57,466 nucleotides of DNA from an uncultured Mycoplasmatota bacterium (GTDB taxonomy: Bacteria > Bacillota_I > Bacilli_A > RF39 > UBA660): assembly GCA_946498375.1 (NCBI GenBank), contig CAMMOI010000003.1, forward strand, positions 1 through 57,466, written 5' to 3'. Both the position numbers and the translations under genes were made by a program. Numbering within the stretch: the stretch's first letter is position 1; each line of letters begins with the position of its first letter. The notes below the pieces were generated by a model, which searched no databases, was not told the DNA's origin, and saw only the letters and a list, made by a program, of their open reading frames with translations. Of the stretch, positions 1 through 57,466 are shown piece after piece.

Positions 1-118
1 TTAATATATTTTGGGATATTGGACTAATAAAGTTTATAAGACTTAGTATGAATGTAAAAATAAGAATTGAACTAATAAAAACGCCAAATAATTTAAGATA
101 AGATATAATATTATTCAA
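1..118 (-). CDS. Small membrane protein, 5' part only (runs off window)
   Basis: Only the first 39 codons are inside the window. The frame opens with TTG at 118, five bases after an AGGTGA ribosome site (124-129 on the other strand). It encodes a hydrophobic helix beginning MNNIISYLKLFGVFISS. It is divergent from the DUF421 gene and uses the same style of ribosome site. The start resembles the small TIGR04086/YrzE-type membrane proteins of Bacilli, but too little is visible to name it firmly. Confidence 0.4.
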   Translation of the reverse strand, partial: MNNIISYLKLFGVFISSILIFTFILSLINFISPISQNIL

Positions 119-191
119 ATAAATCACCTAATTAAATATATGTATTGTTTAAAATAATATGATTTGTTCCATAATATATTTAGGTGATATT

Positions 192-839
192 ATGCAATTA
201 TTAAATGTAATTTTCCGAACAACGTTTTTTTATTTTTTTGTAGCTATTGCTTATCGAATTATGGGAAAAAGAGAAGTTGGACAATTGGGAATAATTGATT
301 TAATTGTGTCAATACTGATTGCTGAATTAGTAGCTATTAGTATTGAAAATTTAAATGATCCAATTTTTTATACTATTGTTCCTATAGTTTTACTTGTTGT
401 CTTAGAGTTATTTTTGGCATTTATTTCCGTTAAATCACGTCGTTTTCGAACTATTTTTGGCGGTAAACCATCTCTTATAATTTGCAATGGCAAACTAAAT
501 TTTAAAGAAATGGTCAAACAACGTTATACAATGGATGATTTATTATTAAGTTTACGTCAAAAGGAGATCAAATCAATTGAAGATGTTGAATATGCATTTT
601 TGGAACCCAACGGTAAATTATCAATATTTAAATATAATATTTTTAAAACTAAAAGTAATTATCCAATGCCAGTTATAGTCGATGGTCAAATTCAGGATAA
701 AGCGTTAGATTATATTCATAAAAATAAATTATGGTTAAAACATACTTTAAGTAAAAAAAATTTAAGGATTGAAGATATTTTTTATTGTTTTTATAAGAAA
801 TATAAATTATATATAATTAAAAGAACCGATTTAAAGTAA
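192..839 (+). CDS. DUF421 (YetF/YdfR-type) membrane protein
   Basis: A 215-residue protein of the DUF421 family. Two to three N-terminal membrane helices are followed by the conserved cytosolic part, including the family-like stretches GKREVGQLG and FGGKPSLIICNGKL and the segment MDDLLLSLRQKEI. Family members such as Bacillus YetF are membrane proteins of uncertain function, some linked to spore-wall permeability. I chose ATG at 192 because AGGTGATAT ends four bases before it; the upstream in-frame ATG at 159 has no ribosome site. The gene ends before a strong terminator at 892 and looks monocistronic. Confidence 0.85.
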   Translation: MQLLNVIFRTTFFYFFVAIAYRIMGKREVGQLGIIDLIVSILIAELVAISIENLNDPIFYTIVPIVLLVVLELFLAFISVKSRRFRTIFGGKPSLIICNGKLNFKEMVKQRYTMDDLLLSLRQKEIKSIEDVEYAFLEPNGKLSIFKYNIFKTKSNYPMPVIVDGQIQDKALDYIHKNKLWLKHTLSKKNLRIEDIFYCFYKKYKLYIIKRTDLK

Positions 840-891
840 TGCTTTAGATTTTTATCAGCAAAAAAGAATAAAGTAAATAATTAATAAAAAG

Positions 892-932
892 CAGATAGAA
901 ATTGGCAAGAATTAATTCTATCTGTTTTTTTC
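892..932 (+). terminator. Intrinsic terminator after the DUF421 gene
   Basis: A perfect 9-bp stem, CAGATAGAA (892-900) with TTCTATCTG (916-924), is followed directly by a T run. Confidence 0.8.
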
Positions 933-1056
933 TTATCAAAAATAAAAAAAGACATTAAGTGTAGTAATAAATTTATACTTAAGATAATTCTTTTTAATAA
1001 GTTTAAGGATTCTTTTGAAAGCATTAATTTTACAATCTTGTTTTTGTTTAACTTAC

Positions 1057-1085
1057 TTGAAAATAAATATTTTGTGTGCTATTGT
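1057..1085 (+). promoter_or_regulatory. Promoter for the small gene at 1112
   Basis: TTGAAA at 1057-1062 and TATTGT at 1080-1085 are 17 bases apart, with TG one base before the -10 (extended -10). This gives a short untranslated leader ending in an AGGAAGAAGG ribosome site. Confidence 0.55.
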
Positions 1086-1111
1086 ATTAGCTGAATAGGA
1101 AGAAGGATATT

Positions 1112-1423
1112 ATGATAGTAGGATTAAAAAAAGACGTTAATTTTGCAAAGGTGTATGAAAAAAATAAGTTTACAAAAGAGGATCTTGAAGCTATAAGAGA
1201 AATGTTGCTTTGTGAGAATTTAAAATATAAGAAGGCTTTGTCTTCTTTATTAGAGGCTTATTGTGAAAATTTATATTGTTCTGAATGTAAGGGATCACTA
1301 AGAACTTCTAGTAATAGTGGTGTTTGCCAATGGAATAATGATATGTCCATCGCTTTGCCATTTAACGATGGTCCGCTAACAAGTTATCCCGCAAATTGTC
1401 CAATTAGAAAATTGCTTAAATAA
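1112..1423 (+). CDS. Small cytosolic protein of unknown function
   Basis: A 103-residue protein that I do not recognise. It has no signal peptide or membrane segment. The first 50 residues are charged and probably helical (KNKFTKEDLEAIREML). The second half has five cysteines, one pair in the order YCSECKG, and ends with NCPIRKLLK, so metal binding or a disulfide is possible. The start is well set by AGGAAGAAGG just upstream. It has its own promoter and terminator, which supports a real gene. Confidence 0.65.
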   Translation: MIVGLKKDVNFAKVYEKNKFTKEDLEAIREMLLCENLKYKKALSSLLEAYCENLYCSECKGSLRTSSNSGVCQWNNDMSIALPFNDGPLTSYPANCPIRKLLK

Positions 1424-1450
1424 ATTAGCAAGGCATTTAGGCTATTAATA

Positions 1451-1476
1451 ATAGGTGTAGTAGCACCTGTTTTTTG
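1451..1476 (+). terminator. Intrinsic terminator after the small unknown gene
   Basis: The stem AGGTG (1453-1457) with CACCT around a TAGTAG loop extends by two weaker pairs and is followed by TTTTTT. Confidence 0.7.
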
Positions 1477-1560
1477 TTTTCTATTCATTATTACATATCT
1501 CATTTATTATGTGATAATTATATTATTTACGAAAAAAATTTATTCTATTTTTTGACAAAT

Positions 1561-1589
1561 TTGCCAAGAATATAATTTTATGTTATAAT
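1561..1589 (+). promoter_or_regulatory. Promoter for the glucosaminidase-like gene
   Basis: TTGCCA at 1561-1566 and TATAAT at 1584-1589 are 17 bases apart, with TG just before the -10. The TTGACA at 1552 is too far from this -10 to be its partner. Confidence 0.6.
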
Positions 1590-1620
1590 TTAAATACTTA
1601 ATCTAAGAGAGGATATAGGT

Positions 1621-2523
1621 ATGATAAAATTTTTAAAAAGGGAAAAAACACTTAAAGCTGGAAAAATAACTTTAATGCTGTTTTTAAGCTTTTTGGTTAG
1701 TGGGGTAAGTATTAAAATTAATAATGAATCGGTTGATAGTAATGTCATTCAGGCATACACACCAAATAATACAGAGAAAGTATCTGATCAAGATAAATCA
1801 AATGAAGAGGTAACAGAGGCTGTAAAAGAAGAGATATCTCAAGTAGATAGTTTTATTCAAACCAATGAGGAAGCTTTGAGATTTTTTGCCAATGTTTTTG
1901 ATATGAATTATGATGATGTTATCGTAAAAATAAGAGAAGCTAATACAAATGGTAATTCAGTAATTCAAAATAATATCGGCTATTTAGTAAACGCAAATAA
2001 TGAAGTGTATGATTTTGGTAGTGTTGATCGAGGTATTTTAGAATTTTTCTTATATTTAGAAAATACTTATCCGGAAATGGTAACTTATGATTATCAGCCA
2101 TACACCTCTGGTAATTCTGATTATGTTGCTGCTTTAGTAGAATATTTTAGTTATTTATATCCTAATGTTGATCATAACGTTATGTTAAGTATTGGTGCAG
2201 CAGAAAGTGGATATTATACATCTAGTTCTATGTTATATAAAAATAATGTATATGGGGGAATGTCTAGTGGCGGTTTAATTACTTATAAAAACATAGAATA
2301 TGGGGTTATGAGTTATATTAAAAAAATGTCAGAAAGCTATTATGCTAAAGGACTTAATACTATTGAATCAATCGGATATGTATTTTGTCCAAAAATAGAA
2401 AATGGAGTAAAGACCGTAAGTTCTCATTGGTTAAATTTGGTTAATAAAGCAATGAATGTTTATACTGAGGAATTACATTATGTTAGTGTTGCTCAATTAA
2501 ATGATTTATTATATAACATGTAA
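1621..2523 (+). CDS. Secreted glucosaminidase/lysozyme-like cell-wall protein
   Basis: A 300-residue protein with an N-terminal signal or anchor helix (about residues 14-30, ITLMLFLSFLVSGVS), an acidic Glu-rich linker and a C-terminal enzyme-like domain. The stretch MLSIGAAESGYYTSSSMLYK followed by NNVYGG resembles the glucosaminidase fold, with the Glu of AAESGY in the place of the catalytic acid. It would act on peptidoglycan outside the cell. The divergence is high, so lysozyme-like superfamily is a safer call than a named enzyme. It is a single gene with its own promoter and a terminator at 2538. Confidence 0.6.
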   Translation: MIKFLKREKTLKAGKITLMLFLSFLVSGVSIKINNESVDSNVIQAYTPNNTEKVSDQDKSNEEVTEAVKEEISQVDSFIQTNEEALRFFANVFDMNYDDVIVKIREANTNGNSVIQNNIGYLVNANNEVYDFGSVDRGILEFFLYLENTYPEMVTYDYQPYTSGNSDYVAALVEYFSYLYPNVDHNVMLSIGAAESGYYTSSSMLYKNNVYGGMSSGGLITYKNIEYGVMSYIKKMSESYYAKGLNTIESIGYVFCPKIENGVKTVSSHWLNLVNKAMNVYTEELHYVSVAQLNDLLYNM

Positions 2524-2537
2524 TGACAAAAAAGGCA

Positions 2538-2567
2538 AAAGAAATATCTTTGAATATTTCTTTTTTT
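2538..2567 (+). terminator. Intrinsic terminator
   Basis: The stem AGAAATAT (2540-2547) with ATATTTCT (2554-2561) is followed by a T run. Confidence 0.7.
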
Positions 2568-2610
2568 ATGATATAATTTTTTTATAATAAAGAGGAGTTG
2601 AAAAAACATT

Positions 2611-4488
2611 ATGTTTGGAAAAATCAAATATATAAGTGATAATGAAGCTCATGTTGAAAATGCTGCTAGTGTAGACATGAGTGGAGATTTGATGAATGTT
2701 CATGTTATTTTTGAAGACACAGAACAAAGAGTATTAGGAGAGGTAACAGAAGTTAATGACACAATTATTAAAATTCGTTTTTTAGGGGTTTTTAATGGAA
2801 AGCGCTATGTTAATGGTGTTATACGTAAACCAAAACTTTCATCAAAAATAAGAGTTATAAATAATGAAGAATTAGATATTTTAATGGGTGTAGATTCGGC
2901 AACTTCATTTTTAGTTGGAACCAGCTCTATATATAATCAACATCAAGTTTATGTTGATATAAATCAACTTTTTGCAAATCATGCGGCTATATTTGGTAAC
3001 ACTGGTAGTGGTAAATCTTGTGGTGTAGCACGTATTGTGCAAAATATTTTTAGTAACAAAAATATGGTACCCTATAATGCCAATTTGTTTATTTTTGATG
3101 CATATGGTGAATATAAAACAGCATTTAGAAATATTAATCAAATAAATCCATATTTTAGCTATAAATTTATCACAACCAATCCCCAAGATCCTGAGGATTC
3201 ACCATTACGAATTCCTGTTCACTTACTTAATTTGGATGATTGGTCATTATTTTTACAAGCTGGAAGTCACTCACAAATTCCAATTATTGAACGTACTTTA
3301 AAATTAGCTAGGATTTTTGCTAAAAATGATGAAGTTGCTATGAGATACAAAAACCACTTAATAGCTAAGGCTTTATTAGCAGTATTATTTTCCAATCAAA
3401 CAACAGCTCATAAAAAAAATGAGGTATTTACTATTATCGAAGCCTGTTCAACTCCAGAATTTAGCTTTAATACCGAAATTCAAGGCTTAGGTTATACTCG
3501 TATATTTAGTGAATGTTTTGAAATTGATTCCAATGGTAATTTTGGAGAAAGTGTTTTAATTACAGAATATATTTTAAAACATATTGATGATTCTTTAGAG
3601 ACAACTCCTGAGCCAACAGATTCTTATTATACATTACAAGATTTTAGCAAAGCTATGGAATTTACATTGATTTCAGAGGGCTTTCAAAGTAATCAACAAA
3701 TATATGATGATGCAATGTTATTAAAGGTTCGTCTTCATTCAACTTTAAATAGTAAAGTAGGAACTTTCTTTAGTTATCCTGGTCCAATTAGTATGGAAAA
3801 TTATATATCATCTTTAGTAGCTGTAGGCCAAAATAAAAAAGCTCAAATTATTAATATCAATTTAGAAGATGTTGATGATACTTATGCCAAAGTAATTGTA
3901 AAAATTATAGCAAGATTTATTTTTGAATTTGCTAAATCACGTAAGCAACGTGCTTCAATTCCATTTAATTTATTTGTAGAAGAAGCACACCGTTATATTC
4001 AAAAAGATACAGATACTTTCTTACTTGGATATAATATATTTGATCGTATTGCCAAAGAAGGTCGTAAATATGGGGTATTATTAGATATAATAACTCAAAG
4101 ACCAGTTGAACTTTCAGATACTGTTGTTGCTCAGTGTTCAAACTTTTTGATCTTTAAAATGACCCACCCATTAGATATAGAATATATTGGAAAAATGCTT
4201 CCTAATATTTCAAGTGATGTTTTAGATAAGCAAAAAGTATTACAGCCAGGAAATTGCGTAGGTTTTGGTAGTGCTTTTAAAATTAATATGATAGTCAAAA
4301 TGGAAATGCCAAATCCAAGCCCATATTCAAATTCATGTGATGTCTCAGCAAGATGGAGACTTAATATTCAAAATGATGCTATGAATACACCTGTAAATAA
4401 TATGACAAATAATTTTCAGAGTAATCCTATAAATTCTGGTATGCCTGGAGCATCAGGTAGAATGGTTAATCCTATTTTACCTAATTAA
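2611..4488 (+). CDS. HerA-type ATPase (HAS-barrel plus DUF87 domain)
   Basis: A 625-residue ATPase of the HerA/FtsK superfamily. Residues 1-90 look like the HAS-barrel, with the Walker A GNTGSGKS near residues 129-136. The Walker B region NLFVEEAHRYI lies near 452, and an arginine-containing stretch GRKYGVLLDIITQRPVEL follows. HerA proteins form hexameric DNA translocases, often working with the NurA nuclease in DNA repair or with other nucleases in phage defence. No nurA or other partner is beside it, so its task here is open. The C-terminal 50 residues are Asn/Pro/Met-rich and probably disordered. The ribosome site is AGAGGAG. Confidence 0.8.
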   Translation: MFGKIKYISDNEAHVENAASVDMSGDLMNVHVIFEDTEQRVLGEVTEVNDTIIKIRFLGVFNGKRYVNGVIRKPKLSSKIRVINNEELDILMGVDSATSFLVGTSSIYNQHQVYVDINQLFANHAAIFGNTGSGKSCGVARIVQNIFSNKNMVPYNANLFIFDAYGEYKTAFRNINQINPYFSYKFITTNPQDPEDSPLRIPVHLLNLDDWSLFLQAGSHSQIPIIERTLKLARIFAKNDEVAMRYKNHLIAKALLAVLFSNQTTAHKKNEVFTIIEACSTPEFSFNTEIQGLGYTRIFSECFEIDSNGNFGESVLITEYILKHIDDSLETTPEPTDSYYTLQDFSKAMEFTLISEGFQSNQQIYDDAMLLKVRLHSTLNSKVGTFFSYPGPISMENYISSLVAVGQNKKAQIININLEDVDDTYAKVIVKIIARFIFEFAKSRKQRASIPFNLFVEEAHRYIQKDTDTFLLGYNIFDRIAKEGRKYGVLLDIITQRPVELSDTVVAQCSNFLIFKMTHPLDIEYIGKMLPNISSDVLDKQKVLQPGNCVGFGSAFKINMIVKMEMPNPSPYSNSCDVSARWRLNIQNDAMNTPVNNMTNNFQSNPINSGMPGASGRMVNPILPN

Positions 4489-4499
4489 ATATAAAATAG

Positions 4500-4529
4500 T
4501 TGTATAAATATAAATAAATGTGGTATAAT
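4500..4529 (+). promoter_or_regulatory. Promoter of the 6S RNA
   Basis: TATAAT at 4524-4529 is preceded by TGG (extended -10), with a weak TTGTAT 18 bases upstream. The expected start lies close to the 5' arm of the RNA closing stem. Confidence 0.55.
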
Positions 4530-4537
4530 AAAAATAC

Positions 4538-4708
4538 CTAAGATATTAGTTTGTTTTATATAAAACCGACTAAGTGATACATTGGGAATCTAATTGCTTC
4601 TCCGTGTTGAAGACCGGACCATTAAGTGAATTCGGGATCCTAACGAGTTGCATGTGATGCCCACCTCGCGTGAGCGGGTTTTTATCACAGCAGGCTAATG
4701 TTCTTAGG
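4538..4708 (+). ncRNA. ssrS: 6S RNA
   Basis: This is a roughly 170-base non-coding, GC-rich island. The ends pair as a long closing stem, CCTAAGA-TATTAG with CTAATGT-TCTTAGG, and a short T run follows. The interior holds further helices in an elongated hairpin-like layout. It sits directly upstream of tcdA, with rarA nearby, the same neighbourhood as 6S-1 RNA in Bacillus (beside yrvM and yrvN). 6S RNA mimics an open promoter and binds sigma-A RNA polymerase. I identified it by structure and synteny, not by a covariance search. Confidence 0.75.
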
Positions 4709-4729
4709 TTTTAATATGGAGAAAAATAG

Positions 4730-5419
4730 ATGAAGAAGTTTGATAGATTTGAGCTACTAGTGGGAAGCGATGGCTTAAAAAAAATTAAAAATAAACATAT
4801 TTTGATTGTTGGAATAGGGGGAGTAGGAGGTTATACTTTTGAAAGCCTTATTAGATCTGGTGTAGAAAATATAATCATTATTGATAATGATTATATAGAT
4901 AAGACCAATTTAAACAGACAAATATTGAGTTTAGAAAGTAATGTTGGTCAGATAAAAGTAAATGTTGCCAAAGCCCGTGCTAAAGAAATAAATAATCAGT
5001 GTAATGTTGAAACATTAAATTTATTTTTATCTGAAGATAACATAAATATATTAGATAACTATTCAATAGATTATATAGTTGATTGTTGTGATACGATAAA
5101 AACTAAAGTAGCTTTAATAAATTATGCTATAAAACATAACATAAAAATTATCTCATGCATGGGAAGCGGTAAACGCTTGGATGCTACTAAAATTACTATC
5201 ACAACTTTAGATAAAACTAAGTATGATCCTCTTGCTAGAATATTGCGAAAAAAATTAAAAGCAGAAAATTTATCTTTAAAAATACCTGTAGTAAGCAGTA
5301 TTGAACCACCTAAGAAAATTGATGGTGAAATAGTAGCATCTTGTTCTTACGTGCCTGCAGTATTTGGCCTTTATATTACTAATTTTATAATTAATGATAT
5401 ATTAAAAGCATCTAAATAG
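4730..5419 (+). CDS. tcdA: tRNA threonylcarbamoyladenosine dehydratase (ThiF/E1 family)
   Basis: A 229-residue E1-like enzyme that would convert t6A37 in tRNA to its cyclic form using ATP. The nucleotide loop GIGGVGGY (near residues 28-35), the acidic strand IIIDNDYID and the motif TNLNRQ are all present, as is VDCCDTIKTK in the adenylate-forming part. It is shorter than Gram-negative TcdA, as is usual in Firmicutes. It follows 6S RNA by about 20 bases and has a GGAG ribosome site, so it may be co-transcribed by read-through. A terminator overlaps its stop codon. Confidence 0.88.
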   Translation: MKKFDRFELLVGSDGLKKIKNKHILIVGIGGVGGYTFESLIRSGVENIIIIDNDYIDKTNLNRQILSLESNVGQIKVNVAKARAKEINNQCNVETLNLFLSEDNINILDNYSIDYIVDCCDTIKTKVALINYAIKHNIKIISCMGSGKRLDATKITITTLDKTKYDPLARILRKKLKAENLSLKIPVVSSIEPPKKIDGEIVASCSYVPAVFGLYITNFIINDILKASK

Positions 5420-5436
5420 GATGCTTTTATTTTTTA
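5404..5436 (+). terminator. Intrinsic terminator overlapping the tcdA stop
   Basis: The arms AAAAGCATC and GATGCTTTT (ending at 5428) form the stem and a T-rich tail follows. The tcdA stop codon lies in the loop. Confidence 0.75.
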
Positions 5437-5663
5437 TAAATTCTAATAATTTATAAATTTGAATGACTTTTGTAGTGCTCTGCCAGCCAATTCATTTTTT
5501 CAATTTTAATTTGATTCATAATATTATAGATTATTTCTAAAACTTCTTTTTTATAATATAGTTTGAATTATTAATATAGCTTAGCTTTTTATATTCTTTT
5601 AAATACATAAAGTAGACATTGTCTTTTAAGAATTCATCTTAAATGTTAGCACCCAATTAATAT

Positions 5664-6641
5664 TTATGCTTTAGCTATTAAAAAATCTATTAAGATTTTG
5701 GGATTTTCATTATGAAAAACAATATCATAAACAACATTTATTAAATCTATTTTAATATTTTTATTTTTTAATAATTGATAAATAGATTTAAGAGTATAAT
5801 AACCTTCAACAGTATTATTTTTTAAATAATCATTTATAATATCAGGTGAGGTTTTTGATCCTAGTAACTTACCAAAAGAGAAATTTCTACTTTTACTACT
5901 TGTACAAGTAAGCAATAAATCCCCAATTCCGGCATAACTTAAAACAGTATTAGATTCTCCACCTAAATGATGAATTAAAGTTTTTAAATCATGAATTGCT
6001 TCTGTAATTAAGAACGTTTGAGTGGATTCTCCGTATCCAAGGCCATTAATTATTCCAGCAGCAATAGCAACCACATTTTTAATACTCCCACAAATTTCTG
6101 TACCAATAATATCACTGTTAGCTCGTAATTTAACTGTATTAGAGCTAAGAACTTTTTTTATGCAGGTAATAGCTTTTTGACTATTAGAAGCTATACTTAA
6201 AGCAACAGGATTATCACAAGCCATATCTATAGCAAAACTAGGACCAGATATTACAGCTAAATGTTGAGTATTTATGGTACTTAATACAAGTTCATCCATA
6301 AATTTATTAGTTTTTTGATCAATTCCTTTTGAAGCTATACAAATAATACTATTTTCATTAAGATAATTTTTAATAGCCGTAGTAGTTTGTAGAACATATG
6401 GTACTGCAACAACTAAAAAAATTATATCTTTATTTTCTACTGCTTGTTTTAAAGAAGTAGTAAATTTTAAATTTGCTGGTAAACTTATTCCCTTAAGACA
6501 AGATTCTAATTTATGTTCTTTATTAATTATATCAATTTTTTTTTGAGATTCGGACCATATAGTTATATCAGATGTATTTTTATTTATCATTAAACTTAAA
6601 GCTAAACTATATGCACCGCATCCAATTATACCTACTTTCAT
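5664..6641 (-). CDS. gpsA: NAD(P)-dependent glycerol-3-phosphate dehydrogenase
   Basis: A 325-residue enzyme that reduces dihydroxyacetone phosphate to sn-glycerol-3-phosphate for phospholipid synthesis. The N-terminal Rossmann motif is GIIGCGAYSLAL. The conserved VISGPSFA and the C-terminal catalytic segment, including SYAGIGDLLLTCTSSKSRNFSFG, match the family, and the length is normal. The start overlaps the rarA stop by four bases (ATGA), so the two genes are translationally coupled. Confidence 0.93.
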   Translation of the reverse strand: MKVGIIGCGAYSLALSLMINKNTSDITIWSESQKKIDIINKEHKLESCLKGISLPANLKFTTSLKQAVENKDIIFLVVAVPYVLQTTTAIKNYLNENSIICIASKGIDQKTNKFMDELVLSTINTQHLAVISGPSFAIDMACDNPVALSIASNSQKAITCIKKVLSSNTVKLRANSDIIGTEICGSIKNVVAIAAGIINGLGYGESTQTFLITEAIHDLKTLIHHLGGESNTVLSYAGIGDLLLTCTSSKSRNFSFGKLLGSKTSPDIINDYLKNNTVEGYYTLKSIYQLLKNKNIKIDLINVVYDIVFHNENPKILIDFLIAKA

Positions 6642-7837
6642 TGTTTATTCCTCGTTTCTACATCGTATTTTTTTAAAGCTGTTTCATATTTGTTATTTTT
6701 AGGATGATAATACTTTTTGTTTTTTATGATATCGGGTAAGTATTGTTGATATACATAAGAATTTTCATAATTATGAGGATATTTATAAGCGGGATTATGA
6801 TTTTTAATATGTTTAGGTACATTACCTGTAGTTCCGCTATGAATATCGGATAAAGCCATATCAAGACCTACATGAGCACTGTTAGATTTAGGGCTTAAGG
6901 CAAGTTCGACAACTACTACCGAAAGAGGTATTCTGGCCTCTGGTAAACCTACCATTTTAGCTGCCTCAATAGCTGCCATAACTTTTGGACCCATTTGGGG
7001 ATTAGCCAGTCCAATATCTTCATAAGCAATAACTGCTAATCTTCGACAAATACTATCTAAATCTCCAGCTTCAATAAGCCTAGCTAAATAATGCAAACTT
7101 GCATTTTCATCACTGCCTCTAATAGATTTTTGAAATGCTGATAAAACTTCGTAATACCCATCAGAATTCTTATCGTGGTAAAAAATTGGCTTAGAATTAA
7201 TATCTTTAATAGTATTAATATTAATTTCATGATTATTTGAAGCATAATAAGCAACTTCTAATAAGTTAATAGCACTTCTAAAATCCCCACTTGAAATTTG
7301 GGCTATATAATTTAAAGCCTCATCATTTATTTTTATATCTTCTAAAGTTTGACAAGCTCGTTTTAATCCCTTTAAAATACCTTTTTTATCTAATTCATGT
7401 AACTCATAAATTTGAAGACGGCTTCTAATTGCCGGATTAATACTGTTATAAGGATTAGCTGTTGTTAGTCCGATTAAAATTATTAAGCCATTTTCAATAT
7501 ACGGTAATAATAAATCTTGTTTGTCTTTGTTAAGCCGATGAATTTCATCCATTACAACAATCATCTGACCTTGCATTTTTGCCTCTTCAATAACAATATC
7601 AAAGTCACTTTTATTATTAATTGTTGCATTTAAAAAACGATAAGGCATATCTAATTGTTTTACTATAACATTAGCAATAGAAGTTTTACCTATGCCTGGC
7701 TTTCCATATAATATACACGAAAATAATTTTTTATTTTCGATTAAATTTCTTAGTATTTTACCTTTTCCTACTAAATGATCTTGTCCAATAATCTCATCTA
7801 GAGTTGTTGGTCTAAGCTTGCTAGCTAATAACTCCAT
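6638..7837 (-). CDS. rarA: Replication-associated recombination protein A (RarA/MgsA), AAA+ ATPase
   Basis: A 399-residue clamp-loader-like AAA+ ATPase that acts at stalled replication forks. Walker A is GKPGIGKTS, Walker B is VVMDEIHRL, the sensor 1 region is GLTTANPYNSIN with an arginine finger in AIRSRLQIYEL, and the C-terminal tetramerisation part (AYEDIGLANPQ) is intact. I prefer ATG 7837 over a TTG four codons upstream because GGTG lies at normal spacing before it. It is the first gene of the rarA-gpsA pair; its closeness to tcdA and 6S RNA mirrors Bacillus. Confidence 0.93.
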   Translation of the reverse strand: MELLASKLRPTTLDEIIGQDHLVGKGKILRNLIENKKLFSCILYGKPGIGKTSIANVIVKQLDMPYRFLNATINNKSDFDIVIEEAKMQGQMIVVMDEIHRLNKDKQDLLLPYIENGLIILIGLTTANPYNSINPAIRSRLQIYELHELDKKGILKGLKRACQTLEDIKINDEALNYIAQISSGDFRSAINLLEVAYYASNNHEININTIKDINSKPIFYHDKNSDGYYEVLSAFQKSIRGSDENASLHYLARLIEAGDLDSICRRLAVIAYEDIGLANPQMGPKVMAAIEAAKMVGLPEARIPLSVVVVELALSPKSNSAHVGLDMALSDIHSGTTGNVPKHIKNHNPAYKYPHNYENSYVYQQYLPDIIKNKKYYHPKNNKYETALKKYDVETRNKQ

Positions 7838-7917
7838 AAATAACACCAACTATTATTATATATCAGAAAAACTTAAAAAAGAAGATGTGGTGTGATAAAA
7901 TGTTAATGTGATGTAAA

Positions 7918-8796
7918 ATGATAGAAGAATATATAGATTATTTAAAATATGAAAAAAAATTAAGTGTAAATACTTTAAATTCTTATTCTAATGACTTAAA
8001 AAAATTTATGAGTTATATGAATTATAAACCTTTAACTACTATTAGTAAAAAAGATATTTCTAATTATATTAGTTTTTTAAAAAAATCTTCTATGTCTTCT
8101 AATTCAATTGCTCATAATATCACCGTACTTAATTCTTTGTATAATTTTTTGTTAGGCGAAGAGAAAATAAATTATAATCCGTGTGATAATATTTTATTAC
8201 CCAAAATGGAGAAAAAATTACCTAATTATTTAACTGAAGAAGAAGTTGATTTATTATTAGATATTCCTCTAATAGATGCCTATTCTTATCGTAATAAGGC
8301 TATGTTAGAGCTTTTATATGCTACTGGATTACGTATTAGTGAGTTAGTGTCTTTAAAATTTGTTAATTTAGACTTAGAAAATGATTTTGTAAGAGTAATA
8401 GGTAAGGGAAGCAAAGAAAGGATTGTTCCTATTGGAGATATCGCTAAGAAATACTTGCTTATTTATATAGAAAATTATCGAAAAATTTTACTTAAGAATA
8501 AAACTTCAGAGTATATTTTTATTAATAATAAGCAGGAACAAATATCTAGAGTTGGCTTTTTTAAAATAATTAAAAAACTATGTTTAGAAAAAAATATTAA
8601 GAAAAATATTAGTCCTCATACTTTAAGGCATTCTTTTGCAACTCATATGCTGGCACATGGAGCGGACTTAAGAATAATTCAAGAACTACTTGGACATAGT
8701 GATATTGCAACTACTCAGATCTATGCTCATTTAGTTAATGATAAATTAAAAAAAGACTACGATGAATTTCATCCTCGTAGTCATAAAAATAATTGA
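7918..8796 (+). CDS. Tyrosine recombinase, XerC/XerD type
   Basis: A 292-residue tyrosine recombinase with an N-terminal SAM-like core-binding domain and a C-terminal catalytic domain. The active-site residues are visible: Arg in ATGLRISEL, Lys in GKGSKERIVP, His and Arg in HTLRHSFATHML, His in LLGHSDI and the nucleophile Tyr in TTQIYAHL. The length and motifs fit chromosome-dimer resolution recombinases rather than phage integrases. XerD seems more likely than XerC, but one member alone cannot be assigned. The ribosome site is weak (GTGATG). Confidence 0.88.
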   Translation: MIEEYIDYLKYEKKLSVNTLNSYSNDLKKFMSYMNYKPLTTISKKDISNYISFLKKSSMSSNSIAHNITVLNSLYNFLLGEEKINYNPCDNILLPKMEKKLPNYLTEEEVDLLLDIPLIDAYSYRNKAMLELLYATGLRISELVSLKFVNLDLENDFVRVIGKGSKERIVPIGDIAKKYLLIYIENYRKILLKNKTSEYIFINNKQEQISRVGFFKIIKKLCLEKNIKKNISPHTLRHSFATHMLAHGADLRIIQELLGHSDIATTQIYAHLVNDKLKKDYDEFHPRSHKNN

Positions 8797-8806
8797 AAAT
8801 CTTTTA

Positions 8807-8846
8807 AATTCTAACGAGCTTTATTTTGGTTAGAATTTTGGTTTTT
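8807..8846 (+). terminator. Terminator after the Xer gene
   Basis: AATTCTAAC (8807-8815) pairs with GTTAGAATT (8829-8837), followed by a T-rich run. It overlaps the 3' end of the convergent small gene. Confidence 0.55.
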
Positions 8847-8942
8847 AGCGCTATTTTTTGCAGAATTTGAATTCTTAGCATTAGCATTATTTCTTGCAGA
8901 ATTTGAATTCTTAGCGCTGTTTTGATTTCTTGCATTACTCAT
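8811..8942 (-). CDS. 43-residue Asn/Ala/Lys/Ser-rich protein (gamma-SASP-like composition)
   Basis: A short gene with a perfect ribosome site (GGGAGG, seven to eight bases before ATG 8942) that ends at TAG 8811. The product is built almost only of N, A, K, S, Q and R in an imperfect repeat (for example NSAKNSNSARN), and has no hydrophobic residues after the first Met. This composition recalls gamma-type small acid-soluble spore proteins and other DNA- or RNA-coating peptides, but there is no diagnostic motif. It is convergent with the Xer gene. It was found by reading; it is too short for usual gene callers. Confidence 0.65.
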   Translation of the reverse strand: MSNARNQNSAKNSNSARNNANAKNSNSAKNSAKNQNSNQNKAR

Positions 8943-9051
8943 ATTTATTTACCTCCCACTATTATTATGGTAAAAACAATATCACTTATTCATATAAATA
9001 TTGGAAATATATGGTGAAATTTAAAGCAAAATCAATTATAAAATTCTTTTA

Positions 9052-9723
9052 CTAATAAGATTCTATGTATAAAGCCTTAGCGATATATGGAGTAATTTCA
9101 TTAATATCATACCAGCCAGAACTGTTATTGGCATTTTTTAAACCATTTGTATTAGATACATAGACCATATTATTATTATCAGTTGCAAGTAAAGCCATAT
9201 AATGCGATGTGCTTGTCCATCTATTTTCTTTTTTTTGACTCCAAAGACATATAATAATAGGTCTGTCACTTTTTAAATGCTCAATTATTGCTTCTGAGGA
9301 AAGATGTTGTAAATCAAAGTAAAAATCTGAGTTACTAATTCCATAATTATTAGATAGTTCATCAGATAGTTGCGTATAGTCCATAACCGGATAATACTTT
9401 TTTCTTAAAGCCTCTGGATTATAATCTAGATTATAACCACTTAATATAATTGATAATACAGTAATTCCACAACCAGTATCTTTCATTAGTCCATTCCAAT
9501 ATTCTTTTTCTGCCCATGAAGAGTTACCATTTTGTTTATATTCTTTGTAAGTCTTATTATTAAAAGTGGTAAAAGTAGTAAAATATCCATCTTTATTATC
9601 AACTGATTTTTGACCAATCCCTTTATAATTTTTATTATAATCTTGTTTTATTATAAAATTGTTATAAATATTACTAGTTAATAAATTATATAGACCTAGT
9701 CCCATTAAAAAATGTTTTATCAA
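9052..9723 (-). CDS. C39-family (papain-like) cysteine peptidase
   Basis: A 223-residue protein of the peptidase C39_2 type. The likely catalytic Cys is in DTGCGITVLSIILSGY, His in TSHYMALLAT and the third polar residue in YVSNTNGLKN. A hydrophobic stretch FLMGLGLYNLL near the N-terminus may be a poor signal or anchor. The only starts are TTG 9723 or ATG 9705, neither with a clear ribosome site, so the 5' end may have been cut by the same event that truncated the neighbouring kinase. It probably acts at the cell surface. Confidence 0.7.
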   Translation of the reverse strand: MIKHFLMGLGLYNLLTSNIYNNFIIKQDYNKNYKGIGQKSVDNKDGYFTTFTTFNNKTYKEYKQNGNSSWAEKEYWNGLMKDTGCGITVLSIILSGYNLDYNPEALRKKYYPVMDYTQLSDELSNNYGISNSDFYFDLQHLSSEAIIEHLKSDRPIIICLWSQKKENRWTSTSHYMALLATDNNNMVYVSNTNGLKNANNSSGWYDINEITPYIAKALYIESY

Positions 9724-9818
9724 ATATAGTAGCTAGATTAAATTATAATCTTTATGAGTGGATAGTTTTTAATCGAAATATTGTAATTATTATATATATT
9801 TTAATTGTTTTAGCTGTT

Positions 9819-10700
9819 ATGGTATATAAATTTATCTCTAAGTATGTCAATGCAATAAGTGAGGTTTATTTTGCACTTGATAAAATATTAAAAGCAGATA
9901 ATCAAGTAATTAAATTACCTAGTGAAGTAAGTATTTTTAGTGATAAATTAAATGAAATAAAATCAGACTATATTGTTGCTAAAAAAGAACAACAAGAATC
10001 AGAGGATAAGAAAAATGATCTAATTATGTATATGGCTCATGATTTAAAAAATCCGTTGACTTCTATTATAGGATATTTAACACTATTAAATGATGAGAAA
10101 AATATTAGAAAAAAGACTCAAGATAAATATATAAAGATTGCTCTTGATAAGGCATTAAGAGTAGAAGAATTAACTAATCAATTTTTTGATATAACAAGAT
10201 ATAATCTGCATTCCATGCCTCTTAATAAAACAGATATTAATCTTTCATATTTATTAAAACAGTTGGATGATGAGTACTATCCGATATATAAAAAACATCA
10301 ACTTAAAAGTAAATTATCTGTCTTAGATAAAGTTATTTTTAATGCTGATGGTGATAAATTAGCTAGGGCATTTGATAATCTTTTAAAAAATGCTATTAAT
10401 TATAGTATTAAAAATACAACAATATATATATCTTTATTAGAAAAAGATGATAAAATTTTGATTAGTTTTAAAAATAAAGGCGAAAAAATTCCAGAATATA
10501 AATTAAATAAAATATTCGAAAAATTTTACCGAGGAGATGATTCTAGAAAAAGTTCTACCGGTGGGGCAGGATTGGGTTTAGCAATAACCAAAGAAATTAT
10601 CGAGTTACACAATGGAGCAATAACAGTTAAAAATGATGATGAATTTATTGAATTTAATATTGAATTTAAAAAATATGTTTTAAAATCTATTAAAAGTTGA
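9819..10700 (+). CDS. VanS-like sensor histidine kinase, 5'-truncated
   Basis: A kinase with a dimerisation/phosphoacceptor helix (MYMAHDLKNPLTSIIGYL), an N-box (DNLLKNAINYS) and a G2-box (GGAGLGLAITKEI), closest in pattern to VanS. In-frame coding continues upstream to about 9711 without a stop and encodes the second membrane helix (IVIIIYILIVLAVMVY), but no ATG, GTG or TTG exists there and the first membrane helix and a response-regulator gene are missing. ATG 9819 lies inside the membrane helix and has no ribosome site. I read it as a truncated, probably inactive remnant of a VanRS-type pair. Confidence 0.75.
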   Translation: MVYKFISKYVNAISEVYFALDKILKADNQVIKLPSEVSIFSDKLNEIKSDYIVAKKEQQESEDKKNDLIMYMAHDLKNPLTSIIGYLTLLNDEKNIRKKTQDKYIKIALDKALRVEELTNQFFDITRYNLHSMPLNKTDINLSYLLKQLDDEYYPIYKKHQLKSKLSVLDKVIFNADGDKLARAFDNLLKNAINYSIKNTTIYISLLEKDDKILISFKNKGEKIPEYKLNKIFEKFYRGDDSRKSSTGGAGLGLAITKEIIELHNGAITVKNDDEFIEFNIEFKKYVLKSIKS

Positions 10701-10788
10701 ACGAATACAAAAGTAATGATACACTATTTAATGATATTAAAGATATATTAAATAAATTAAAGTAATAAAATAAATATAAGGAGGATAA

Positions 10789-13350
10789 ATGTTAGAACTT
10801 AAAAAAATAAGTAAAATATATGAAACAGATGATTTTAAACAAAAGGCCTTAGATAAGATTAGTATAAACTTTAGAGAAAATGAATTTGCTTCTATTTTGG
10901 GGCCAAGTGGTAGTGGAAAAACTACTCTTTTAAATATTATTGGGGGGTTAGATCAATATACTTCAGGGGATTTAATCATTAATGAAATAAGTACTAAAAA
11001 ATATAAAGATCGAGACTGGGATTCATACCGAAATCATAGAGTAGGTTTTGTTTTTCAAAGTTACAACCTGATACCTCATCAAACAGTTCTTTCAAATGTT
11101 GAGTTGGCTTTAACTTTAAGTGGCATATCAAAAACACAAAGGCGTAAAAAAGCCAAAAAAGCTTTAAAAAAAGTTGGTTTAGAAGATCACATGAGCAAAA
11201 AACCAAATCAACTATCAGGCGGGCAAATGCAAAGAGTAGCTATTGCCAGAGCTATTGTCAATGATCCAGATATTTTACTTGCTGATGAACCAACTGGAGC
11301 ATTAGATACTAAAACTAGTGTCCAAATTATGGATTTAATTAAAGAAATAGCTAAAGATAAATTAGTAATAATGGTTACTCATAATCCGGAATTAGCAAAA
11401 GAATACTCAACTCGTATTATCAAATTAAAAGATGGCAAAATTATAGATGATTCCAATCCGTATGATGGAAGTATAAATACATCTGAGCAAATAGAGACTA
11501 AAATCTTAAAGTCTAAAAAGACTTCAATGAATTTAAAAACCGCTTTATCGTTATCTTTAAATAATTTAATGACTAAAAAGGGAAGAACAATTCTAACTGC
11601 TTTTGCTGGTAGTATTGGAATTATTGGGATAGCTTTAATTCTTTCTTTATCAAGTGGGGTAAGTAATTATATTTCTAAAGTTCAAGAAGAAACTTTAACT
11701 TCTTATCCTTTAACGATTCAAAAAAGCTCTATAGATATTACCTCTGCTATAACAGAACAAAATGAACAAGTAAAAAAAGCTAAAGAAAGCCAAGAAAAGA
11801 ATAAAATATATTCTAACAATACAATTACTGATACATTATCTTTAATTAGCAGTAAAATAAGCTCTAATAATTTAGAAGAGTTTAAAAAATTTTTAGAAAG
11901 TGATAAAAGCAAAATAAATGATTATACGACTGCAATAAGTTATGATTATGATCTAAATTTACAATTATACAAAACAGATACTGAAGAAGTAGTGCAAGTA
12001 AATCCTAATACAGTATTAGAAAGTATTGGAATGCAAACAAATGAAAGTACTAATTTTATTTTTAATGATGTATTTACAGAAATGTTTGAAAATGAGGAAA
12101 TGAACAATAAAATGTATCAGCTTGTAAGTGGTAAAATGCCTCAAAATTATAATGAAGTTGTTTTATTAGTAGATGAAAATAATAGAATTAGTGATTATGT
12201 ATTATATGCCTTAGGTTTAAAAGATCAGAAAGAATTAGAAGATTTTTATGAAAAAATATCTAATGGGGAAGAAGTAGAAACTGAAGAAGTTAGTTTTGAT
12301 TATGATGAGTTAATTGGACTTTCATATAAGGTTTTATTAAATACTGATTACTATGAAAAAGAGCACGGAGTATGGGTAGATAAAAGTAAAGACACGGAGT
12401 ATTTAAAGAAAAAATTAGCTGAAAGTCAAGAGATTAAAATTGTAGGAATTGTAAAACCTAATGAAGATTGGTCTGGAGCAACATCTTCGATGGGAGGAAT
12501 TCTTTATACAAATGAATTAGAAAAACAAGTTATTAAACAAATTAATGATAGTCAAATCGTTAAAGAACAAAAAGAAAATCCTGATGTTAATGTAATTACT
12601 GGTTTAAAGTTTTCTAAAGAAGAATTTAGTGTTGATAGTTTAAGCAAAGAACAACAACGCTATTTACAATCCTTATCAGCAGAAGAACTGACAAATGTTA
12701 TATCTAATTATCAAGAACAAGCAAATTCTACTTATGACAGTATCTTAGCAACTTTAGGCGCAATTGATTTAGATAAACCATCGGCTATTAATATTTATGC
12801 TAAAGATTTTGAAGCAAAAGATGAAATTAAAAATATAATTGAAGACTATAATAATGAGCAAAAAGAAAATGATTTAGAAGAAAATGTTATTAACTATAAC
12901 GATATGGTCGGAATGCTTATGTCTTCAGTTACTAGTATTGTAGATATGATAAGCTATGTTTTAATGGGATTTGTATCAATATCATTAGTAGTTTCTAGTA
13001 TTATGATTGGAATTATTACCTACATTTCCGTTCTGGAAAGAACTAAAGAAATCGGCATTTTAAGAGCTATTGGGGCTAGTAAAAAAGATGTATCAAGAGT
13101 ATTTAATGCCGAAACCCTAATTATTGGTTTAACTGCTGGAGTAATCGGTATTTTAGTTACAATTATTTTAAATATACCAATTAATATAATTATTGAAAAT
13201 TTAGCTAAAGTAAGTAATTTAAGTAAATTACCAGTAGGAGGGGCGCTAATTTTAATCTTAATTAGTGTTATATTAACAATGATTGCCGGATTGATTCCAT
13301 CAAGAATTGCCAGCAAAAAAGATCCGGTAGATTCACTTAGAAGTGAATAA
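10789..13350 (+). CDS. MacB-type ABC transporter, fused ATPase and FtsX permease
   Basis: An 853-residue fusion. Residues 1-225 form the ATPase (Walker A GPSGSGKTT, signature LSGGQMQRV, Walker B ILLADEPTGALDT, switch His in VTHNPE). The rest has one N-terminal membrane helix (about residues 263-285), a large extracellular domain, and three C-terminal helices of the FtsX/MacB type ending in SRIASKKDPVDSLRSE. Such proteins are mechanotransmission transporters used in antimicrobial-peptide resistance or lipoprotein release. The ribosome site is AGGAGG. It lies just after the VanS-like kinase, whose regulator is lost, so its control may have changed. Confidence 0.88.
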   Translation: MLELKKISKIYETDDFKQKALDKISINFRENEFASILGPSGSGKTTLLNIIGGLDQYTSGDLIINEISTKKYKDRDWDSYRNHRVGFVFQSYNLIPHQTVLSNVELALTLSGISKTQRRKKAKKALKKVGLEDHMSKKPNQLSGGQMQRVAIARAIVNDPDILLADEPTGALDTKTSVQIMDLIKEIAKDKLVIMVTHNPELAKEYSTRIIKLKDGKIIDDSNPYDGSINTSEQIETKILKSKKTSMNLKTALSLSLNNLMTKKGRTILTAFAGSIGIIGIALILSLSSGVSNYISKVQEETLTSYPLTIQKSSIDITSAITEQNEQVKKAKESQEKNKIYSNNTITDTLSLISSKISSNNLEEFKKFLESDKSKINDYTTAISYDYDLNLQLYKTDTEEVVQVNPNTVLESIGMQTNESTNFIFNDVFTEMFENEEMNNKMYQLVSGKMPQNYNEVVLLVDENNRISDYVLYALGLKDQKELEDFYEKISNGEEVETEEVSFDYDELIGLSYKVLLNTDYYEKEHGVWVDKSKDTEYLKKKLAESQEIKIVGIVKPNEDWSGATSSMGGILYTNELEKQVIKQINDSQIVKEQKENPDVNVITGLKFSKEEFSVDSLSKEQQRYLQSLSAEELTNVISNYQEQANSTYDSILATLGAIDLDKPSAINIYAKDFEAKDEIKNIIEDYNNEQKENDLEENVINYNDMVGMLMSSVTSIVDMISYVLMGFVSISLVVSSIMIGIITYISVLERTKEIGILRAIGASKKDVSRVFNAETLIIGLTAGVIGILVTIILNIPINIIIENLAKVSNLSKLPVGGALILILISVILTMIAGLIPSRIASKKDPVDSLRSE

Positions 13351-13367
13351 AGTAAAGGAGAATGGAT

Positions 13368-13943
13368 ATGAAAAAAAATATTAAAACAACAGAAGCAATT
13401 TTTCCAATGCCAGTATTAATGATTGCAACTTATAATGATGATGAGACGATTGATGTCATGAATGCCGCTTGGGGAATGATGTTAGAAAAAGATTATATAG
13501 TATTAAATTTAACAGAAACTCATAAAACCGTAAAAAATATCAAAAAAAGAAAAGCATTTACTGTAAGTATTGCCGATGAAGATCATGTAGTAGAAGCAGA
13601 TTACTTTGGAGTAGTATCGGCAAATAATACAAAAGATAAATTTGGAAATAGTGGATTAACAGCTTCTAAATCTTCCTTAATAGATGCACCAATTATTAAT
13701 GAATTTCCAATTTGTATAGAATGTGAATTTGTAGAATATCAAGACGATAAATATGGGTGTGGCGTGATTGGTAAGATTATTAATGTAAGTGCTGAGGAAA
13801 AAGTAATGAATAATGATAAAGTGGATATTACAAAATTAAATGCGATTGCATTTGATCCATATACTCACGGATATTATAAAGTTACTGATCGTGTGGGAGA
13901 AGCTTTTAAAGATGGCTTAAAATTAAAAAATAGAAGAGATTAA
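13368..13943 (+). CDS. Flavin reductase-like FMN-binding protein
   Basis: A 191-residue protein of the flavin reductase-like, split-barrel FMN-binding family. The pattern MPVLMIATYNDDETIDVMNAAWGMM and the segment NLTETHKTVKNIKKRKAFTV, followed by VSANNTKDKFGNSGL, match the family. It probably uses NAD(P)H to reduce FMN or another substrate. I start at ATG 13368, which sits seven bases after AAAGGAG; ATG 13362 is too close. It is convergent with the TetR gene and only a few bases after the ABC gene. Confidence 0.85.
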   Translation: MKKNIKTTEAIFPMPVLMIATYNDDETIDVMNAAWGMMLEKDYIVLNLTETHKTVKNIKKRKAFTVSIADEDHVVEADYFGVVSANNTKDKFGNSGLTASKSSLIDAPIINEFPICIECEFVEYQDDKYGCGVIGKIINVSAEEKVMNNDKVDITKLNAIAFDPYTHGYYKVTDRVGEAFKDGLKLKNRRD

Positions 13944-13948
13944 CTCTT

Positions 13949-14485
13949 TTATTTTTTATTGCTATATTCACTCATTATAATCTGATACATTTCCTCAGGA
14001 GATTCTAAGCATCCGTTATCTAACCATTTTTTAATAATAGCATTAAATCCTGCTCTAAAAAATTCTATATGATAATCAATATATTGATCATTATAAAACT
14101 GTTGAGCTAAGTTTTTATCGTATTCAAAGTTTGCATTACTCGGTAGTACATTTGGATCGTTTTCTAATTTAAAATAAGTTTTAAAAAATAATTGATTGTC
14201 TTTAATTAATCGAAATATTTTAGAAAAATCATTAGAATTATATTTCTTCGTTCGCTCATCTTCATATAAATTACAAACATCTTGGACTAATCTAAGACGA
14301 ATTTTATCTGCTAAATCATAAATATCTAAATAGTTATTGTAAAAAGTTGTCCGATTTATGCCTGTAATTTTACAAATATCTGTAACAGTAATTTGACTAA
14401 GTTCTTTTTCTTGTAATAGGCTAACAAATGCTTTTTCTATTTTTTCTTGAGATTTTCTTTTGCGTTTGTTATTGACTACATTCAT
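13949..14485 (-). CDS. TetR/AcrR-family transcriptional regulator
   Basis: A 178-residue regulator. The N-terminal helix-turn-helix (SQITVTDICKITGINRTTFYNNYLDIYDLADKI is typical, split here around the recognition helix GINRTTFYNNY) is followed by a C-terminal ligand/dimer domain of the TetR_C type found in Firmicutes. The ribosome site is TGGAGG. It is divergent from the small-protein operon at 14606, with palindromes between the two genes, so it most likely represses that operon and itself. Confidence 0.88.
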   Translation of the reverse strand: MNVVNNKRKRKSQEKIEKAFVSLLQEKELSQITVTDICKITGINRTTFYNNYLDIYDLADKIRLRLVQDVCNLYEDERTKKYNSNDFSKIFRLIKDNQLFFKTYFKLENDPNVLPSNANFEYDKNLAQQFYNDQYIDYHIEFFRAGFNAIIKKWLDNGCLESPEEMYQIIMSEYSNKK

Positions 14486-14505
14486 AATATTTCCTCCATT
14501 AACTC

Positions 14506-14515
14506 AACAATTGTT
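14506..14515. promoter_or_regulatory. Candidate TetR operator next to the tetR start
   Basis: A perfect 10-bp palindrome, AACAATTGTT, sits about 20 bases upstream of the tetR ATG. It shares the CAACA half-site with the larger inverted repeat at 14571. Confidence 0.4.
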
Positions 14516-14521
14516 TAAAAA

Positions 14522-14548
14522 TTGATGATTGTTTTTAAATGCTATAAT
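14522..14548 (+). promoter_or_regulatory. Promoter of the TetR-linked small-protein operon
   Basis: TATAAT at 14543-14548 is preceded by TGC (extended -10). A weak TTGATG lies 15 bases upstream. Confidence 0.5.
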
Positions 14549-14570
14549 TATTATACTTTAATCGTAATAC

Positions 14571-14586
14571 ATCAACAAGTGTTGAT
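14571..14586. promoter_or_regulatory. Candidate TetR operator in the operon leader
   Basis: The perfect inverted repeat ATCAACAAGTGTTGAT is placed between the -10 at 14543 and the ribosome site at 14591. A bound repressor would block the start of transcription. Confidence 0.5.
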
Positions 14587-14605
14587 TTTAAAAGGAGGTG
14601 AAAAT

Positions 14606-14845
14606 ATGGCAAAATCAAAATTAGTAAAAGCCAATGAAAAAATAGCCGAAAATGTTACTACTGGTTTTAAAAAAATGAGCGATGGGGTAGTAAATGGTTT
14701 TAATAAAATGAGTGATGCTGTAGTAGGTGGTTATACCAAAATAGAAGATAAGTTTGTAGATGAATTTTTAACAAAAGATGGTGAAACCGTTAGTGAAGCA
14801 AAAAAAAGATTAAAACAAGAAGCAGAAAATAGAAAAAATAAGTAG
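14606..14845 (+). CDS. 79-residue amphipathic repeat protein next to TetR
   Basis: A small charged protein with imperfect repeats of the form GFKKMSDGVVNGFNKMSD and a GGYTKIEDKFVDEFL segment, probably a chain of amphipathic helices. There is no signal peptide. I chose ATG 14606 because AAAGGAGGTGA precedes it. Similar small proteins occur beside TetR genes in many Firmicutes, but I know no assigned function. It is first in an operon with the broken membrane-protein gene at 14856. Confidence 0.75.
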   Translation: MAKSKLVKANEKIAENVTTGFKKMSDGVVNGFNKMSDAVVGGYTKIEDKFVDEFLTKDGETVSEAKKRLKQEAENRKNK

Positions 14846-14855
14846 GGAGAATAAT

Positions 14856-15247
14856 ATGAAAAAGGAAACATTATTAGAAATTATTTTAGGAACTATTGGT
14901 GGTTTAGTTTTTGCAATAGGAATGTGTATGTGTTTAATTTTAGAATGGGAATTATTTAATGTTGGCGTAGTAATAGCCACTCTTGGATTTATAATTTTAC
15001 TTTGTATTATTCCAATATATAGAAAATCTCGTCCCAAAAAGGCATCAAAACCAATCAATTGGGGATTTGTTTTAGCTTGGATAATCGGAATAATTGGGCC
15101 TTAATTATGGGATTTGGTATGAGTAAAACAATGATTGATACTGCAACACAAAAAGACATGTTATTTGGAATTATTACAGGTGTCATTGGGCTTGTTATTT
15201 GTGTATTAGATTATCCAATCTACTCTTATTTAAAGAAAAATAAATAA
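14856..15247 (+). pseudogene. Small membrane protein split by a frameshift
   Basis: Two overlapping frames together give one sensible four-helix membrane protein. The first frame runs 14856-15104 and ends WIIGIIGP-stop. The second continues with ALIMGFGMSKTMIDTATQ to 15247. Adding one G to the GGG run near 15097 (giving GGGGCC) restores a single frame. This is either a real one-base deletion, slippage, or an assembly error. The ribosome site (AGGGAG) and the operon context after the 79-residue gene point to an originally intact gene. Confidence 0.75.
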
Positions 15248-15272
15248 TGAAAAGAATTTCTTTTCATTTTTG
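15247..15272 (+). terminator. Terminator of the TetR-linked operon
   Basis: ATGAAAAGA (15247-15255) pairs with TCTTTTCAT (15259-15267) and a T run follows. Confidence 0.7.
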
Positions 15273-15341
15273 TTACGTAGAAAAATATTTGATTAGATGG
15301 TAAAATAACAATAGGCTATATAATGAATTAGGAGGCAGAAA

Positions 15342-16202
15342 ATGAAAAAGATTTTCTTTCCCCATAAAATAATTGGGGTTATTTTATTTAATCTTAGTGT
15401 GTTCTTATTAATATATGTATTTGCCTTTCATCTAGAAAACACGTTTATTGCTTATATTGCTTATATTTTATCTACTTACTCATTAATTATTTTTTGTATT
15501 TGGTTTTATAAAGCTTGCCAATTTGGAAACGAATTTATTAAAAATAATAGCAGGATATATAATTTTTATGATCAGCATAGAATTCACATTACAAAATGGA
15601 CATTAAATATTTCATTTTGTATAAATTTGATATATGGTATCTTTAAATTAGTTACAGGTATATATTATAGATCGGCTTGGTTTATTACATTTGCAATATA
15701 TTATCTATTATTATGTTTTATAAAAGCTACTTTAGCTACTAGTTTTAAAAAGAAGTTATCTAAAAATAATCTTATAAAAGAATATCAAAATTTAAAAACT
15801 ACAGGTATTATATTGCTTTTATTAGATATAATCTTAACTGGGATGATTATTTTAATCGTTCATCAAAATAAAACATTTATTTATCCTGGTAACCTTATTT
15901 ATATAGTAGCAATGTATGATTTTTATTTAATTATTACAGCTTTTATAAATGTTTTTAAACATCGTAAAAATAGTAGCCCTAATATGTTAGCTACAAAATG
16001 TGTTAGTTTGACTGTAGCAATGATATCAATGATTTCTCTAGAAGTAGCAATGATATATCAATTTGGTGCTAATGATAATAATTTTAAACTAACAATGGTA
16101 TTAATTACTGGGATTGCTGTTACTTTAATTAATTCTTTTATGGCCATAATGATGATATTTAACGCCCATAAAAATTTAAAAACAAAATTAAGTAGTAAGT
16201 GA
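15342..16202 (+). CDS. Polytopic membrane protein of unknown function
   Basis: A 286-residue protein with about seven to eight hydrophobic segments spread over the whole length and short charged loops (for example QHRIHITKW and KHRKNSSPN). I do not recognise a named family. The start follows an AGGAGG ribosome site and a TATAAT lies at 15319. It stands alone between two terminators, beside loci for ABC transporters and regulators, so a role in the envelope is plausible but unproven. Confidence 0.7.
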   Translation: MKKIFFPHKIIGVILFNLSVFLLIYVFAFHLENTFIAYIAYILSTYSLIIFCIWFYKACQFGNEFIKNNSRIYNFYDQHRIHITKWTLNISFCINLIYGIFKLVTGIYYRSAWFITFAIYYLLLCFIKATLATSFKKKLSKNNLIKEYQNLKTTGIILLLLDIILTGMIILIVHQNKTFIYPGNLIYIVAMYDFYLIITAFINVFKHRKNSSPNMLATKCVSLTVAMISMISLEVAMIYQFGANDNNFKLTMVLITGIAVTLINSFMAIMMIFNAHKNLKTKLSSK

Positions 16203-16253
16203 TATGTTCATGAAAGAAATAATAAATAAAATTACAATTACTGTATTAAGTAA

Positions 16254-16285
16254 AAAAGGTCAATTTAGCATTGATCTTTTTTTTA
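16254..16285 (+). terminator. Intrinsic terminator
   Basis: AAAGGTCAAT pairs with ATTGATCTTT (one G-T pair) around TTAGC, then eight T residues. Confidence 0.75.
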
Positions 16286-16292
16286 TTTAAAA

Positions 16293-16325
16293 GTCACTTA
16301 CATGTCACTTAGAGCAACTTATAAT
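16293..16325 (+). promoter_or_regulatory. Promoter with a direct repeat for a response regulator
   Basis: GTCACTTA occurs at 16293-16300 and again at 16304-16311, 11 bases apart (one helical turn). TATAAT lies at 16320-16325 and the weak -35 (CTTACA, 16297-16302) is inside the repeats. Tandem repeats in 11-base phase are the usual target of OmpR-type regulators, and one is encoded downstream at 19705. Confidence 0.65.
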
Positions 16326-16349
16326 GTAATTACAAAAGGAGGAGTTAAT

Positions 16350-17021
16350 ATGGAAATATTAAGAGTAGAAAATCTTTCTAAAATATATGGTAAAGGAGAA
16401 AATAAAGTTGTTGCTTTAGATAATGTATCTTTTACTGTAAGAAAAGGAGAATTTGTAGCAATCGTTGGAGCCAGTGGTTCGGGTAAATCGACTTTATTAC
16501 ATTTAATTGGAGGGGTTGATCGACCAACGAGCGGGAAAGTATTTATTAATGGTCAAAATATTTATGAAATGGATGATGATAAACTAGCCATTTTTCGAAG
16601 AAGACAAATCGGCTTAATTTATCAGTTTTATAATTTAATTCCCATTTTAAATGTTGAAGAAAATATCACTTTACCATTAGAATTAGATAATCGTAAGGTT
16701 GATCAAAACAATTTAGCCCAGTTATTAAAATTGTTAGGTTTAGAACTCAGAAAACACCACTTACCTAATGAATTATCTGGAGGCCAACAACAAAGAGTTT
16801 CAATTGGAAGAGCTTTAATTACTAATCCTTCAGTAATTCTGGCCGATGAGCCCACCGGTAATTTAGATTCTAAAGCTAGTGATGAAATAGTTTATCTGCT
16901 TAAAAAATCTAATAAAGAGTATAAGCAAACAGTAATCATGATTACTCATAATATGGAAATAGCCAAAATGGCTGATCGAATAATTAAAATAGAAGATGGA
17001 AAAATTGTTAAGGAGGATTAA
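16350..17021 (+). CDS. ABC transporter ATPase (MacB/BceA type)
   Basis: A 223-residue ATPase. Walker A is GASGSGKST, the Q-loop is YQFYNLIP, the signature is LSGGQQQRVSIGRAL, Walker B is VILADEPTGNLDS and the switch His is in MITHNME. I chose ATG 16350, eight bases after AAAGGAGG; an upstream in-frame start at 16302 lies inside the promoter. It pairs with the FtsX permease two bases downstream and with the response regulator and kinase, forming a peptide-antibiotic sensing and detoxification set. Confidence 0.9.
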   Translation: MEILRVENLSKIYGKGENKVVALDNVSFTVRKGEFVAIVGASGSGKSTLLHLIGGVDRPTSGKVFINGQNIYEMDDDKLAIFRRRQIGLIYQFYNLIPILNVEENITLPLELDNRKVDQNNLAQLLKLLGLELRKHHLPNELSGGQQQRVSIGRALITNPSVILADEPTGNLDSKASDEIVYLLKKSNKEYKQTVIMITHNMEIAKMADRIIKIEDGKIVKED

Positions 17022-17023
17022 AT

Positions 17024-19651
17024 ATGAACTTACTTAACAAATTAACAATAAAAAATTTAAAATTAAATAAAAAAAGAACCATTGTAACTATAATAGGAAT
17101 TATGCTTTCTGCTGCTTTAATTACGGCGGTAGCTTCTATTTATTCAAGTGGGATAAAGTCTTTAATAAAGTTTGAAACAAGCGAAAAAGGAGATTTTCAC
17201 GTAGCATTTTACGACGTACCAATATCTGATATTAAGGATTTTGAAAACAACCGAGCAATACAGAAAATAAATATAACGCAAAATGTTGGTTATGCAAAAA
17301 TTGATTCTCAAAATGAGTATAAACCTTATGCTTATGTCAAAGCTTTTAGCAAAAGTGCTTTAGAAAATCTATCTGTTAAACTTACCTCTGGTAGATTGCC
17401 ACAAAATGAAAATGAAATAGTAATACCCACTCATTTAAAAACAAATGGGCGAATAGATTTTAAAGTTGGCGATACAATTACTTTAGATATAGGGCAGCGA
17501 GTAACTAATGATAATCAAAAGTTAAATCAAAGTAATCCTTATAATATTAACTCAGATACTCAAACTGTTGAGGAAAAAATAATTAATACAACTAGTAAAA
17601 CTTACAAAATAGTTGGTATCATAGAGCGCCCAGCAACTAATATTGAAGATTATTCTGCTCCAGGTTATACATTTATAACTTATTTGGATGATAAAAATAT
17701 AAAAGATGAAGTTGATATATATGCAAAGTTTACTAAAGATGGTACTAAAAACGTTTACAGCATTACAGCAAATATATTAGGTATTGATGAAGATATCTTT
17801 GCTATGGCTTATAAACAAAATACACCTATGAGTTTAGAACAAATCAATCAAATTGATGAACAGTTAAACAAAGCAAAATATCAAACTAATGTTAATAGCT
17901 ATTTAATCATTTTAGAAACTAATCCGTTAAACAGTAATAGTGGCTTAGGAGAGCTTGGTATCGTCGCAGCTATTGTAATAGGAATAATTGTTTTTACTTC
18001 TATATTTTGTATAAAAAACAGTTTTGATATATCAATAACAGAAAAAATAAAACAATACGGAATGTTAAAAAGTGTTGGTGCTACTAAAAAGCAAATAAGA
18101 AAAAATGTTTTTTATGAAGCTTCAATTTTAGGATTAATTGGTATTCCTTTAGGCATAATATTAGGACTTTTAGCATCGTTTATTCTAATTATCATCAGTA
18201 ATTATTATATAAAAGATATGTTAGCATCGGGATTAAAACTTTATTATTCTTTCTCTATTATAGCAATTTTAATTGCGATAATATTAGGAATTATAACTAT
18301 TTATTTTTCGGCCTTTAGAAGTGCAAGACGTGCTGCAAATATTTCTTTAATTGATTCAATAAGAAATAGCTCTAATATCAAAATAAACCCTAAAAAAATT
18401 AAGTCGCCCAAAATAATCAAAAAGCTTTTTGGTATGGGTGGAGAAATATCTTATAAAAACTTAAAAAGAAACAAAAAGAAATATCGAACTACTATTATTT
18501 CAATTATCGTATCTGTATTAGTTTTTATTGCTTTATCAAGTTTTATGAATATGGCTTTTGATACAGTGGAAAACGAACTAAAGGTAAGTGATTATAATAT
18601 TTTACTTTCATCAACAGACTATAAAGAAGAGTCATATCAAAAGTTTATAGAAACAACTAAATTTGATAATATCACTGATTATGCTATTTTAAGGCAAAGT
18701 TCTTTAAAAACTAAAGAAAATTATTATAATCAAAAATATATTGATTATTTAAATTTGGAGTTAGATCCCCAAATAGATAATTACATAACTATAATGGCAT
18801 TAGGAAAGAAGCAGTATAATAAATATATTGATTCATTGGGATTAGAATATGATGATATTAAAGACAAAGCAATTTTATTAGATTATTCTATTGTAAGTAA
18901 ATATGATCAAGAAAAAGATAAATTTGAAAATGAGTATATGCGTATTTACAACCTAGAAGCGCAAGATACAATTAGTGGCACATTAGATAATGATCAAACT
19001 ATTGATTTACAAATCGGTTTGGTTTCTAAAAAAATACCATTTGGTCTTAAAAATATTGATGGGGCTAAATTAATAATTAGCGATGAATTATTTGATCAAA
19101 TTACTACTAGTGAAGTTTTAGAAATATGTTATAAATCTAATAATGCTACGAAATTACAAGATGATATTGAAACATATTTAAAGGGGGAAGAATATTATTT
19201 AAATAATACTGAAGAAAATGCTAAGATGATGAGTAATCTATTTACTTTAATAGGTATATTCTTATATGGCTTTATCATTGTAATCTCCTTAATAGGAATA
19301 ACTAATATATTTAATACTATTACTACTAATATGCATCTTCGAGCACAAGAGTTTGCTATGTTAAAATCTATTGGAATGACTAAAAAAGAATTTAATAGAA
19401 TGATTAAACTAGAAAGTTTATTTATGGGATTAAAAGCCTTAATAATAGGAATACCTATAGGATTAATTTTATCATATATAATTTATCATTTCTTAGTAGG
19501 AGAATCAGGTTTACCATATAAATTACCATTACTTGCTATAATTATTTCAATTATTGTTGTATTTATCTTAATTTTTATAATCATGAAGTATTCTATAAAT
19601 AAAATTAATAAACAAAATATTATTGAAACAATTAGAAACGATAACATTTAA
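17024..19651 (+). CDS. ABC transporter permease with two FtsX domains
   Basis: An 875-residue permease. There is one membrane helix near residues 19-40, an extracellular region, a first FtsX block of three helices (around residues 305-430, ending in RSARRAANISLIDSIRNS), a second copy of the same layout, and a terminal FtsX block ending in QNIIETIRNDNI. This is the two-FtsX architecture of peptide-sensing or export permeases in Firmicutes. It works with the ATPase at 16350. A weak hairpin at 19650 may lower expression of the downstream two-component genes. Confidence 0.88.
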   Translation: MNLLNKLTIKNLKLNKKRTIVTIIGIMLSAALITAVASIYSSGIKSLIKFETSEKGDFHVAFYDVPISDIKDFENNRAIQKINITQNVGYAKIDSQNEYKPYAYVKAFSKSALENLSVKLTSGRLPQNENEIVIPTHLKTNGRIDFKVGDTITLDIGQRVTNDNQKLNQSNPYNINSDTQTVEEKIINTTSKTYKIVGIIERPATNIEDYSAPGYTFITYLDDKNIKDEVDIYAKFTKDGTKNVYSITANILGIDEDIFAMAYKQNTPMSLEQINQIDEQLNKAKYQTNVNSYLIILETNPLNSNSGLGELGIVAAIVIGIIVFTSIFCIKNSFDISITEKIKQYGMLKSVGATKKQIRKNVFYEASILGLIGIPLGIILGLLASFILIIISNYYIKDMLASGLKLYYSFSIIAILIAIILGIITIYFSAFRSARRAANISLIDSIRNSSNIKINPKKIKSPKIIKKLFGMGGEISYKNLKRNKKKYRTTIISIIVSVLVFIALSSFMNMAFDTVENELKVSDYNILLSSTDYKEESYQKFIETTKFDNITDYAILRQSSLKTKENYYNQKYIDYLNLELDPQIDNYITIMALGKKQYNKYIDSLGLEYDDIKDKAILLDYSIVSKYDQEKDKFENEYMRIYNLEAQDTISGTLDNDQTIDLQIGLVSKKIPFGLKNIDGAKLIISDELFDQITTSEVLEICYKSNNATKLQDDIETYLKGEEYYLNNTEENAKMMSNLFTLIGIFLYGFIIVISLIGITNIFNTITTNMHLRAQEFAMLKSIGMTKKEFNRMIKLESLFMGLKALIIGIPIGLILSYIIYHFLVGESGLPYKLPLLAIIISIIVVFILIFIIMKYSINKINKQNIIETIRNDNI

Positions 19652-19673
19652 AGGGAAATATTTTCCTTTTTTT
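19650..19673 (+). terminator. Weak terminator or attenuator between permease and regulator
   Basis: AAAGGGAAA and TTTTCCTTT form a short hairpin with a very small loop, followed by T residues. It overlaps the permease stop codon and precedes a TATACT-like -10 for the regulator gene. Confidence 0.4.
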
Positions 19674-19704
19674 GGTATACTTAAAAAGTAATAAAGGAGG
19701 ACTT

Positions 19705-20367
19705 ATGAATATTTTATTGATAGAGGATAATGAAAGTATTAGTGATGGGTTAAAATATTCTTTAGAAACCCAAAATTATAAAGTTAAAGTTTGTAATAAT
19801 ATTAAAAATACTATAGATTATCTGCATTTAAATCCTAAAGTTGATTTATCTATTATTGATATATCATTGCCTGATGGTAATGGGTTTGACTTATATCAAA
19901 AATTTATTAAAAACAAAAATATTCCTACTATATTTTTAACGGCTAGGGATAGTGAGGATGATATTGTTAAAGGCTTAGAACTGGGTGTGGAAGATTACAT
20001 GACAAAACCATTTTCCACTAAAGAATTACTAGCACGGATTAAAAGAAATATTATGAAAAATAAAAATGAATCTATTATCACCATTGATGATATTAGTTTT
20101 GATTTTGATAAGATGGAAGTTAGAAAAAATAGCCAGGTAGTTTTACTTACAAGACTTGAATTAAAAATACTATATTTATTATTTACTAATTTAAATCGGG
20201 TTGTCAGAAGAGATTATATTTTAGAAAAAATATGGGAATGGACTGGAAATGATGTTAATGATAACACATTAACTGTTTATTTAAAAAGAATTAGAGAAAA
20301 ATTAGATACAAATATTATTAAAACTATAAAAGGAATAGGGTATAGAATTGATGAGGCTAGAAAATAA
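19705..20367 (+). CDS. OmpR-family response regulator
   Basis: A 220-residue regulator. The receiver domain has acidic ED near residue 9, the phospho-acceptor Asp in LSIIDISLPDG, Thr in FLTARD and Lys in YMTKPF. The C-terminal winged helix runs from about 125 to the end (LTRLELKILYLL, GIGYRIDE). ATG 19705 is set by AAAGGAGG. It overlaps the kinase gene and likely binds the tandem GTCACTTA repeats at 16293 to switch on the ABC genes. Confidence 0.92.
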   Translation: MNILLIEDNESISDGLKYSLETQNYKVKVCNNIKNTIDYLHLNPKVDLSIIDISLPDGNGFDLYQKFIKNKNIPTIFLTARDSEDDIVKGLELGVEDYMTKPFSTKELLARIKRNIMKNKNESIITIDDISFDFDKMEVRKNSQVVLLTRLELKILYLLFTNLNRVVRRDYILEKIWEWTGNDVNDNTLTVYLKRIREKLDTNIIKTIKGIGYRIDEARK

Positions 20368-21571
20368 AGAACATTTAAAAAAGTTTTTATTTCTTTCTTT
20401 AGTTCCCATTATATTTTTTCTAATAATAGGAAATACCTTTTTTTACTATCAATATCATACCTATACTAAAAATTATAATAATAAAATTAATTCAATTGTC
20501 ACCTTAATACAAGAAAAATATCCTAATATCGATCAAAATGAATTAATTGAAATTTTAAATAATCAAAAATCTTTTAATAATGATAATTTTTTAAAGTATG
20601 GTATTGATATAAAGAAAGAATCTCTAATTTTAGAAAATAATCGTGATTTTAAATTTTTTCTTATATTTTATAATATTTTAATTATATTCTCTTTTTTAAG
20701 TATTATATTTCTTTATCTTAGACACGAAAAAAAATTAGATCGAGAGATTAAAAAAATAGTAAGAAGTATTGAGCAAATTAATAAAAAAAATTATTCTATT
20801 GATATTTCAGATAATGGTGAGGATATATTATCTATCTTAAAAAATGAAATTTATAAAACAACAATTATGTTAAAAGAAGCTGCTGAAAATTCTAAAGCCG
20901 ATAAATTAAAGTTAAAAAAATCTTTATCTGATATATCCCATCAATTAAAAACCCCTCTAACATCGATTAATATTATGTTAGATAACATTTTAGATAATCC
21001 TAATATGGATAATAAAACTAAAGAAAAATTTGTTCAAAATATAAAAAGAGAAATTATAAATATGAACTTTTTAATTCAGGAAATATTAAAGCTTTCTAAA
21101 TTTGATGCTAATGTTATAAAATTTAATAATAAACAAGTATATGTAAGCGATATAATAAATATGGCTATTTCTAATGTTGAAATGCTTGCTGAAATTAAAA
21201 ATATAAAAATAAAGTTAGAAATAATTAGTGATAGTAAAATAATATGTGATTTAAAATGGCAAGCTGAAGCAATTGCCAATATTTTAAAAAATTGTTTAGA
21301 GCATTCTTTAAATAATTCTACCATTATAATTAACATTGGTTATAATAAGGTATATAATAAAATAACTATCATTGATTATGGGGAGGGAATAGATAAAAAA
21401 GATCTTCCTCATATTTTCAAAAGATATTATAAAGCTAAAAATTCTTCAAAAGATAGTGTAGGAATTGGCCTTTCTTTAGCTAAGAGTATTATAAATAAAA
21501 ATAATGGTACTATTACTGTTGATTCAATAAAAAATAAGTATACTAAATTTGTAATTAAGTATTATCAATAG
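20351..21571 (+). CDS. Sensor histidine kinase
   Basis: A 406-residue kinase with two N-terminal membrane helices (about residues 11-30 and 98-120) around a short extracytoplasmic loop of about 65 residues. The phosphoacceptor helix SDISHQLKTPLTSI, the N-box ILKNCLEHS, DYGEGIDKKDL and GIGLSLAKSII are all present. It starts within the end of the regulator gene (17-base overlap), so the two are translationally coupled. It is the partner of the regulator at 19705. Confidence 0.9.
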   Translation: MRLENKEHLKKFLFLSLVPIIFFLIIGNTFFYYQYHTYTKNYNNKINSIVTLIQEKYPNIDQNELIEILNNQKSFNNDNFLKYGIDIKKESLILENNRDFKFFLIFYNILIIFSFLSIIFLYLRHEKKLDREIKKIVRSIEQINKKNYSIDISDNGEDILSILKNEIYKTTIMLKEAAENSKADKLKLKKSLSDISHQLKTPLTSINIMLDNILDNPNMDNKTKEKFVQNIKREIINMNFLIQEILKLSKFDANVIKFNNKQVYVSDIINMAISNVEMLAEIKNIKIKLEIISDSKIICDLKWQAEAIANILKNCLEHSLNNSTIIINIGYNKVYNKITIIDYGEGIDKKDLPHIFKRYYKAKNSSKDSVGIGLSLAKSIINKNNGTITVDSIKNKYTKFVIKYYQ

Positions 21572-21617
21572 TTCTTTTTTCTTAAAATTATGATATTATT
21601 TAAATAGTGGTGGTTGT

Positions 21618-23066
21618 ATGTCTAAAAAAAAGATAGCATTAATAAGTTCTATAGTCATTATATTATGTATAATAGTAGGATTTATTAATTTTTTTGCTGA
21701 AGAAATTAATATAACTTTAATAGGAAGCGAAAATATTGAGTTAGATGTAGGCAGTAAGTATAAAGAGCTTGGGGCTAATGCTAGTGCATGTTCTAAAGGT
21801 AAATGTAAAAATATTTCTGATCAAATCAAAATAAATGAATCTATAGATATTAATACATTAGGAAGTTATGAAGTTGTTTATGAATTAAAATATAATAAAA
21901 AAACTTATAGCAAAACAAGAATTGTAAATATTGTAGATACTGAATCACCGGTTATTACTTTAAAAGGAAATCAAGATGCTATTGTTTGTCCGGGAAAAGA
22001 GTATGAAGAAGAAGGATATGAAGTTACAGATAATTACGATAAAGATTTAACTTCAAAAGTTAAAGTTATCAAAGGTGATAATCAAATAAAATATACAGTA
22101 AGCGACTCCTCTAATAATGAAAGTTCTATAATTCGTAATGTTAAAGAAGAAGATAAAGAAAGTCCAGTTATATCATTAAATGGCTCAAATACAATTAATA
22201 TGTATTTAAATGATAATTATCAAGAGCTAGGTGTTACGGTAAATGATAATTGTAGTCAAATTGATTCATCAAAAGTACATATTAATAATCCAGTTGATTC
22301 ATCTAAAGAGGGGACTTACAAAGTAACTTATGAAGTAGAGGATGAAAGCGGTAATACTGCTACAGCATATAGAACTGTAAATGTTATAAAACCAATATCT
22401 TTTAATACTACAAATAAACAAGAATACATAAATAATTTAGAAAAATATATAAAAGAAAAAAATTATAATGTTAGTATTGGTTATGTTAACTTAAATACAA
22501 ATTATACTTATTTATATAATCAAAATGTTGTATATTATGGAGCTAGTTTGGTAAAAACCGTAGATGCATTGTATGTTTATGAAAATTTAGCTTTTGATGA
22601 AGATACAAGAATTAAAGTTGAAAAAGCCATATCAGTTAGCGATAACACTGCTCACAGGCAATTAGTTGATATGATAGGAATTGAAAACCTTCGTTCTTAT
22701 GGTAGAAATATTGGTGCTAGTATTTTTTTGAATCGTTCGAATACTGATTATTATGGAAATACTACGGTAAATGATCAAATAGCAATTTGGAAATATTTAT
22801 ATAAGGTTATTAATAATAATGCTAAGGGCAATGAATTAAAAAAATACTTTATTAACAGCTACTATAATTTCTTACTATTTGATGGAATACCAACGACTAT
22901 GCATAAATATGGATATTATGGTAATTATTATCATGATGTAGGAATTGTATATTCTAATAAGCCTTATATTGTAGTTATATTAACAAAACATGGATCAAAT
23001 AATTTTCAAACGGTTGTAAAAGATTTATCTGAAAAAATTTATGGATTAAATCAGATTGATACATAA
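21618..23066 (+). CDS. Membrane-anchored wall protein with Ig-like (DUF5011) repeats and a class A beta-lactamase-fold domain
   Basis: A 482-residue protein. An N-terminal membrane helix is followed by about three DUF5011-type Ig-like domains (typical phrases DVGSKYKELGA, DTESPVITLKG and EGTYKVTYEVEDESGN). The C-terminal 220 residues have the serine-hydrolase motifs of the beta-lactamase/PBP fold: SLVK (SxxK), SDN and HKYG in place of KTG. A wall-remodelling or scavenging hydrolase outside the cell is likelier than true antibiotic resistance. It follows the two-component genes by 46 bases with its own GGTGG ribosome site and may be part of that regulon. Confidence 0.78.
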   Translation: MSKKKIALISSIVIILCIIVGFINFFAEEINITLIGSENIELDVGSKYKELGANASACSKGKCKNISDQIKINESIDINTLGSYEVVYELKYNKKTYSKTRIVNIVDTESPVITLKGNQDAIVCPGKEYEEEGYEVTDNYDKDLTSKVKVIKGDNQIKYTVSDSSNNESSIIRNVKEEDKESPVISLNGSNTINMYLNDNYQELGVTVNDNCSQIDSSKVHINNPVDSSKEGTYKVTYEVEDESGNTATAYRTVNVIKPISFNTTNKQEYINNLEKYIKEKNYNVSIGYVNLNTNYTYLYNQNVVYYGASLVKTVDALYVYENLAFDEDTRIKVEKAISVSDNTAHRQLVDMIGIENLRSYGRNIGASIFLNRSNTDYYGNTTVNDQIAIWKYLYKVINNNAKGNELKKYFINSYYNFLLFDGIPTTMHKYGYYGNYYHDVGIVYSNKPYIVVILTKHGSNNFQTVVKDLSEKIYGLNQIDT

Positions 23067-23084
23067 AATAATTAAAAAAAGAAT

Positions 23085-23109
23085 ATTGACTTATGAGTCA
23101 ATTTTTTTA
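23085..23109 (+). terminator. Intrinsic terminator
   Basis: ATTGACT (23085-23091) pairs with AGTCAAT (23096-23102) and seven T residues follow. Confidence 0.75.
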
Positions 23110-23151
23110 TTGACAAGTTTTTTTATAATGTATATACTGTATATGTACAGT
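23110..23151 (+). promoter_or_regulatory. Promoter and operator of the GntR-ABC operon
   Basis: The promoter is near-consensus: TTGACA 23110-23115, 17 bases, TATACT 23133-23138. The inverted repeat ACTGTA-TATG-TACAGT at 23136-23151 overlaps the -10 and the transcription start. This is the arrangement expected for autorepression by the GntR (YtrA) protein encoded first in the operon. Confidence 0.75.
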
Positions 23152-23171
23152 TAAAGAAAAGAGGAATAATT

Positions 23172-23546
23172 ATGAGTATTATTATAAGCAATTCTAGTAA
23201 TATTCCCTTATACGAACAAGTAAAAGAACAAATCAAAAATAAAATATTAACTAATCAACTAAAAGCAGGTGAATTATTACCATCAATAAGAAGTTTAGCT
23301 AGAGATTTAAAAGTTAGCGTTATTACTACTAAAAATGCCTATGACGCCTTAGAAAATGAAGGGTATATAAAAACTATTCCAGGCAAAGGAACATATGTTG
23401 CTAATAAAAATATTGAGCTTATGAAAGAAGAACAATTACAAAAAATAGAAGCTTTATTTGATACGGCTATATCACTAGCTAAAATAAGTAAAATATCTAA
23501 AAAAGAACTTTATGAAATAATAGATATTCTATATAAGGAGGATTAA
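23172..23546 (+). CDS. GntR-family regulator, YtrA subfamily
   Basis: A 124-residue repressor. The N-terminal winged helix (IPLYEQVKEQIKNKI, LPSIRSLARDLKVSVITTKNAYDALE, GYIKTIPGKGTYVA) is followed by the short two-helix dimer domain typical of YtrA proteins. It is co-transcribed with an ABC ATPase and permease, one base apart, and probably responds to wall-active compounds. The likely operator lies at 23136. Confidence 0.92.
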   Translation: MSIIISNSSNIPLYEQVKEQIKNKILTNQLKAGELLPSIRSLARDLKVSVITTKNAYDALENEGYIKTIPGKGTYVANKNIELMKEEQLQKIEALFDTAISLAKISKISKKELYEIIDILYKED

Positions 23547-23547
23547 A

Positions 23548-24405
23548 ATGGAAAATATTTTAGAAATTAAAAATTTATGTAAAAAATATAATGGTTTTGA
23601 ATTAAAAAACATTAATATTCAATTGCCAAAAGGAATGATTATGGGATTGATTGGCGAAAATGGAGCTGGTAAGACTACAACTATAAAATCTATTTTAAAT
23701 TTAATTCATCTTGATTCAGGTGATATTAAGATTATGAATCAAGATATGAAAAAAAATAATAAAGTGCTTAAAGAAGATATTGGTGTAGTTTTAAATGATA
23801 GCTTTTTTTCTGAATATTTAAACGCTTTAGATATAAATAAAATTATGCAAAATATTTATGAAAAATGGGACGAAGAGTTATATTTTAAATATCTTAATGA
23901 TTTTAAACTTCCAAAAAAGAAAATAATTAAAGAATATTCTACAGGAATGAAAATGAAATTAAAAATAGCTGTAGCTCTTGCTCATCATCCTAAACTTTTA
24001 ATATTAGATGAACCAACATCAGGGTTAGATCCTATTGCTCGTAATGAAATCTTAGATATTTTTCAGGAATTCATTCAAAATGGAACTAACTCAATATTTG
24101 TATCAAGTCACATTACTTCTGATTTAGAACATATTGCTGATTACATTACTTTTATTAATAATGGAGAAATTATTTTTTCCAAAACTTGCGATGAACTATT
24201 AGATAAATATGGATTAGTAAAATGCTCTAAAGAAGAATTTCAAAAGATAGATAAAAAAGATTATATTAAACTTAAAAAAAGTAAGTATGAATATGATATC
24301 TTAGTAGAAGATAAAAATGTTTTTCAAAAAAAATACGATATTAAAGTAATTGATAAACCAACATTAGAAGAAATAATGTTAATTTATATAAAAGGAGAAA
24401 AATAA
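23548..24405 (+). CDS. ABC transporter ATPase (YtrB/EcsA-like)
   Basis: A 285-residue ATPase. Walker A is GENGAGKTT and the signature is degenerate (EYSTGMKMKLKIAVAL), as is usual in the YtrB group. Walker B is LLILDEPTSGLDP and the switch His is in VSSHITSDLEHIAD. The last 70 residues are a family-type C-terminal extension. It pairs with the ABC-2-like permease one base downstream. Confidence 0.9.
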   Translation: MENILEIKNLCKKYNGFELKNINIQLPKGMIMGLIGENGAGKTTTIKSILNLIHLDSGDIKIMNQDMKKNNKVLKEDIGVVLNDSFFSEYLNALDINKIMQNIYEKWDEELYFKYLNDFKLPKKKIIKEYSTGMKMKLKIAVALAHHPKLLILDEPTSGLDPIARNEILDIFQEFIQNGTNSIFVSSHITSDLEHIADYITFINNGEIIFSKTCDELLDKYGLVKCSKEEFQKIDKKDYIKLKKSKYEYDILVEDKNVFQKKYDIKVIDKPTLEEIMLIYIKGEK

Positions 24406-24406
24406 T

Positions 24407-25081
24407 ATGAAAGTTATTAAAGGACTTATTATTAAAGATTTATTACAATTAAAAAGTTATAAAAAAACATTATTTATATTTATCTTAATATTCTTTTTAT
24501 CAGGTCTTACTCAAGAAAATATTAATACTACAATCAGTACAGTAATTTTAATGATTACTTTAGCCTTTGGAATGTTTGGAATAGCTAGTTTTAATTATGA
24601 TGAACAGGCCAAAGCAGATTCTTATATTTTAACTTTACCCATATCAAAAAAAGATGTGTTATTAGCAAAATACTTGCTAATTATAATTCTAACTATTATT
24701 GGGGCACTTATCGGGATTATTTTAAGTATTATAATATCTTTTTTATTAATTCATCACATTCCTAATATTCTTACAATTATAACTACTAGTATTTCTTATA
24801 TATTTGCCTTAGGTATAATAGAATCTTTACAAATACCATGTATTTATAAATGGGGAGCAGAGAAAGGAAGATTACAATTGTTTGTCATTGTTGCTGTAGT
24901 TGCTTTACTACTTGGAGCTGTAGTATATATAATTAAAAGATTTAATTATATATCTCAAATTCAAGACATTTTAAACTCAACTGTATCTTATCTGCCTCTA
25001 TTGTTACTTATTATAATTAGCTTTATATATTATATATCTTATAAAGTATCATTAAAAATATATAATAAAAAAGAGTTCTAA
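24407..25081 (+). CDS. ABC-2-type permease
   Basis: A 224-residue protein with about six membrane helices and the common start KGLIIKDLLQLKSYKKTLFI. The cytosolic segment SYILTLPISKKDVLLAKYLL is the usual coupling region of ABC-2 permeases in GntR-YtrB operons. It is the last gene of the operon; a terminator follows at 25091. Confidence 0.87.
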   Translation: MKVIKGLIIKDLLQLKSYKKTLFIFILIFFLSGLTQENINTTISTVILMITLAFGMFGIASFNYDEQAKADSYILTLPISKKDVLLAKYLLIIILTIIGALIGIILSIIISFLLIHHIPNILTIITTSISYIFALGIIESLQIPCIYKWGAEKGRLQLFVIVAVVALLLGAVVYIIKRFNYISQIQDILNSTVSYLPLLLLIIISFIYYISYKVSLKIYNKKEF

Positions 25082-25090
25082 TTTATCTAG

Positions 25091-25117
25091 ACTTATCAAA
25101 AATGATAAGTTTTTTAT
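25091..25117 (+). terminator. Intrinsic terminator of the GntR-ABC operon
   Basis: ACTTATCA (25091-25098) pairs with TGATAAGT (25103-25110) and a T run follows. Confidence 0.75.
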
Positions 25118-25160
25118 TATAAAATTATAATTTTTGATATAATGTTATTAAGAAGATTAA

Positions 25161-25398
25161 TTAACTGCCCACGAAGATGTATATTGGTATGGCTTGATAC
25201 CAGAAATAGCTTTAAGTGATGATATAGTTTTATAAGTTGAAAAAATGGTTAGTTTGCATTCAACACTAATGAATATATAAAATATTTGATCAAAGATAAT
25301 AATCTATATACAGCAAGTTATGAATAGCAATTCTGAAAAATTTAATAAAACCATATAATAAAGATATTCTACTGGAGAAAATAAAAAGAGCATTAAAA
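25161..25398 (+). pseudogene. Decayed coding remnants upstream of a broken regulator gene
   Basis: No intact gene lies here. One frame reads HEDVYWYGLIPEIALS and runs to a stop at 25233, after which the same frame continues VEKMVSLHSTLMN. Close to 25348 a different frame reads KPYNKDILLEKIKRAL, which is the usual end of a response-regulator receiver domain (after the conserved Lys-Pro) and joins the gene at 25399 without a stop. I infer loss of the receiver domain plus remains of an unrelated gene. Confidence 0.5.
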
Positions 25399-25710
25399 AT
25401 GCAAGATCCAATTCAGTATAAAGAAATAAAAGTAAAAGGCATAACTTTGGATTTGCATTTATCTATTGTTAAATATGGTGATAAAGAAGTAGAACTCACT
25501 AGAAATGAATTTCATATCTTATATTACTTTTTTATGAATCCTGATAAAATTATTTCTAAAGAAGAATTACTAGATTATCTTTGGAACGAAAAATATTATT
25601 TAGATGATAACATTTTAAATGTTAATTTAAACAGATTAAGAAAAAAGCTAGAAGAAATTGATCAACCAAATTTTATACGAAACATAAGAGGAAAGGGTTA
25701 TAAGATATGA
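25399..25710 (+). CDS. OmpR-family response regulator, DNA-binding domain only
   Basis: 103 residues that contain only the C-terminal winged helix (DKEVELTRNEFHILYYF, ILNVNLNRLRKKLEE, IRGKGYKI). The receiver domain is missing and only its last helix can be read upstream of ATG 25399, which has no good ribosome site. The gene overlaps the intact kinase gene by four bases. It is most likely a 5'-truncated remnant of a BceR-type regulator and may be unable to respond to phosphorylation. Confidence 0.75.
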   Translation: MQDPIQYKEIKVKGITLDLHLSIVKYGDKEVELTRNEFHILYYFFMNPDKIISKEELLDYLWNEKYYLDDNILNVNLNRLRKKLEEIDQPNFIRNIRGKGYKI

Positions 25711-26702
25711 TGAGATATATTGAGGAGAAAATATGGCTTATTTTGTTCTATATTCTTTTTATCTTTATTCAACTAGTATTTAGCTATTTACTTGGGTTTG
25801 AAATGTCAGTTATGTTTCTTTTGTTTCTTATTAGTGCCTTACTATTAATCATTTATCTATTTTTTGATTATAGAAAAATAAAGAAACAAAGTATAAAAAT
25901 TAAATCATTAACAGATAATTTAGAAGAAAAATATCTTATTTCTGAAGTTTTAAAAAAGCCAAAAGATATAAAAGGTGAAGCATATTATTATGCTTTAAAA
26001 AAAGCCTCAAAATCTATGAATGATGAAATATCTAAACTAGAGCATAAATATCAAGATTATAAAGAATATATCGAAAGTTTTGTTCACGAGGTAAAAACTC
26101 CTATATCAGCTTTATTGTTATATTCTGATAACCATAAAGATGCTGAATTAAAAGGCGAAATTCAAAAAATTGATAATTTAGTAGAGCAAGTTCTTTTTTA
26201 TGCTCGTAGTGAAAATCCTCAAAAAGATTATTTTATAAAAAGCATAAGCTTAGATGAGATAGTACATCAAGTTATAATGCAAAATAAAGACTATTTTTTA
26301 ACTAATAATATTATAATAAACACTAATAATTTAAAACATATAGTAGCAACTGATGAAAAATGGGTTATTTTTGTTATTAACCAAATTATAAATAACTCTA
26401 TAAAATACATGGATAAAAAAGATAAAAAAATAAGTATCCAAGCCAAAAATTTAAAAAATGAGGTATTATTAGAAATTAAAGATAATGGAGTAGGTATATT
26501 AGAATCAGATTTGTCACGAGTATTTGAAAAAGGTTTTACTGGTAGTAATAGAAAAAACACTAGATCAACAGGAATGGGCTTGTATCTGGCAAGCAAAATT
26601 TGTTATAAATTAGGATTAGAAATAAATGTTACTTCTAAATATAAAGAATGGACAAAAATTAGTATCGGTTTTCCCAACAGCAAATATAATAAAATGGATT
26701 AA
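25707..26702 (+). CDS. BceS/GraS-type sensor histidine kinase
   Basis: A 331-residue kinase with two adjacent membrane helices (about residues 11-28 and 34-53) and almost no outer loop, which is the intramembrane-sensing layout. The phosphoacceptor region is ESFVHEVKTPISALLL, the N-box is NQIINNSIKYM, the G1 box is DNGVGILESDL and the G2 box is GMGLYLASKI. Such kinases sense peptide antibiotics through a BceAB transporter, but no transporter follows here. With its regulator truncated, the kinase is an orphan. Confidence 0.88.
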   Translation: MMRYIEEKIWLILFYILFIFIQLVFSYLLGFEMSVMFLLFLISALLLIIYLFFDYRKIKKQSIKIKSLTDNLEEKYLISEVLKKPKDIKGEAYYYALKKASKSMNDEISKLEHKYQDYKEYIESFVHEVKTPISALLLYSDNHKDAELKGEIQKIDNLVEQVLFYARSENPQKDYFIKSISLDEIVHQVIMQNKDYFLTNNIIINTNNLKHIVATDEKWVIFVINQIINNSIKYMDKKDKKISIQAKNLKNEVLLEIKDNGVGILESDLSRVFEKGFTGSNRKNTRSTGMGLYLASKICYKLGLEINVTSKYKEWTKISIGFPNSKYNKMD

Positions 26703-26760
26703 AGTTAATACTACTATTAAATAATTTCTCATATAAACTAATAAGAGGGGAGAGATTGTT

Positions 26761-27510
26761 ATAAAAGTAGTATTTCCTTTACTAATTTCAAGCATTGCTG
26801 GTTTATCTACCGTATTAGGTTCTTTAGTTATATTCTTTAAAATTTCGCCTAAAAATATTGCTAAATTTATAACTTTTTGTTTAGCTTTTTCTCTTAGTGT
26901 CATGATTTGTATTTCAATAACAGATTTAATTCCAAATTCTACCTATATTTTGCTTTCTAAATATAGACTATTTAAAGGAATAATTATATGTTTAATTTCA
27001 TTTGTTTTAGGAATAATTTCAATTAATATTATTAATAAACAAATAAATAAAAATAAAGTAGGGGATAATTTATATAAAGTAGGGATACTTAGTATGCTCG
27101 CCCTACTTTTACATAATTTACCTGAGGGGATAGCTACGTTTATGAGCGCCTATAAAGATGTCAACTTAGGAATAGCTTTAGGTATAGCTATAATGTTACA
27201 TAACATACCTGAGGGAGTATCAATAGCTGTTCCTATATATTATTCTACAAACAGTCGCATTAAAGCAATAAAAAAGACTTTATTATCCGGATTAGCAGAA
27301 CCTTTAGGAGCATTCTTAGCATATATATTTTTAGCCAAATTTATTACTGATGAATTAATCAGTATCGTACTATTGTTTGTAGCGGGAATAATGATAACTT
27401 TATCAATTAATAATTTATTAGGACAAGCATTAAAATATAAACAAAATAAATTTATTCTTTTAGGGTTAATTGGCGGAGCCGGAGTTATATTATTAAATCA
27501 TTTATTTTAA
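26761..27510 (+). CDS. zupT: ZIP-family divalent metal transporter with a non-AUG start
   Basis: A 249-residue ZIP transporter for zinc or related divalent metals. The metal-binding helices carry HNLPEGIA and HNIPEGVS. The first ATG in frame (26902) would remove the first membrane helix and half of the second. Reading upstream gives the proper N-terminus (SSIAGLSTVLGSLVIFF). The ribosome site GGGGAG at 26747 is eight bases from ATA 26761; ATT 26755 is too close. I therefore place the start at ATA 26761, a rare start codon, or else a mutated ATG with reduced output. Confidence 0.78.
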   Translation: MKVVFPLLISSIAGLSTVLGSLVIFFKISPKNIAKFITFCLAFSLSVMICISITDLIPNSTYILLSKYRLFKGIIICLISFVLGIISINIINKQINKNKVGDNLYKVGILSMLALLLHNLPEGIATFMSAYKDVNLGIALGIAIMLHNIPEGVSIAVPIYYSTNSRIKAIKKTLLSGLAEPLGAFLAYIFLAKFITDELISIVLLFVAGIMITLSINNLLGQALKYKQNKFILLGLIGGAGVILLNHLF

Positions 27511-27586
27511 GCTAAAAAATATATCAGTTAACATAATATATATTATCGGAAGTTGTATATATTTTATTTTTTATGAATAATTATAT

Positions 27587-27614
27587 ATAAAAAAGTTTAA
27601 TTTCTTAAACTTTT
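27587..27614 (-). terminator. Terminator of the HTH regulator gene
   Basis: AAAAGTTTAA (27591-27600) pairs with TTAAACTTTT (27605-27614), with a T run on the minus strand. It overlaps the stop codon. Confidence 0.65.
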
Positions 27615-28393
27615 CGTGATTGAATTTCAGCAATTTTTTCAAATACTTCTGAGGCATTTGCTTCATTAATAGCTGTATATCCTAATTCTTTTAATGCTTG
27701 AACTTTAATGGTATTTAATTGTTGAGTTCTACTTAACGTTTCTTCTTTTTTTTGCTCTATTTCCTGAGCCCAACGTTTATGAGAGTCCATAAGTCTACTA
27801 CGAGAAGCTCCCCCATTATTATAAAGTGTTAGGGCAGAGAAAAGAATGCCTTCAAATATAAATTGTTTATCTTCATTGAATTTAAAATCATTAGGATCTG
27901 TAAATCCAGTAGTCTTAGACATATAGGCAAATATATATTTAATCTCTGGTACATTATCAATTGATTGTAATAGGTGATATAAGTATAAAAAAGCTGTATA
28001 ATTTTGTTCACGTTCAGTGTCATTCTCACCACAATCTAATAGTTTTTCTTTCAATAAAAAAGTAATATCAGATATTAACATTTGTTCGTCTTTGCGTAGA
28101 CCTTTTAAATCTAAATAATTATCATAACCGTTAAAATTTTTAATAGTTTTATTTAGCTTAGATTCTACACTCATCATATAATCTGTTGTAACTTTGATAT
28201 CCTTAATACTTTCTTCATCACCATTTTCGATTTCTAATAAACGAAATAATAACAATTTTTTTTCTTTAGGCCATTTATTTAAAGATGGTAATTCCAAATA
28301 ATTATAGACCATTTGACGAGAAACTCCTAAATATCTAGCTAATTTTACTTTGGAAATTCCTAATTCTTGTAATAGTTCCTTTAAGCTTTCCAT
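27605..28393 (-). CDS. Helix-turn-helix (XRE-like) regulator of unknown role
   Basis: A 262-residue protein. Residues 1-50 form a helix-turn-helix (LGISKVKLARYLGVSRQMVYNYLEL). The rest is an alpha-helical domain that I do not recognise, with a Trp/Lys-rich stretch near HKRWAQEIEQKKEE. There is no membrane segment. It is monocistronic with a strong promoter that contains an inverted repeat, so autoregulation is likely. Targets are unknown. Confidence 0.75.
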   Translation of the reverse strand: MESLKELLQELGISKVKLARYLGVSRQMVYNYLELPSLNKWPKEKKLLLFRLLEIENGDEESIKDIKVTTDYMMSVESKLNKTIKNFNGYDNYLDLKGLRKDEQMLISDITFLLKEKLLDCGENDTEREQNYTAFLYLYHLLQSIDNVPEIKYIFAYMSKTTGFTDPNDFKFNEDKQFIFEGILFSALTLYNNGGASRSRLMDSHKRWAQEIEQKKEETLSRTQQLNTIKVQALKELGYTAINEANASEVFEKIAEIQSRKV

Positions 28394-28426
28394 CTTGATC
28401 TTCCCTTCTCTACTATTTACAATTTA

Positions 28427-28455
28427 ATTATAAACACTTAACAAAAAAGTGTCAA
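28427..28455 (-). promoter_or_regulatory. Consensus promoter with internal inverted repeat for the HTH gene
   Basis: On the minus strand TTGACA and TATAAT are both perfect and 17 bases apart. The spacer holds the inverted repeat ACACTT-N7-AAGTGT (28434-28452), a likely operator because a bound dimer would sit between -35 and -10. Confidence 0.7.
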
Positions 28456-28508
28456 GATACAAGTAAAATTTATTGCAAAATATATGATAATATGTTGTCT
28501 ATTACATT

Positions 28509-29615
28509 TTATAAATACCAAAGTTTTTCATTATTTTTATAAACTTCTTTAATAATTCCACTTCCTAGACATTGTTCTCCTAAATATAGTACACAAGCTT
28601 GGCCTGGAGTTACAGCTTTAACTGGATTTTGATATTTTACTATTGCTTCATTATTATCTAAATATTCAATAGAAACAGCATTATCTGGTCCACGATATCT
28701 AAATTTAGCTGTACAAAAAGTTGGAGTTGTAGGAGAAATAAAATTTAAATTTTCAATTAAGCATGAATCGCTATACAAGTATTCATTATCTTCTCCAAAA
28801 CAGACATATAATACGTTTTTTTCAACATCCTTGCCACAAACAAAATGTCTTTTTTCAAATCCAGCAATGCCAACATTTCTTCTTTGACCAATAGTATAAT
28901 TCATTAATCCGTTATGTTTACCAATAACTTCTGAAGTTTCAATATCGATAATATCTCCTGGGTTTGGCTTTAAATAATTTGAAATAAACTCTTGATAATG
29001 CCTTTCTCCTATAAAACAGATACCAGTTGAATCTTTTTTATGAGCCGTCGCAATATTGGCTTCTTCAGCAATTTTGCGGACTTCGATTTTTGTTAATTTT
29101 CCAACTGGAAATAAAACGTTTTGAAGTTGATTAGGAGTTAATTGAGCTAAAAAGTAGCTTTGATCTTTATTTTGATCTACACCACGTAATAGTCTATTAC
29201 CTTTAGTCTGAGCATAATGCCCAGTAGCAACATAATCAGCTCCTAATTTTTTAGCCTCTTTAATAAACAAATCAAATTTAATATATTTATTACACATTAA
29301 ATCAGGGTTAGGAGTACGTCCTTTTTTTAACTCATCTAAAAAGTAAGTAAAAACATTATCCCAATATTCTTTAATAAAATCAACTCGATGTAATGGAATA
29401 TTTAATTGATCACACACTTTTTTGGCATCATTATAATCCTGTTCTTGAGGACAAATATAATTATTAATAGTAGGATTACCAGCTATATCATTATTTAGTG
29501 TAGCATCCCAATTACGCATAAATAAACCAATAACCTCATATCCTTCTTTAAGCAATAAATATGCTGCTACAGACGAGTCAACTCCCCCACTCATTCCAAC
29601 TACTACTTTACTCAA
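28509..29615 (-). CDS. mnmA: tRNA-specific 2-thiouridylase
   Basis: A 368-residue enzyme that makes 2-thiouridine at tRNA position 34. The PP-loop SGGVDSS, the first catalytic Cys in PDLMCNKYIKFD, the second in GICFIGERHY and the C-terminal barrel are all present, and the length is normal. The start is TTG at 29615, placed after AGGTGATTGC; no ATG fits the conserved N-terminus MSKVVVGMSGG. No cysteine desulfurase gene is adjacent. Confidence 0.95.
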   Translation of the reverse strand: MSKVVVGMSGGVDSSVAAYLLLKEGYEVIGLFMRNWDATLNNDIAGNPTINNYICPQEQDYNDAKKVCDQLNIPLHRVDFIKEYWDNVFTYFLDELKKGRTPNPDLMCNKYIKFDLFIKEAKKLGADYVATGHYAQTKGNRLLRGVDQNKDQSYFLAQLTPNQLQNVLFPVGKLTKIEVRKIAEEANIATAHKKDSTGICFIGERHYQEFISNYLKPNPGDIIDIETSEVIGKHNGLMNYTIGQRRNVGIAGFEKRHFVCGKDVEKNVLYVCFGEDNEYLYSDSCLIENLNFISPTTPTFCTAKFRYRGPDNAVSIEYLDNNEAIVKYQNPVKAVTPGQACVLYLGEQCLGSGIIKEVYKNNEKLWYL

Positions 29616-29682
29616 ATTGCAATCACCTCAATTTACTATGCTAAATTATATCAAAAATAATAAAAAAAATAAAGTTAATCCT

Positions 29683-30267
29683 TTATTTTAGAAGAAATAA
29701 AAATAATGATAAAATTTTGTTAGCTGCAAAATATAAAAATAAATCATATATTATAATCGCTAAAGAAGTAATACCTAATTTTAAAAACAGATTTTTAAGT
29801 AACAAATAAAGAGATTCATTTTCTTTATATATTAATACTCTAAGGAGTTTTTTACTAATTTTTAATGCAATATAAGCAATATAAATAATACATAGAATAA
29901 AAGGCATTTTACAAAGCAAAATATAAATAAGCCCAAATATAATTCCCGATATTTTATAAGCCCCATATAATGATGCTATCAAAAAGCCAATACTCGTACA
30001 CTCAAAAAATAAATAAAATAAAATAAGAGGTATGCCAATTATTGAATATGCCAAAAAAATTAAGATAATTATAATTAATAAATGCATTAATAGCATATTT
30101 TGATGATCATTTTGAATAACTTCTTGAAGATTTTTTAAGTTTTCAATTATTAAATCGATATTGGCAGCACTTTGAAAATTATAATATAAAATACCGAATA
30201 TAAACGCTATAATAATTAATGTAATTATAAATGTTTTTGCTATGTTGTTAGAGTATAATCTTTTCAT
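29683..30267 (-). CDS. SpoIIM-like (DUF95) membrane protein
   Basis: A 194-residue protein with about five membrane helices. An outer loop follows the first helix, and the conserved core reads IIGIPLILFYLFFECTSIGF, as in stage II sporulation protein M. In endospore formers SpoIIM helps engulf the forespore, but DUF95 proteins also occur in non-sporulating species. It is not beside the Xer gene as in Bacillus. Identification rests on the core motif only. Confidence 0.65.
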   Translation of the reverse strand: MKRLYSNNIAKTFIITLIIIAFIFGILYYNFQSAANIDLIIENLKNLQEVIQNDHQNMLLMHLLIIIILIFLAYSIIGIPLILFYLFFECTSIGFLIASLYGAYKISGIIFGLIYILLCKMPFILCIIYIAYIALKISKKLLRVLIYKENESLYLLLKNLFLKLGITSLAIIIYDLFLYFAANKILSLFLFLLK

Positions 30268-30340
30268 ATTTTCACCTATTTAAATATATTTACAATATCT
30301 TAAAAATATGATACATTAATTAAGCAAAGGTGGTAAAACT

Positions 30341-30439
30341 ATGAATAAAAAAGCCCAAAAAATAGCAGTATGGTCTATGTTAATTGTTATGATTTTAGGT
30401 ACAATAGCCGGATTTGTAACTTATTTAATTTATTACTAA
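30341..30439 (+). CDS. 32-residue single-helix membrane peptide (DUF4044-like)
   Basis: A short gene with the ribosome site AAAGGTGG before ATG 30341. The product has a basic start (MNKKAQK) and one membrane helix (VWSMLIVMILGTIAGFVTY), like the very small DUF4044 proteins of Bacilli, whose role is unknown. A strong bidirectional hairpin lies just downstream. It is too short for standard gene calling. Confidence 0.6.
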   Translation: MNKKAQKIAVWSMLIVMILGTIAGFVTYLIYY

Positions 30440-30460
30440 AACATAGATTTATAAAATCAA

Positions 30461-30504
30461 AAAGAAACTATTTGCTACTCTTTTTAGCTTTAGTTTCTTT
30501 TTTT
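30461..30504. terminator. Bidirectional terminator between the DUF4044-like gene and mscL
   Basis: A perfect 10-bp stem, AAAGAAACTA (30461-30470) with TAGTTTCTTT (30491-30500), has T runs on both sides. It overlaps the mscL stop codon. Confidence 0.7.
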
Positions 30505-30944
30505 GTAGTTGTTTTTGATTTTACTTTTTGTTCTTTTAATAAATCTCTTATTTCTTCTAATAATAGGACTTCTTCACTTTTTTTAGTCTCTTTTTTAACT
30601 GTTTCTTTTTTAGATAAAATTCTATTAATTATTTTAACAAAAATAAATATACAAAGAGAAATAACTAGGAAATCTACTACATTTTGAATAAAGTTTCCAA
30701 TCATAATATTGGCTGAACCAAAAGATATTTTAATTCCTGTAAAATCATGACCACCTAAAATTGCCCCAATAATTGGCATTAAAATATCATTGACTACTGA
30801 TGTAACAATTTTTCCAAAAGCACTACCAATAATTACACCTACAGCTAAATCTACAACATTGCCTTGCGAGATAAATTTCTTAAATTCATTAATAAATTTG
30901 TTTTCGTTCAATTTTTTAATATTTTCATTTATTTCTTTATTCAT
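30468..30944 (-). CDS. mscL: Large-conductance mechanosensitive channel
   Basis: A 158-residue channel that opens under membrane tension on osmotic down-shock. The first helix region FKKFISQGNVVDLAVGVIIGSAFGKIV and the second helix around VVDFLVISLCIFIFVKIINR match MscL. The tail is Lys-rich and longer than usual. AAAGGAG precedes ATG 30944, which overlaps the end of the LRR-protein gene by eight bases. Confidence 0.94.
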   Translation of the reverse strand: MNKEINENIKKLNENKFINEFKKFISQGNVVDLAVGVIIGSAFGKIVTSVVNDILMPIIGAILGGHDFTGIKISFGSANIMIGNFIQNVVDFLVISLCIFIFVKIINRILSKKETVKKETKKSEEVLLLEEIRDLLKEQKVKSKTTTKKETKAKKSSK

Positions 30945-31740
30945 TATTTCTCCTTTCTTTATTTATATAACTTCTAATTATAGCTTGATCTTCACTTATT
31001 TGACTATCTACTAAATTCTCTTCTTTTAAATTTTCAGCAAGCTTTAAAAGGTCATGACACATCTTATAGTAATATTTTACAAAAACCGTATCTTTTAGTA
31101 TATCATCATCTAATAAATGATTTGTTTTTTCTAAACAATAATAAGCATTACTATAAACATCTGGCATAAACTTCTTATCTTTTTCCTCTTGACATGCCTC
31201 TTTTAATAATTCATAAGTTTCTAAAAAATAATTATATGTTTTAATAATATCTTGCCAATAAACACTAAGTTGAGAATTATTAGATGCGAGTATTTTTAGA
31301 TTAGGATCAATATTTGTATAATTTATTAAATTTTGCAAAGATTTTTGATTATTAATGTAAACTCTTAAAATATTTACTTTATTCCAACCAATGATTTGTT
31401 CAATTATCCCCTCATTTGCTTTATTATCAATATAAATGTCATCTAAAGTCTTATCGATTATTAATTCATCAATATTACATTGAAAAAATGATTCTTTATA
31501 AATAGTTTCAATTTCTGATAAATTAACAGTTTTAAGATTAAGGTTATTAAAAACTAATTTGCCTAAAACGTGAACATTATTTAAATTAATAGAACTTAAT
31601 GATTGATATTTAGCAAATGCTTTATCTGGCAAGGCAAAAATATTATCAGCCAATTCTATTTTCGTAATACTTTGCTTTTCTTCATCAGTAAAATTTTCTA
31701 ATTCATTTAAAGAATTTATTTTAATTTCATTTTTATCCAT
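30937..31740 (-). CDS. Leucine-rich-repeat-like (BspA type) cytosolic protein
   Basis: A 267-residue protein. Residues 15-110 show LRR_5-like repeats (ITKIELADNIFALPDKAF, LSSINLNNVHVLGKLVF, LKTVNLSEIETIYKESFF). The second half is helical and Lys/Glu-rich with no motif I know. There is no signal peptide, unlike surface BspA proteins. I start at ATG 31740, five bases after AAGGGTGG. It overlaps mscL. Confidence 0.6.
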   Translation of the reverse strand: MDKNEIKINSLNELENFTDEEKQSITKIELADNIFALPDKAFAKYQSLSSINLNNVHVLGKLVFNNLNLKTVNLSEIETIYKESFFQCNIDELIIDKTLDDIYIDNKANEGIIEQIIGWNKVNILRVYINNQKSLQNLINYTNIDPNLKILASNNSQLSVYWQDIIKTYNYFLETYELLKEACQEEKDKKFMPDVYSNAYYCLEKTNHLLDDDILKDTVFVKYYYKMCHDLLKLAENLKEENLVDSQISEDQAIIRSYINKERRNNE

Positions 31741-31794
31741 TTTAACCACCCTTATACCTAGATTAGTTTAACTTAAAAATAAAAATTAATCAAT

Positions 31795-31818
31795 ATAAAA
31801 AACAACTTTTTTAGTTGC
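31795..31818 (-). terminator. Terminator of the unknown gene at 31811
   Basis: On the minus strand GCAACT pairs with AGTTGT and a T run follows. The stop codon lies at the stem. Confidence 0.55.
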
Positions 31819-32626
31819 TTTTAGGAAACTTTAATTTTTTTATAACTTCTTTATTATCTTGGTTAAAATAAAGATCACTAATCAATGTTTGTTGTTTTAG
31901 AGTTTGAGATAAACTATCCAAAGTATTATCATAAATTAATTGATCATCAATTTTAGATTTTAAAGTATATAAAAGTTGATCACTTGGATTATTTATGTTA
32001 TGAAATGCCCTAATTTTGTTTTCTAAGCTACCATAATTATTTTCAAAGAAAATTAATGAAGCATCAATTGCAGCTGAGTTTACTGGAAGAACTTTTAACG
32101 TATCATTATTTATTTTTGATAGTGTCTTTATTTCTACTTGTTGGTTAGGGTACTCTTTGTTTAAATAAAAACTAAAAGTTGCCGCAAATAAATAGTCATA
32201 AATTTCTTCATTAAATTTCTCTAATTTAATAATAGCACCATCTATTATTTTCATATTTAAGTGATATAAATCCAAACTAATAAATTTTCGTGCTTTATTC
32301 CAGGTTAATTTTATTTTTGTTTGTTGATTAATATCAGATTGGTTAACAATTTCTTTAAGTAAGTAGTAAATATATGTAAAAGAATTTAACCATTGGTCTA
32401 ACATTTGATAAATATCTTCTTGACTTAAGGTTTTAGGGATTTTTACTTTTTCCATCATCCCTGCTCCATAAATACTATTAATAGCATCGGCATTTCCCGT
32501 TATATCTAAGCCATTATTACCTGTAGTAACTTGAATACGTTCAAATTCATTCAAATAACAAACATTTAATTTATCCTTAGGTTCTAAAATAACATAAATT
32601 TCTCCATTACAATCTTTAAATTTCAT
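31811..32626 (-). CDS. Protein of unknown function
   Basis: A 271-residue soluble, mainly helical protein with a beta-rich first 50 residues (EIYVILEPKDKLNVCYLNEF). I recognise no domain. It is preceded by a ribosome site (GGGGGA) and lies directly upstream of a terminator. The reading frame has no stops and the same AT-biased codon use as its neighbours, so it is likely a real lineage-specific gene. Confidence 0.6.
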   Translation of the reverse strand: MKFKDCNGEIYVILEPKDKLNVCYLNEFERIQVTTGNNGLDITGNADAINSIYGAGMMEKVKIPKTLSQEDIYQMLDQWLNSFTYIYYLLKEIVNQSDINQQTKIKLTWNKARKFISLDLYHLNMKIIDGAIIKLEKFNEEIYDYLFAATFSFYLNKEYPNQQVEIKTLSKINNDTLKVLPVNSAAIDASLIFFENNYGSLENKIRAFHNINNPSDQLLYTLKSKIDDQLIYDNTLDSLSQTLKQQTLISDLYFNQDNKEVIKKLKFPKSN

Positions 32627-32645
32627 TTTCCATTCCCCCTAATAA

Positions 32646-33302
32646 TTATTTTTCTAAATTATTAATAATCTTCTTTAAATTTTTAATTCTATTAACTATT
32701 TCTAAATTTTCTTTTGGTAATTTATTTTTAATTTCTAAATATTTATAATATTGTCTTTTATAATAGTTTACTGATGATTTTTTATTTATTAATATAGGGC
32801 CAAATTCTAGCTCTAAAGAAGTGTATATAGTTTTTCCTTTTATAAATTTAATTATTATATAATCAATATTATTTTCTCTAACTATTAATTCATCTTCTAT
32901 TAAATATCCTATTTTTAATAAACCTTTTCTTAATTCAAATAAATTATTATTACTTTGGATTATAATTTTATTAATAGACAATAATTTTGACTTATTAGAT
33001 AAGATTTTTAAAATGGTAGTAGTTCCCATCCCCGATAATATAAGAGTATTAAAAGATTTTGTATTAATGCTATTTAAACCATCACTAATTATTGTTGGAA
33101 TTTTAGCTTCTAAATGCTTTCTTTTAATATTATTTATGGCATTATTTAAAGCATTTTGATTAATATCACTAGCTAAAATCTTAAAACATTTTTGATGTTC
33201 AACTAAGTATATACTTAATAAGCCGTGATCACAGCCAACATCTATTACCGCATCATGAGAATCTATAAAATTAGCAATTGCTTTAAGACGCAAACTTTTC
33301 AT
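32646..33302 (-). CDS. trmK: tRNA (adenine(22)-N1)-methyltransferase
   Basis: A 218-residue SAM-dependent methyltransferase of the TrmK/DUF633 family. The SAM motif is VIDVGCDHGLLSIYL and the family motif is LILSGMGTTTILKIL. It follows rpoD with a one-base overlap, the same order as in Bacillus (sigA-trmK). It would methylate A22 of tRNAs in the cytosol. Confidence 0.92.
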   Translation of the reverse strand: MKSLRLKAIANFIDSHDAVIDVGCDHGLLSIYLVEHQKCFKILASDINQNALNNAINNIKRKHLEAKIPTIISDGLNSINTKSFNTLILSGMGTTTILKILSNKSKLLSINKIIIQSNNNLFELRKGLLKIGYLIEDELIVRENNIDYIIIKFIKGKTIYTSLELEFGPILINKKSSVNYYKRQYYKYLEIKNKLPKENLEIVNRIKNLKKIINNLEK

Positions 33303-34399
33303 TAATCATCACTTAAGAAATCTCTAAGTCTTTTAGCACGTGAAGGATGTCTTAATTTTCGCAAAGCTTTCGCCTCAATTTGTCTAATTCTCTCACGAGT
33401 TACATTAAATCTCTTACCTACTTCTTCTAATGTATGACTAGTTCCATCTACAAGGCCAAATCTAAGTTCAAGCACTTCTTGTTCTCTTTCTTGTAAAGTC
33501 ATTAATACATTTTTGATTTCTTCTTTTAAAATTTCATTAGTAGCATACTCCTCTGGTGACATACTTGTAATATCAGGAAGAAAATCACCAAGATGAGAAT
33601 CATCTTCCTCTCCAATTGGTGTTTCTAAAGAAACTGGATCTTGAGATATTTTAATTACTTCTCTAACCTTTTCTACTGTAATACCCATTTTTTGAGCTAT
33701 TTCTTCTTCAGTTGGTTCTCTATCTAAATCTAATGTTAATTGTCGTTGAATACGAACCATTTTATTGATCGTTTCAACCATATGTACTGGAACTCTAATA
33801 GTACGAGCTTGGTCTGCTAAAGCTCTAGTTATTGCTTGTCTAATCCACCAAGTAGCATATGTAGAAAATTTGTATCCCTTATCATAATCAAATTTTTCAA
33901 CGGCTTTCATTAGTCCAATGTTTCCCTCTTGAATTAAATCTAAGAATAGTAATCCACGGCCGACATAGCGTTTAGCAATGGATACCACTAGACGTAAATT
34001 AGATTCAGCAAGTTGATTTTTAGCCATTTCATCTCCCTGCGCTGAACGAATAGATAAATCTCTTTCTTCCTCTGGAGTTAAAAGACTAATTCTTCCAATT
34101 TCTTTTAAATAGCATCTAACAGGATCATTAATATTAACATCTTTAGTTATTTCACTATCATCTAAAATTTTAATTTCTTCTTTTTTAGCTTTTTTAGTAC
34201 CATTTCCATCTGCATCTTCCTCAGCGATTATCTCGATTTTGTTTTCTACAAATGTATTGTATAATTCATCTAAGCTATCATTATCAATATCTAACCCTTT
34301 TAGGGCATCTGCCATTTGTTCAAATGTAACATATCCTTGTTTTTTACCAATTGATAACAATTCTTTTTTACGATCTTCAAAACTTTTTATTTCTACCAT
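33302..34399 (-). CDS. rpoD: RNA polymerase primary sigma factor
   Basis: A 365-residue SigA/RpoD. Region 1.2 contains [11 protein letters not shown]. Region 2 has [37 protein letters not shown] and RTIRVPVH. Region 4 has [19 protein letters not shown]. It recognises the TTGACA/TATAAT promoters seen in the window. ATG 34399 is preceded by AAAGGATGTG; a start 14 codons upstream lies inside dnaG. It is one base after dnaG, so the two are coupled. Confidence 0.96.
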
Positions 34400-34400
34400 T

Positions 34401-36155
34401 TTAAACACATCCTTTTTTAATTTCAGCAATTTGATTTGCAATTTTTATTTTTTCATTTTTGTCCATACAATTCTTTAATTTTTCTTTTAGTTCTTTTATA
34501 GTTTGCTTTTCATTTACTACTTTTATACTTTTTAAAAAATCATAGAAAGCAGTTTCTTCTAATTCTATATCACTACATACATTAACAATATTTAAAACAT
34601 CAGGAAGGACATTTTCATTATTGGTAACAAAACTTAAAAAATCAGCTAAATTTATTGTTTGATGTAACTCATAATAATATAAAATTTCTTTTATTATCTC
34701 TCGATACTTCGCCTCATTTATAAAAACTAAATTTTCTTGGTATATTCTAACATATTTTGCATCATTCATCATGAAAAATAATAAATTTTTTAAAGTTTTT
34801 TCGTATTTCGATAATTTTATGTTTTTATTATCATTAACAAATTTTAGTTCTTTTTCTTGTTTTATATCTTTATTTAATTTGTCAATTTGCTTTAATTTAT
34901 CTTGTAAAATTTCATAATCTAAATTATAAGTATCTGCCAGTTTTTTTAAAGTAATATCAATTAAAATTGGATCTTTTTCTTGACTTAAATCTTTTAAGAC
35001 ATCATTAACATAATTAGCTAAATCTACCGTTTCATTTAAATTCTTATTTTGCTTTAGATAATTAATTGTAAAATCTAAAAACTTAATTGGAGAATTTAAA
35101 TTCTTTTTAAAAGCATCTATTCCTTGATTAATAATATATTCATCTGGATCTTTATTTCCGGTTAATCTAATGACTTCTACTTCAAAATTTTGATTTTTTA
35201 AAATATTGCCAATTTCATATGTAGCCTTTTGCCCAGGTTCATCACTATCTAAACATAAAATTACTTTGCAATGTAATTTTTGAATTAGTTTTATTTGATC
35301 ACTCGTTAAAGATGTTCCCATAATTGCAACTACATTTTTAACTCCGTTTAAATATAGTCTAATAGCATCCATATAACCTTCTACTAAAATTATACTTTTA
35401 TTGTTTTGAATACTATTTTTAGCTCTATGATAATTAAAAAGCATCTGACCTTTTTTAAAAATAATAGTTTCACGAGTATTTAAGTATTTAGGACCTTCAC
35501 TATTATCATAAAGTCTGCCACTAAAACCAATAATATTTCCATTAGGATCATGTAAAGGAAACATTACTCGATTAATAAATACATCAGTTATTTGTTCATG
35601 ATTATTAATTAACCCCAAATTTTCTAAATCTTTTTCTTGATAATTTTTACTTTTTAAAATTTGATAAAGTAAATCTTTATTTTTTAGTGCCAGCCCAATA
35701 TTAAATTCTTTTATAGCATTATTATCTAAAAAACGTTTAGCTAAATATTCTAGTGCAGCTTTACCTTGTTCTGTTTTTAAATTATTTGTAAAATACTTAG
35801 AGCTAACTTCCATTATCTCATAATAATGACTATACTTTTCATTTTGAATGCTTTTAATTGGCGTTGATAAATGAAAACCTACTTTTTGAGCAATAATTTC
35901 TACTGCCTGCGCAAAAGAAACATTTTCATAATTTTGAACAAATGTAAAAACGTTGCCGGCTGCTCCACAGGAAAAACATTTATATATTTGTTTTTCTTTA
36001 GAAACACTCATACTCGGTGAATGATCAGCATGGAAAGGGCAAACCCCAAAATAATTCTTCCCCTTATGATCAAGTGGAATATAACTACTTATCACTTCAA
36101 CAATATCTACACATTGACGTAAGGCAGTTATCTCTTCTTGTGGTATAAGTGCCAT
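34401..36155 (-). CDS. dnaG: DNA primase
   Basis: A 584-residue primase. The CHC2 zinc ribbon ([19 protein letters not shown]), the Toprim core ([21 protein letters not shown]) and the C-terminal DnaB-binding part are in order. It makes RNA primers at the replication fork. The ribosome site is GGGAGG. It heads the dnaG-rpoD-trmK operon. Confidence 0.96.
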
Positions 36156-36211
36156 AATTTACCTCCCTACTTTTAATATATTATCGACAAATGCCCAATT
36201 TCCTCTTTTTT

Positions 36212-36268
36212 GATATAAAAAAATGCAAAAATTTAACTTATTTTAGCATTTTTTAGTAATTTTTGCAT
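36212..36268 (-). terminator. Terminator of the surface-protein gene
   Basis: An 11-bp perfect stem (36223-36233 with 36258-36268, arms ATGCAAAAATT and AATTTTTGCAT) has a T run on the minus strand. Confidence 0.65.
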
Positions 36269-36293
36269 ATAATATATTTTTATTTTTTATATT

Positions 36294-37721
36294 TTAAACT
36301 ACATACGGATTAGATTTGCTTCCATCGCCACCTGTAATTATTATATCAGCTCTTAAACTGATAACTGGGCGGACTTCTCCACTACGGTTGGTACTGTTGC
36401 TGAGGCTATAGTAGTTGGCGTCAAACACATATGCATAACTAGTGCTAGAACTAATTGGTGATAAAGACCACCACCAGTAGCCTTTATACAAATAATTATT
36501 TCTGCTTCCAACCTGTATAGTATCCCTCTCTATTCCGGCTAAAGCAATTTCATCAGCTGATAATAGCCCTATCTTTAAATTATATTTTCCACCATAATTA
36601 ACGCTTGTATTAGGGCACTTCAATGTTTGATTATGTTTATAAACTAATCTATCATAAGCACCATAATATCTAGTAGATTCACTTAATCTATAACTAGTAT
36701 CATTACAATAATCGGCAATAACTATTTTATCTTCATAACTAGAAAGATTAGTATTATACCAATTATCTAAATATGTTTTAATAGTACTTGAAGTGCCTTC
36801 ACTCCCATTACATGGATTAGAATTTGTACAATTATGGGAGTTATTATAAGTATAGCCTACATATTGATGGCCTTGGTAGGTTGTATTAAATAAACTTTCT
36901 CCCATTTTTTCATCAGTTATTATTCTTATACTTCCGTCTCCATTAACTCGGACAATCCGCCATAAAATATTGGCAAATGAGACATATGTTCCTGAAAGTT
37001 CATTGGTGTAAGCACTGGCTAAATTATTTTTGTTATAAACTCTATCTCTATTAACATAACTTGTTCCTTGATCATCTTCTACAGCAATTAGCCCACTTTG
37101 AATTAATGTACTATCTTCTTCATAAACACTTGTTATTATTGGATTTGATATTACTACTTTAGAGGCTAGATAATTACTATTCTCTAAATTATTTATTTGA
37201 ATTAAGCCGCCAAATGTTTTTCCTTGATTATCGTTTTGATTATCGGCTGTTTCTTTAAAATGAATGGTCATGGTATACTCCTGAGTTATTCCTGGTTCAA
37301 TTATAATAGCTGGTATTAAGGTTGTATCTTCACTTGGCATAACAGTAGTAGTCTTAGCTCCCCCTGAATTGGTACTAGTTATACTATATACTAAATCATT
37401 TTTATCGGCAAAATTATTAGTAACATTTATTAAATCTATACCATAAGGAGTAGCTATAGTTCCTGGATTAGTAACTGTAAAATTAATTGTATGAGTAGCT
37501 CCAGGAAGCATTGCTTCATTAGGACTTACAATTGTTGTACCATTTAATACTAAAGCCATTGTTCCGGTATTTACATTAACACCTTTTGCTGTATCATTGC
37601 CAATTACCGTGGCTGTAAAATAAGCATAAGAAATACTACTTATTATAATTAAGACTAAAACACACAAACTTATAACAACTATTTTAGAATTCCACACTAG
37701 TTTATTATTTTTTATTTTCAT
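36294..37721 (-). CDS. Secreted surface protein with TasA/camelysin-like N-terminus
   Basis: A 475-residue exported protein. A signal or anchor helix (residues 14-35, SKIVVISLCVLVLIIISS) is followed by YAYFTATVIGNDTAKGV, the pattern of SipW-processed TasA/CalY proteins. The C-terminal 250 residues form a second domain that starts near FANILWRIVRVNGDG, contains a Cys-bearing loop and ends in RSGEVRPVISLRADI. Such domains are frequent on surface proteins of gut Firmicutes but have no assigned activity known to me. I start at ATG 37721, seven bases after AGAGGAG. Confidence 0.65.
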   Translation of the reverse strand: MKIKNNKLVWNSKIVVISLCVLVLIIISSISYAYFTATVIGNDTAKGVNVNTGTMALVLNGTTIVSPNEAMLPGATHTINFTVTNPGTIATPYGIDLINVTNNFADKNDLVYSITSTNSGGAKTTTVMPSEDTTLIPAIIIEPGITQEYTMTIHFKETADNQNDNQGKTFGGLIQINNLENSNYLASKVVISNPIITSVYEEDSTLIQSGLIAVEDDQGTSYVNRDRVYNKNNLASAYTNELSGTYVSFANILWRIVRVNGDGSIRIITDEKMGESLFNTTYQGHQYVGYTYNNSHNCTNSNPCNGSEGTSSTIKTYLDNWYNTNLSSYEDKIVIADYCNDTSYRLSESTRYYGAYDRLVYKHNQTLKCPNTSVNYGGKYNLKIGLLSADEIALAGIERDTIQVGSRNNYLYKGYWWWSLSPISSSTSYAYVFDANYYSLSNSTNRSGEVRPVISLRADIIITGGDGSKSNPYVV

Positions 37722-37751
37722 AAACAAACTCCTCTACTTTACACTGTCTTT

Positions 37752-37779
37752 AGTATACCCCCTCCCGATTTTTTGTCAA
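37752..37779 (-). promoter_or_regulatory. Promoter of the surface-protein gene
   Basis: On the minus strand TTGACA and TATACT are 16 bases apart. The spacer has an unusual G-rich run (GGGAGGGGG) in an otherwise AT-rich region. Confidence 0.65.
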
Positions 37780-37834
37780 ATAAAAAACTTGCATTTACAC
37801 GAGTTTTACGCAAATTTAAATATATACAATAACT

Positions 37835-38722
37835 TTAAATATCTGTTCTTTTTAAGTTATCAAATGTTTTATGAAAGGCTTGACAAATAGCAATAACAAG
37901 TATAGATCCGTAGCTTAATTTAAATACCACAATAAGTAAAAAGCACAATATTCCAATAATTATAGAATATATTCTTCTACCATTTTTGGTATATGGACTA
38001 TAAAAAAGATTAGGAGCAATAAAAACAGAAGTAAATAATATTGGATTTAAAAAACAAGTGACTAAATTAGTTTTAGTTATTAAACAGTATATAAAAGAAC
38101 AAATTAGATAAGTTATTAGTATATATAAAGGTATATCTTTCTTATAAATGAAATTAGTTTTAAGAAGAAGATAACCAACTATACATAAGATATTACTCGT
38201 AATAAATATTCCTCCAGAATACATTCCTAAAATTATTTTAATATTACTCAACGTTAGATTTTCATCTTTAAAAGTATTAAAAGCAGTATTGTCATATAAA
38301 CTAAATACAAGAAAAAATATTAAATAAATTACTAATACTGGAGATATCAAATTTTTATGATCTACCATTCTTAAAATTAATAAAGTAAAAAATAATAACA
38401 CTATATAAACTAAATAATTAATATGATATGGCATCATCATCGCTATTATAATACTATATAATATATAGGGTGATTCCAAAAGATTAATTTTATCTTTTTT
38501 TAATTTTTGATATGACATTTCAATTATAATAGATGTAAATAAACTAATAATTGGTAAAATTAAAACTTTAAGTATTGCCCCAAAAGAAATAAAGTTTTGC
38601 TGATAAAGATATACGCCATTTTTATAAATTCCAAATAAAATTAAAGGGAGTATGGCTATATAATATTTAGTTAAATATTTTAATAAAGAATTATCAGTTT
38701 TGATATAAGGAGCATGATCCAT
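37835..38722 (-). CDS. RnfD-like membrane protein
   Basis: A 295-residue protein with about nine membrane helices. The N-terminus (APYIKTDNSLLKYLTKYYIAILPLILFGIYKNG) aligns with RnfD/NqrB, the membrane subunits of ion-pumping ferredoxin:NAD or quinone oxidoreductases. The usual flavin-attachment motif of RnfD (SGAT-like) is not visible. It overlaps the RnfC-like gene (TAATG). No rnfG, rnfE, rnfA or rnfB gene is in the window. Confidence 0.7.
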   Translation of the reverse strand: MDHAPYIKTDNSLLKYLTKYYIAILPLILFGIYKNGVYLYQQNFISFGAILKVLILPIISLFTSIIIEMSYQKLKKDKINLLESPYILYSIIIAMMMPYHINYLVYIVLLFFTLLILRMVDHKNLISPVLVIYLIFFLVFSLYDNTAFNTFKDENLTLSNIKIILGMYSGGIFITSNILCIVGYLLLKTNFIYKKDIPLYILITYLICSFIYCLITKTNLVTCFLNPILFTSVFIAPNLFYSPYTKNGRRIYSIIIGILCFLLIVVFKLSYGSILVIAICQAFHKTFDNLKRTDI

Positions 38723-39843
38723 TATTTAGCCTCCTTTTTTAAATATTTACTAAAATCAATATGAGAAGGACAAATATATGAACATAAATTACAGTGTATA
38801 CATTTATTAGAATATTTTTTATTTTCTTTGAGATATTTAGGGTCTAATCCTATAGGACAGAACTTAGCACACAAGCCACAATTTATACATGGCTTTTCTA
38901 AGTATGATTTTATATCTTGGATGATAATTCCATCGATATTTTCATTCATACACAATAGATTTAAATCAACTTCTTTTCCTTTCATTAAACCGTTTGTAAT
39001 AAAATGGTATTCTAAATCTTTTTTTATTTTTATATTATCATTTATTGCTTGAATTAAAGGGGTACCATATTTTATGTTAATAACTTTTGGTTTTTGAACT
39101 CCCCTTCCTGATATAGTTATATATTTTTGACTAACTAATGTATTATTTATAAAATAATTGTAAACTTTTAAAACATCATATAAACTAATAATTTTAAAAT
39201 TAGAGTAATGTTTTTTAACTTTTTTTGCTAAAACAATTTCACAACTATTAGTATAATCCGAATCAATTAAATTAACGGTTATATTAGGATATCTTCCAAT
39301 ACTATTCCATAATTTATTAATGCTATCTTTATCATTAATACCAATTATTATTACTACTTTAGATAAATTAAAATCATTTGCTAGTTTATCTAAAGTTTTT
39401 AATATCTTCTCACAGTAATCTCTTATAATTAAAATGTTGTTAGCAATATAAGGCTCATCTTCTAAAGCATTTACAATTAAAGTGCAATCTTTTAATGTTT
39501 TTAATTTAGATGATAATTTTAGATCACATTGTTCTACATTGTTATAATCAATTTTAATTTTTTTAGATTGCTCTTTAAAATTATTTTTAATAGCAATAGC
39601 TGGTAAATTTTTATTATTATGATCTTTTACTTTACAAAATCCTATAATTGTACCTGATATAGATGAATAATATTTTTTAGTTTTAATTTCAGCGAGTAAT
39701 TGATCTTTTAAAACTTTATCACCGACTTTGACATACACTTTAGCAGTGGGAGCAATAGTAATATATACTATTTTAGGTAAAGTATAGTCTACAACTTTAT
39801 ATGATACTTTAAGATTATATTCATCTTTTATATCTACTCCCAT
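38722..39843 (-). CDS. RnfC-like iron-sulfur protein
   Basis: A 373-residue protein laid out like RnfC: an N-terminal barrel-sandwich domain (VGDKVLKDQLLAEI), a Complex1_51K-like middle (LIVNALEDEPYIANN), an SLBB part (YITISGRGVQKPKVI) and two [4Fe-4S] sites (CINCGLCAKFCPIG and CIHCNLCSYICPSH). The glycine-rich nucleotide/flavin loop that normally precedes the LIVNALEDEPY block (GGAGFP in RnfC) is absent. It could bridge electrons without binding NADH. ATG 39843 is five bases after AGGTGG. Confidence 0.75.
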   Translation of the reverse strand: MGVDIKDEYNLKVSYKVVDYTLPKIVYITIAPTAKVYVKVGDKVLKDQLLAEIKTKKYYSSISGTIIGFCKVKDHNNKNLPAIAIKNNFKEQSKKIKIDYNNVEQCDLKLSSKLKTLKDCTLIVNALEDEPYIANNILIIRDYCEKILKTLDKLANDFNLSKVVIIIGINDKDSINKLWNSIGRYPNITVNLIDSDYTNSCEIVLAKKVKKHYSNFKIISLYDVLKVYNYFINNTLVSQKYITISGRGVQKPKVINIKYGTPLIQAINDNIKIKKDLEYHFITNGLMKGKEVDLNLLCMNENIDGIIIQDIKSYLEKPCINCGLCAKFCPIGLDPKYLKENKKYSNKCIHCNLCSYICPSHIDFSKYLKKEAK

Positions 39844-39894
39844 TACTACCACCTAAACGTATTATACTATATTTTTAGACATTTTTTTCAAAAA

Positions 39895-41679
39895 CTAATT
39901 ATTTTTATCTTCTTTATATTCTTTTAAATATTTGAGTAAATTTTGAGCAACATTCTGCGGAATAATTTGGCACAATTCATCTAATGAAGCATCCATAATT
40001 TTAGAAATACTGCCATATTTTTTGATTAATTCTTTTTTTCTTACGTTACCTATTCCATCAATATTATCTAAGATACTTGCAATACTTCCTTTGCTTCTAA
40101 TTGTTTTATGATAATTTATTGTATATCTATGAACTTCATCTTGAATTCTTGTTAAAAAATGAAATAAATTACTCATTGGATCTAAAGAAAGTTCTTGATA
40201 ATTTTGACCATCTATTAAAACATTAGTGCGATGTTTATCATCTTTTTTTAAGCCAACAACGCGAATATTTAATTTAAGGCTTTTTAGTATTTCTAAACAA
40301 GCATTTATTTGATTTATACCCCCATCAACAATAATTAATTCTGGTAGTTGTGATTGTTCTTCAATAGCTTTTTTATAACGACGAAAAATTACTTCTTGCA
40401 TAGTATGGTAATCATCATTTTTCTCAATACTTATTTTATATTTACGATAATCTTTTTTTGAGGGCTCACCATTTTTAAAAACTACCATTCCACTTACCGA
40501 AAAAGAGCCAAAAAGATTAGAATTATCAAAAGCATCAATACGGTATAAAACATCCATATTTAATAATTTACGAAGATCATCTTGAGCTTTACTAGTTCTT
40601 AACTCTTTTTTCTTAATTGTAGAAAAAGTATTATCTAAAGCTACCTTAGCATTTGTATATGCCATGTCTAAAAGTTTTTTCTTAATTCCTTTTAAAGCAA
40701 TCGTAACATTTGTATTTATTAATTGTTTTAATAAGTTACTATCTAAAGAATCATCAATAATTATCTCTTTAGGAATTTCATGATTTTGATAAAATTTAAC
40801 TATACAAAATTCAACATCATCTTTAACTTCACTAATCAAAGGAAAGATTTCATTATGATGTCCTAAAAGCTTGCCGTTACGTAAAAAGAAAAATTGAACA
40901 CTTAAATAACTGTTATTAAGATAATAAGAAATTACATCACGATTAATAAAATCATGTAATTCAACTTTTTGCTTATCCATAATTATGCTAATATAATCTA
41001 ATTCTTTTTTTAGTTCTAAAGCTTTTTCGAAATTTAGATTTTGACTATAAAAATTAATTTTTTCTAATAATTTCTTTTTTAAAACTGTATCATTTCCTCT
41101 TAAAAACGATAATATTTCACTTTCCATTTCTTTTACTAGATTATCATCAATATTTTTTTGACAATATCCTAAGCATTCATTAATATGGAAATATAAGCAT
41201 ACTTCTTTAGGTTTACCTTCGCATTTTTTTAAGGGATATAAACGATTAAGTAAATTAACTATTCTCCTGGCCGCATGAGCATTTGGATAAGGCCCGAATA
41301 GATTTCTATTGCTATGTTTTTTTAAGTGAGCATACCTAACGATTTTGAGCCTTGGAAATGGTTTAGAAATATATTCTATATAAGGATATGATTTATCGTC
41401 TTTTAATAAAATATTATATTTAGGATCATGTAATTTAATTAAATTTAATTCTAATACAAAAGCTTCTACTTCACTTGTCGTAACAATATATTCAAAGTCA
41501 ACTATTTCACTAACTAATTTAGCTGTTTTACCAGTATGTTCTTTATTAAAATAAGAAGATACACGTTTATGAAGATCTTTAGCTTTACCTACATAAATAA
41601 TGGTACCATTCTTATCTTTCATTTGATAAGATCCTGGTAAATGAGGAATTAATTTTAATTTTTCTTTTATATGATCCAT
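39895..41679 (-). CDS. uvrC: Excinuclease ABC subunit C
   Basis: A 594-residue nuclease subunit of nucleotide excision repair. The GIY-YIG domain (PGSYQMKDKNGTIIYVGKAKDL), the UVR domain around residue 200, the RNase H-like C-nuclease (IDAFDNSNLFGS, LIIVDGG) and the HhH motif at the end are in the normal order. Length is normal. Confidence 0.96.
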   Translation of the reverse strand: MDHIKEKLKLIPHLPGSYQMKDKNGTIIYVGKAKDLHKRVSSYFNKEHTGKTAKLVSEIVDFEYIVTTSEVEAFVLELNLIKLHDPKYNILLKDDKSYPYIEYISKPFPRLKIVRYAHLKKHSNRNLFGPYPNAHAARRIVNLLNRLYPLKKCEGKPKEVCLYFHINECLGYCQKNIDDNLVKEMESEILSFLRGNDTVLKKKLLEKINFYSQNLNFEKALELKKELDYISIIMDKQKVELHDFINRDVISYYLNNSYLSVQFFFLRNGKLLGHHNEIFPLISEVKDDVEFCIVKFYQNHEIPKEIIIDDSLDSNLLKQLINTNVTIALKGIKKKLLDMAYTNAKVALDNTFSTIKKKELRTSKAQDDLRKLLNMDVLYRIDAFDNSNLFGSFSVSGMVVFKNGEPSKKDYRKYKISIEKNDDYHTMQEVIFRRYKKAIEEQSQLPELIIVDGGINQINACLEILKSLKLNIRVVGLKKDDKHRTNVLIDGQNYQELSLDPMSNLFHFLTRIQDEVHRYTINYHKTIRSKGSIASILDNIDGIGNVRKKELIKKYGSISKIMDASLDELCQIIPQNVAQNLLKYLKEYKEDKNN

Positions 41680-41708
41680 TTTTAATACCTCCCTTTTTAT
41701 TATACTAC

Positions 41709-41742
41709 AAAATAAGTCATAAACTAGTTAAGTTATGACTTT
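41709..41742 (-). terminator. Terminator of the GNAT gene
   Basis: AAGTCATAA (41714-41722) pairs with TTATGACTT (41733-41741), with a short T run on the minus strand. Confidence 0.6.
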
Positions 41743-41746
41743 TAAG

Positions 41747-42271
41747 TTAAATACAATATTCTCTTAAAGAATATAAATATAGGCCATGCTTTTTATTTGT
41801 AATAAATTTAAAACCATAAGAATCGTAAATTTGATTTAGTCTTTTATTATCCATACGACATATAAGCCTTATTTTATCCATCTGCTGTTGCAAAGCAATC
41901 GATTTACAAATATCAATTATTATTTTTCCTAAATTATGAGTCCCTAGCTTAGTTACTAAACGGTGTATATATAAAGCATTAATTTCATCATCCCATGGCA
42001 CGTTGTTAGTAGATAATTCAAAAGCCCCAACAATCTGGTCTTTTTGTTTTAGAACATAATATGTTTGATTAGCAATAGCACTTATAAATTTTTCAATTGG
42101 GTTAGCATTAAAATAATCTTTCCATTGATTAATTTTTTGTTTTTCAAACCATATCATTCGTTCTTTATATAGTTGAATTATTTCATTTAATTCATCTTTA
42201 TTCGCCAATGTTAAAATTAAATTATTTTCTTTTAATTGGCTTTTAGAGTTTTCATCCAAAATACTATTCAC
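41747..42271 (-). CDS. GNAT-family acetyltransferase
   Basis: A 174-residue protein. The GNAT core is readable: DQIVGAFELSTNNVPWDDEINALYIHRLVTKLGTHN leads into the acetyl-CoA loop region LGKIIIDICKSIA, and the late strand is RLICRMDNKRLNQIYDSYGFKF. The substrate is unknown. GTG 42271 is favoured as start because AAGGTGATT lies just upstream; the GTG three codons earlier is inside that ribosome site. Confidence 0.8.
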   Translation of the reverse strand: MNSILDENSKSQLKENNLILTLANKDELNEIIQLYKERMIWFEKQKINQWKDYFNANPIEKFISAIANQTYYVLKQKDQIVGAFELSTNNVPWDDEINALYIHRLVTKLGTHNLGKIIIDICKSIALQQQMDKIRLICRMDNKRLNQIYDSYGFKFITNKKHGLYLYSLREYCI

Positions 42272-42374
42272 AATAATCACCTTTTTACAACAATAAAGGT
42301 ATTATATCAAATATATTCTTTGATAACAATTAAAATAAATATTTGATATAATATAATTACTTGAGGAGATAATA

Positions 42375-42734
42375 ATGAAATTAATAAAAAAATCTGAATT
42401 AATTATTAAAAAATCTAAATTTATTGGCCTTTATTATGAAGTAAATTCTTTATTAGAGGTTAATACTATTTTAGAAAAGTTAAAAAAAGAATATAAAAAA
42501 GCTCGTCATATACCATATGCTTACAAAATAGGAATGACTGTCAAAAAAAGCGATGATAAAGAACCTAGTAATACGGCTGGTGGACCAATTTTAAATATTA
42601 TTGAAAAGAAAAAACTAGATAATTGTTTAATTGTAGTCATTCGCTACTTTGGGGGCATAAAACTAGGTGCAGGTGGTCTATTTAGAGCCTATAATCAAAT
42701 ATCGACGATGGTAAGCCAAGTAGATCTAAAATAA
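42375..42734 (+). CDS. YigZ/IMPACT-family protein, short form
   Basis: A 119-residue UPF0029 domain protein with the hallmark ARHIPYAYKIG, DDKEPSNTAGGPIL and VIRYFGGIKLGAGGL. The C-terminal DUF1949 domain of full YigZ (about 80 residues) is absent, as in several reduced Firmicutes and Mollicutes. The molecular role is unclear; IMPACT proteins are linked to translation control. The ribosome site is GAGGAG. Confidence 0.88.
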   Translation: MKLIKKSELIIKKSKFIGLYYEVNSLLEVNTILEKLKKEYKKARHIPYAYKIGMTVKKSDDKEPSNTAGGPILNIIEKKKLDNCLIVVIRYFGGIKLGAGGLFRAYNQISTMVSQVDLK

Positions 42735-42737
42735 AAT

Positions 42738-43388
42738 CTAATTATTGTTTTCAGTCTGTATTTTTCCAACATCTGAAAAGCTTAAATTATAGGTATTACT
42801 TCCATCTTGTAAAACTATATTAGTTATTGCAAATCTATTTTTGGTAACCTGTATTTGCAAGTTGTCTAAAGTATAATTATATATATCAGAATTTTGCTCG
42901 TATGTAGCATCTTTTAATAAAGAAACAATATAATTAACATCTAGGTAATTACTATTAAGATTATCAAACAAATTAGTAATTGGACTTTCTTGATCCATTA
43001 TAACTTGATATACAGTATTATCTTTAATAACATATTTTAAAATCCCATTTACATCTTCTTTATATCCACTGTTAATTTGGCCATCATTTTGACCTTGAAA
43101 ACTTATTGTTTGATCAGGCAAAGTAACTTTAAAATTATAACTAAAATTATTTTCTGCTAATTTATTTAAACAATCTTCGTAGCTTGTTTGCGAAATTTTA
43201 TAATTAACATTATACTCATGAGGAGCATCGTGTTTAGTGGCTGCAATTACTAATAACAAAAATAAAACAATAATTCCATAAATTCCTAATTTTAAAGCAG
43301 CTCTTCCTCTGGGAGTATTCCACTTTTGCGTAAACCAAGAATCTTCTTCAGTAGTTTGACGATATACAGGTTCTTTTTTTTTAAACAT
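42738..43388 (-). CDS. Single-pass membrane protein of unknown function
   Basis: A 216-residue protein with a cytosolic start (about 30 residues), one membrane helix (about residues 34-52, LGIYGIIVLFLLLVIAA) and an outer domain of about 160 residues without a recognised fold. It is directly downstream of fmt in the same direction (10 bases) and convergent with the YigZ-like gene. Confidence 0.65.
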   Translation of the reverse strand: MFKKKEPVYRQTTEEDSWFTQKWNTPRGRAALKLGIYGIIVLFLLLVIAATKHDAPHEYNVNYKISQTSYEDCLNKLAENNFSYNFKVTLPDQTISFQGQNDGQINSGYKEDVNGILKYVIKDNTVYQVIMDQESPITNLFDNLNSNYLDVNYIVSLLKDATYEQNSDIYNYTLDNLQIQVTKNRFAITNIVLQDGSNTYNLSFSDVGKIQTENNN

Positions 43389-43398
43389 ATACTCTCAC

Positions 43399-44331
43399 CT
43401 ACTTCACCATTTTTCCTAAAAGTGTAGAATTATTAATTCCATTTAGATAGTCCTTAACATCCATTATTTTTTTTCCAAAAGGCTTTATTTTAGTTAAATA
43501 TATTATTCCATCATTACTTCCTATGCCTATGCTATCTTTAGTAATCTCTTCTATTTTCCCAGCAGTAGTACCGGATTTTAACTTGTAAGTACACTCTAGG
43601 GCTTTTACTTCTTTATCATCTAAAATAAAATTAGCTACTGGCCAAGGGTTTAAACCTCTAATTTGATTATAAATCTCTTTACAAGTTTTATTAAAATCAA
43701 TATGCTCTTCTTCTCTTTTAATATTATAAGCATACGTTACTTCTGCTTCATTTTGTTTAATTCGTTTATTAGTTTTATTTATAATACTTGGTAAAGTTTC
43801 CATTAACAATTTAGCACCCATTTTTGATAAAATATCATGTAAAATACCAACATTATCTGTATCTTTAATTTCATATTCAGCAGTAGATATTATATCTCCA
43901 CTGTCCATTTTTTCATCCATATACATAATAGTAACCCCAGTTTTTTTATACCCATCTATTAAAGCTTTATGAATTGGTGCTCCTCCTCGAAGTTTAGGCA
44001 GTAATGAGGCGTGTACATTAATACACCCTAGTGGTGGAATATTAAGTAGTGCTGAGGGAATAATCTGCCCATAAGCACAAGTTATAATAATATCAGGATT
44101 TGCATCAATAATTTTTTGATAATCATCTTTGATTTTTATAGGCTGGAAAACTTCAATATTATTTTCTAAAGCCTTTAATTTTACTGGCGACATTTGCATT
44201 TGTTTTTTACGACCAACTAGCTTATCTGGTTGACTTACTACTAAAATTACCTGCGTATTTTTTATAAGCTCATCTAATACTTCTTTTGCAAATTCTGGCG
44301 TTCCCATAAATACTACTTTTAGATCTTTCAC
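43399..44331 (-). CDS. fmt: Methionyl-tRNA formyltransferase
   Basis: A 310-residue enzyme that formylates initiator Met-tRNA. The N-terminal pattern VFMGTPEFA, the catalytic INVHASLLPKLRGGAPI and MDEKMDSGDI are present, as is the C-terminal domain. It starts with GTG at 44331 with GGGAG about ten bases upstream. def and priA are not adjacent. Confidence 0.95.
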   Translation of the reverse strand: MKDLKVVFMGTPEFAKEVLDELIKNTQVILVVSQPDKLVGRKKQMQMSPVKLKALENNIEVFQPIKIKDDYQKIIDANPDIIITCAYGQIIPSALLNIPPLGCINVHASLLPKLRGGAPIHKALIDGYKKTGVTIMYMDEKMDSGDIISTAEYEIKDTDNVGILHDILSKMGAKLLMETLPSIINKTNKRIKQNEAEVTYAYNIKREEEHIDFNKTCKEIYNQIRGLNPWPVANFILDDKEVKALECTYKLKSGTTAGKIEEITKDSIGIGSNDGIIYLTKIKPFGKKIMDVKDYLNGINNSTLLGKMVK

Positions 44332-44489
44332 TTTAAATCAGCTCCCTCATATGATTTAAGTATATCAAAAAACTCTAAAATTAACTAGATTAGATTTTAA
44401 TTTCTAATTATTTAATAATACCAAAAAATATTAGTAATATTTTTTTAATTCATGTTATAATATTTAACATTAAAGGACGGTTATGTTTA

Positions 44490-45497
44490 ATGAGTGATAA
44501 TAAAATTAAAAAAACTGAAGTAGATAGTATAATTGCTTTATGTCATATATTAGATATTTATCACGTATTTAGAAAAAATTTAGTTGAGTTTATGGATTCA
44601 AAATCTAATAAAACTAATCTTAATAATTTAAATAAACTAGGTAAGTTAGTTAATGGTAAGAGTTTAGGAGTACCAAAAAAAGTAAAAACTTTTTATCAAG
44701 ATAATAGATCTATAATTGATTTAATTAATAATTACAATAACATAAATAATTTTATAAGCTATAATTATGATTTACACGGAAATATAAAAACAGATTCATG
44801 TTTAGAGTTAGTTTACTATCACCTACTAGCTAATCAAGACCAATTACATGAAATATTAGCTGTTTTAGAACAATTGAGAAAAATTGGATTTAAAGAAATA
44901 GAGTTCAATGAGAATCTAGATTTTACAAATGTTGAATATGAAGTCTATACAAATTTTAAATATAATTCTGATATTGTTTATTTAGATAATATAAAAGTAA
45001 TTCCTAATTATAATGATAATGTAGTTAAATATAAGTCTACTAATTCTAATTACAAAATTGTTTTCCATCCATCTTCCTATTTCTTATCAGATTCATCCAA
45101 ACTTATTGTTAATAGTTTATTGCTTTCTTTAACAAACTTACCTTCTAAATTAACTTTAGAAACTATAGAAGATCTATTTAATAAAATAGTTATGCTAAAA
45201 CAAAATTGCAATGATCTTAAAAATGCTGTGAATTTAAGCGTTAGTATAGATGATTTAAAGGAACAATTAGATACTACAAATAAAGTTGTTTTACAGTTAC
45301 AAAATGTAAAAAATCAAGAAGAATTATTAGCTTTATTACAAAAAATGCGCAGGGAACTTAAACTATTACAGGCTGAAAGTAAAATATATAATGAAAGTAT
45401 TTTTCAAAACAATCCTGACATTACTTATGAAAATATCGAAAATGAGAAAAAGCTATATTTACATAGAAGATATCTATCTCAAATAGATTTGGACTAA
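44490..45497 (+). CDS. Protein of unknown function with C-terminal coiled coil
   Basis: A 335-residue Asn/Leu-rich soluble protein. Residues 225-310 have heptad-like patterns (LKEQLDTTNKVVLQLQ, LLALLQKMRRELKLLQAE), suggesting a coiled coil. The N-terminal two thirds show no motif that I know. It is monocistronic with a terminator at 45500. Confidence 0.6.
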   Translation: MSDNKIKKTEVDSIIALCHILDIYHVFRKNLVEFMDSKSNKTNLNNLNKLGKLVNGKSLGVPKKVKTFYQDNRSIIDLINNYNNINNFISYNYDLHGNIKTDSCLELVYYHLLANQDQLHEILAVLEQLRKIGFKEIEFNENLDFTNVEYEVYTNFKYNSDIVYLDNIKVIPNYNDNVVKYKSTNSNYKIVFHPSSYFLSDSSKLIVNSLLLSLTNLPSKLTLETIEDLFNKIVMLKQNCNDLKNAVNLSVSIDDLKEQLDTTNKVVLQLQNVKNQEELLALLQKMRRELKLLQAESKIYNESIFQNNPDITYENIENEKKLYLHRRYLSQIDLD

Positions 45498-45499
45498 AA

Positions 45500-45532
45500 A
45501 AATAATTCAAGCAGAATTGAATTGTTTTTTTT
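45500..45532 (+). terminator. Intrinsic terminator
   Basis: AATTCAA (45504-45510) pairs with TTGAATT (45517-45523), then G and eight T residues. Confidence 0.7.
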
Positions 45533-46319
45533 AAACTCCCATAGACATAGTTTCTGGTAATGTTGATCCTCCATCTATTACAATGCCTTGAGCTGTAATA
45601 TAACTTGCCTCATCAGATGCTAAAAAAGCTGCAAGTTCTCCAACTTCTTCAATAGTCCCTAATCTTTTCATTGGAATAGCTGAGGCAATAGAGTTTATAA
45701 CACTCTCTGGATCATTTGAATTAGTTTCTTTAGCCATATTTTCTACCATTGGCGTTTTTATATATCCAGGCATAATAGCATTTACTCTAATATTATCATT
45801 TACTACTTCAGCAGCTAAAGATTTAGTAAATCCAATTAAAGCAGCTTTTGTAGTAGCATAAGCTACTTCTCCACTATCTGCAACTAATGGACCGGTCACA
45901 CTAGATAAATTTATAATTGAAGCATTTTGGCTTTCTTTTAAATATGGTAAAGCTGCTAAAGTTACATTCCAAGTCCCTTTAATATTAATATCAAAATGTA
46001 AATCTCTTAAGGATTCACTCATATTCTCAAATTTATCTAATGAACAAATTCCCGCATTGTTAACTAAAATATCAATCTGTTTAAAATCATTTTTAATTAT
46101 CGGCATTACCTTTTTTACAGCTAAATTATCTTTAATATCAGCTTTATAGGCCCTAACTTCATATCCTGAAGCTTGCAAATCTTTAGCTACATCAAATACT
46201 TTATCGTTATAATCAATAATTGCTACCTTTGCCTTATATTTTAAAAACACTTTTACTATTCCCAAGCCATTTCCCATGGCTCCACCTGTAATAATAGCTA
46301 CTTTATTTTCTAACTTCAT
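45531..46319 (-). CDS. Short-chain dehydrogenase/reductase
   Basis: A 262-residue classical SDR. The cofactor loop is TGGAMGNGLG, followed by NNAG, the catalytic Ser in INLSSVTGP, YATTK (Tyr-x-x-x-Lys) and the C-terminal YITAQGIVIDGG. It resembles the UcpA and 3-oxoacyl-reductase groups; the substrate cannot be set. Confidence 0.88.
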   Translation of the reverse strand: MKLENKVAIITGGAMGNGLGIVKVFLKYKAKVAIIDYNDKVFDVAKDLQASGYEVRAYKADIKDNLAVKKVMPIIKNDFKQIDILVNNAGICSLDKFENMSESLRDLHFDINIKGTWNVTLAALPYLKESQNASIINLSSVTGPLVADSGEVAYATTKAALIGFTKSLAAEVVNDNIRVNAIMPGYIKTPMVENMAKETNSNDPESVINSIASAIPMKRLGTIEEVGELAAFLASDEASYITAQGIVIDGGSTLPETMSMGV

Positions 46320-46376
46320 GTCATCCCTCTTTCTATACTTTTAGCATATCATAATTTTTAATTTTTAACTAATAAA

Positions 46377-47621
46377 TTATTTATAATATACATCAATATC
46401 TACAAAAGCATTTATTCCATCTACTTTTCCATCATCACATAGTTGCCACATTTTATAATCCCCCTCATAAGTTACTTGAGTATTATACTGAGCAAGCCAA
46501 ATAGGATAATCAGTCTTCATCCACATATTTTCTAGATATGTTTTGCTACTATATAACATAGGAGTATAACCGTTATCTTCGATTACTTCTAAGAAACTCT
46601 CAGCCATGGAAGTTAAGCCAAAAAAGCTTAAATTGTAAGCATTAAAGTCCTTCCATTCTTCCCAATCAAAAACAACTGGCATTTCAATATCATATTTTTT
46701 AATTTTTTTGACAACCCATTTAGCTTGTTTTTTAGCTTCTTTGGCATTAGAGGCATAAGAATAAAAGTAAATACCTACAGGAATATCAGCTTTATTAGCA
46801 GCTTTAATGTTTTGTTCAAAATATTCATCTACAAAATATTCTCCATCTTTTCCTCTAGTTCCACCTAATCTAATCATTACAAATTCTACTCCGGCAGCTT
46901 TAACTTTATCAAAATCTATTTCTTTTTGCCATTTAGATACATCTATGCCTATTTTGGTATCTTTGGTTTTATATTGAGCATAAATATCATTAAAATCAGT
47001 ATATTCTGGTTCAATATTTTGATTAGTATTAGTAGTATTATTATCTGTAGTAGCAGGAATAACCGGTTCATAAACATTTAAAGTAAATTGTTTTTGAGAT
47101 TCATTGCCATTAATATCTACAGCTTTAAAAACAAGTTCATATGCTCCAGCTGTATTTAAATCATATTCGCCTTCTATATAACACTTAGGAGACGAATCAT
47201 AATTATCTCCACATAAAATATCATCCGTTAAAGTATCTTCACTACCAACTTTTAATGTATATTTGCTATTTAACCAAATTAAAGGTGGCGTTGTATCTTC
47301 TATTGTTATTTCATAAGAATATGGAATTTTAATTCCTTCCTCATTAACAAATTCAAATTCTATTCTTTTTTTTCCAAGAGTTGTAGTATCAATATTATAA
47401 TCATCTACTATTTTACCATTAATATCTAAAATAAAATTAGAAACCTTAACTTCACTATTAAACTCAGCTGTCAAATTTTTTACTAAATCAACTTCTATTT
47501 TAGCATTTTTAATTCTAATATAATTAAATATTTTAAAAATACTTATTATTAAGACCAGTAAAATTATTAACCCGACACAACCTATAATAATATTTTTTCG
47601 ATTTAATTTTATTTTTTTCAT
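46377..47621 (-). CDS. Membrane-anchored GH25 lysozyme with Ig-like domain
   Basis: A 414-residue protein with an N-terminal anchor helix (residues 10-32), one to two Ig-like/DUF5011-type domains (DTTPPLIWLNSKY, AGAYELVFKAVDINGNESQ) and a C-terminal GH25 muramidase (KIGIDVSKWQ, VMIRLGG, the catalytic DxE in PVVFDWEEW, and YPIWLAQY). It would cut the peptidoglycan glycan chain, for wall turnover. The Ig-like part is of the same kind as in the protein at 21618. Confidence 0.88.
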   Translation of the reverse strand: MKKIKLNRKNIIIGCVGLIILLVLIISIFKIFNYIRIKNAKIEVDLVKNLTAEFNSEVKVSNFILDINGKIVDDYNIDTTTLGKKRIEFEFVNEEGIKIPYSYEITIEDTTPPLIWLNSKYTLKVGSEDTLTDDILCGDNYDSSPKCYIEGEYDLNTAGAYELVFKAVDINGNESQKQFTLNVYEPVIPATTDNNTTNTNQNIEPEYTDFNDIYAQYKTKDTKIGIDVSKWQKEIDFDKVKAAGVEFVMIRLGGTRGKDGEYFVDEYFEQNIKAANKADIPVGIYFYSYASNAKEAKKQAKWVVKKIKKYDIEMPVVFDWEEWKDFNAYNLSFFGLTSMAESFLEVIEDNGYTPMLYSSKTYLENMWMKTDYPIWLAQYNTQVTYEGDYKMWQLCDDGKVDGINAFVDIDVYYK

Positions 47622-47720
47622 AACAACTTTCCATTCTAATATTATTTTAACATAAATGAATTTCTTACAACAGTGAATGTCTATAAAATAAAAAAATAAA
47701 ATTTAATTAAAAATTAAATC

Positions 47721-48176
47721 TTATTTATCAGTAGATCCAAATCCACCAGTACGTATGGTATTTGTTTGATCATTTTCAGTTAAAAAATATTTTAAAAATA
47801 TTGCTTGACCAATTACATCGCCTTTTTTTATTTCGATATCATGATCTTGAAAATTAAAAAACTGAAAATAGAAATGCCCATCATTAGTTTCATTACCGTA
47901 GTAATCTGCATCAATAACACCTACAGAATTTGCCATAATTAACCCTTTTTTAGGACCGCTACTGCGGTTTACAAGCATTACATACTCATCTTTTTGGCAA
48001 TATACCTTCAGCCCTGTTGGAATTAAAGTAGGTTTAATGCCTGGCTCATATTTTTTTATAGTTACATCCTCAGCTGCTTCAATATCATATCCGGCACTAT
48101 AGGTCGTGGCCCTTTTAGGTAAATTAATATTTTTATCTTCCCAACCTTTTGCTATTTCAAATCCTCTTGTTTTCAT
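47721..48176 (-). CDS. dut: dUTP diphosphatase
   Basis: A 151-residue trimeric-type dUTPase that removes dUTP and supplies dUMP. The motifs AGYDIEA, NRSSGPKKGLIMAN, GVIDADYYGNE and the C-terminal RTGGFGSTDK are all visible. It lies two bases from nrdG, so nucleotide synthesis genes are grouped (nrdD-nrdG-dut). Confidence 0.94.
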   Translation of the reverse strand: MKTRGFEIAKGWEDKNINLPKRATTYSAGYDIEAAEDVTIKKYEPGIKPTLIPTGLKVYCQKDEYVMLVNRSSGPKKGLIMANSVGVIDADYYGNETNDGHFYFQFFNFQDHDIEIKKGDVIGQAIFLKYFLTENDQTNTIRTGGFGSTDK

Positions 48177-48178
48177 TT

Positions 48179-48670
48179 TTACTCCTCTAATAATATAATT
48201 TTATCATTTTTTAAACTTTTTATAACATCAATTACTCTTTGATTAGATGATCCACACCATTTAAGTTTAGGATTATGTAAATCATCTACATATTGCCCAT
48301 CTACTAAAACATCAATATAATTGAGTATCTCTTTATTTTTTAACATCTCAAATTCAAACCCACTCCATACCCATAACGTTTTATTAGGATATTTTTGTTT
48401 AAATTCTTTTGCTAGTAAAGTGACTTCTTGGATATTTTTAGGATGAAGTGGTTCACCACCTAATATTGATAAACCACTTATATACTCCTTAGAACAAAGT
48501 TCTAAAATACTATTTATAGTATCTTTAGTAAATTTTTCGCCTGAATTAAAATCATGAGTTTCTGGATTAAAACAATTTTTACAGTTAAATGTACATCCTT
48601 GTACAAAAATAGATATTCTAATTCCTGGACCATTAGAGATATCCATTTTTCTTATTTTATTATAACGCAT
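48179..48670 (-). CDS. nrdG: Anaerobic ribonucleotide reductase activating protein
   Basis: A 163-residue radical SAM enzyme that forms the glycyl radical on NrdD. The cluster motif is CTFNCKNC, and SILGGEPLHPKNI is the SAM-binding part. It abuts nrdD (no gap). Confidence 0.95.
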   Translation of the reverse strand: MRYNKIRKMDISNGPGIRISIFVQGCTFNCKNCFNPETHDFNSGEKFTKDTINSILELCSKEYISGLSILGGEPLHPKNIQEVTLLAKEFKQKYPNKTLWVWSGFEFEMLKNKEILNYIDVLVDGQYVDDLHNPKLKWCGSSNQRVIDVIKSLKNDKIILLEE

Positions 48671-50833
48671 TTAAGCTGCCTCTAAATCCTTGTTATCTAC
48701 ATGTAATACTCGTTCTTTTATTTCTTGAGTACGACCTCTATTCCAAAAATTAGTTCCAATATAGCCACAAGTACGACGAGCAACATTTAATTTATCATGA
48801 TCTCTATTTCCACAATTTGGACAATACCATTCTAAATTATCATCAATTAAAATTTCTTTATCATAGCCACATACTTGACAATAATCGCTTTTTGTATTTA
48901 ATTCAGCATACATAATATTATCATAAATAAAATTAATAATTTCTAAAACAACATCAATATTATTTGTCAAATTAGGGGTTTCAACATAGGAAATAGCCCC
49001 ACCAGGAGAAAGTTTTTGAAAATCACTTTCTAATTTTAATTTAGTAAAGGCATCTATCTCTTCAAAAACTGGTACATGATAAGAATTAGTTATATAATCA
49101 CGATCAGTTATTCCTTTAATTACACCAAATCTTTCTTTTAAGGCTTTAGCAAACTTATAAGTTGTAGCCTCAATTGGTGTGCCATAAACACTATAATCAA
49201 TATTCTCGGCTTTTTTCCATTCGTTGCATTTATCTACCATTTTTTGCATTACTGCAAGACCAAAAGGTTTACCTTCTTGAGGATCAGTATGACTTTTCCC
49301 TGTCATATATTTAACACACTCATATAATCCTGCATATCCTAGCGAAATTGTTGAATATCCATTATGTAGCAAATCATGAATAGATTCTCCTTTTTTTAAC
49401 CTAGCTAAAGCTCCGTGTTGCCATAATATAGGAGCCACATCACTAGTTACTTTAGATAGACGTTTATGTCTTATTTGCAAAGCTCTATGGCATAATTCTA
49501 AGCGCTCTTCAAAAATTTTCCAGAAATCATCAAGATCTTTATCAGAGGATAAAGCTACATCAACCAAATTTATTGTAACAACTCCTTGATTAAAGCGACC
49601 ATAATATTTTGGCTTACCATGTTCATCTACATAAGGTGTCAAAAATGAACGGCATCCCATACATGGATAACATTGGCCATTTCCATTAGCATCTATTTTA
49701 TTTTCTTTCATTACTTTCTCAGAAATATAATCAGGAACCATTCGCTTAGCTGTACATTGAGCAGCTAATTTTGTTAAATAATAATATTTACTATCTGGAT
49801 GAATATTATCCTCTTCTAAAACATATAAAAGTTTAGGAAATGCTGGAGTAATATAAACCCCTTTTTCGTTTTTCATTCCTTCAATTCGTTGTTTTAAAAC
49901 CTCTTCAATTAGCATTGCAAGCTCTTCTTTATATTCATCTGTTTCTCCTAAATACATACAAACAGATAAAAATGGAGCTTGACCATTAGTAGTTGTCATT
50001 GAATTAATTTGATATTGGAATGTTTGAACTCCATCAGTAATTTCTTTAGCTAAATCTTCCTGAACAAACTGCTCTATTTGTTTATCAGATAGTTTTCTGG
50101 CTTTATATTTTTTTTCATAATATTCTTTTGAGGATCTAATAAATGGTGCAAGGTGTGTTAAAGTAATTGTACATCCTCCATATTGACTAGAATTAACTGC
50201 TGTAATTAATTGAGTTGCAATAGTCATTGCTGTTAAAAAACGGTGAGGTTTTTCAATCATTACATCGTTAATATTAGTGCCATTTTGTAACATATCCTCT
50301 AAATTAATTAGATCACAATTATGTAAAGCGTTTTGAGCAAAATAATCAGCATCATGGAAATGAATTATTCCCTCATCATGAGCCTTAACTATATCCTCAG
50401 GCAACAAAAACCTTCTAGTAATATCAGTAGAAGTAATTCCTGCCAAATAATCTCTTTGAGTTGTAACTACTTTAGCATTTTTATTAGAATTTTCAGTATT
50501 CCAATATTCGGATTCACCATCAATTAGTTCCTTAATTGCTAAATCAGTAGTATTACTTTTTCTTACTAGTTCTCTAGTATAGCGATAAGTAATATATTTT
50601 TTAGCTAAAGCATATTTGCCAATAGACATTAATTTAACTTCGATTATGTCTTGGATATCTTCTACAAGTATCCTTTTTTTGCCTAATTTTTCAATATATT
50701 TTATTATATTTTTTATTTGTGTAGGAGATGCTTGATCAGATTCTTCTACTTCGTTATTAGCTTTATTGATAGCTGTTTCAATTTTTTCGGGACACCAATC
50801 TACCATATGTCCGTCTCTTTTTATAACTTTCAT
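48671..50833 (-). CDS. nrdD: Anaerobic ribonucleoside-triphosphate reductase
   Basis: A 720-residue class III reductase. An ATP-cone is at the N-terminus (IKRDGHMVDWCPEKIETAI). The active-site region contains CYPCMGCRSFL. The C-terminal zinc site is CQVCGYDKE and CPNCGNRD, and the glycyl radical is in CGYIGTNFWNRGR. It works only without oxygen. The promoter has a Crp/Fnr-type palindrome centred about 42 bases before the likely start. Confidence 0.96.
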   Translation of the reverse strand: MKVIKRDGHMVDWCPEKIETAINKANNEVEESDQASPTQIKNIIKYIEKLGKKRILVEDIQDIIEVKLMSIGKYALAKKYITYRYTRELVRKSNTTDLAIKELIDGESEYWNTENSNKNAKVVTTQRDYLAGITSTDITRRFLLPEDIVKAHDEGIIHFHDADYFAQNALHNCDLINLEDMLQNGTNINDVMIEKPHRFLTAMTIATQLITAVNSSQYGGCTITLTHLAPFIRSSKEYYEKKYKARKLSDKQIEQFVQEDLAKEITDGVQTFQYQINSMTTTNGQAPFLSVCMYLGETDEYKEELAMLIEEVLKQRIEGMKNEKGVYITPAFPKLLYVLEEDNIHPDSKYYYLTKLAAQCTAKRMVPDYISEKVMKENKIDANGNGQCYPCMGCRSFLTPYVDEHGKPKYYGRFNQGVVTINLVDVALSSDKDLDDFWKIFEERLELCHRALQIRHKRLSKVTSDVAPILWQHGALARLKKGESIHDLLHNGYSTISLGYAGLYECVKYMTGKSHTDPQEGKPFGLAVMQKMVDKCNEWKKAENIDYSVYGTPIEATTYKFAKALKERFGVIKGITDRDYITNSYHVPVFEEIDAFTKLKLESDFQKLSPGGAISYVETPNLTNNIDVVLEIINFIYDNIMYAELNTKSDYCQVCGYDKEILIDDNLEWYCPNCGNRDHDKLNVARRTCGYIGTNFWNRGRTQEIKERVLHVDNKDLEAA

Positions 50834-50861
50834 ACTCTTACCTCACTTATTTTACAAACTA

Positions 50862-50926
50862 ACTATAGCACAAGTTTTACAATTCTTGTTGTTGCAATTG
50901 CAACATTTATATAAAAATGTTAAAAT
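50862..50926. promoter_or_regulatory. Divergent nrdD / Crp-Fnr promoters with shared 16-bp palindrome
   Basis: The perfect palindrome TGTTGCAATTGCAACA lies at 50890-50905. For the regulator gene it overlaps the -35 (TTGCAA 50898-50903, 17 bases, TAAAAT 50921-50926), fitting repression. For nrdD the -10 is TATAGT with TGC before it (50862-50867, minus strand), so the palindrome centre falls near -42, the class II activator position of Crp/Fnr proteins. Confidence 0.7.
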
Positions 50927-50945
50927 TTATTTTGAGGGATTAAAA

Positions 50946-51581
50946 ATGAATGAATTGCTTTATAATATAACTGGTAGAAATTTAGAAAAACTAATGCTTT
51001 ATTTAGAGGCAAATAGCCTATTCTTCAAGAAAAACACCGCTATTTTATCTAATTTATTAGATGAGAATGTAATATGTTTATTAATAAGTGGAAAAGTTCA
51101 AATTATTAAAAATGATTTTAACGGAAATCAAGTAATAATGGAAATTTTAGAAAAAAATGCAATTTTTGGAACTACTATTTTTGGAATAAATAATAGTGAT
51201 TATGAAATTAAAACTTTAGAAGATTCTAAAATTGTTATAATAGATTTTAATAATATTATTAGCAATACAGCTAATACAGTTTATACAGATCAGTTTTTGA
51301 AAAATTTACTTAAATTCACGGCTCATAAAATTAAGGAAAATAACGAACGCATTGAAATATTAACATGTAAAACGATTAGAAATAAGTTATTAGCATATTT
51401 TAAACAGATGGCTAAAAGTAGTAACTCTCGAGTTATTTACCTGCCTTATAGTTTAACTAGACTAGCCGATTATTTAGCAGTAGATAGATCGGCAATGTCC
51501 AGAGAATTAAAAAACTTAAAAGATGAAGGATTTATTGAAATAAAAGATAAAAAGATTAAATTAAAATATAATGATTATTAA
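50946..51581 (+). CDS. Crp/Fnr-family transcriptional regulator
   Basis: A 211-residue regulator with an N-terminal cyclic-nucleotide-like barrel (about residues 15-115), the long dimer helix and a C-terminal winged helix (SLTRLADYLAVDRSAMSRELKNLKDEGFI). The N-terminal Cys cluster of oxygen-sensing FNR is absent; only isolated Cys residues are seen, so the signal is unknown (heme, nitric oxide, redox or none). I start at ATG 50946 (GAGGG upstream); an upstream in-frame extension is inside the promoter. It is divergent from nrdD and a likely regulator of it. Confidence 0.88.
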   Translation: MNELLYNITGRNLEKLMLYLEANSLFFKKNTAILSNLLDENVICLLISGKVQIIKNDFNGNQVIMEILEKNAIFGTTIFGINNSDYEIKTLEDSKIVIIDFNNIISNTANTVYTDQFLKNLLKFTAHKIKENNERIEILTCKTIRNKLLAYFKQMAKSSNSRVIYLPYSLTRLADYLAVDRSAMSRELKNLKDEGFIEIKDKKIKLKYNDY

Positions 51582-51611
51582 AAGACTTGTAAATTTAAAC
51601 AAGTCTTTTAA
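51578..51611. terminator. Bidirectional terminator between the Crp/Fnr and LysM genes
   Basis: A 13-bp perfect stem (51578-51590 with 51599-51611) has A and T flanks on both sides. It overlaps both stop codons. Confidence 0.75.
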
Positions 51612-52087
51612 TAATAGTTATCAATTGGAATATAAATTATCTGTCCTACTCTAATTAAATTAGCATTTTTAATTTTGTTTATTTGAACTAACTGATTAAC
51701 TGAGGTATGATATCTCATTGCAATTTCTGATAAAGTATCATTTTGTTTAACAGTATAACTAATTAAGTGATTTGTATTATCAACACTAAGTATGCGAATT
51801 TGTTCATTAGGATAAATTAAATTAGGATTAGATATGTTATTCCATTTTACTAAATCACTTACACTAACATTATATTCTAAAGCAATCTTAGATAAAGTAT
51901 CTTTATTTTTAACAATATAAACTATGCTCTTAGTATCACCACTAATTTGATGATTATATTCCTTATAAATCTTTAAAATTTCATTAGGATAAATCAGATT
52001 AGGGTTAGATATATTATTCCATCTTGTCAAATCATTTACACTAACATTATATTCTGAAGCTATTTTAGATAAAGTATCCCCTGATAC
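51608..52087 (-). pseudogene. LysM-repeat protein, 5' part removed by insertion
   Basis: The readable part has three LysM repeats. The first is cut at its start and begins [16 protein letters not shown] at 52087. It is followed by [16 protein letters not shown] and [16 protein letters not shown], each with a [12 protein letters not shown]- or [10 protein letters not shown]-type second half. There is no start codon with a ribosome site. Upstream of 52088 the sequence switches to recombinase-derived DNA in another frame. The intact gene was probably a secreted peptidoglycan-binding protein, with its 5' half now on the far side of the island, outside the window. Confidence 0.75.
52074..52087. 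other. Element-end / attachment-like palindrome at the LysM junction
   Basis: GTATCCCCTGATAC (arms GTATC and GATAC) is followed by a T-rich stretch and then TGTAATATTTTT. It matches 12 of 14 positions of the palindrome at 53417, which lies just past the 3' end of the intact recombinase gene, with the same T-rich flank. It therefore marks the recombinase-side end of the element. Half of it codes for the LysM repeat. Confidence 0.5.
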
Positions 52088-52330
52088 ATTTTTTCTGTAA
52101 TATTTTTGTTAAACCCTTCTTTTATTTTATTTTTATCTAAATATTTTTTAAATATATCTTTTTTGTTATCTAATATAACACTTTCTAATATTTCATAATT
52201 ATTTGTATGGGTTGTACAGACATGATATTTTGAATATGTTTTATTAATCACAAGTTGTATAACTTCTTCCTGTTTTAGTTTGATATCTAATAGTTATTCT
52301 ATGCTTGCAATCACCACAATATAGGTTGCT
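52088..52330 (-). pseudogene. Serine recombinase remnant
   Basis: On the minus strand TYSKYHVCTTHTNNYEILES and VILDNKKDIFKKYLDKNKIK closely match the zinc-ribbon and following region of the intact recombinase at 53437-54987. The upstream part (52255-52325) also matches but with small deletions. The last codons (KNIT) match the recombinase C-terminus, so the coiled-coil region between was deleted. It is a dead second copy. Confidence 0.75.
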
Positions 52331-52364
52331 AAAGAATAAATATAGGAATAATAATAGTTTTAAG

Positions 52365-52789
52365 AAACAAAAAAACATCCAAAATTCTTATTTTCATTAA
52401 AAATTATAGGATGATTTAATTTTTATTAATTATTATTTTTTAATTTTAAAGTTTTTACAAACCTATTTATTAAAGCCGGCTTTGCAAATTGTTCTTCTAG
52501 TACTAATACACTATTTTTATATCTATTATAGGCTTTATCATAATTTCCTTGTTCAATTTGTTCAACACAATAACCTACTATATTATCATAAATATAGTCA
52601 TAAATAATATCTGATTGTTCTTCTCTATTAATCATTTCAACAATTATTGGTGCTACTTCATAGTAGTGTTCTATATCTTCCTTTGTAACAAAATTATCTC
52701 TAAACCATCTTAATACTAATAATTCATAACAATTATCATCAAAATTTTCTTAAAAATATTTCATACAAGCCGAAGTTAAATAACATTTA
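52365..52789. repeat. Direct repeat, copy 1 (3' CFI-domain region plus terminator)
   Basis: About 425 bases are nearly identical to 55502-55926 (constant offset 3137). The repeat covers the last 115 or so codons of the CFI-box-like gene and its terminator. By eye, differences are a handful of substitutions until about 52750, then more. Confidence 0.85.
52369..52413 (-). terminator. Terminator of module 1
   Basis: On the minus strand CATCC pairs with GGATG (inner part imperfectly paired) and seven T residues follow. The same structure is at 55506. Confidence 0.6.
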
Positions 52790-52980
52790 ACATCAGTATG
52801 TTCTGTACTACCATTTGTTGTGTCTATAATATGTGCTGACTTTGAATTACTATCAACTGCAATGTGAATTGATTCATGTGAGCCCTTAGGATCTGATGTG
52901 TAAACATCTATTTTAGTATCATATTTACTACTATTTGGAATAGTCGCTTTTATTATTGGTTTATCTGACACTTTTACCAC
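52426..52980 (-). pseudogene. CFI-box-like protein of module 1, one in-frame nonsense codon
   Basis: A unique N-terminus (MVKVSDKPIIKATIP to about residue 65) is followed by KCYLTSACMKYF, a TAA stop, and then, in the same frame, ENFDDNCYELLVLRWF through to LKLKNNN. Copy 3 has CAA (Gln) at the stop position, so a single C-to-T change explains it. The region after the stop is clean over 105 codons. The conserved part resembles CFI-box C-terminal domains (Cys motif, then LRxFRDN and YYEVAPIIVE). It overlaps the end of its partner gene by 20 bases, so the pair is coupled. Confidence 0.8.
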
Positions 52981-53335
52981 TTTCTTTCTCTAAATCAGAT
53001 ATAATTTTACCAATTTGGAATATAGAATATGATATACCTTCTATATGAAACTTATCATCCAATTCAACTAAACATAATTCTAATTGTGAAATAATAGATT
53101 CTATTTCTTTATATTTATCTGCAATTTTTTTGTAATTTTTTGTTTCAAAACTATTTCTCCAATCCTTTATTTCTGCATATACATAATTTAAATATTCAAT
53201 TATTTGTTGTTTAGTCAATTCAAAATATGGCTTATCATCTAAAACTTTTGCCTCTTCTATAGCTTGTTTTAAATTTGATAAGGCATAATTCAAGTTATTA
53301 GAAAATTCTAAACTAGTTTTTTCGTTATCTTCCAT
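52961..53335 (-). CDS. Module 1 variable partner protein, helical, unknown
   Basis: A 124-residue, strongly helical and acidic protein (SNNLNYALSNLKQAIEEAK, YKKIADKYKEIESIISQ) without signal or membrane segments. It is the first gene of module 1, with the shared leader at 53345. It shows no likeness to the partner proteins of modules 2 and 3. Its stop overlaps the start of the CFI-like gene. Function unknown; a binding partner, toxin or immunity protein for the CFI-like product are all possible. Confidence 0.65.
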   Translation of the reverse strand: MEDNEKTSLEFSNNLNYALSNLKQAIEEAKVLDDKPYFELTKQQIIEYLNYVYAEIKDWRNSFETKNYKKIADKYKEIESIISQLELCLVELDDKFHIEGISYSIFQIGKIISDLEKESGKSVR

Positions 53336-53344
53336 TAGCAGAGT

Positions 53345-53368
53345 TCCTTTCTTGGCTTATATTATAAA
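53345..53368 (-). promoter_or_regulatory. Shared module leader, copy 1 (promoter -10 and ribosome site)
   Basis: These 24 bases are identical to 57441-57464, upstream of the module 3 partner gene. On the minus strand they contain TATAAT and end in AAGAAAGGA, giving a very short leader before the start codon. Confidence 0.7.
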
Positions 53369-53416
53369 ATTTTTTTAATAAATCAATAATTTTACTTATT
53401 ATTCCCTATAAAAATT

Positions 53417-53430
53417 GTATTCCATGATAC
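53417..53430. other. Element-end / attachment-like palindrome after the recombinase gene
   Basis: GTATTCCATGATAC, six bases past the recombinase stop codon, matches the LysM-junction palindrome (52074) at 12 of 14 positions. The recombinase-side flanks also match (T run, then TGTAATATTTTT). It is the boundary between the recombinase unit and module 1. Confidence 0.5.
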
Positions 53431-53436
53431 ATTTTT

Positions 53437-54987
53437 TTATGTAATATTTTTAAATGCAAAAATAATATCTACTAGTTTATCTTGATAAATATTAATCTTT
53501 TCTACTAAATTAATTATTAATTCCCTAGGCAAACTTTTAAAAGATAAGAAATCATTAATATACTTTTCTATTACTTTATTATCTATTTTATTTGATTTCA
53601 TATTTTTATTTTTAAGATTATCAATATTCTTTTTATTATTATCTATTTCAGATTTAATATTTTCACTAACTCTTATATATTGTTCTTCATCAATTATTCC
53701 GTTTAACCTATCCATATAAGTTTTATCTAGACTTTCAGTTAGTTTATTATTTGCTATTTCTATACTTTCAATTTGTTTTTTAATTTTTAATGTATTAGTC
53801 TCAAATTCTAAATTTTTAACTTTCTCTTTTATTTTATTTTTATCTAAATACTTTTTACACACATCTCTTATGTTGTCTAAAATAACACTTTCTAATACTT
53901 CATAATTGTTTGTATGAGTTGTGCAGACATGATATTTTGAGTATGTTCTATAATAATCACAAATAGTATAACTTCTTCCAGTTTTATTTTGATATCTAAT
54001 TGTTATTCTGTGTTTGCAATCTCCACAATATAAAAGCCCATCTAACAAATAAAATCTTTTTTTATCTGGTCTTTTAGCATTTTTAGGAAGTAATGTTTGG
54101 ACATAATTAAATATGTCTTTATCTATGATTGCTTCATGGGTATTTTCAACTATAATGTAATCATTTGGATTATTCTTAATAGTCTTTTTAAGTTTATAAT
54201 TAAGCTTTTTAGTCTTAGCTTGTACTACATCTCCTGTGTAAATTCTATTAGTTAAAATTGCTTTTATAGTAGTATCTGCCCATACTCCATATTTTTGGGA
54301 TATACATTTTGCATTCCATAGATAGTTATAATAAGAGGCTGGTGTTTTTATTTTTCTTTCAGTTAAATATTGAGCAATATAATGATATGTATTACCTTCA
54401 AGTGCTAAATCAAAGATTAATTTGACTACACTTGCTTGTTCTTCATTTATAATTAAATGATTCTTATTTGTTGGATCTTTCATATAGCCAAATGGACATC
54501 TTCCTGATACATATAAACCATCTTTCATTCTAGAATATAAACTACTTTTTACTTTTTTAGAAATATCTTTAGCATACATATCATTCATTATAGCTTTAAA
54601 TGGTGCTATATCATTATTAGTATTATCTATAAATGTATCTATACCATCATTAACAGCAATATATCTAATATCATTATTGGGAAAATACTTTTCTATTAAT
54701 TCACCAGTAGCAATATAATCTCTACCTAATCTAGACATATCTTTGGTAATAATCATATTAATTTTGCCTAATTCAACATCTCTAATCATTTTAATAAACG
54801 CTGGTCTATCAAAATTAGTTCCAGAAAAGCCATCATCTATATATTCTTCTACTACAGTATAATTATTTTCTTTAACATATTGATTAAGCAAACTTCTTTG
54901 ACTAACAATACTTTCAGATTCTAAATTACCATCATCTCTTGATAATCTTATATAAAGCCCTACTTTAAAACTATTATTTTCTAACAT
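53437..54987 (-). CDS. Large serine recombinase (Tn4451 TnpX-like)
   Basis: A 516-residue site-specific recombinase. The N-terminal resolvase domain has the catalytic Ser in YIRLSRDDG, with YIDDGFSGTNFDRPAF and MIITKDMSRLGRDY. A recombinase domain follows (CPFGYMKD, ILTNRIYTGDVVQ), then a zinc ribbon (YCGDCKHRI paired with YHVC), a coiled coil near 375-470 and a short tail. It inserts or excises elements through short att sites. It is intact. Its start overlaps the stop of a 45-residue ORF (TAATG). Confidence 0.92.
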   Translation of the reverse strand: MLENNSFKVGLYIRLSRDDGNLESESIVSQRSLLNQYVKENNYTVVEEYIDDGFSGTNFDRPAFIKMIRDVELGKINMIITKDMSRLGRDYIATGELIEKYFPNNDIRYIAVNDGIDTFIDNTNNDIAPFKAIMNDMYAKDISKKVKSSLYSRMKDGLYVSGRCPFGYMKDPTNKNHLIINEEQASVVKLIFDLALEGNTYHYIAQYLTERKIKTPASYYNYLWNAKCISQKYGVWADTTIKAILTNRIYTGDVVQAKTKKLNYKLKKTIKNNPNDYIIVENTHEAIIDKDIFNYVQTLLPKNAKRPDKKRFYLLDGLLYCGDCKHRITIRYQNKTGRSYTICDYYRTYSKYHVCTTHTNNYEVLESVILDNIRDVCKKYLDKNKIKEKVKNLEFETNTLKIKKQIESIEIANNKLTESLDKTYMDRLNGIIDEEQYIRVSENIKSEIDNNKKNIDNLKNKNMKSNKIDNKVIEKYINDFLSFKSLPRELIINLVEKINIYQDKLVDIIFAFKNIT

Positions 54988-55124
54988 TAATTACTACCTT
55001 TTACCGAGGAATAATAAGTAATATTAAATTTCTTTTGTAATTCTATTTTTAATACTTCTGTTATTATTTCATTTAAAGATTTAGAAGCATCATTAAATTT
55101 TAGATTAATCTTATATTTAACCAT
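54987..55124 (-). CDS. 45-residue ORF coupled to the recombinase
   Basis: Starts at ATG 55124 after a G-rich ribosome site and ends at the TAA that overlaps the recombinase ATG. The product (MVKYKINLKFNDASKSLNE then an IITEVLKIEL helix) is a small helical protein without known motif. Tiny ORFs immediately before large serine recombinases are frequent in Firmicute elements and may act in translation coupling or directionality. Confidence 0.55.
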   Translation of the reverse strand: MVKYKINLKFNDASKSLNEIITEVLKIELQKKFNITYYSSVKGSN

Positions 55125-55218
55125 AGAGTTTAATACCCCCCATAAATTCTATGGTTTTAAAGTTTGGAAAATTACTTGATATGAAATTTGCATACCTAAT
55201 AATATTACTTAATGTCAT
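55117..55218 (-). CDS. 33-residue ORF before the coupled ORF
   Basis: Starts at ATG 55218 with AAGGA just upstream and overlaps the next ORF by eight bases. The product begins MTLSNIIRYANFISS and has no known motif. Size and overlap suggest a translational leader of the recombinase genes; low certainty. Confidence 0.4.
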   Translation of the reverse strand: MTLSNIIRYANFISSNFPNFKTIEFMGGIKLYG

Positions 55219-55500
55219 AGTCCTTCTTAATATTAATAAACATCATCTCATTTTGCTTTGATGACACCTCTCGCTAAATATAAGAGTCTAGTCATTTACT
55301 GTGGAAAGTTTTATCTATCATCCCAAAACGATTCATAATTTACCAAATTATGAAACAGCAGGATATATACACACTTTTCCTTACCAAATAAGAATTTGGA
55401 TATACACCACTCTTATTTCGTTCTTACACAATTCATCCTACTTTGTAGGTTGATATAGGAAATGTAATAAAGATTTTATATTATAATTACAATAACTTAA
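55219..55500. other. Non-coding element end region rich in inverted repeats
   Basis: I see no convincing gene here. Three perfect small inverted repeats stand out: CATAATTT-ACC-AAATTATG (55334-55352), CCAAAT-AAGA-ATTTGG (55384-55399) and CCTAC-TTT-GTAGG (55437-55449). The words AGCAGGAT and ATATACACACTT (55357-55376) recur at 56703-56735, exactly where module 3 is cut. The region is a likely left end or regulatory leader of the recombinase element. Confidence 0.5.
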
Positions 55501-55501
55501 A

Positions 55502-55926
55502 AAACAAAAAAACATCCAAAATTCTTATTTTCATTAAAAATTATAGGATGATTTAATTTTTATTAATTATTATTTTTTAATTTTAAAGTTTTTACAAACC
55601 TATTTATTAAAGCCGGCTTTGCAAATTGTTCTTCTAGTACTAATACACTATTTTTATATCTATTATAGGCTTTATCATAATTTCCTTGTTCAATTTGTTC
55701 AACACAATAACCTACTATATTATCATAAATATAATCATAAATAATATCTGATTGTTCTTCTTTATTAATCATTTCAACAATTATTGGTGCTACTTCATAG
55801 TAGTGTTCTATATCCTCTTTTGAAACAAAATTATCTCTAAACCATCTTAATACTACTAATTCATAACAATTATCGTCAAAATTTTCTTTAAAGTTTTTCA
55901 TACACGCTGATGTTAAATAACATCCC
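55502..55926. repeat. Direct repeat, copy 2 (3' CFI-domain region plus terminator)
   Basis: Partner of 52365-52789. A third, shorter copy (Cys motif to FVTK) is at about 56738-56850. Confidence 0.85.
55506..55550 (-). terminator. Terminator of module 2
   Basis: Same CATCC/GGATG hairpin and T run as at 52369. Confidence 0.6.
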
Positions 55927-56201
55927 CCGCTATTTTGAACTTCTTTTATTGATGGATTAGAAGAACTATTGCTTTCGTTCCTATTATAATCTGGGCCTTC
56001 ACCGTTATTATAACTATCACTACTTTTATAATAAGAATGAGAATGCCCACCATCTCCATTATCTTTATATCTATTTACAGAACCATTTTTTTCATAACTT
56101 GTATACTGTAGATTAGAATCACTATAATCATCATACCTATCGATATCATAGCTAGCATATCCCCAATCTCTATTTTGACCACCTTTTTTATTTTCAGACA
56201 T
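55563..56201 (-). CDS. CFI-box-like protein of module 2 (intact)
   Basis: A 212-residue cytosolic protein. Residues 1-90 are low-complexity, rich in Asn, Ser, Gly, Tyr and Asp (DIDRYDDYSDSNLQY, GDGGHSHSYYKSSD). Then GGCYLTSACMKNFKENFDD opens the conserved C-terminal domain, with LVVLRWFRDNFV, HYYEVAPIIVEMI and a helical end with EEQFAKPAL. The Cys motif and the YYEVAP-type segment recall the CFI-box domain, whose function is not known to me. I start at ATG 56201, after AAAGGAAAGAG; it is 19 bases from its partner gene. Confidence 0.75.
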   Translation of the reverse strand: MSENKKGGQNRDWGYASYDIDRYDDYSDSNLQYTSYEKNGSVNRYKDNGDGGHSHSYYKSSDSYNNGEGPDYNRNESNSSSNPSIKEVQNSGGCYLTSACMKNFKENFDDNCYELVVLRWFRDNFVSKEDIEHYYEVAPIIVEMINKEEQSDIIYDYIYDNIVGYCVEQIEQGNYDKAYNRYKNSVLVLEEQFAKPALINRFVKTLKLKNNN

Positions 56202-56220
56202 ATATTCTCTTTCCTTTTCT

Positions 56221-56496
56221 CTATCTATTTTTATTAGCATTATATTCGACATCGCCGTCTTCATATATAATAAAATTTCCAATTCCTAGTTTTTCAAACG
56301 TTAATACTAATTGACTAACAATATATTCTTTATTTTCATTAGTTTTCGTGGGTAGCTGACGATATTTTTTTAATTTAGCATTAAATTCATCAAATATCTC
56401 TTTATTAGTATTATTGTAATCAAAATAGGATTCTAATGCTAATGCACCTTTAAAAATAAATTTATCAAAATTTTCTATATTAATTTTAAAACTCAT
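56221..56496 (-). CDS. Module 2 variable partner protein, unknown
   Basis: A 91-residue soluble protein (KINIENFDKFIFKGALAL, FEKLGIGNFIIYEDGD). No motif is recognised and there is no likeness to the partners in modules 1 and 3. The start overlaps the end of a 28-residue ORF (ATGA), and it is followed by the intact CFI-like gene. Confidence 0.6.
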   Translation of the reverse strand: MSFKINIENFDKFIFKGALALESYFDYNNTNKEIFDEFNAKLKKYRQLPTKTNENKEYIVSQLVLTFEKLGIGNFIIYEDGDVEYNANKNR

Positions 56497-56579
56497 AGTT
56501 CAATGTTTATTCCTTTCACAATTATTGTATTTTTATCTAACAAATCAAGTACCCTTCTTATTATTACACCTCCAAACAT
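56493..56579 (-). CDS. 28-residue ORF coupled to the module 2 partner
   Basis: Starts at ATG 56579, contains a GGAGG that may itself serve a later start, and ends with TGA overlapping the next ATG. The product reads MFGGVIIRRVLDLLDKN followed by TIIVKGINIEL. It may be a leader peptide or the end of a gene cut by the upstream junction. Confidence 0.4.
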   Translation of the reverse strand: MFGGVIIRRVLDLLDKNTIIVKGINIEL

Positions 56580-56583
56580 TTAT

Positions 56584-56630
56584 TCAGCATTTACTATTAA
56601 ATGATTTTTATTTGTTATTTTGATTCATTA
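56584..56630 (-). pseudogene. Short trace of a serine recombinase gene
   Basis: About 40 bases match the recombinase region around 54440-54475 (codons for TNKNHLIINEEQ) at roughly four of five positions, but with frame-breaking changes. The match is short, so it is tentative. Confidence 0.3.
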
Positions 56631-56732
56631 TTCTTCTGTTTTTTAAAATTTTAATTAATCCCATATTCATGCCTCCATAGAAAAAATTATTAAATATTAA
56701 ATAGCAGGATAAGAAGATGGTACATATACACA

Positions 56733-57065
56733 CTTCTTTGTAACAAAATTATCTCTGAACCATCTTAATACTACTAATTCATAACAATTATCATCAAAAT
56801 TTTCTTGAAAATATTTCATACAAGCCGAAGTTAAATAATAATTACCAGTTTTAGTGATTTTTTGACTTTTATCTTCATTATGAGAGTTGATACAGTAAAT
56901 GTTTGCTTTTCAGAATTATAATTCACATGAGTACCAGCATGTGGTTCTCTTGGATCTCTATTATATAGATGCTGTATTTTTTGTAAGCTTTAAATGTTCT
57001 CCTCTACCATTTACAAATGAATTGGTAACATCATTTTTGCCAACAATTTTATCTTTATCGTTTAT
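56733..57065 (-). pseudogene. CFI-box-like protein of module 3, frameshifted and truncated
   Basis: Minus-strand frames read INDKDKIVGKNDVTN, then after a shift REPHAGTHVNYNSEKQTFTV, then after another shift KITKTGNYYLTSACMKYFQE and on to LVVLRWFRDNFVTK, where the homology stops at the ATATACACACTT word. At least two frameshifts and loss of the last 80 codons make it dead. The likely start is ATA 57065, five to six bases after GGGGAG and overlapping its partner gene. Confidence 0.75.
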
Positions 57066-57435
57066 TTTTTCTCCCCTTTCTAATTATTTTACTTTCATCA
57101 TATTCTTGATTAACTGGACAACTGCCATAAAATATAACTGTGCTTAACCATATATCTACCTCTTCAAAATAATCTCCACTCCATGCATCATTTGGAATTT
57201 CATCCATTAATTTTTGAATATTTATTACTTCATTGTCAGTCATATTAAGTAAATTATTGTTATCAACATAATATTTAACCCACAACATTGTAATTTCTAA
57301 CATTTCTTCAAACTTACTTTTATATTCTTTATATGGCTCATATTTTGAAGCTGCTAGCAAATAAAATATCAATTTAGCTAAAGCAGTTTCAATTTCATAA
57401 CGTGTTAAAATTTTTAGAGTGTTTTCCTCTTTCAT
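57055..57435 (-). CDS. Module 3 variable partner protein, helical, unknown
   Basis: A 126-residue protein, mainly helical (RYEIETALAKLIFYLLAASK, YKSKFEEMLEITMLW) with a basic tail. It shows no likeness to the partners of modules 1 and 2, yet it has the same 24-base leader as module 1 and overlaps a CFI-like gene downstream. It appears intact although its partner is broken. Confidence 0.65.
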   Translation of the reverse strand: MKEENTLKILTRYEIETALAKLIFYLLAASKYEPYKEYKSKFEEMLEITMLWVKYYVDNNNLLNMTDNEVINIQKLMDEIPNDAWSGDYFEEVDIWLSTVIFYGSCPVNQEYDESKIIRKGRKNKR

Positions 57436-57440
57436 AGTTC

Positions 57441-57464
57441 TCCTTTCTTGGCTTATATTATAAA
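57441..57464 (-). promoter_or_regulatory. Shared module leader, copy 2
   Basis: Identical over 24 bases to 53345-53368, with TATAAT and AAGAAAGGA on the minus strand. Confidence 0.7.
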
Positions 57465-57466
57465 TT

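Follow-up and report, generated by a model that had tools for sequence, protein, structure and literature searches.

The identical 24-base leaders at two places in the window (the whole stretch of DNA analysed here, 57,466 nucleotides, which is also the entire contig) are very probably promoters inside the left end of a mobile element whose serine recombinase targets LysM genes, and three such elements, C, B and A, would stand there in tandem with a swappable two-gene cargo. This small LysM-targeting element is apparently undescribed. Its ends, its target, the restoration of the LysM gene, the tandem order, the diversity of cargo, the mosaic identity and the covariation of partner and N-terminus all appear in the sequence itself, and the integrase is probably still functional.

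In the mechanism we propose, the large serine recombinase would recognise the DNA coding for the LysM GDT motif and recombine at the GG next to GA(T/C), thereby splitting a cell-wall gene, the reading frame of which would be stopped by the conserved left end within about nine codons. From left to right, the element would comprise the left end, the promoter, a cargo operon, an ORF of 45-60 codons, the integrase and the right end, which would overlap the last codons of the integrase. Elements C, B and A would have built up a tandem array next to a single LysM gene. The cargo in the window would be a two-gene cassette, a small partner followed by a CFI-box protein with a variable N-terminus and a constant C-terminal domain. 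As every copy has a similar leader and a similar CFI-box domain, the partner and the N-terminus could be swapped as a block through homologous recombination between these two.

The leader and the element it belongs to

The sequence TCCTTTCTTGGCTTATATTATAAA is present exactly at both 53345-53368 and 57441-57464. On the coding (minus) strand, on which all features described here lie, it reads TTTATAATATAAGCCAAGAAAGGA and contains a TATAAT -10 and the ribosome site AAGAAAGGA. A few bases after the two copies are the ATGs of a 124-aa gene (52961-53335) and a 126-aa gene (57055-57435), the partner genes of cassettes A and C. The sequence-only reading had described the leader as serving proteins with no likeness, and this is borne out by BLASTP (E = 21) and by profile-profile comparison (probability 13%). 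A common origin of the partner families was also considered and rejected, as profile comparisons gave probabilities of 13% and 5% only.

The leader combines a consensus -10 with a ribosome site, motifs that are common in such genomes, as would be expected if it were an ordinary shared promoter and its two copies a coincidence of AT-rich promoters. However, when the window was shuffled 60 times with its dinucleotides preserved, the longest exact repeat ranged from 16 to 22 bases and never reached 24, and a search of the organism's own genome (969 kb) for the 19-base leader core with ≤2 mismatches returned the two window sites only. In 245 genomes the 24-mer with ≤3 mismatches was found at just five additional sites, one of which is the left end of a related element. 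As the leader exceeds all shuffle repeats and is absent elsewhere in the genome, it is not the general promoter found across the chromosome that the sequence-only reading had named as the outcome fatal to its proposal. Copy 1, moreover, runs on into ~70 more bases of the same conserved element end, and coincidence is an explanation to which we give almost no credence. Copy 2 is at the contig's extreme end; the window finishes two bases beyond it, base 57465 is already different, and similarity is readable only to there. A structured RNA at the leader was not supported by an Rfam scan of 50500-57466, which gave no match. The left end of a serine-integrase element, judged from this context, includes the leader as its inner part.

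The left-end 29-mer GATACAATTTTTATGGGGAATAATGAGTA, with ≤3 mismatches, was found at 18 sites in 16 of the 245 genomes, all within the organism's own family of uncultured gut Bacilli, and had no match in the reversed control. Insertion is between GG and NGA, within the LysM codons that spell the motif "GDT" (21/22 integrases checked). Integrases 73-100% identical to that of the window have a left or right end within a LysM gene in 21 of 22 cases, as against 0 of 23 for integrases that are 53-58% identical. All nine elements having both ends, in relatives and on contig C18 of the same genome, have attL and attR sharing a short core, and joining their flanks restores the precise target as an in-frame LysM repeat; the window itself has attR only, its left LysM half being off the contig. 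The complete element on C18 has the order LysM-LE-partner-CFI-integrase-RE-LysM (LE and RE, left and right ends), and compared with an element of another genus its partner DNA is 99.7% identical and its integrase DNA 93%. Members of the family measure 3.4-7.0 kb and mostly have one cargo operon. The cargoes behind the left end are mutually unrelated, many of them resembling phage defence.

A viral origin was rejected, as no CFI relatives were present in viral contigs and integrase relatives there were ≤54% identical; in phage and plasmid records the integrase relatives were all below 60% identity. An empty site was also sought beside the window's Crp/Fnr-type regulator, where same-genus genomes carry other genes and no LysM gene.

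The tandem array in the window

The host DNA right of the insertion point is the 3' half of a LysM-repeat gene (51608-52073; Pfam LysM, E = 1.3e-34), which reads (14 residues) from the att site. It adjoins attR (52074-52107), where sequence matching places the right element end AAAAATATTACAGAAAAAATGTATCAGG against the LysM codons GGGGATAC; the attR motif has two matches in the genome, in the window and in the C18 element, and none in the reversed control. Element A follows with a ~208-bp remnant of its serine integrase (52117-52324, 79-90% identical to other element integrases), the remainder of which is deleted. The gene for CFI-box protein A (52426-52980), with its variable N-terminus and constant C-terminal domain, is broken by an in-frame TAA at 52750-52752, and partner A is a predicted four-helix bundle (mean pLDDT 92). 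Beyond leader copy 1 is the left end of element A, AATACAATTTTTATAGGGAATAATAAGTA (53393-53421), 3 mismatches from the family LE. Sequence and att-core comparison then identify a junction (53422-53448) of the right end of element B (..ATTACATAAAAAAATGTATCA) with the left end of element A, in which the att core has TG in place of the central GG of other att sites.

Element B has a 516-aa large serine recombinase (53437-54987) with the Pfam domains Resolvase (E = 2e-21), Recombinase (9e-24) and Zn_ribbon_recom, a zinc ribbon (6e-10), and it matches the integrase family PHROG_95 (E = 1.4e-104). Directly upstream is a 45-aa ORF (54987-55124) that matches nothing in Pfam or PHROG; in front of most sister integrases there are small ORFs like it. 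The 212-aa CFI-box protein B (55563-56201) is the sole intact one in the window, and partner gene B (56221-56496), assigned from sequence, encodes 91 aa. A decayed leader before partner B was considered and rejected, the 67% identity to the family leader being background. Element C retains a probable scrap of its integrase gene (56580-56616; 84% over 37 bp, E = 3e-5), a truncated piece of CFI-box protein C from the beginning of the constant domain (56736-56847, 94.6% identical to A) and its partner gene (57055-57435). Partner C belongs to the family of the complete C18 element's partner, with 26% identity to the partner at locus L186, itself near-identical to that of C18, and has a weak match to Pfam DUF6323, below cut-off.

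The order is C, B and A in tandem beside the LysM gene, with only B intact, as A and C have lost most of the integrase and have broken CFI genes. The evidence for the tandem is the RE-LE junction at 53393-53448 together with the integrase remnant adjoining attR, in a dataset consisting wholly of metagenome-assembled genomes, in which A and B could have been misjoined through near-identical blocks of ~230 bases. Stacking is also a property of staphylococcal cassette chromosomes. With altered att cores at its internal junctions, the array may be immobile.

Duplication of one cassette within the window and later divergence of its middle, with no mobile element or exchange, would account for the constant 3' CFI block of A and B being 95% identical over 437 bp, as after a recent duplication. 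Yet divergence in place cannot keep the borders at 95-100% while erasing the middle, no relationship between the partners could be detected, relatives of each occur in other genomes, and integrase remnants and att junctions lie between the units, making duplication very unlikely. The proposal of replacement by homologous recombination or a cassette system survives only in part: the copies in the window appear to have been brought together by insertion in tandem at a single LysM att site, for which replacement in place need not be invoked, and homologous exchange would be a reading of the mosaics described below.

Cassettes with constant borders and exchangeable middles

As to the constant borders and exchangeable middle that had been proposed, the mosaics indicate that such cassettes are real, and they occur in many genomes. 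In three comparisons of loci with unrelated partners (L186/L194, L186/L232 and L195/L194), DNA identity is 82-88% in the leader and 86-92% in the 3' CFI-box domain, against 64-68% in the partner and N-terminal codons, which is the background of gap-tolerant alignment. The leader consensus scored above all 1,120 shuffles in 12 of 56 non-redundant loci, with at least five unrelated partner types behind it. Distances between partners were used in place of single-linkage clustering, which merged nearly all of them, and these covary with the N-terminus (Mantel rho 0.57; 0/300 permutations) more than with the C-terminus (rho 0.20), both values being uncorrected for shared ancestry. Additional partner or CFI fragments lie beside the pair at 10 of 83 loci, among them the window's own C/B array. 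These mosaics suggest exchange by homologous recombination between the constant borders.

The moving unit might instead be the cassette, entering several element types by homologous recombination, with the link to LysM att sites secondary. At loci L194 and L195 the integrase in front of this leader and CFI cassette is another one (36-38% identical), and element ends are missing at most of 80 CFI loci, so that the CFI cassette is not bound to the LysM-targeting element. The leader is, however, contiguous with the left end in the window and at about ten other loci, and elsewhere the left end fronts unrelated non-CFI cargo; we therefore consider the cassette unlikely to be the primary moving unit and prefer the element in that role.

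Nearly the full length of the CFI-box-CTERM model (NF041770) is covered by the constant C-terminal domain; 54 of 55 aligned CFI proteins match the model at E<1e-3 (best 1e-8), and protein B of the window scores 28.4 bits (E = 1e-6), under the curated 40-bit cut-off. In the literature searched, no paper used the CFI-box name; no known toxin, antitoxin or PADLOC defence family resembled the pair, and no solved relative was found. The structure model of the CFI protein is mediocre (pLDDT 73), and its structure search gave Z of 5 at best and no function. For partner A a function from structure was rejected, as the best matches are unrelated bundles, with Z values that reach 13 and stay within the background for bundles, and Foldseek E of 0.2 and worse.

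With a two-gene operon, covariation of partner and effector part, and orphan partner genes beside the pair, the cassette has three features of a polymorphic effector-immunity or toxin-antitoxin pair, and an effector/antidote-like cargo is our leading guess; one member of the pair would be an effector and the other its cognate antidote or regulator. The repeated location in amidase and LysM genes, together with the lack of likeness to known conflict families, could alternatively point to a stress or cell-wall regulator tied functionally to its neighbours. This seems doubtful to us, because unrelated cargo occupies the same sites, so that the location is explained by integrase targeting, and an antidote is the better fit for pairs that covary and have spare partner genes. 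We tentatively suggest, as a possibility short of an even chance, that the effector/antidote-like pair is a previously undescribed polymorphic conflict system of gut Bacilli, in which a CFI-box effector, its N-terminal recognition part being swappable, and the helical antidote cognate to it are diversified by exchange between constant promoter and C-terminal domain and spread by LysM-targeting serine-integrase elements.

Known systems and significance

The closest comparison is with the large serine recombinase integrative elements surveyed by Durrant et al. 2022 (PMC10083194), which share the Resolvase-Recombinase-zinc-ribbon integrase, att half-sites at both ends, a split target gene and variable cargo. 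The present elements differ in being small (3.4-7 kb, mostly one cargo operon) and in targeting codons for a protein motif that occurs in repeats (LysM GDT), and therefore one integrase has many targets. The main text of that survey does not mention LysM, and a literature search returned no relevant paper combining LysM with such elements. The cassette chromosomes of staphylococci and enterococci (SCC, ECC; PMC6222049) also have a serine recombinase, variable cargo between constant ends and one att site, but the window element inserts in LysM genes, without the rlmH target and without ccr genes (ccrA/ccrB or ccrC), NCBIfam Ccr models scoring 71-112 bits against cut-offs of 700-900. In the type VI clusters of Vibrio cholerae (PMC5361080), effector-immunity pairs are replaced between conserved flanks by recombination and displaced partner genes are kept as orphan arrays. 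Pair exchange between conserved flanks and extra partner genes beside the pair are common to both; here, however, the variable part is the partner and N-terminus and the constant part the C-terminus, and there is no known secretion system or toxin activity. Integron gene cassettes depend on the tyrosine integrase IntI, whereas the recombinase beside the window cassettes is of the serine type.

Two levels of exchange are combined in one anatomy, integrase elements stacking in cell-wall genes and cassettes with a swapped middle. Because the integrase targets a codon string for a protein motif, and many genes contain that string, a compact element would have numerous places to land and yet not insert at random. 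The covarying CFI-box pairs make this domain family accessible through a gene pair that is defined and can be tested. Restriction-modification, AIPR/AbiU, RhuM and Fic genes are among the family's cargo, so these elements may plausibly serve as vehicles of phage defence in bacteria whose genomes measure 1 Mb.

A leader shared by unrelated pairs

The minus strand of the window carries three units, each a partner gene and a gene for a CFI-box protein: unit A (53335-52426), with an in-frame TAA (52750-52752) that interrupts its CFI gene, the intact unit B (56496-55563), and the truncated and frameshifted unit C (57435-56736). Units A and B have in common a constant 3' block that includes the terminator (95% identity, 437 bp). 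B and A are separated by a serine integrase gene (53437-54987), and integrase scraps lie 3' of A and, probably, 3' of C.

The 24-mer at 53345-53368 has an exact second copy at 57441-57464, and is longer than the longest repeats, of 16-22 bases, in 60 dinucleotide shuffles of the window. On the coding strand (TTTATAATATAAGCCAAGAAAGGA) it comprises a TATAAT box and a ribosome site, and the genes that follow encode proteins of 124 and 126 aa without mutual similarity, confirming the sequence-only reading that one identical leader supplies the -10 and ribosome site to unrelated proteins. A 19-base core of the leader was found at two sites only in the 969-kb, 37-contig genome, both of them the window copies. 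The window is the entire contig 3, which stops two bases beyond the second copy. In window element A, the complete element on contig C18 of the same genome, and relatives, the leader region is made up of a -35 of TTGATT type, TATAAT and AAGAAAGGAG, with the leader ~50-70 bases inside the left end. As the leader sits just behind left ends, and as window A matches the C18 element there (82% identity, 93 bp, E 2.5e-20), each window copy is best interpreted as the promoter end of a separate element, the left end of the second lying off the contig. In 12/56 loci, which cover several partner types, the leader consensus scores higher than any shuffle; among them are L194 and L195, which have a different integrase.

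Constant borders, exchangeable middle

Scanning GTDB genomes yielded 133 such CFI loci, of which 80 were kept, nearly all titled uncultured Bacilli, Tenericutes, Erysipelotrichaceae or similar; viral contigs contained no such locus. The partner gene, recovered in 63 loci, covaries with the variable N-terminus of the CFI-box protein (Mantel rho 0.57, 0/300 permutations), far above the correlation of either with the constant C-terminal domain (rho 0.20). Where two loci have unrelated partners, their leaders are still 82-88% and their C domains 86-92% identical, against a background level of 64-68% for partner plus N-terminus, which bears out the proposal of constant borders around an exchangeable middle. 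The middles of L010 (the C18 element) and L186 are 98-99.7% identical, against 93% for both C domain and integrase; L183 and L247, from one genome, have C domains of 96% identity and unrelated middles. Spare partner genes or fragments adjoin the pair in 10/83 loci. These cassettes show the effector-immunity replacement pattern of Vibrio type VI modules (PMC5361080), except that the protein's variable end and its constant end have changed places. Broken CFI-box gene remnants also occur in the same genome at C6:24943-25318 and C9:32614-32856 (L011, L012), with integrase and LysM absent nearby.

Of 55 proteins, 54 match NCBIfam CFI_box_CTERM through the constant domain (E<1e-3), with scores that fell short of the curated cut-off wherever the two were compared. 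Partner A is predicted to be a four-helix bundle. The databases searched gave no functional assignment for the pair. The small upstream gene, the overlapping or closely spaced genes, the covariation, the spare partners and the mobile context beside defence genes tentatively suggest an effector with its cognate antidote, a reading we hold at somewhat less than even probability.

An integrase element directed at LysM genes

The complete C18 copy consists, in order, of a LysM 5' half, partner, CFI gene, integrase and LysM 3' half; in the window the LysM 3' half runs from 52073 to 51608. An element in another genus (G052) occupies a different LysM gene, and the sequence that it shares with the C18 copy extends from GGGGATAC at the left as far as the right-hand att site. 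Among integrases from 245 genomes, a left or right end lies within a LysM gene for 21 of the 22 close relatives examined (73-100% identity, the window's included) versus 0/23 at 53-58% identity. When the host flanks of elements with both ends were joined, a LysM repeat surrounding the GDT motif became continuous again in 9/9 cases. Elements measure 3.4-7.0 kb. The strongly conserved left end GATACAATTTTTATGGGGAATAATGAGTA, which puts a stop into the upstream LysM frame within a few codons, was found at 18 sites in 16 of the 245 genomes; the reversed pattern, searched as a control, gave 0 sites. GG is common to all attL and attR and, because the bases that follow vary (attR GATAG, GATAA, GACAC, GATTC; one attL AATAC), is likely the crossover core.

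The window's LysM remnant is adjoined by a Crp/Fnr-like regulator gene (50946-51581; 47-52% identity within the genus), whose downstream neighbour varies among genomes. Directly before the integrase lies a conserved ORF of 45-60 aa (MVKYKVNLKFKENGKSLNEIITEVLKIEL; window 54987-55124, L098, L103, L104, L105, L108), a candidate excision or control factor that gave no match in Pfam and PHROG searches. A second integrase type (36-38% identity) is followed by the same CFI cassette in L194 (3704-6404), L195, L196, L198, L200 and L245 (3001-6418). This second type sits within the catalytic portion of amidase-LysM genes, at codons surrounding NSxGGxGAEVIY, with the amidase 5' part upstream in L245; the two families may be directed at distinct motifs within a single class of genes. 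The element-bearing amidase-LysM gene of C18 (L010, near 3137, reversed strand) is also missing the 5' portion directly ahead of GGDGAEVIY, as though the second type had inserted there earlier.

Tandem insertion and cargo

At 53393-53448 the integrase right end (ATTACATAAAAAAATGTATCA) continues without a gap into a left end (GAATACAATTTTTATAGGGAATAATAAG), as would be expected at a junction where one element has inserted beside another. TG takes the place of GG as the central dinucleotide of this junction, and GG is also absent from the junctions 3' of integrases in L044, L049 and L113. The integrase could resolve arrays with intact junctions, and surviving arrays would keep dead ones. All sequences are metagenome assemblies, unit C is visible from one side, and misjoining across near-identical blocks of ~230 bases is possible in the window. 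In L103, L109, L110, L113, L044 and L049 a second cargo lies between integrase and right att site, as expected of stacked elements minus the downstream integrase.

Serine-integrase elements belong to a known kind, as do tandem stacking and exchangeable effector pairs. A search of the literature, with subscription papers mostly outside it, found neither LysM-codon targeting nor the compact element design, nor a CFI cassette whose promoter and C-terminus are constant.

Other elements hold unrelated operons, placed either after the left end or in the stretch from the integrase to the right end: an OLD-like ATPase accompanied by a DpnII-type restriction-modification set (L107), AIPR/AbiU (L108), RhuM (L103, L104, L105), HNH (L044), Fic with HNH (L114) and AAA_14/DUF4143 (L110), as well as LGT, MMPL and ASCH proteins. 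The element is thus a carrier of cargo in general, with the CFI pair as one example among many.
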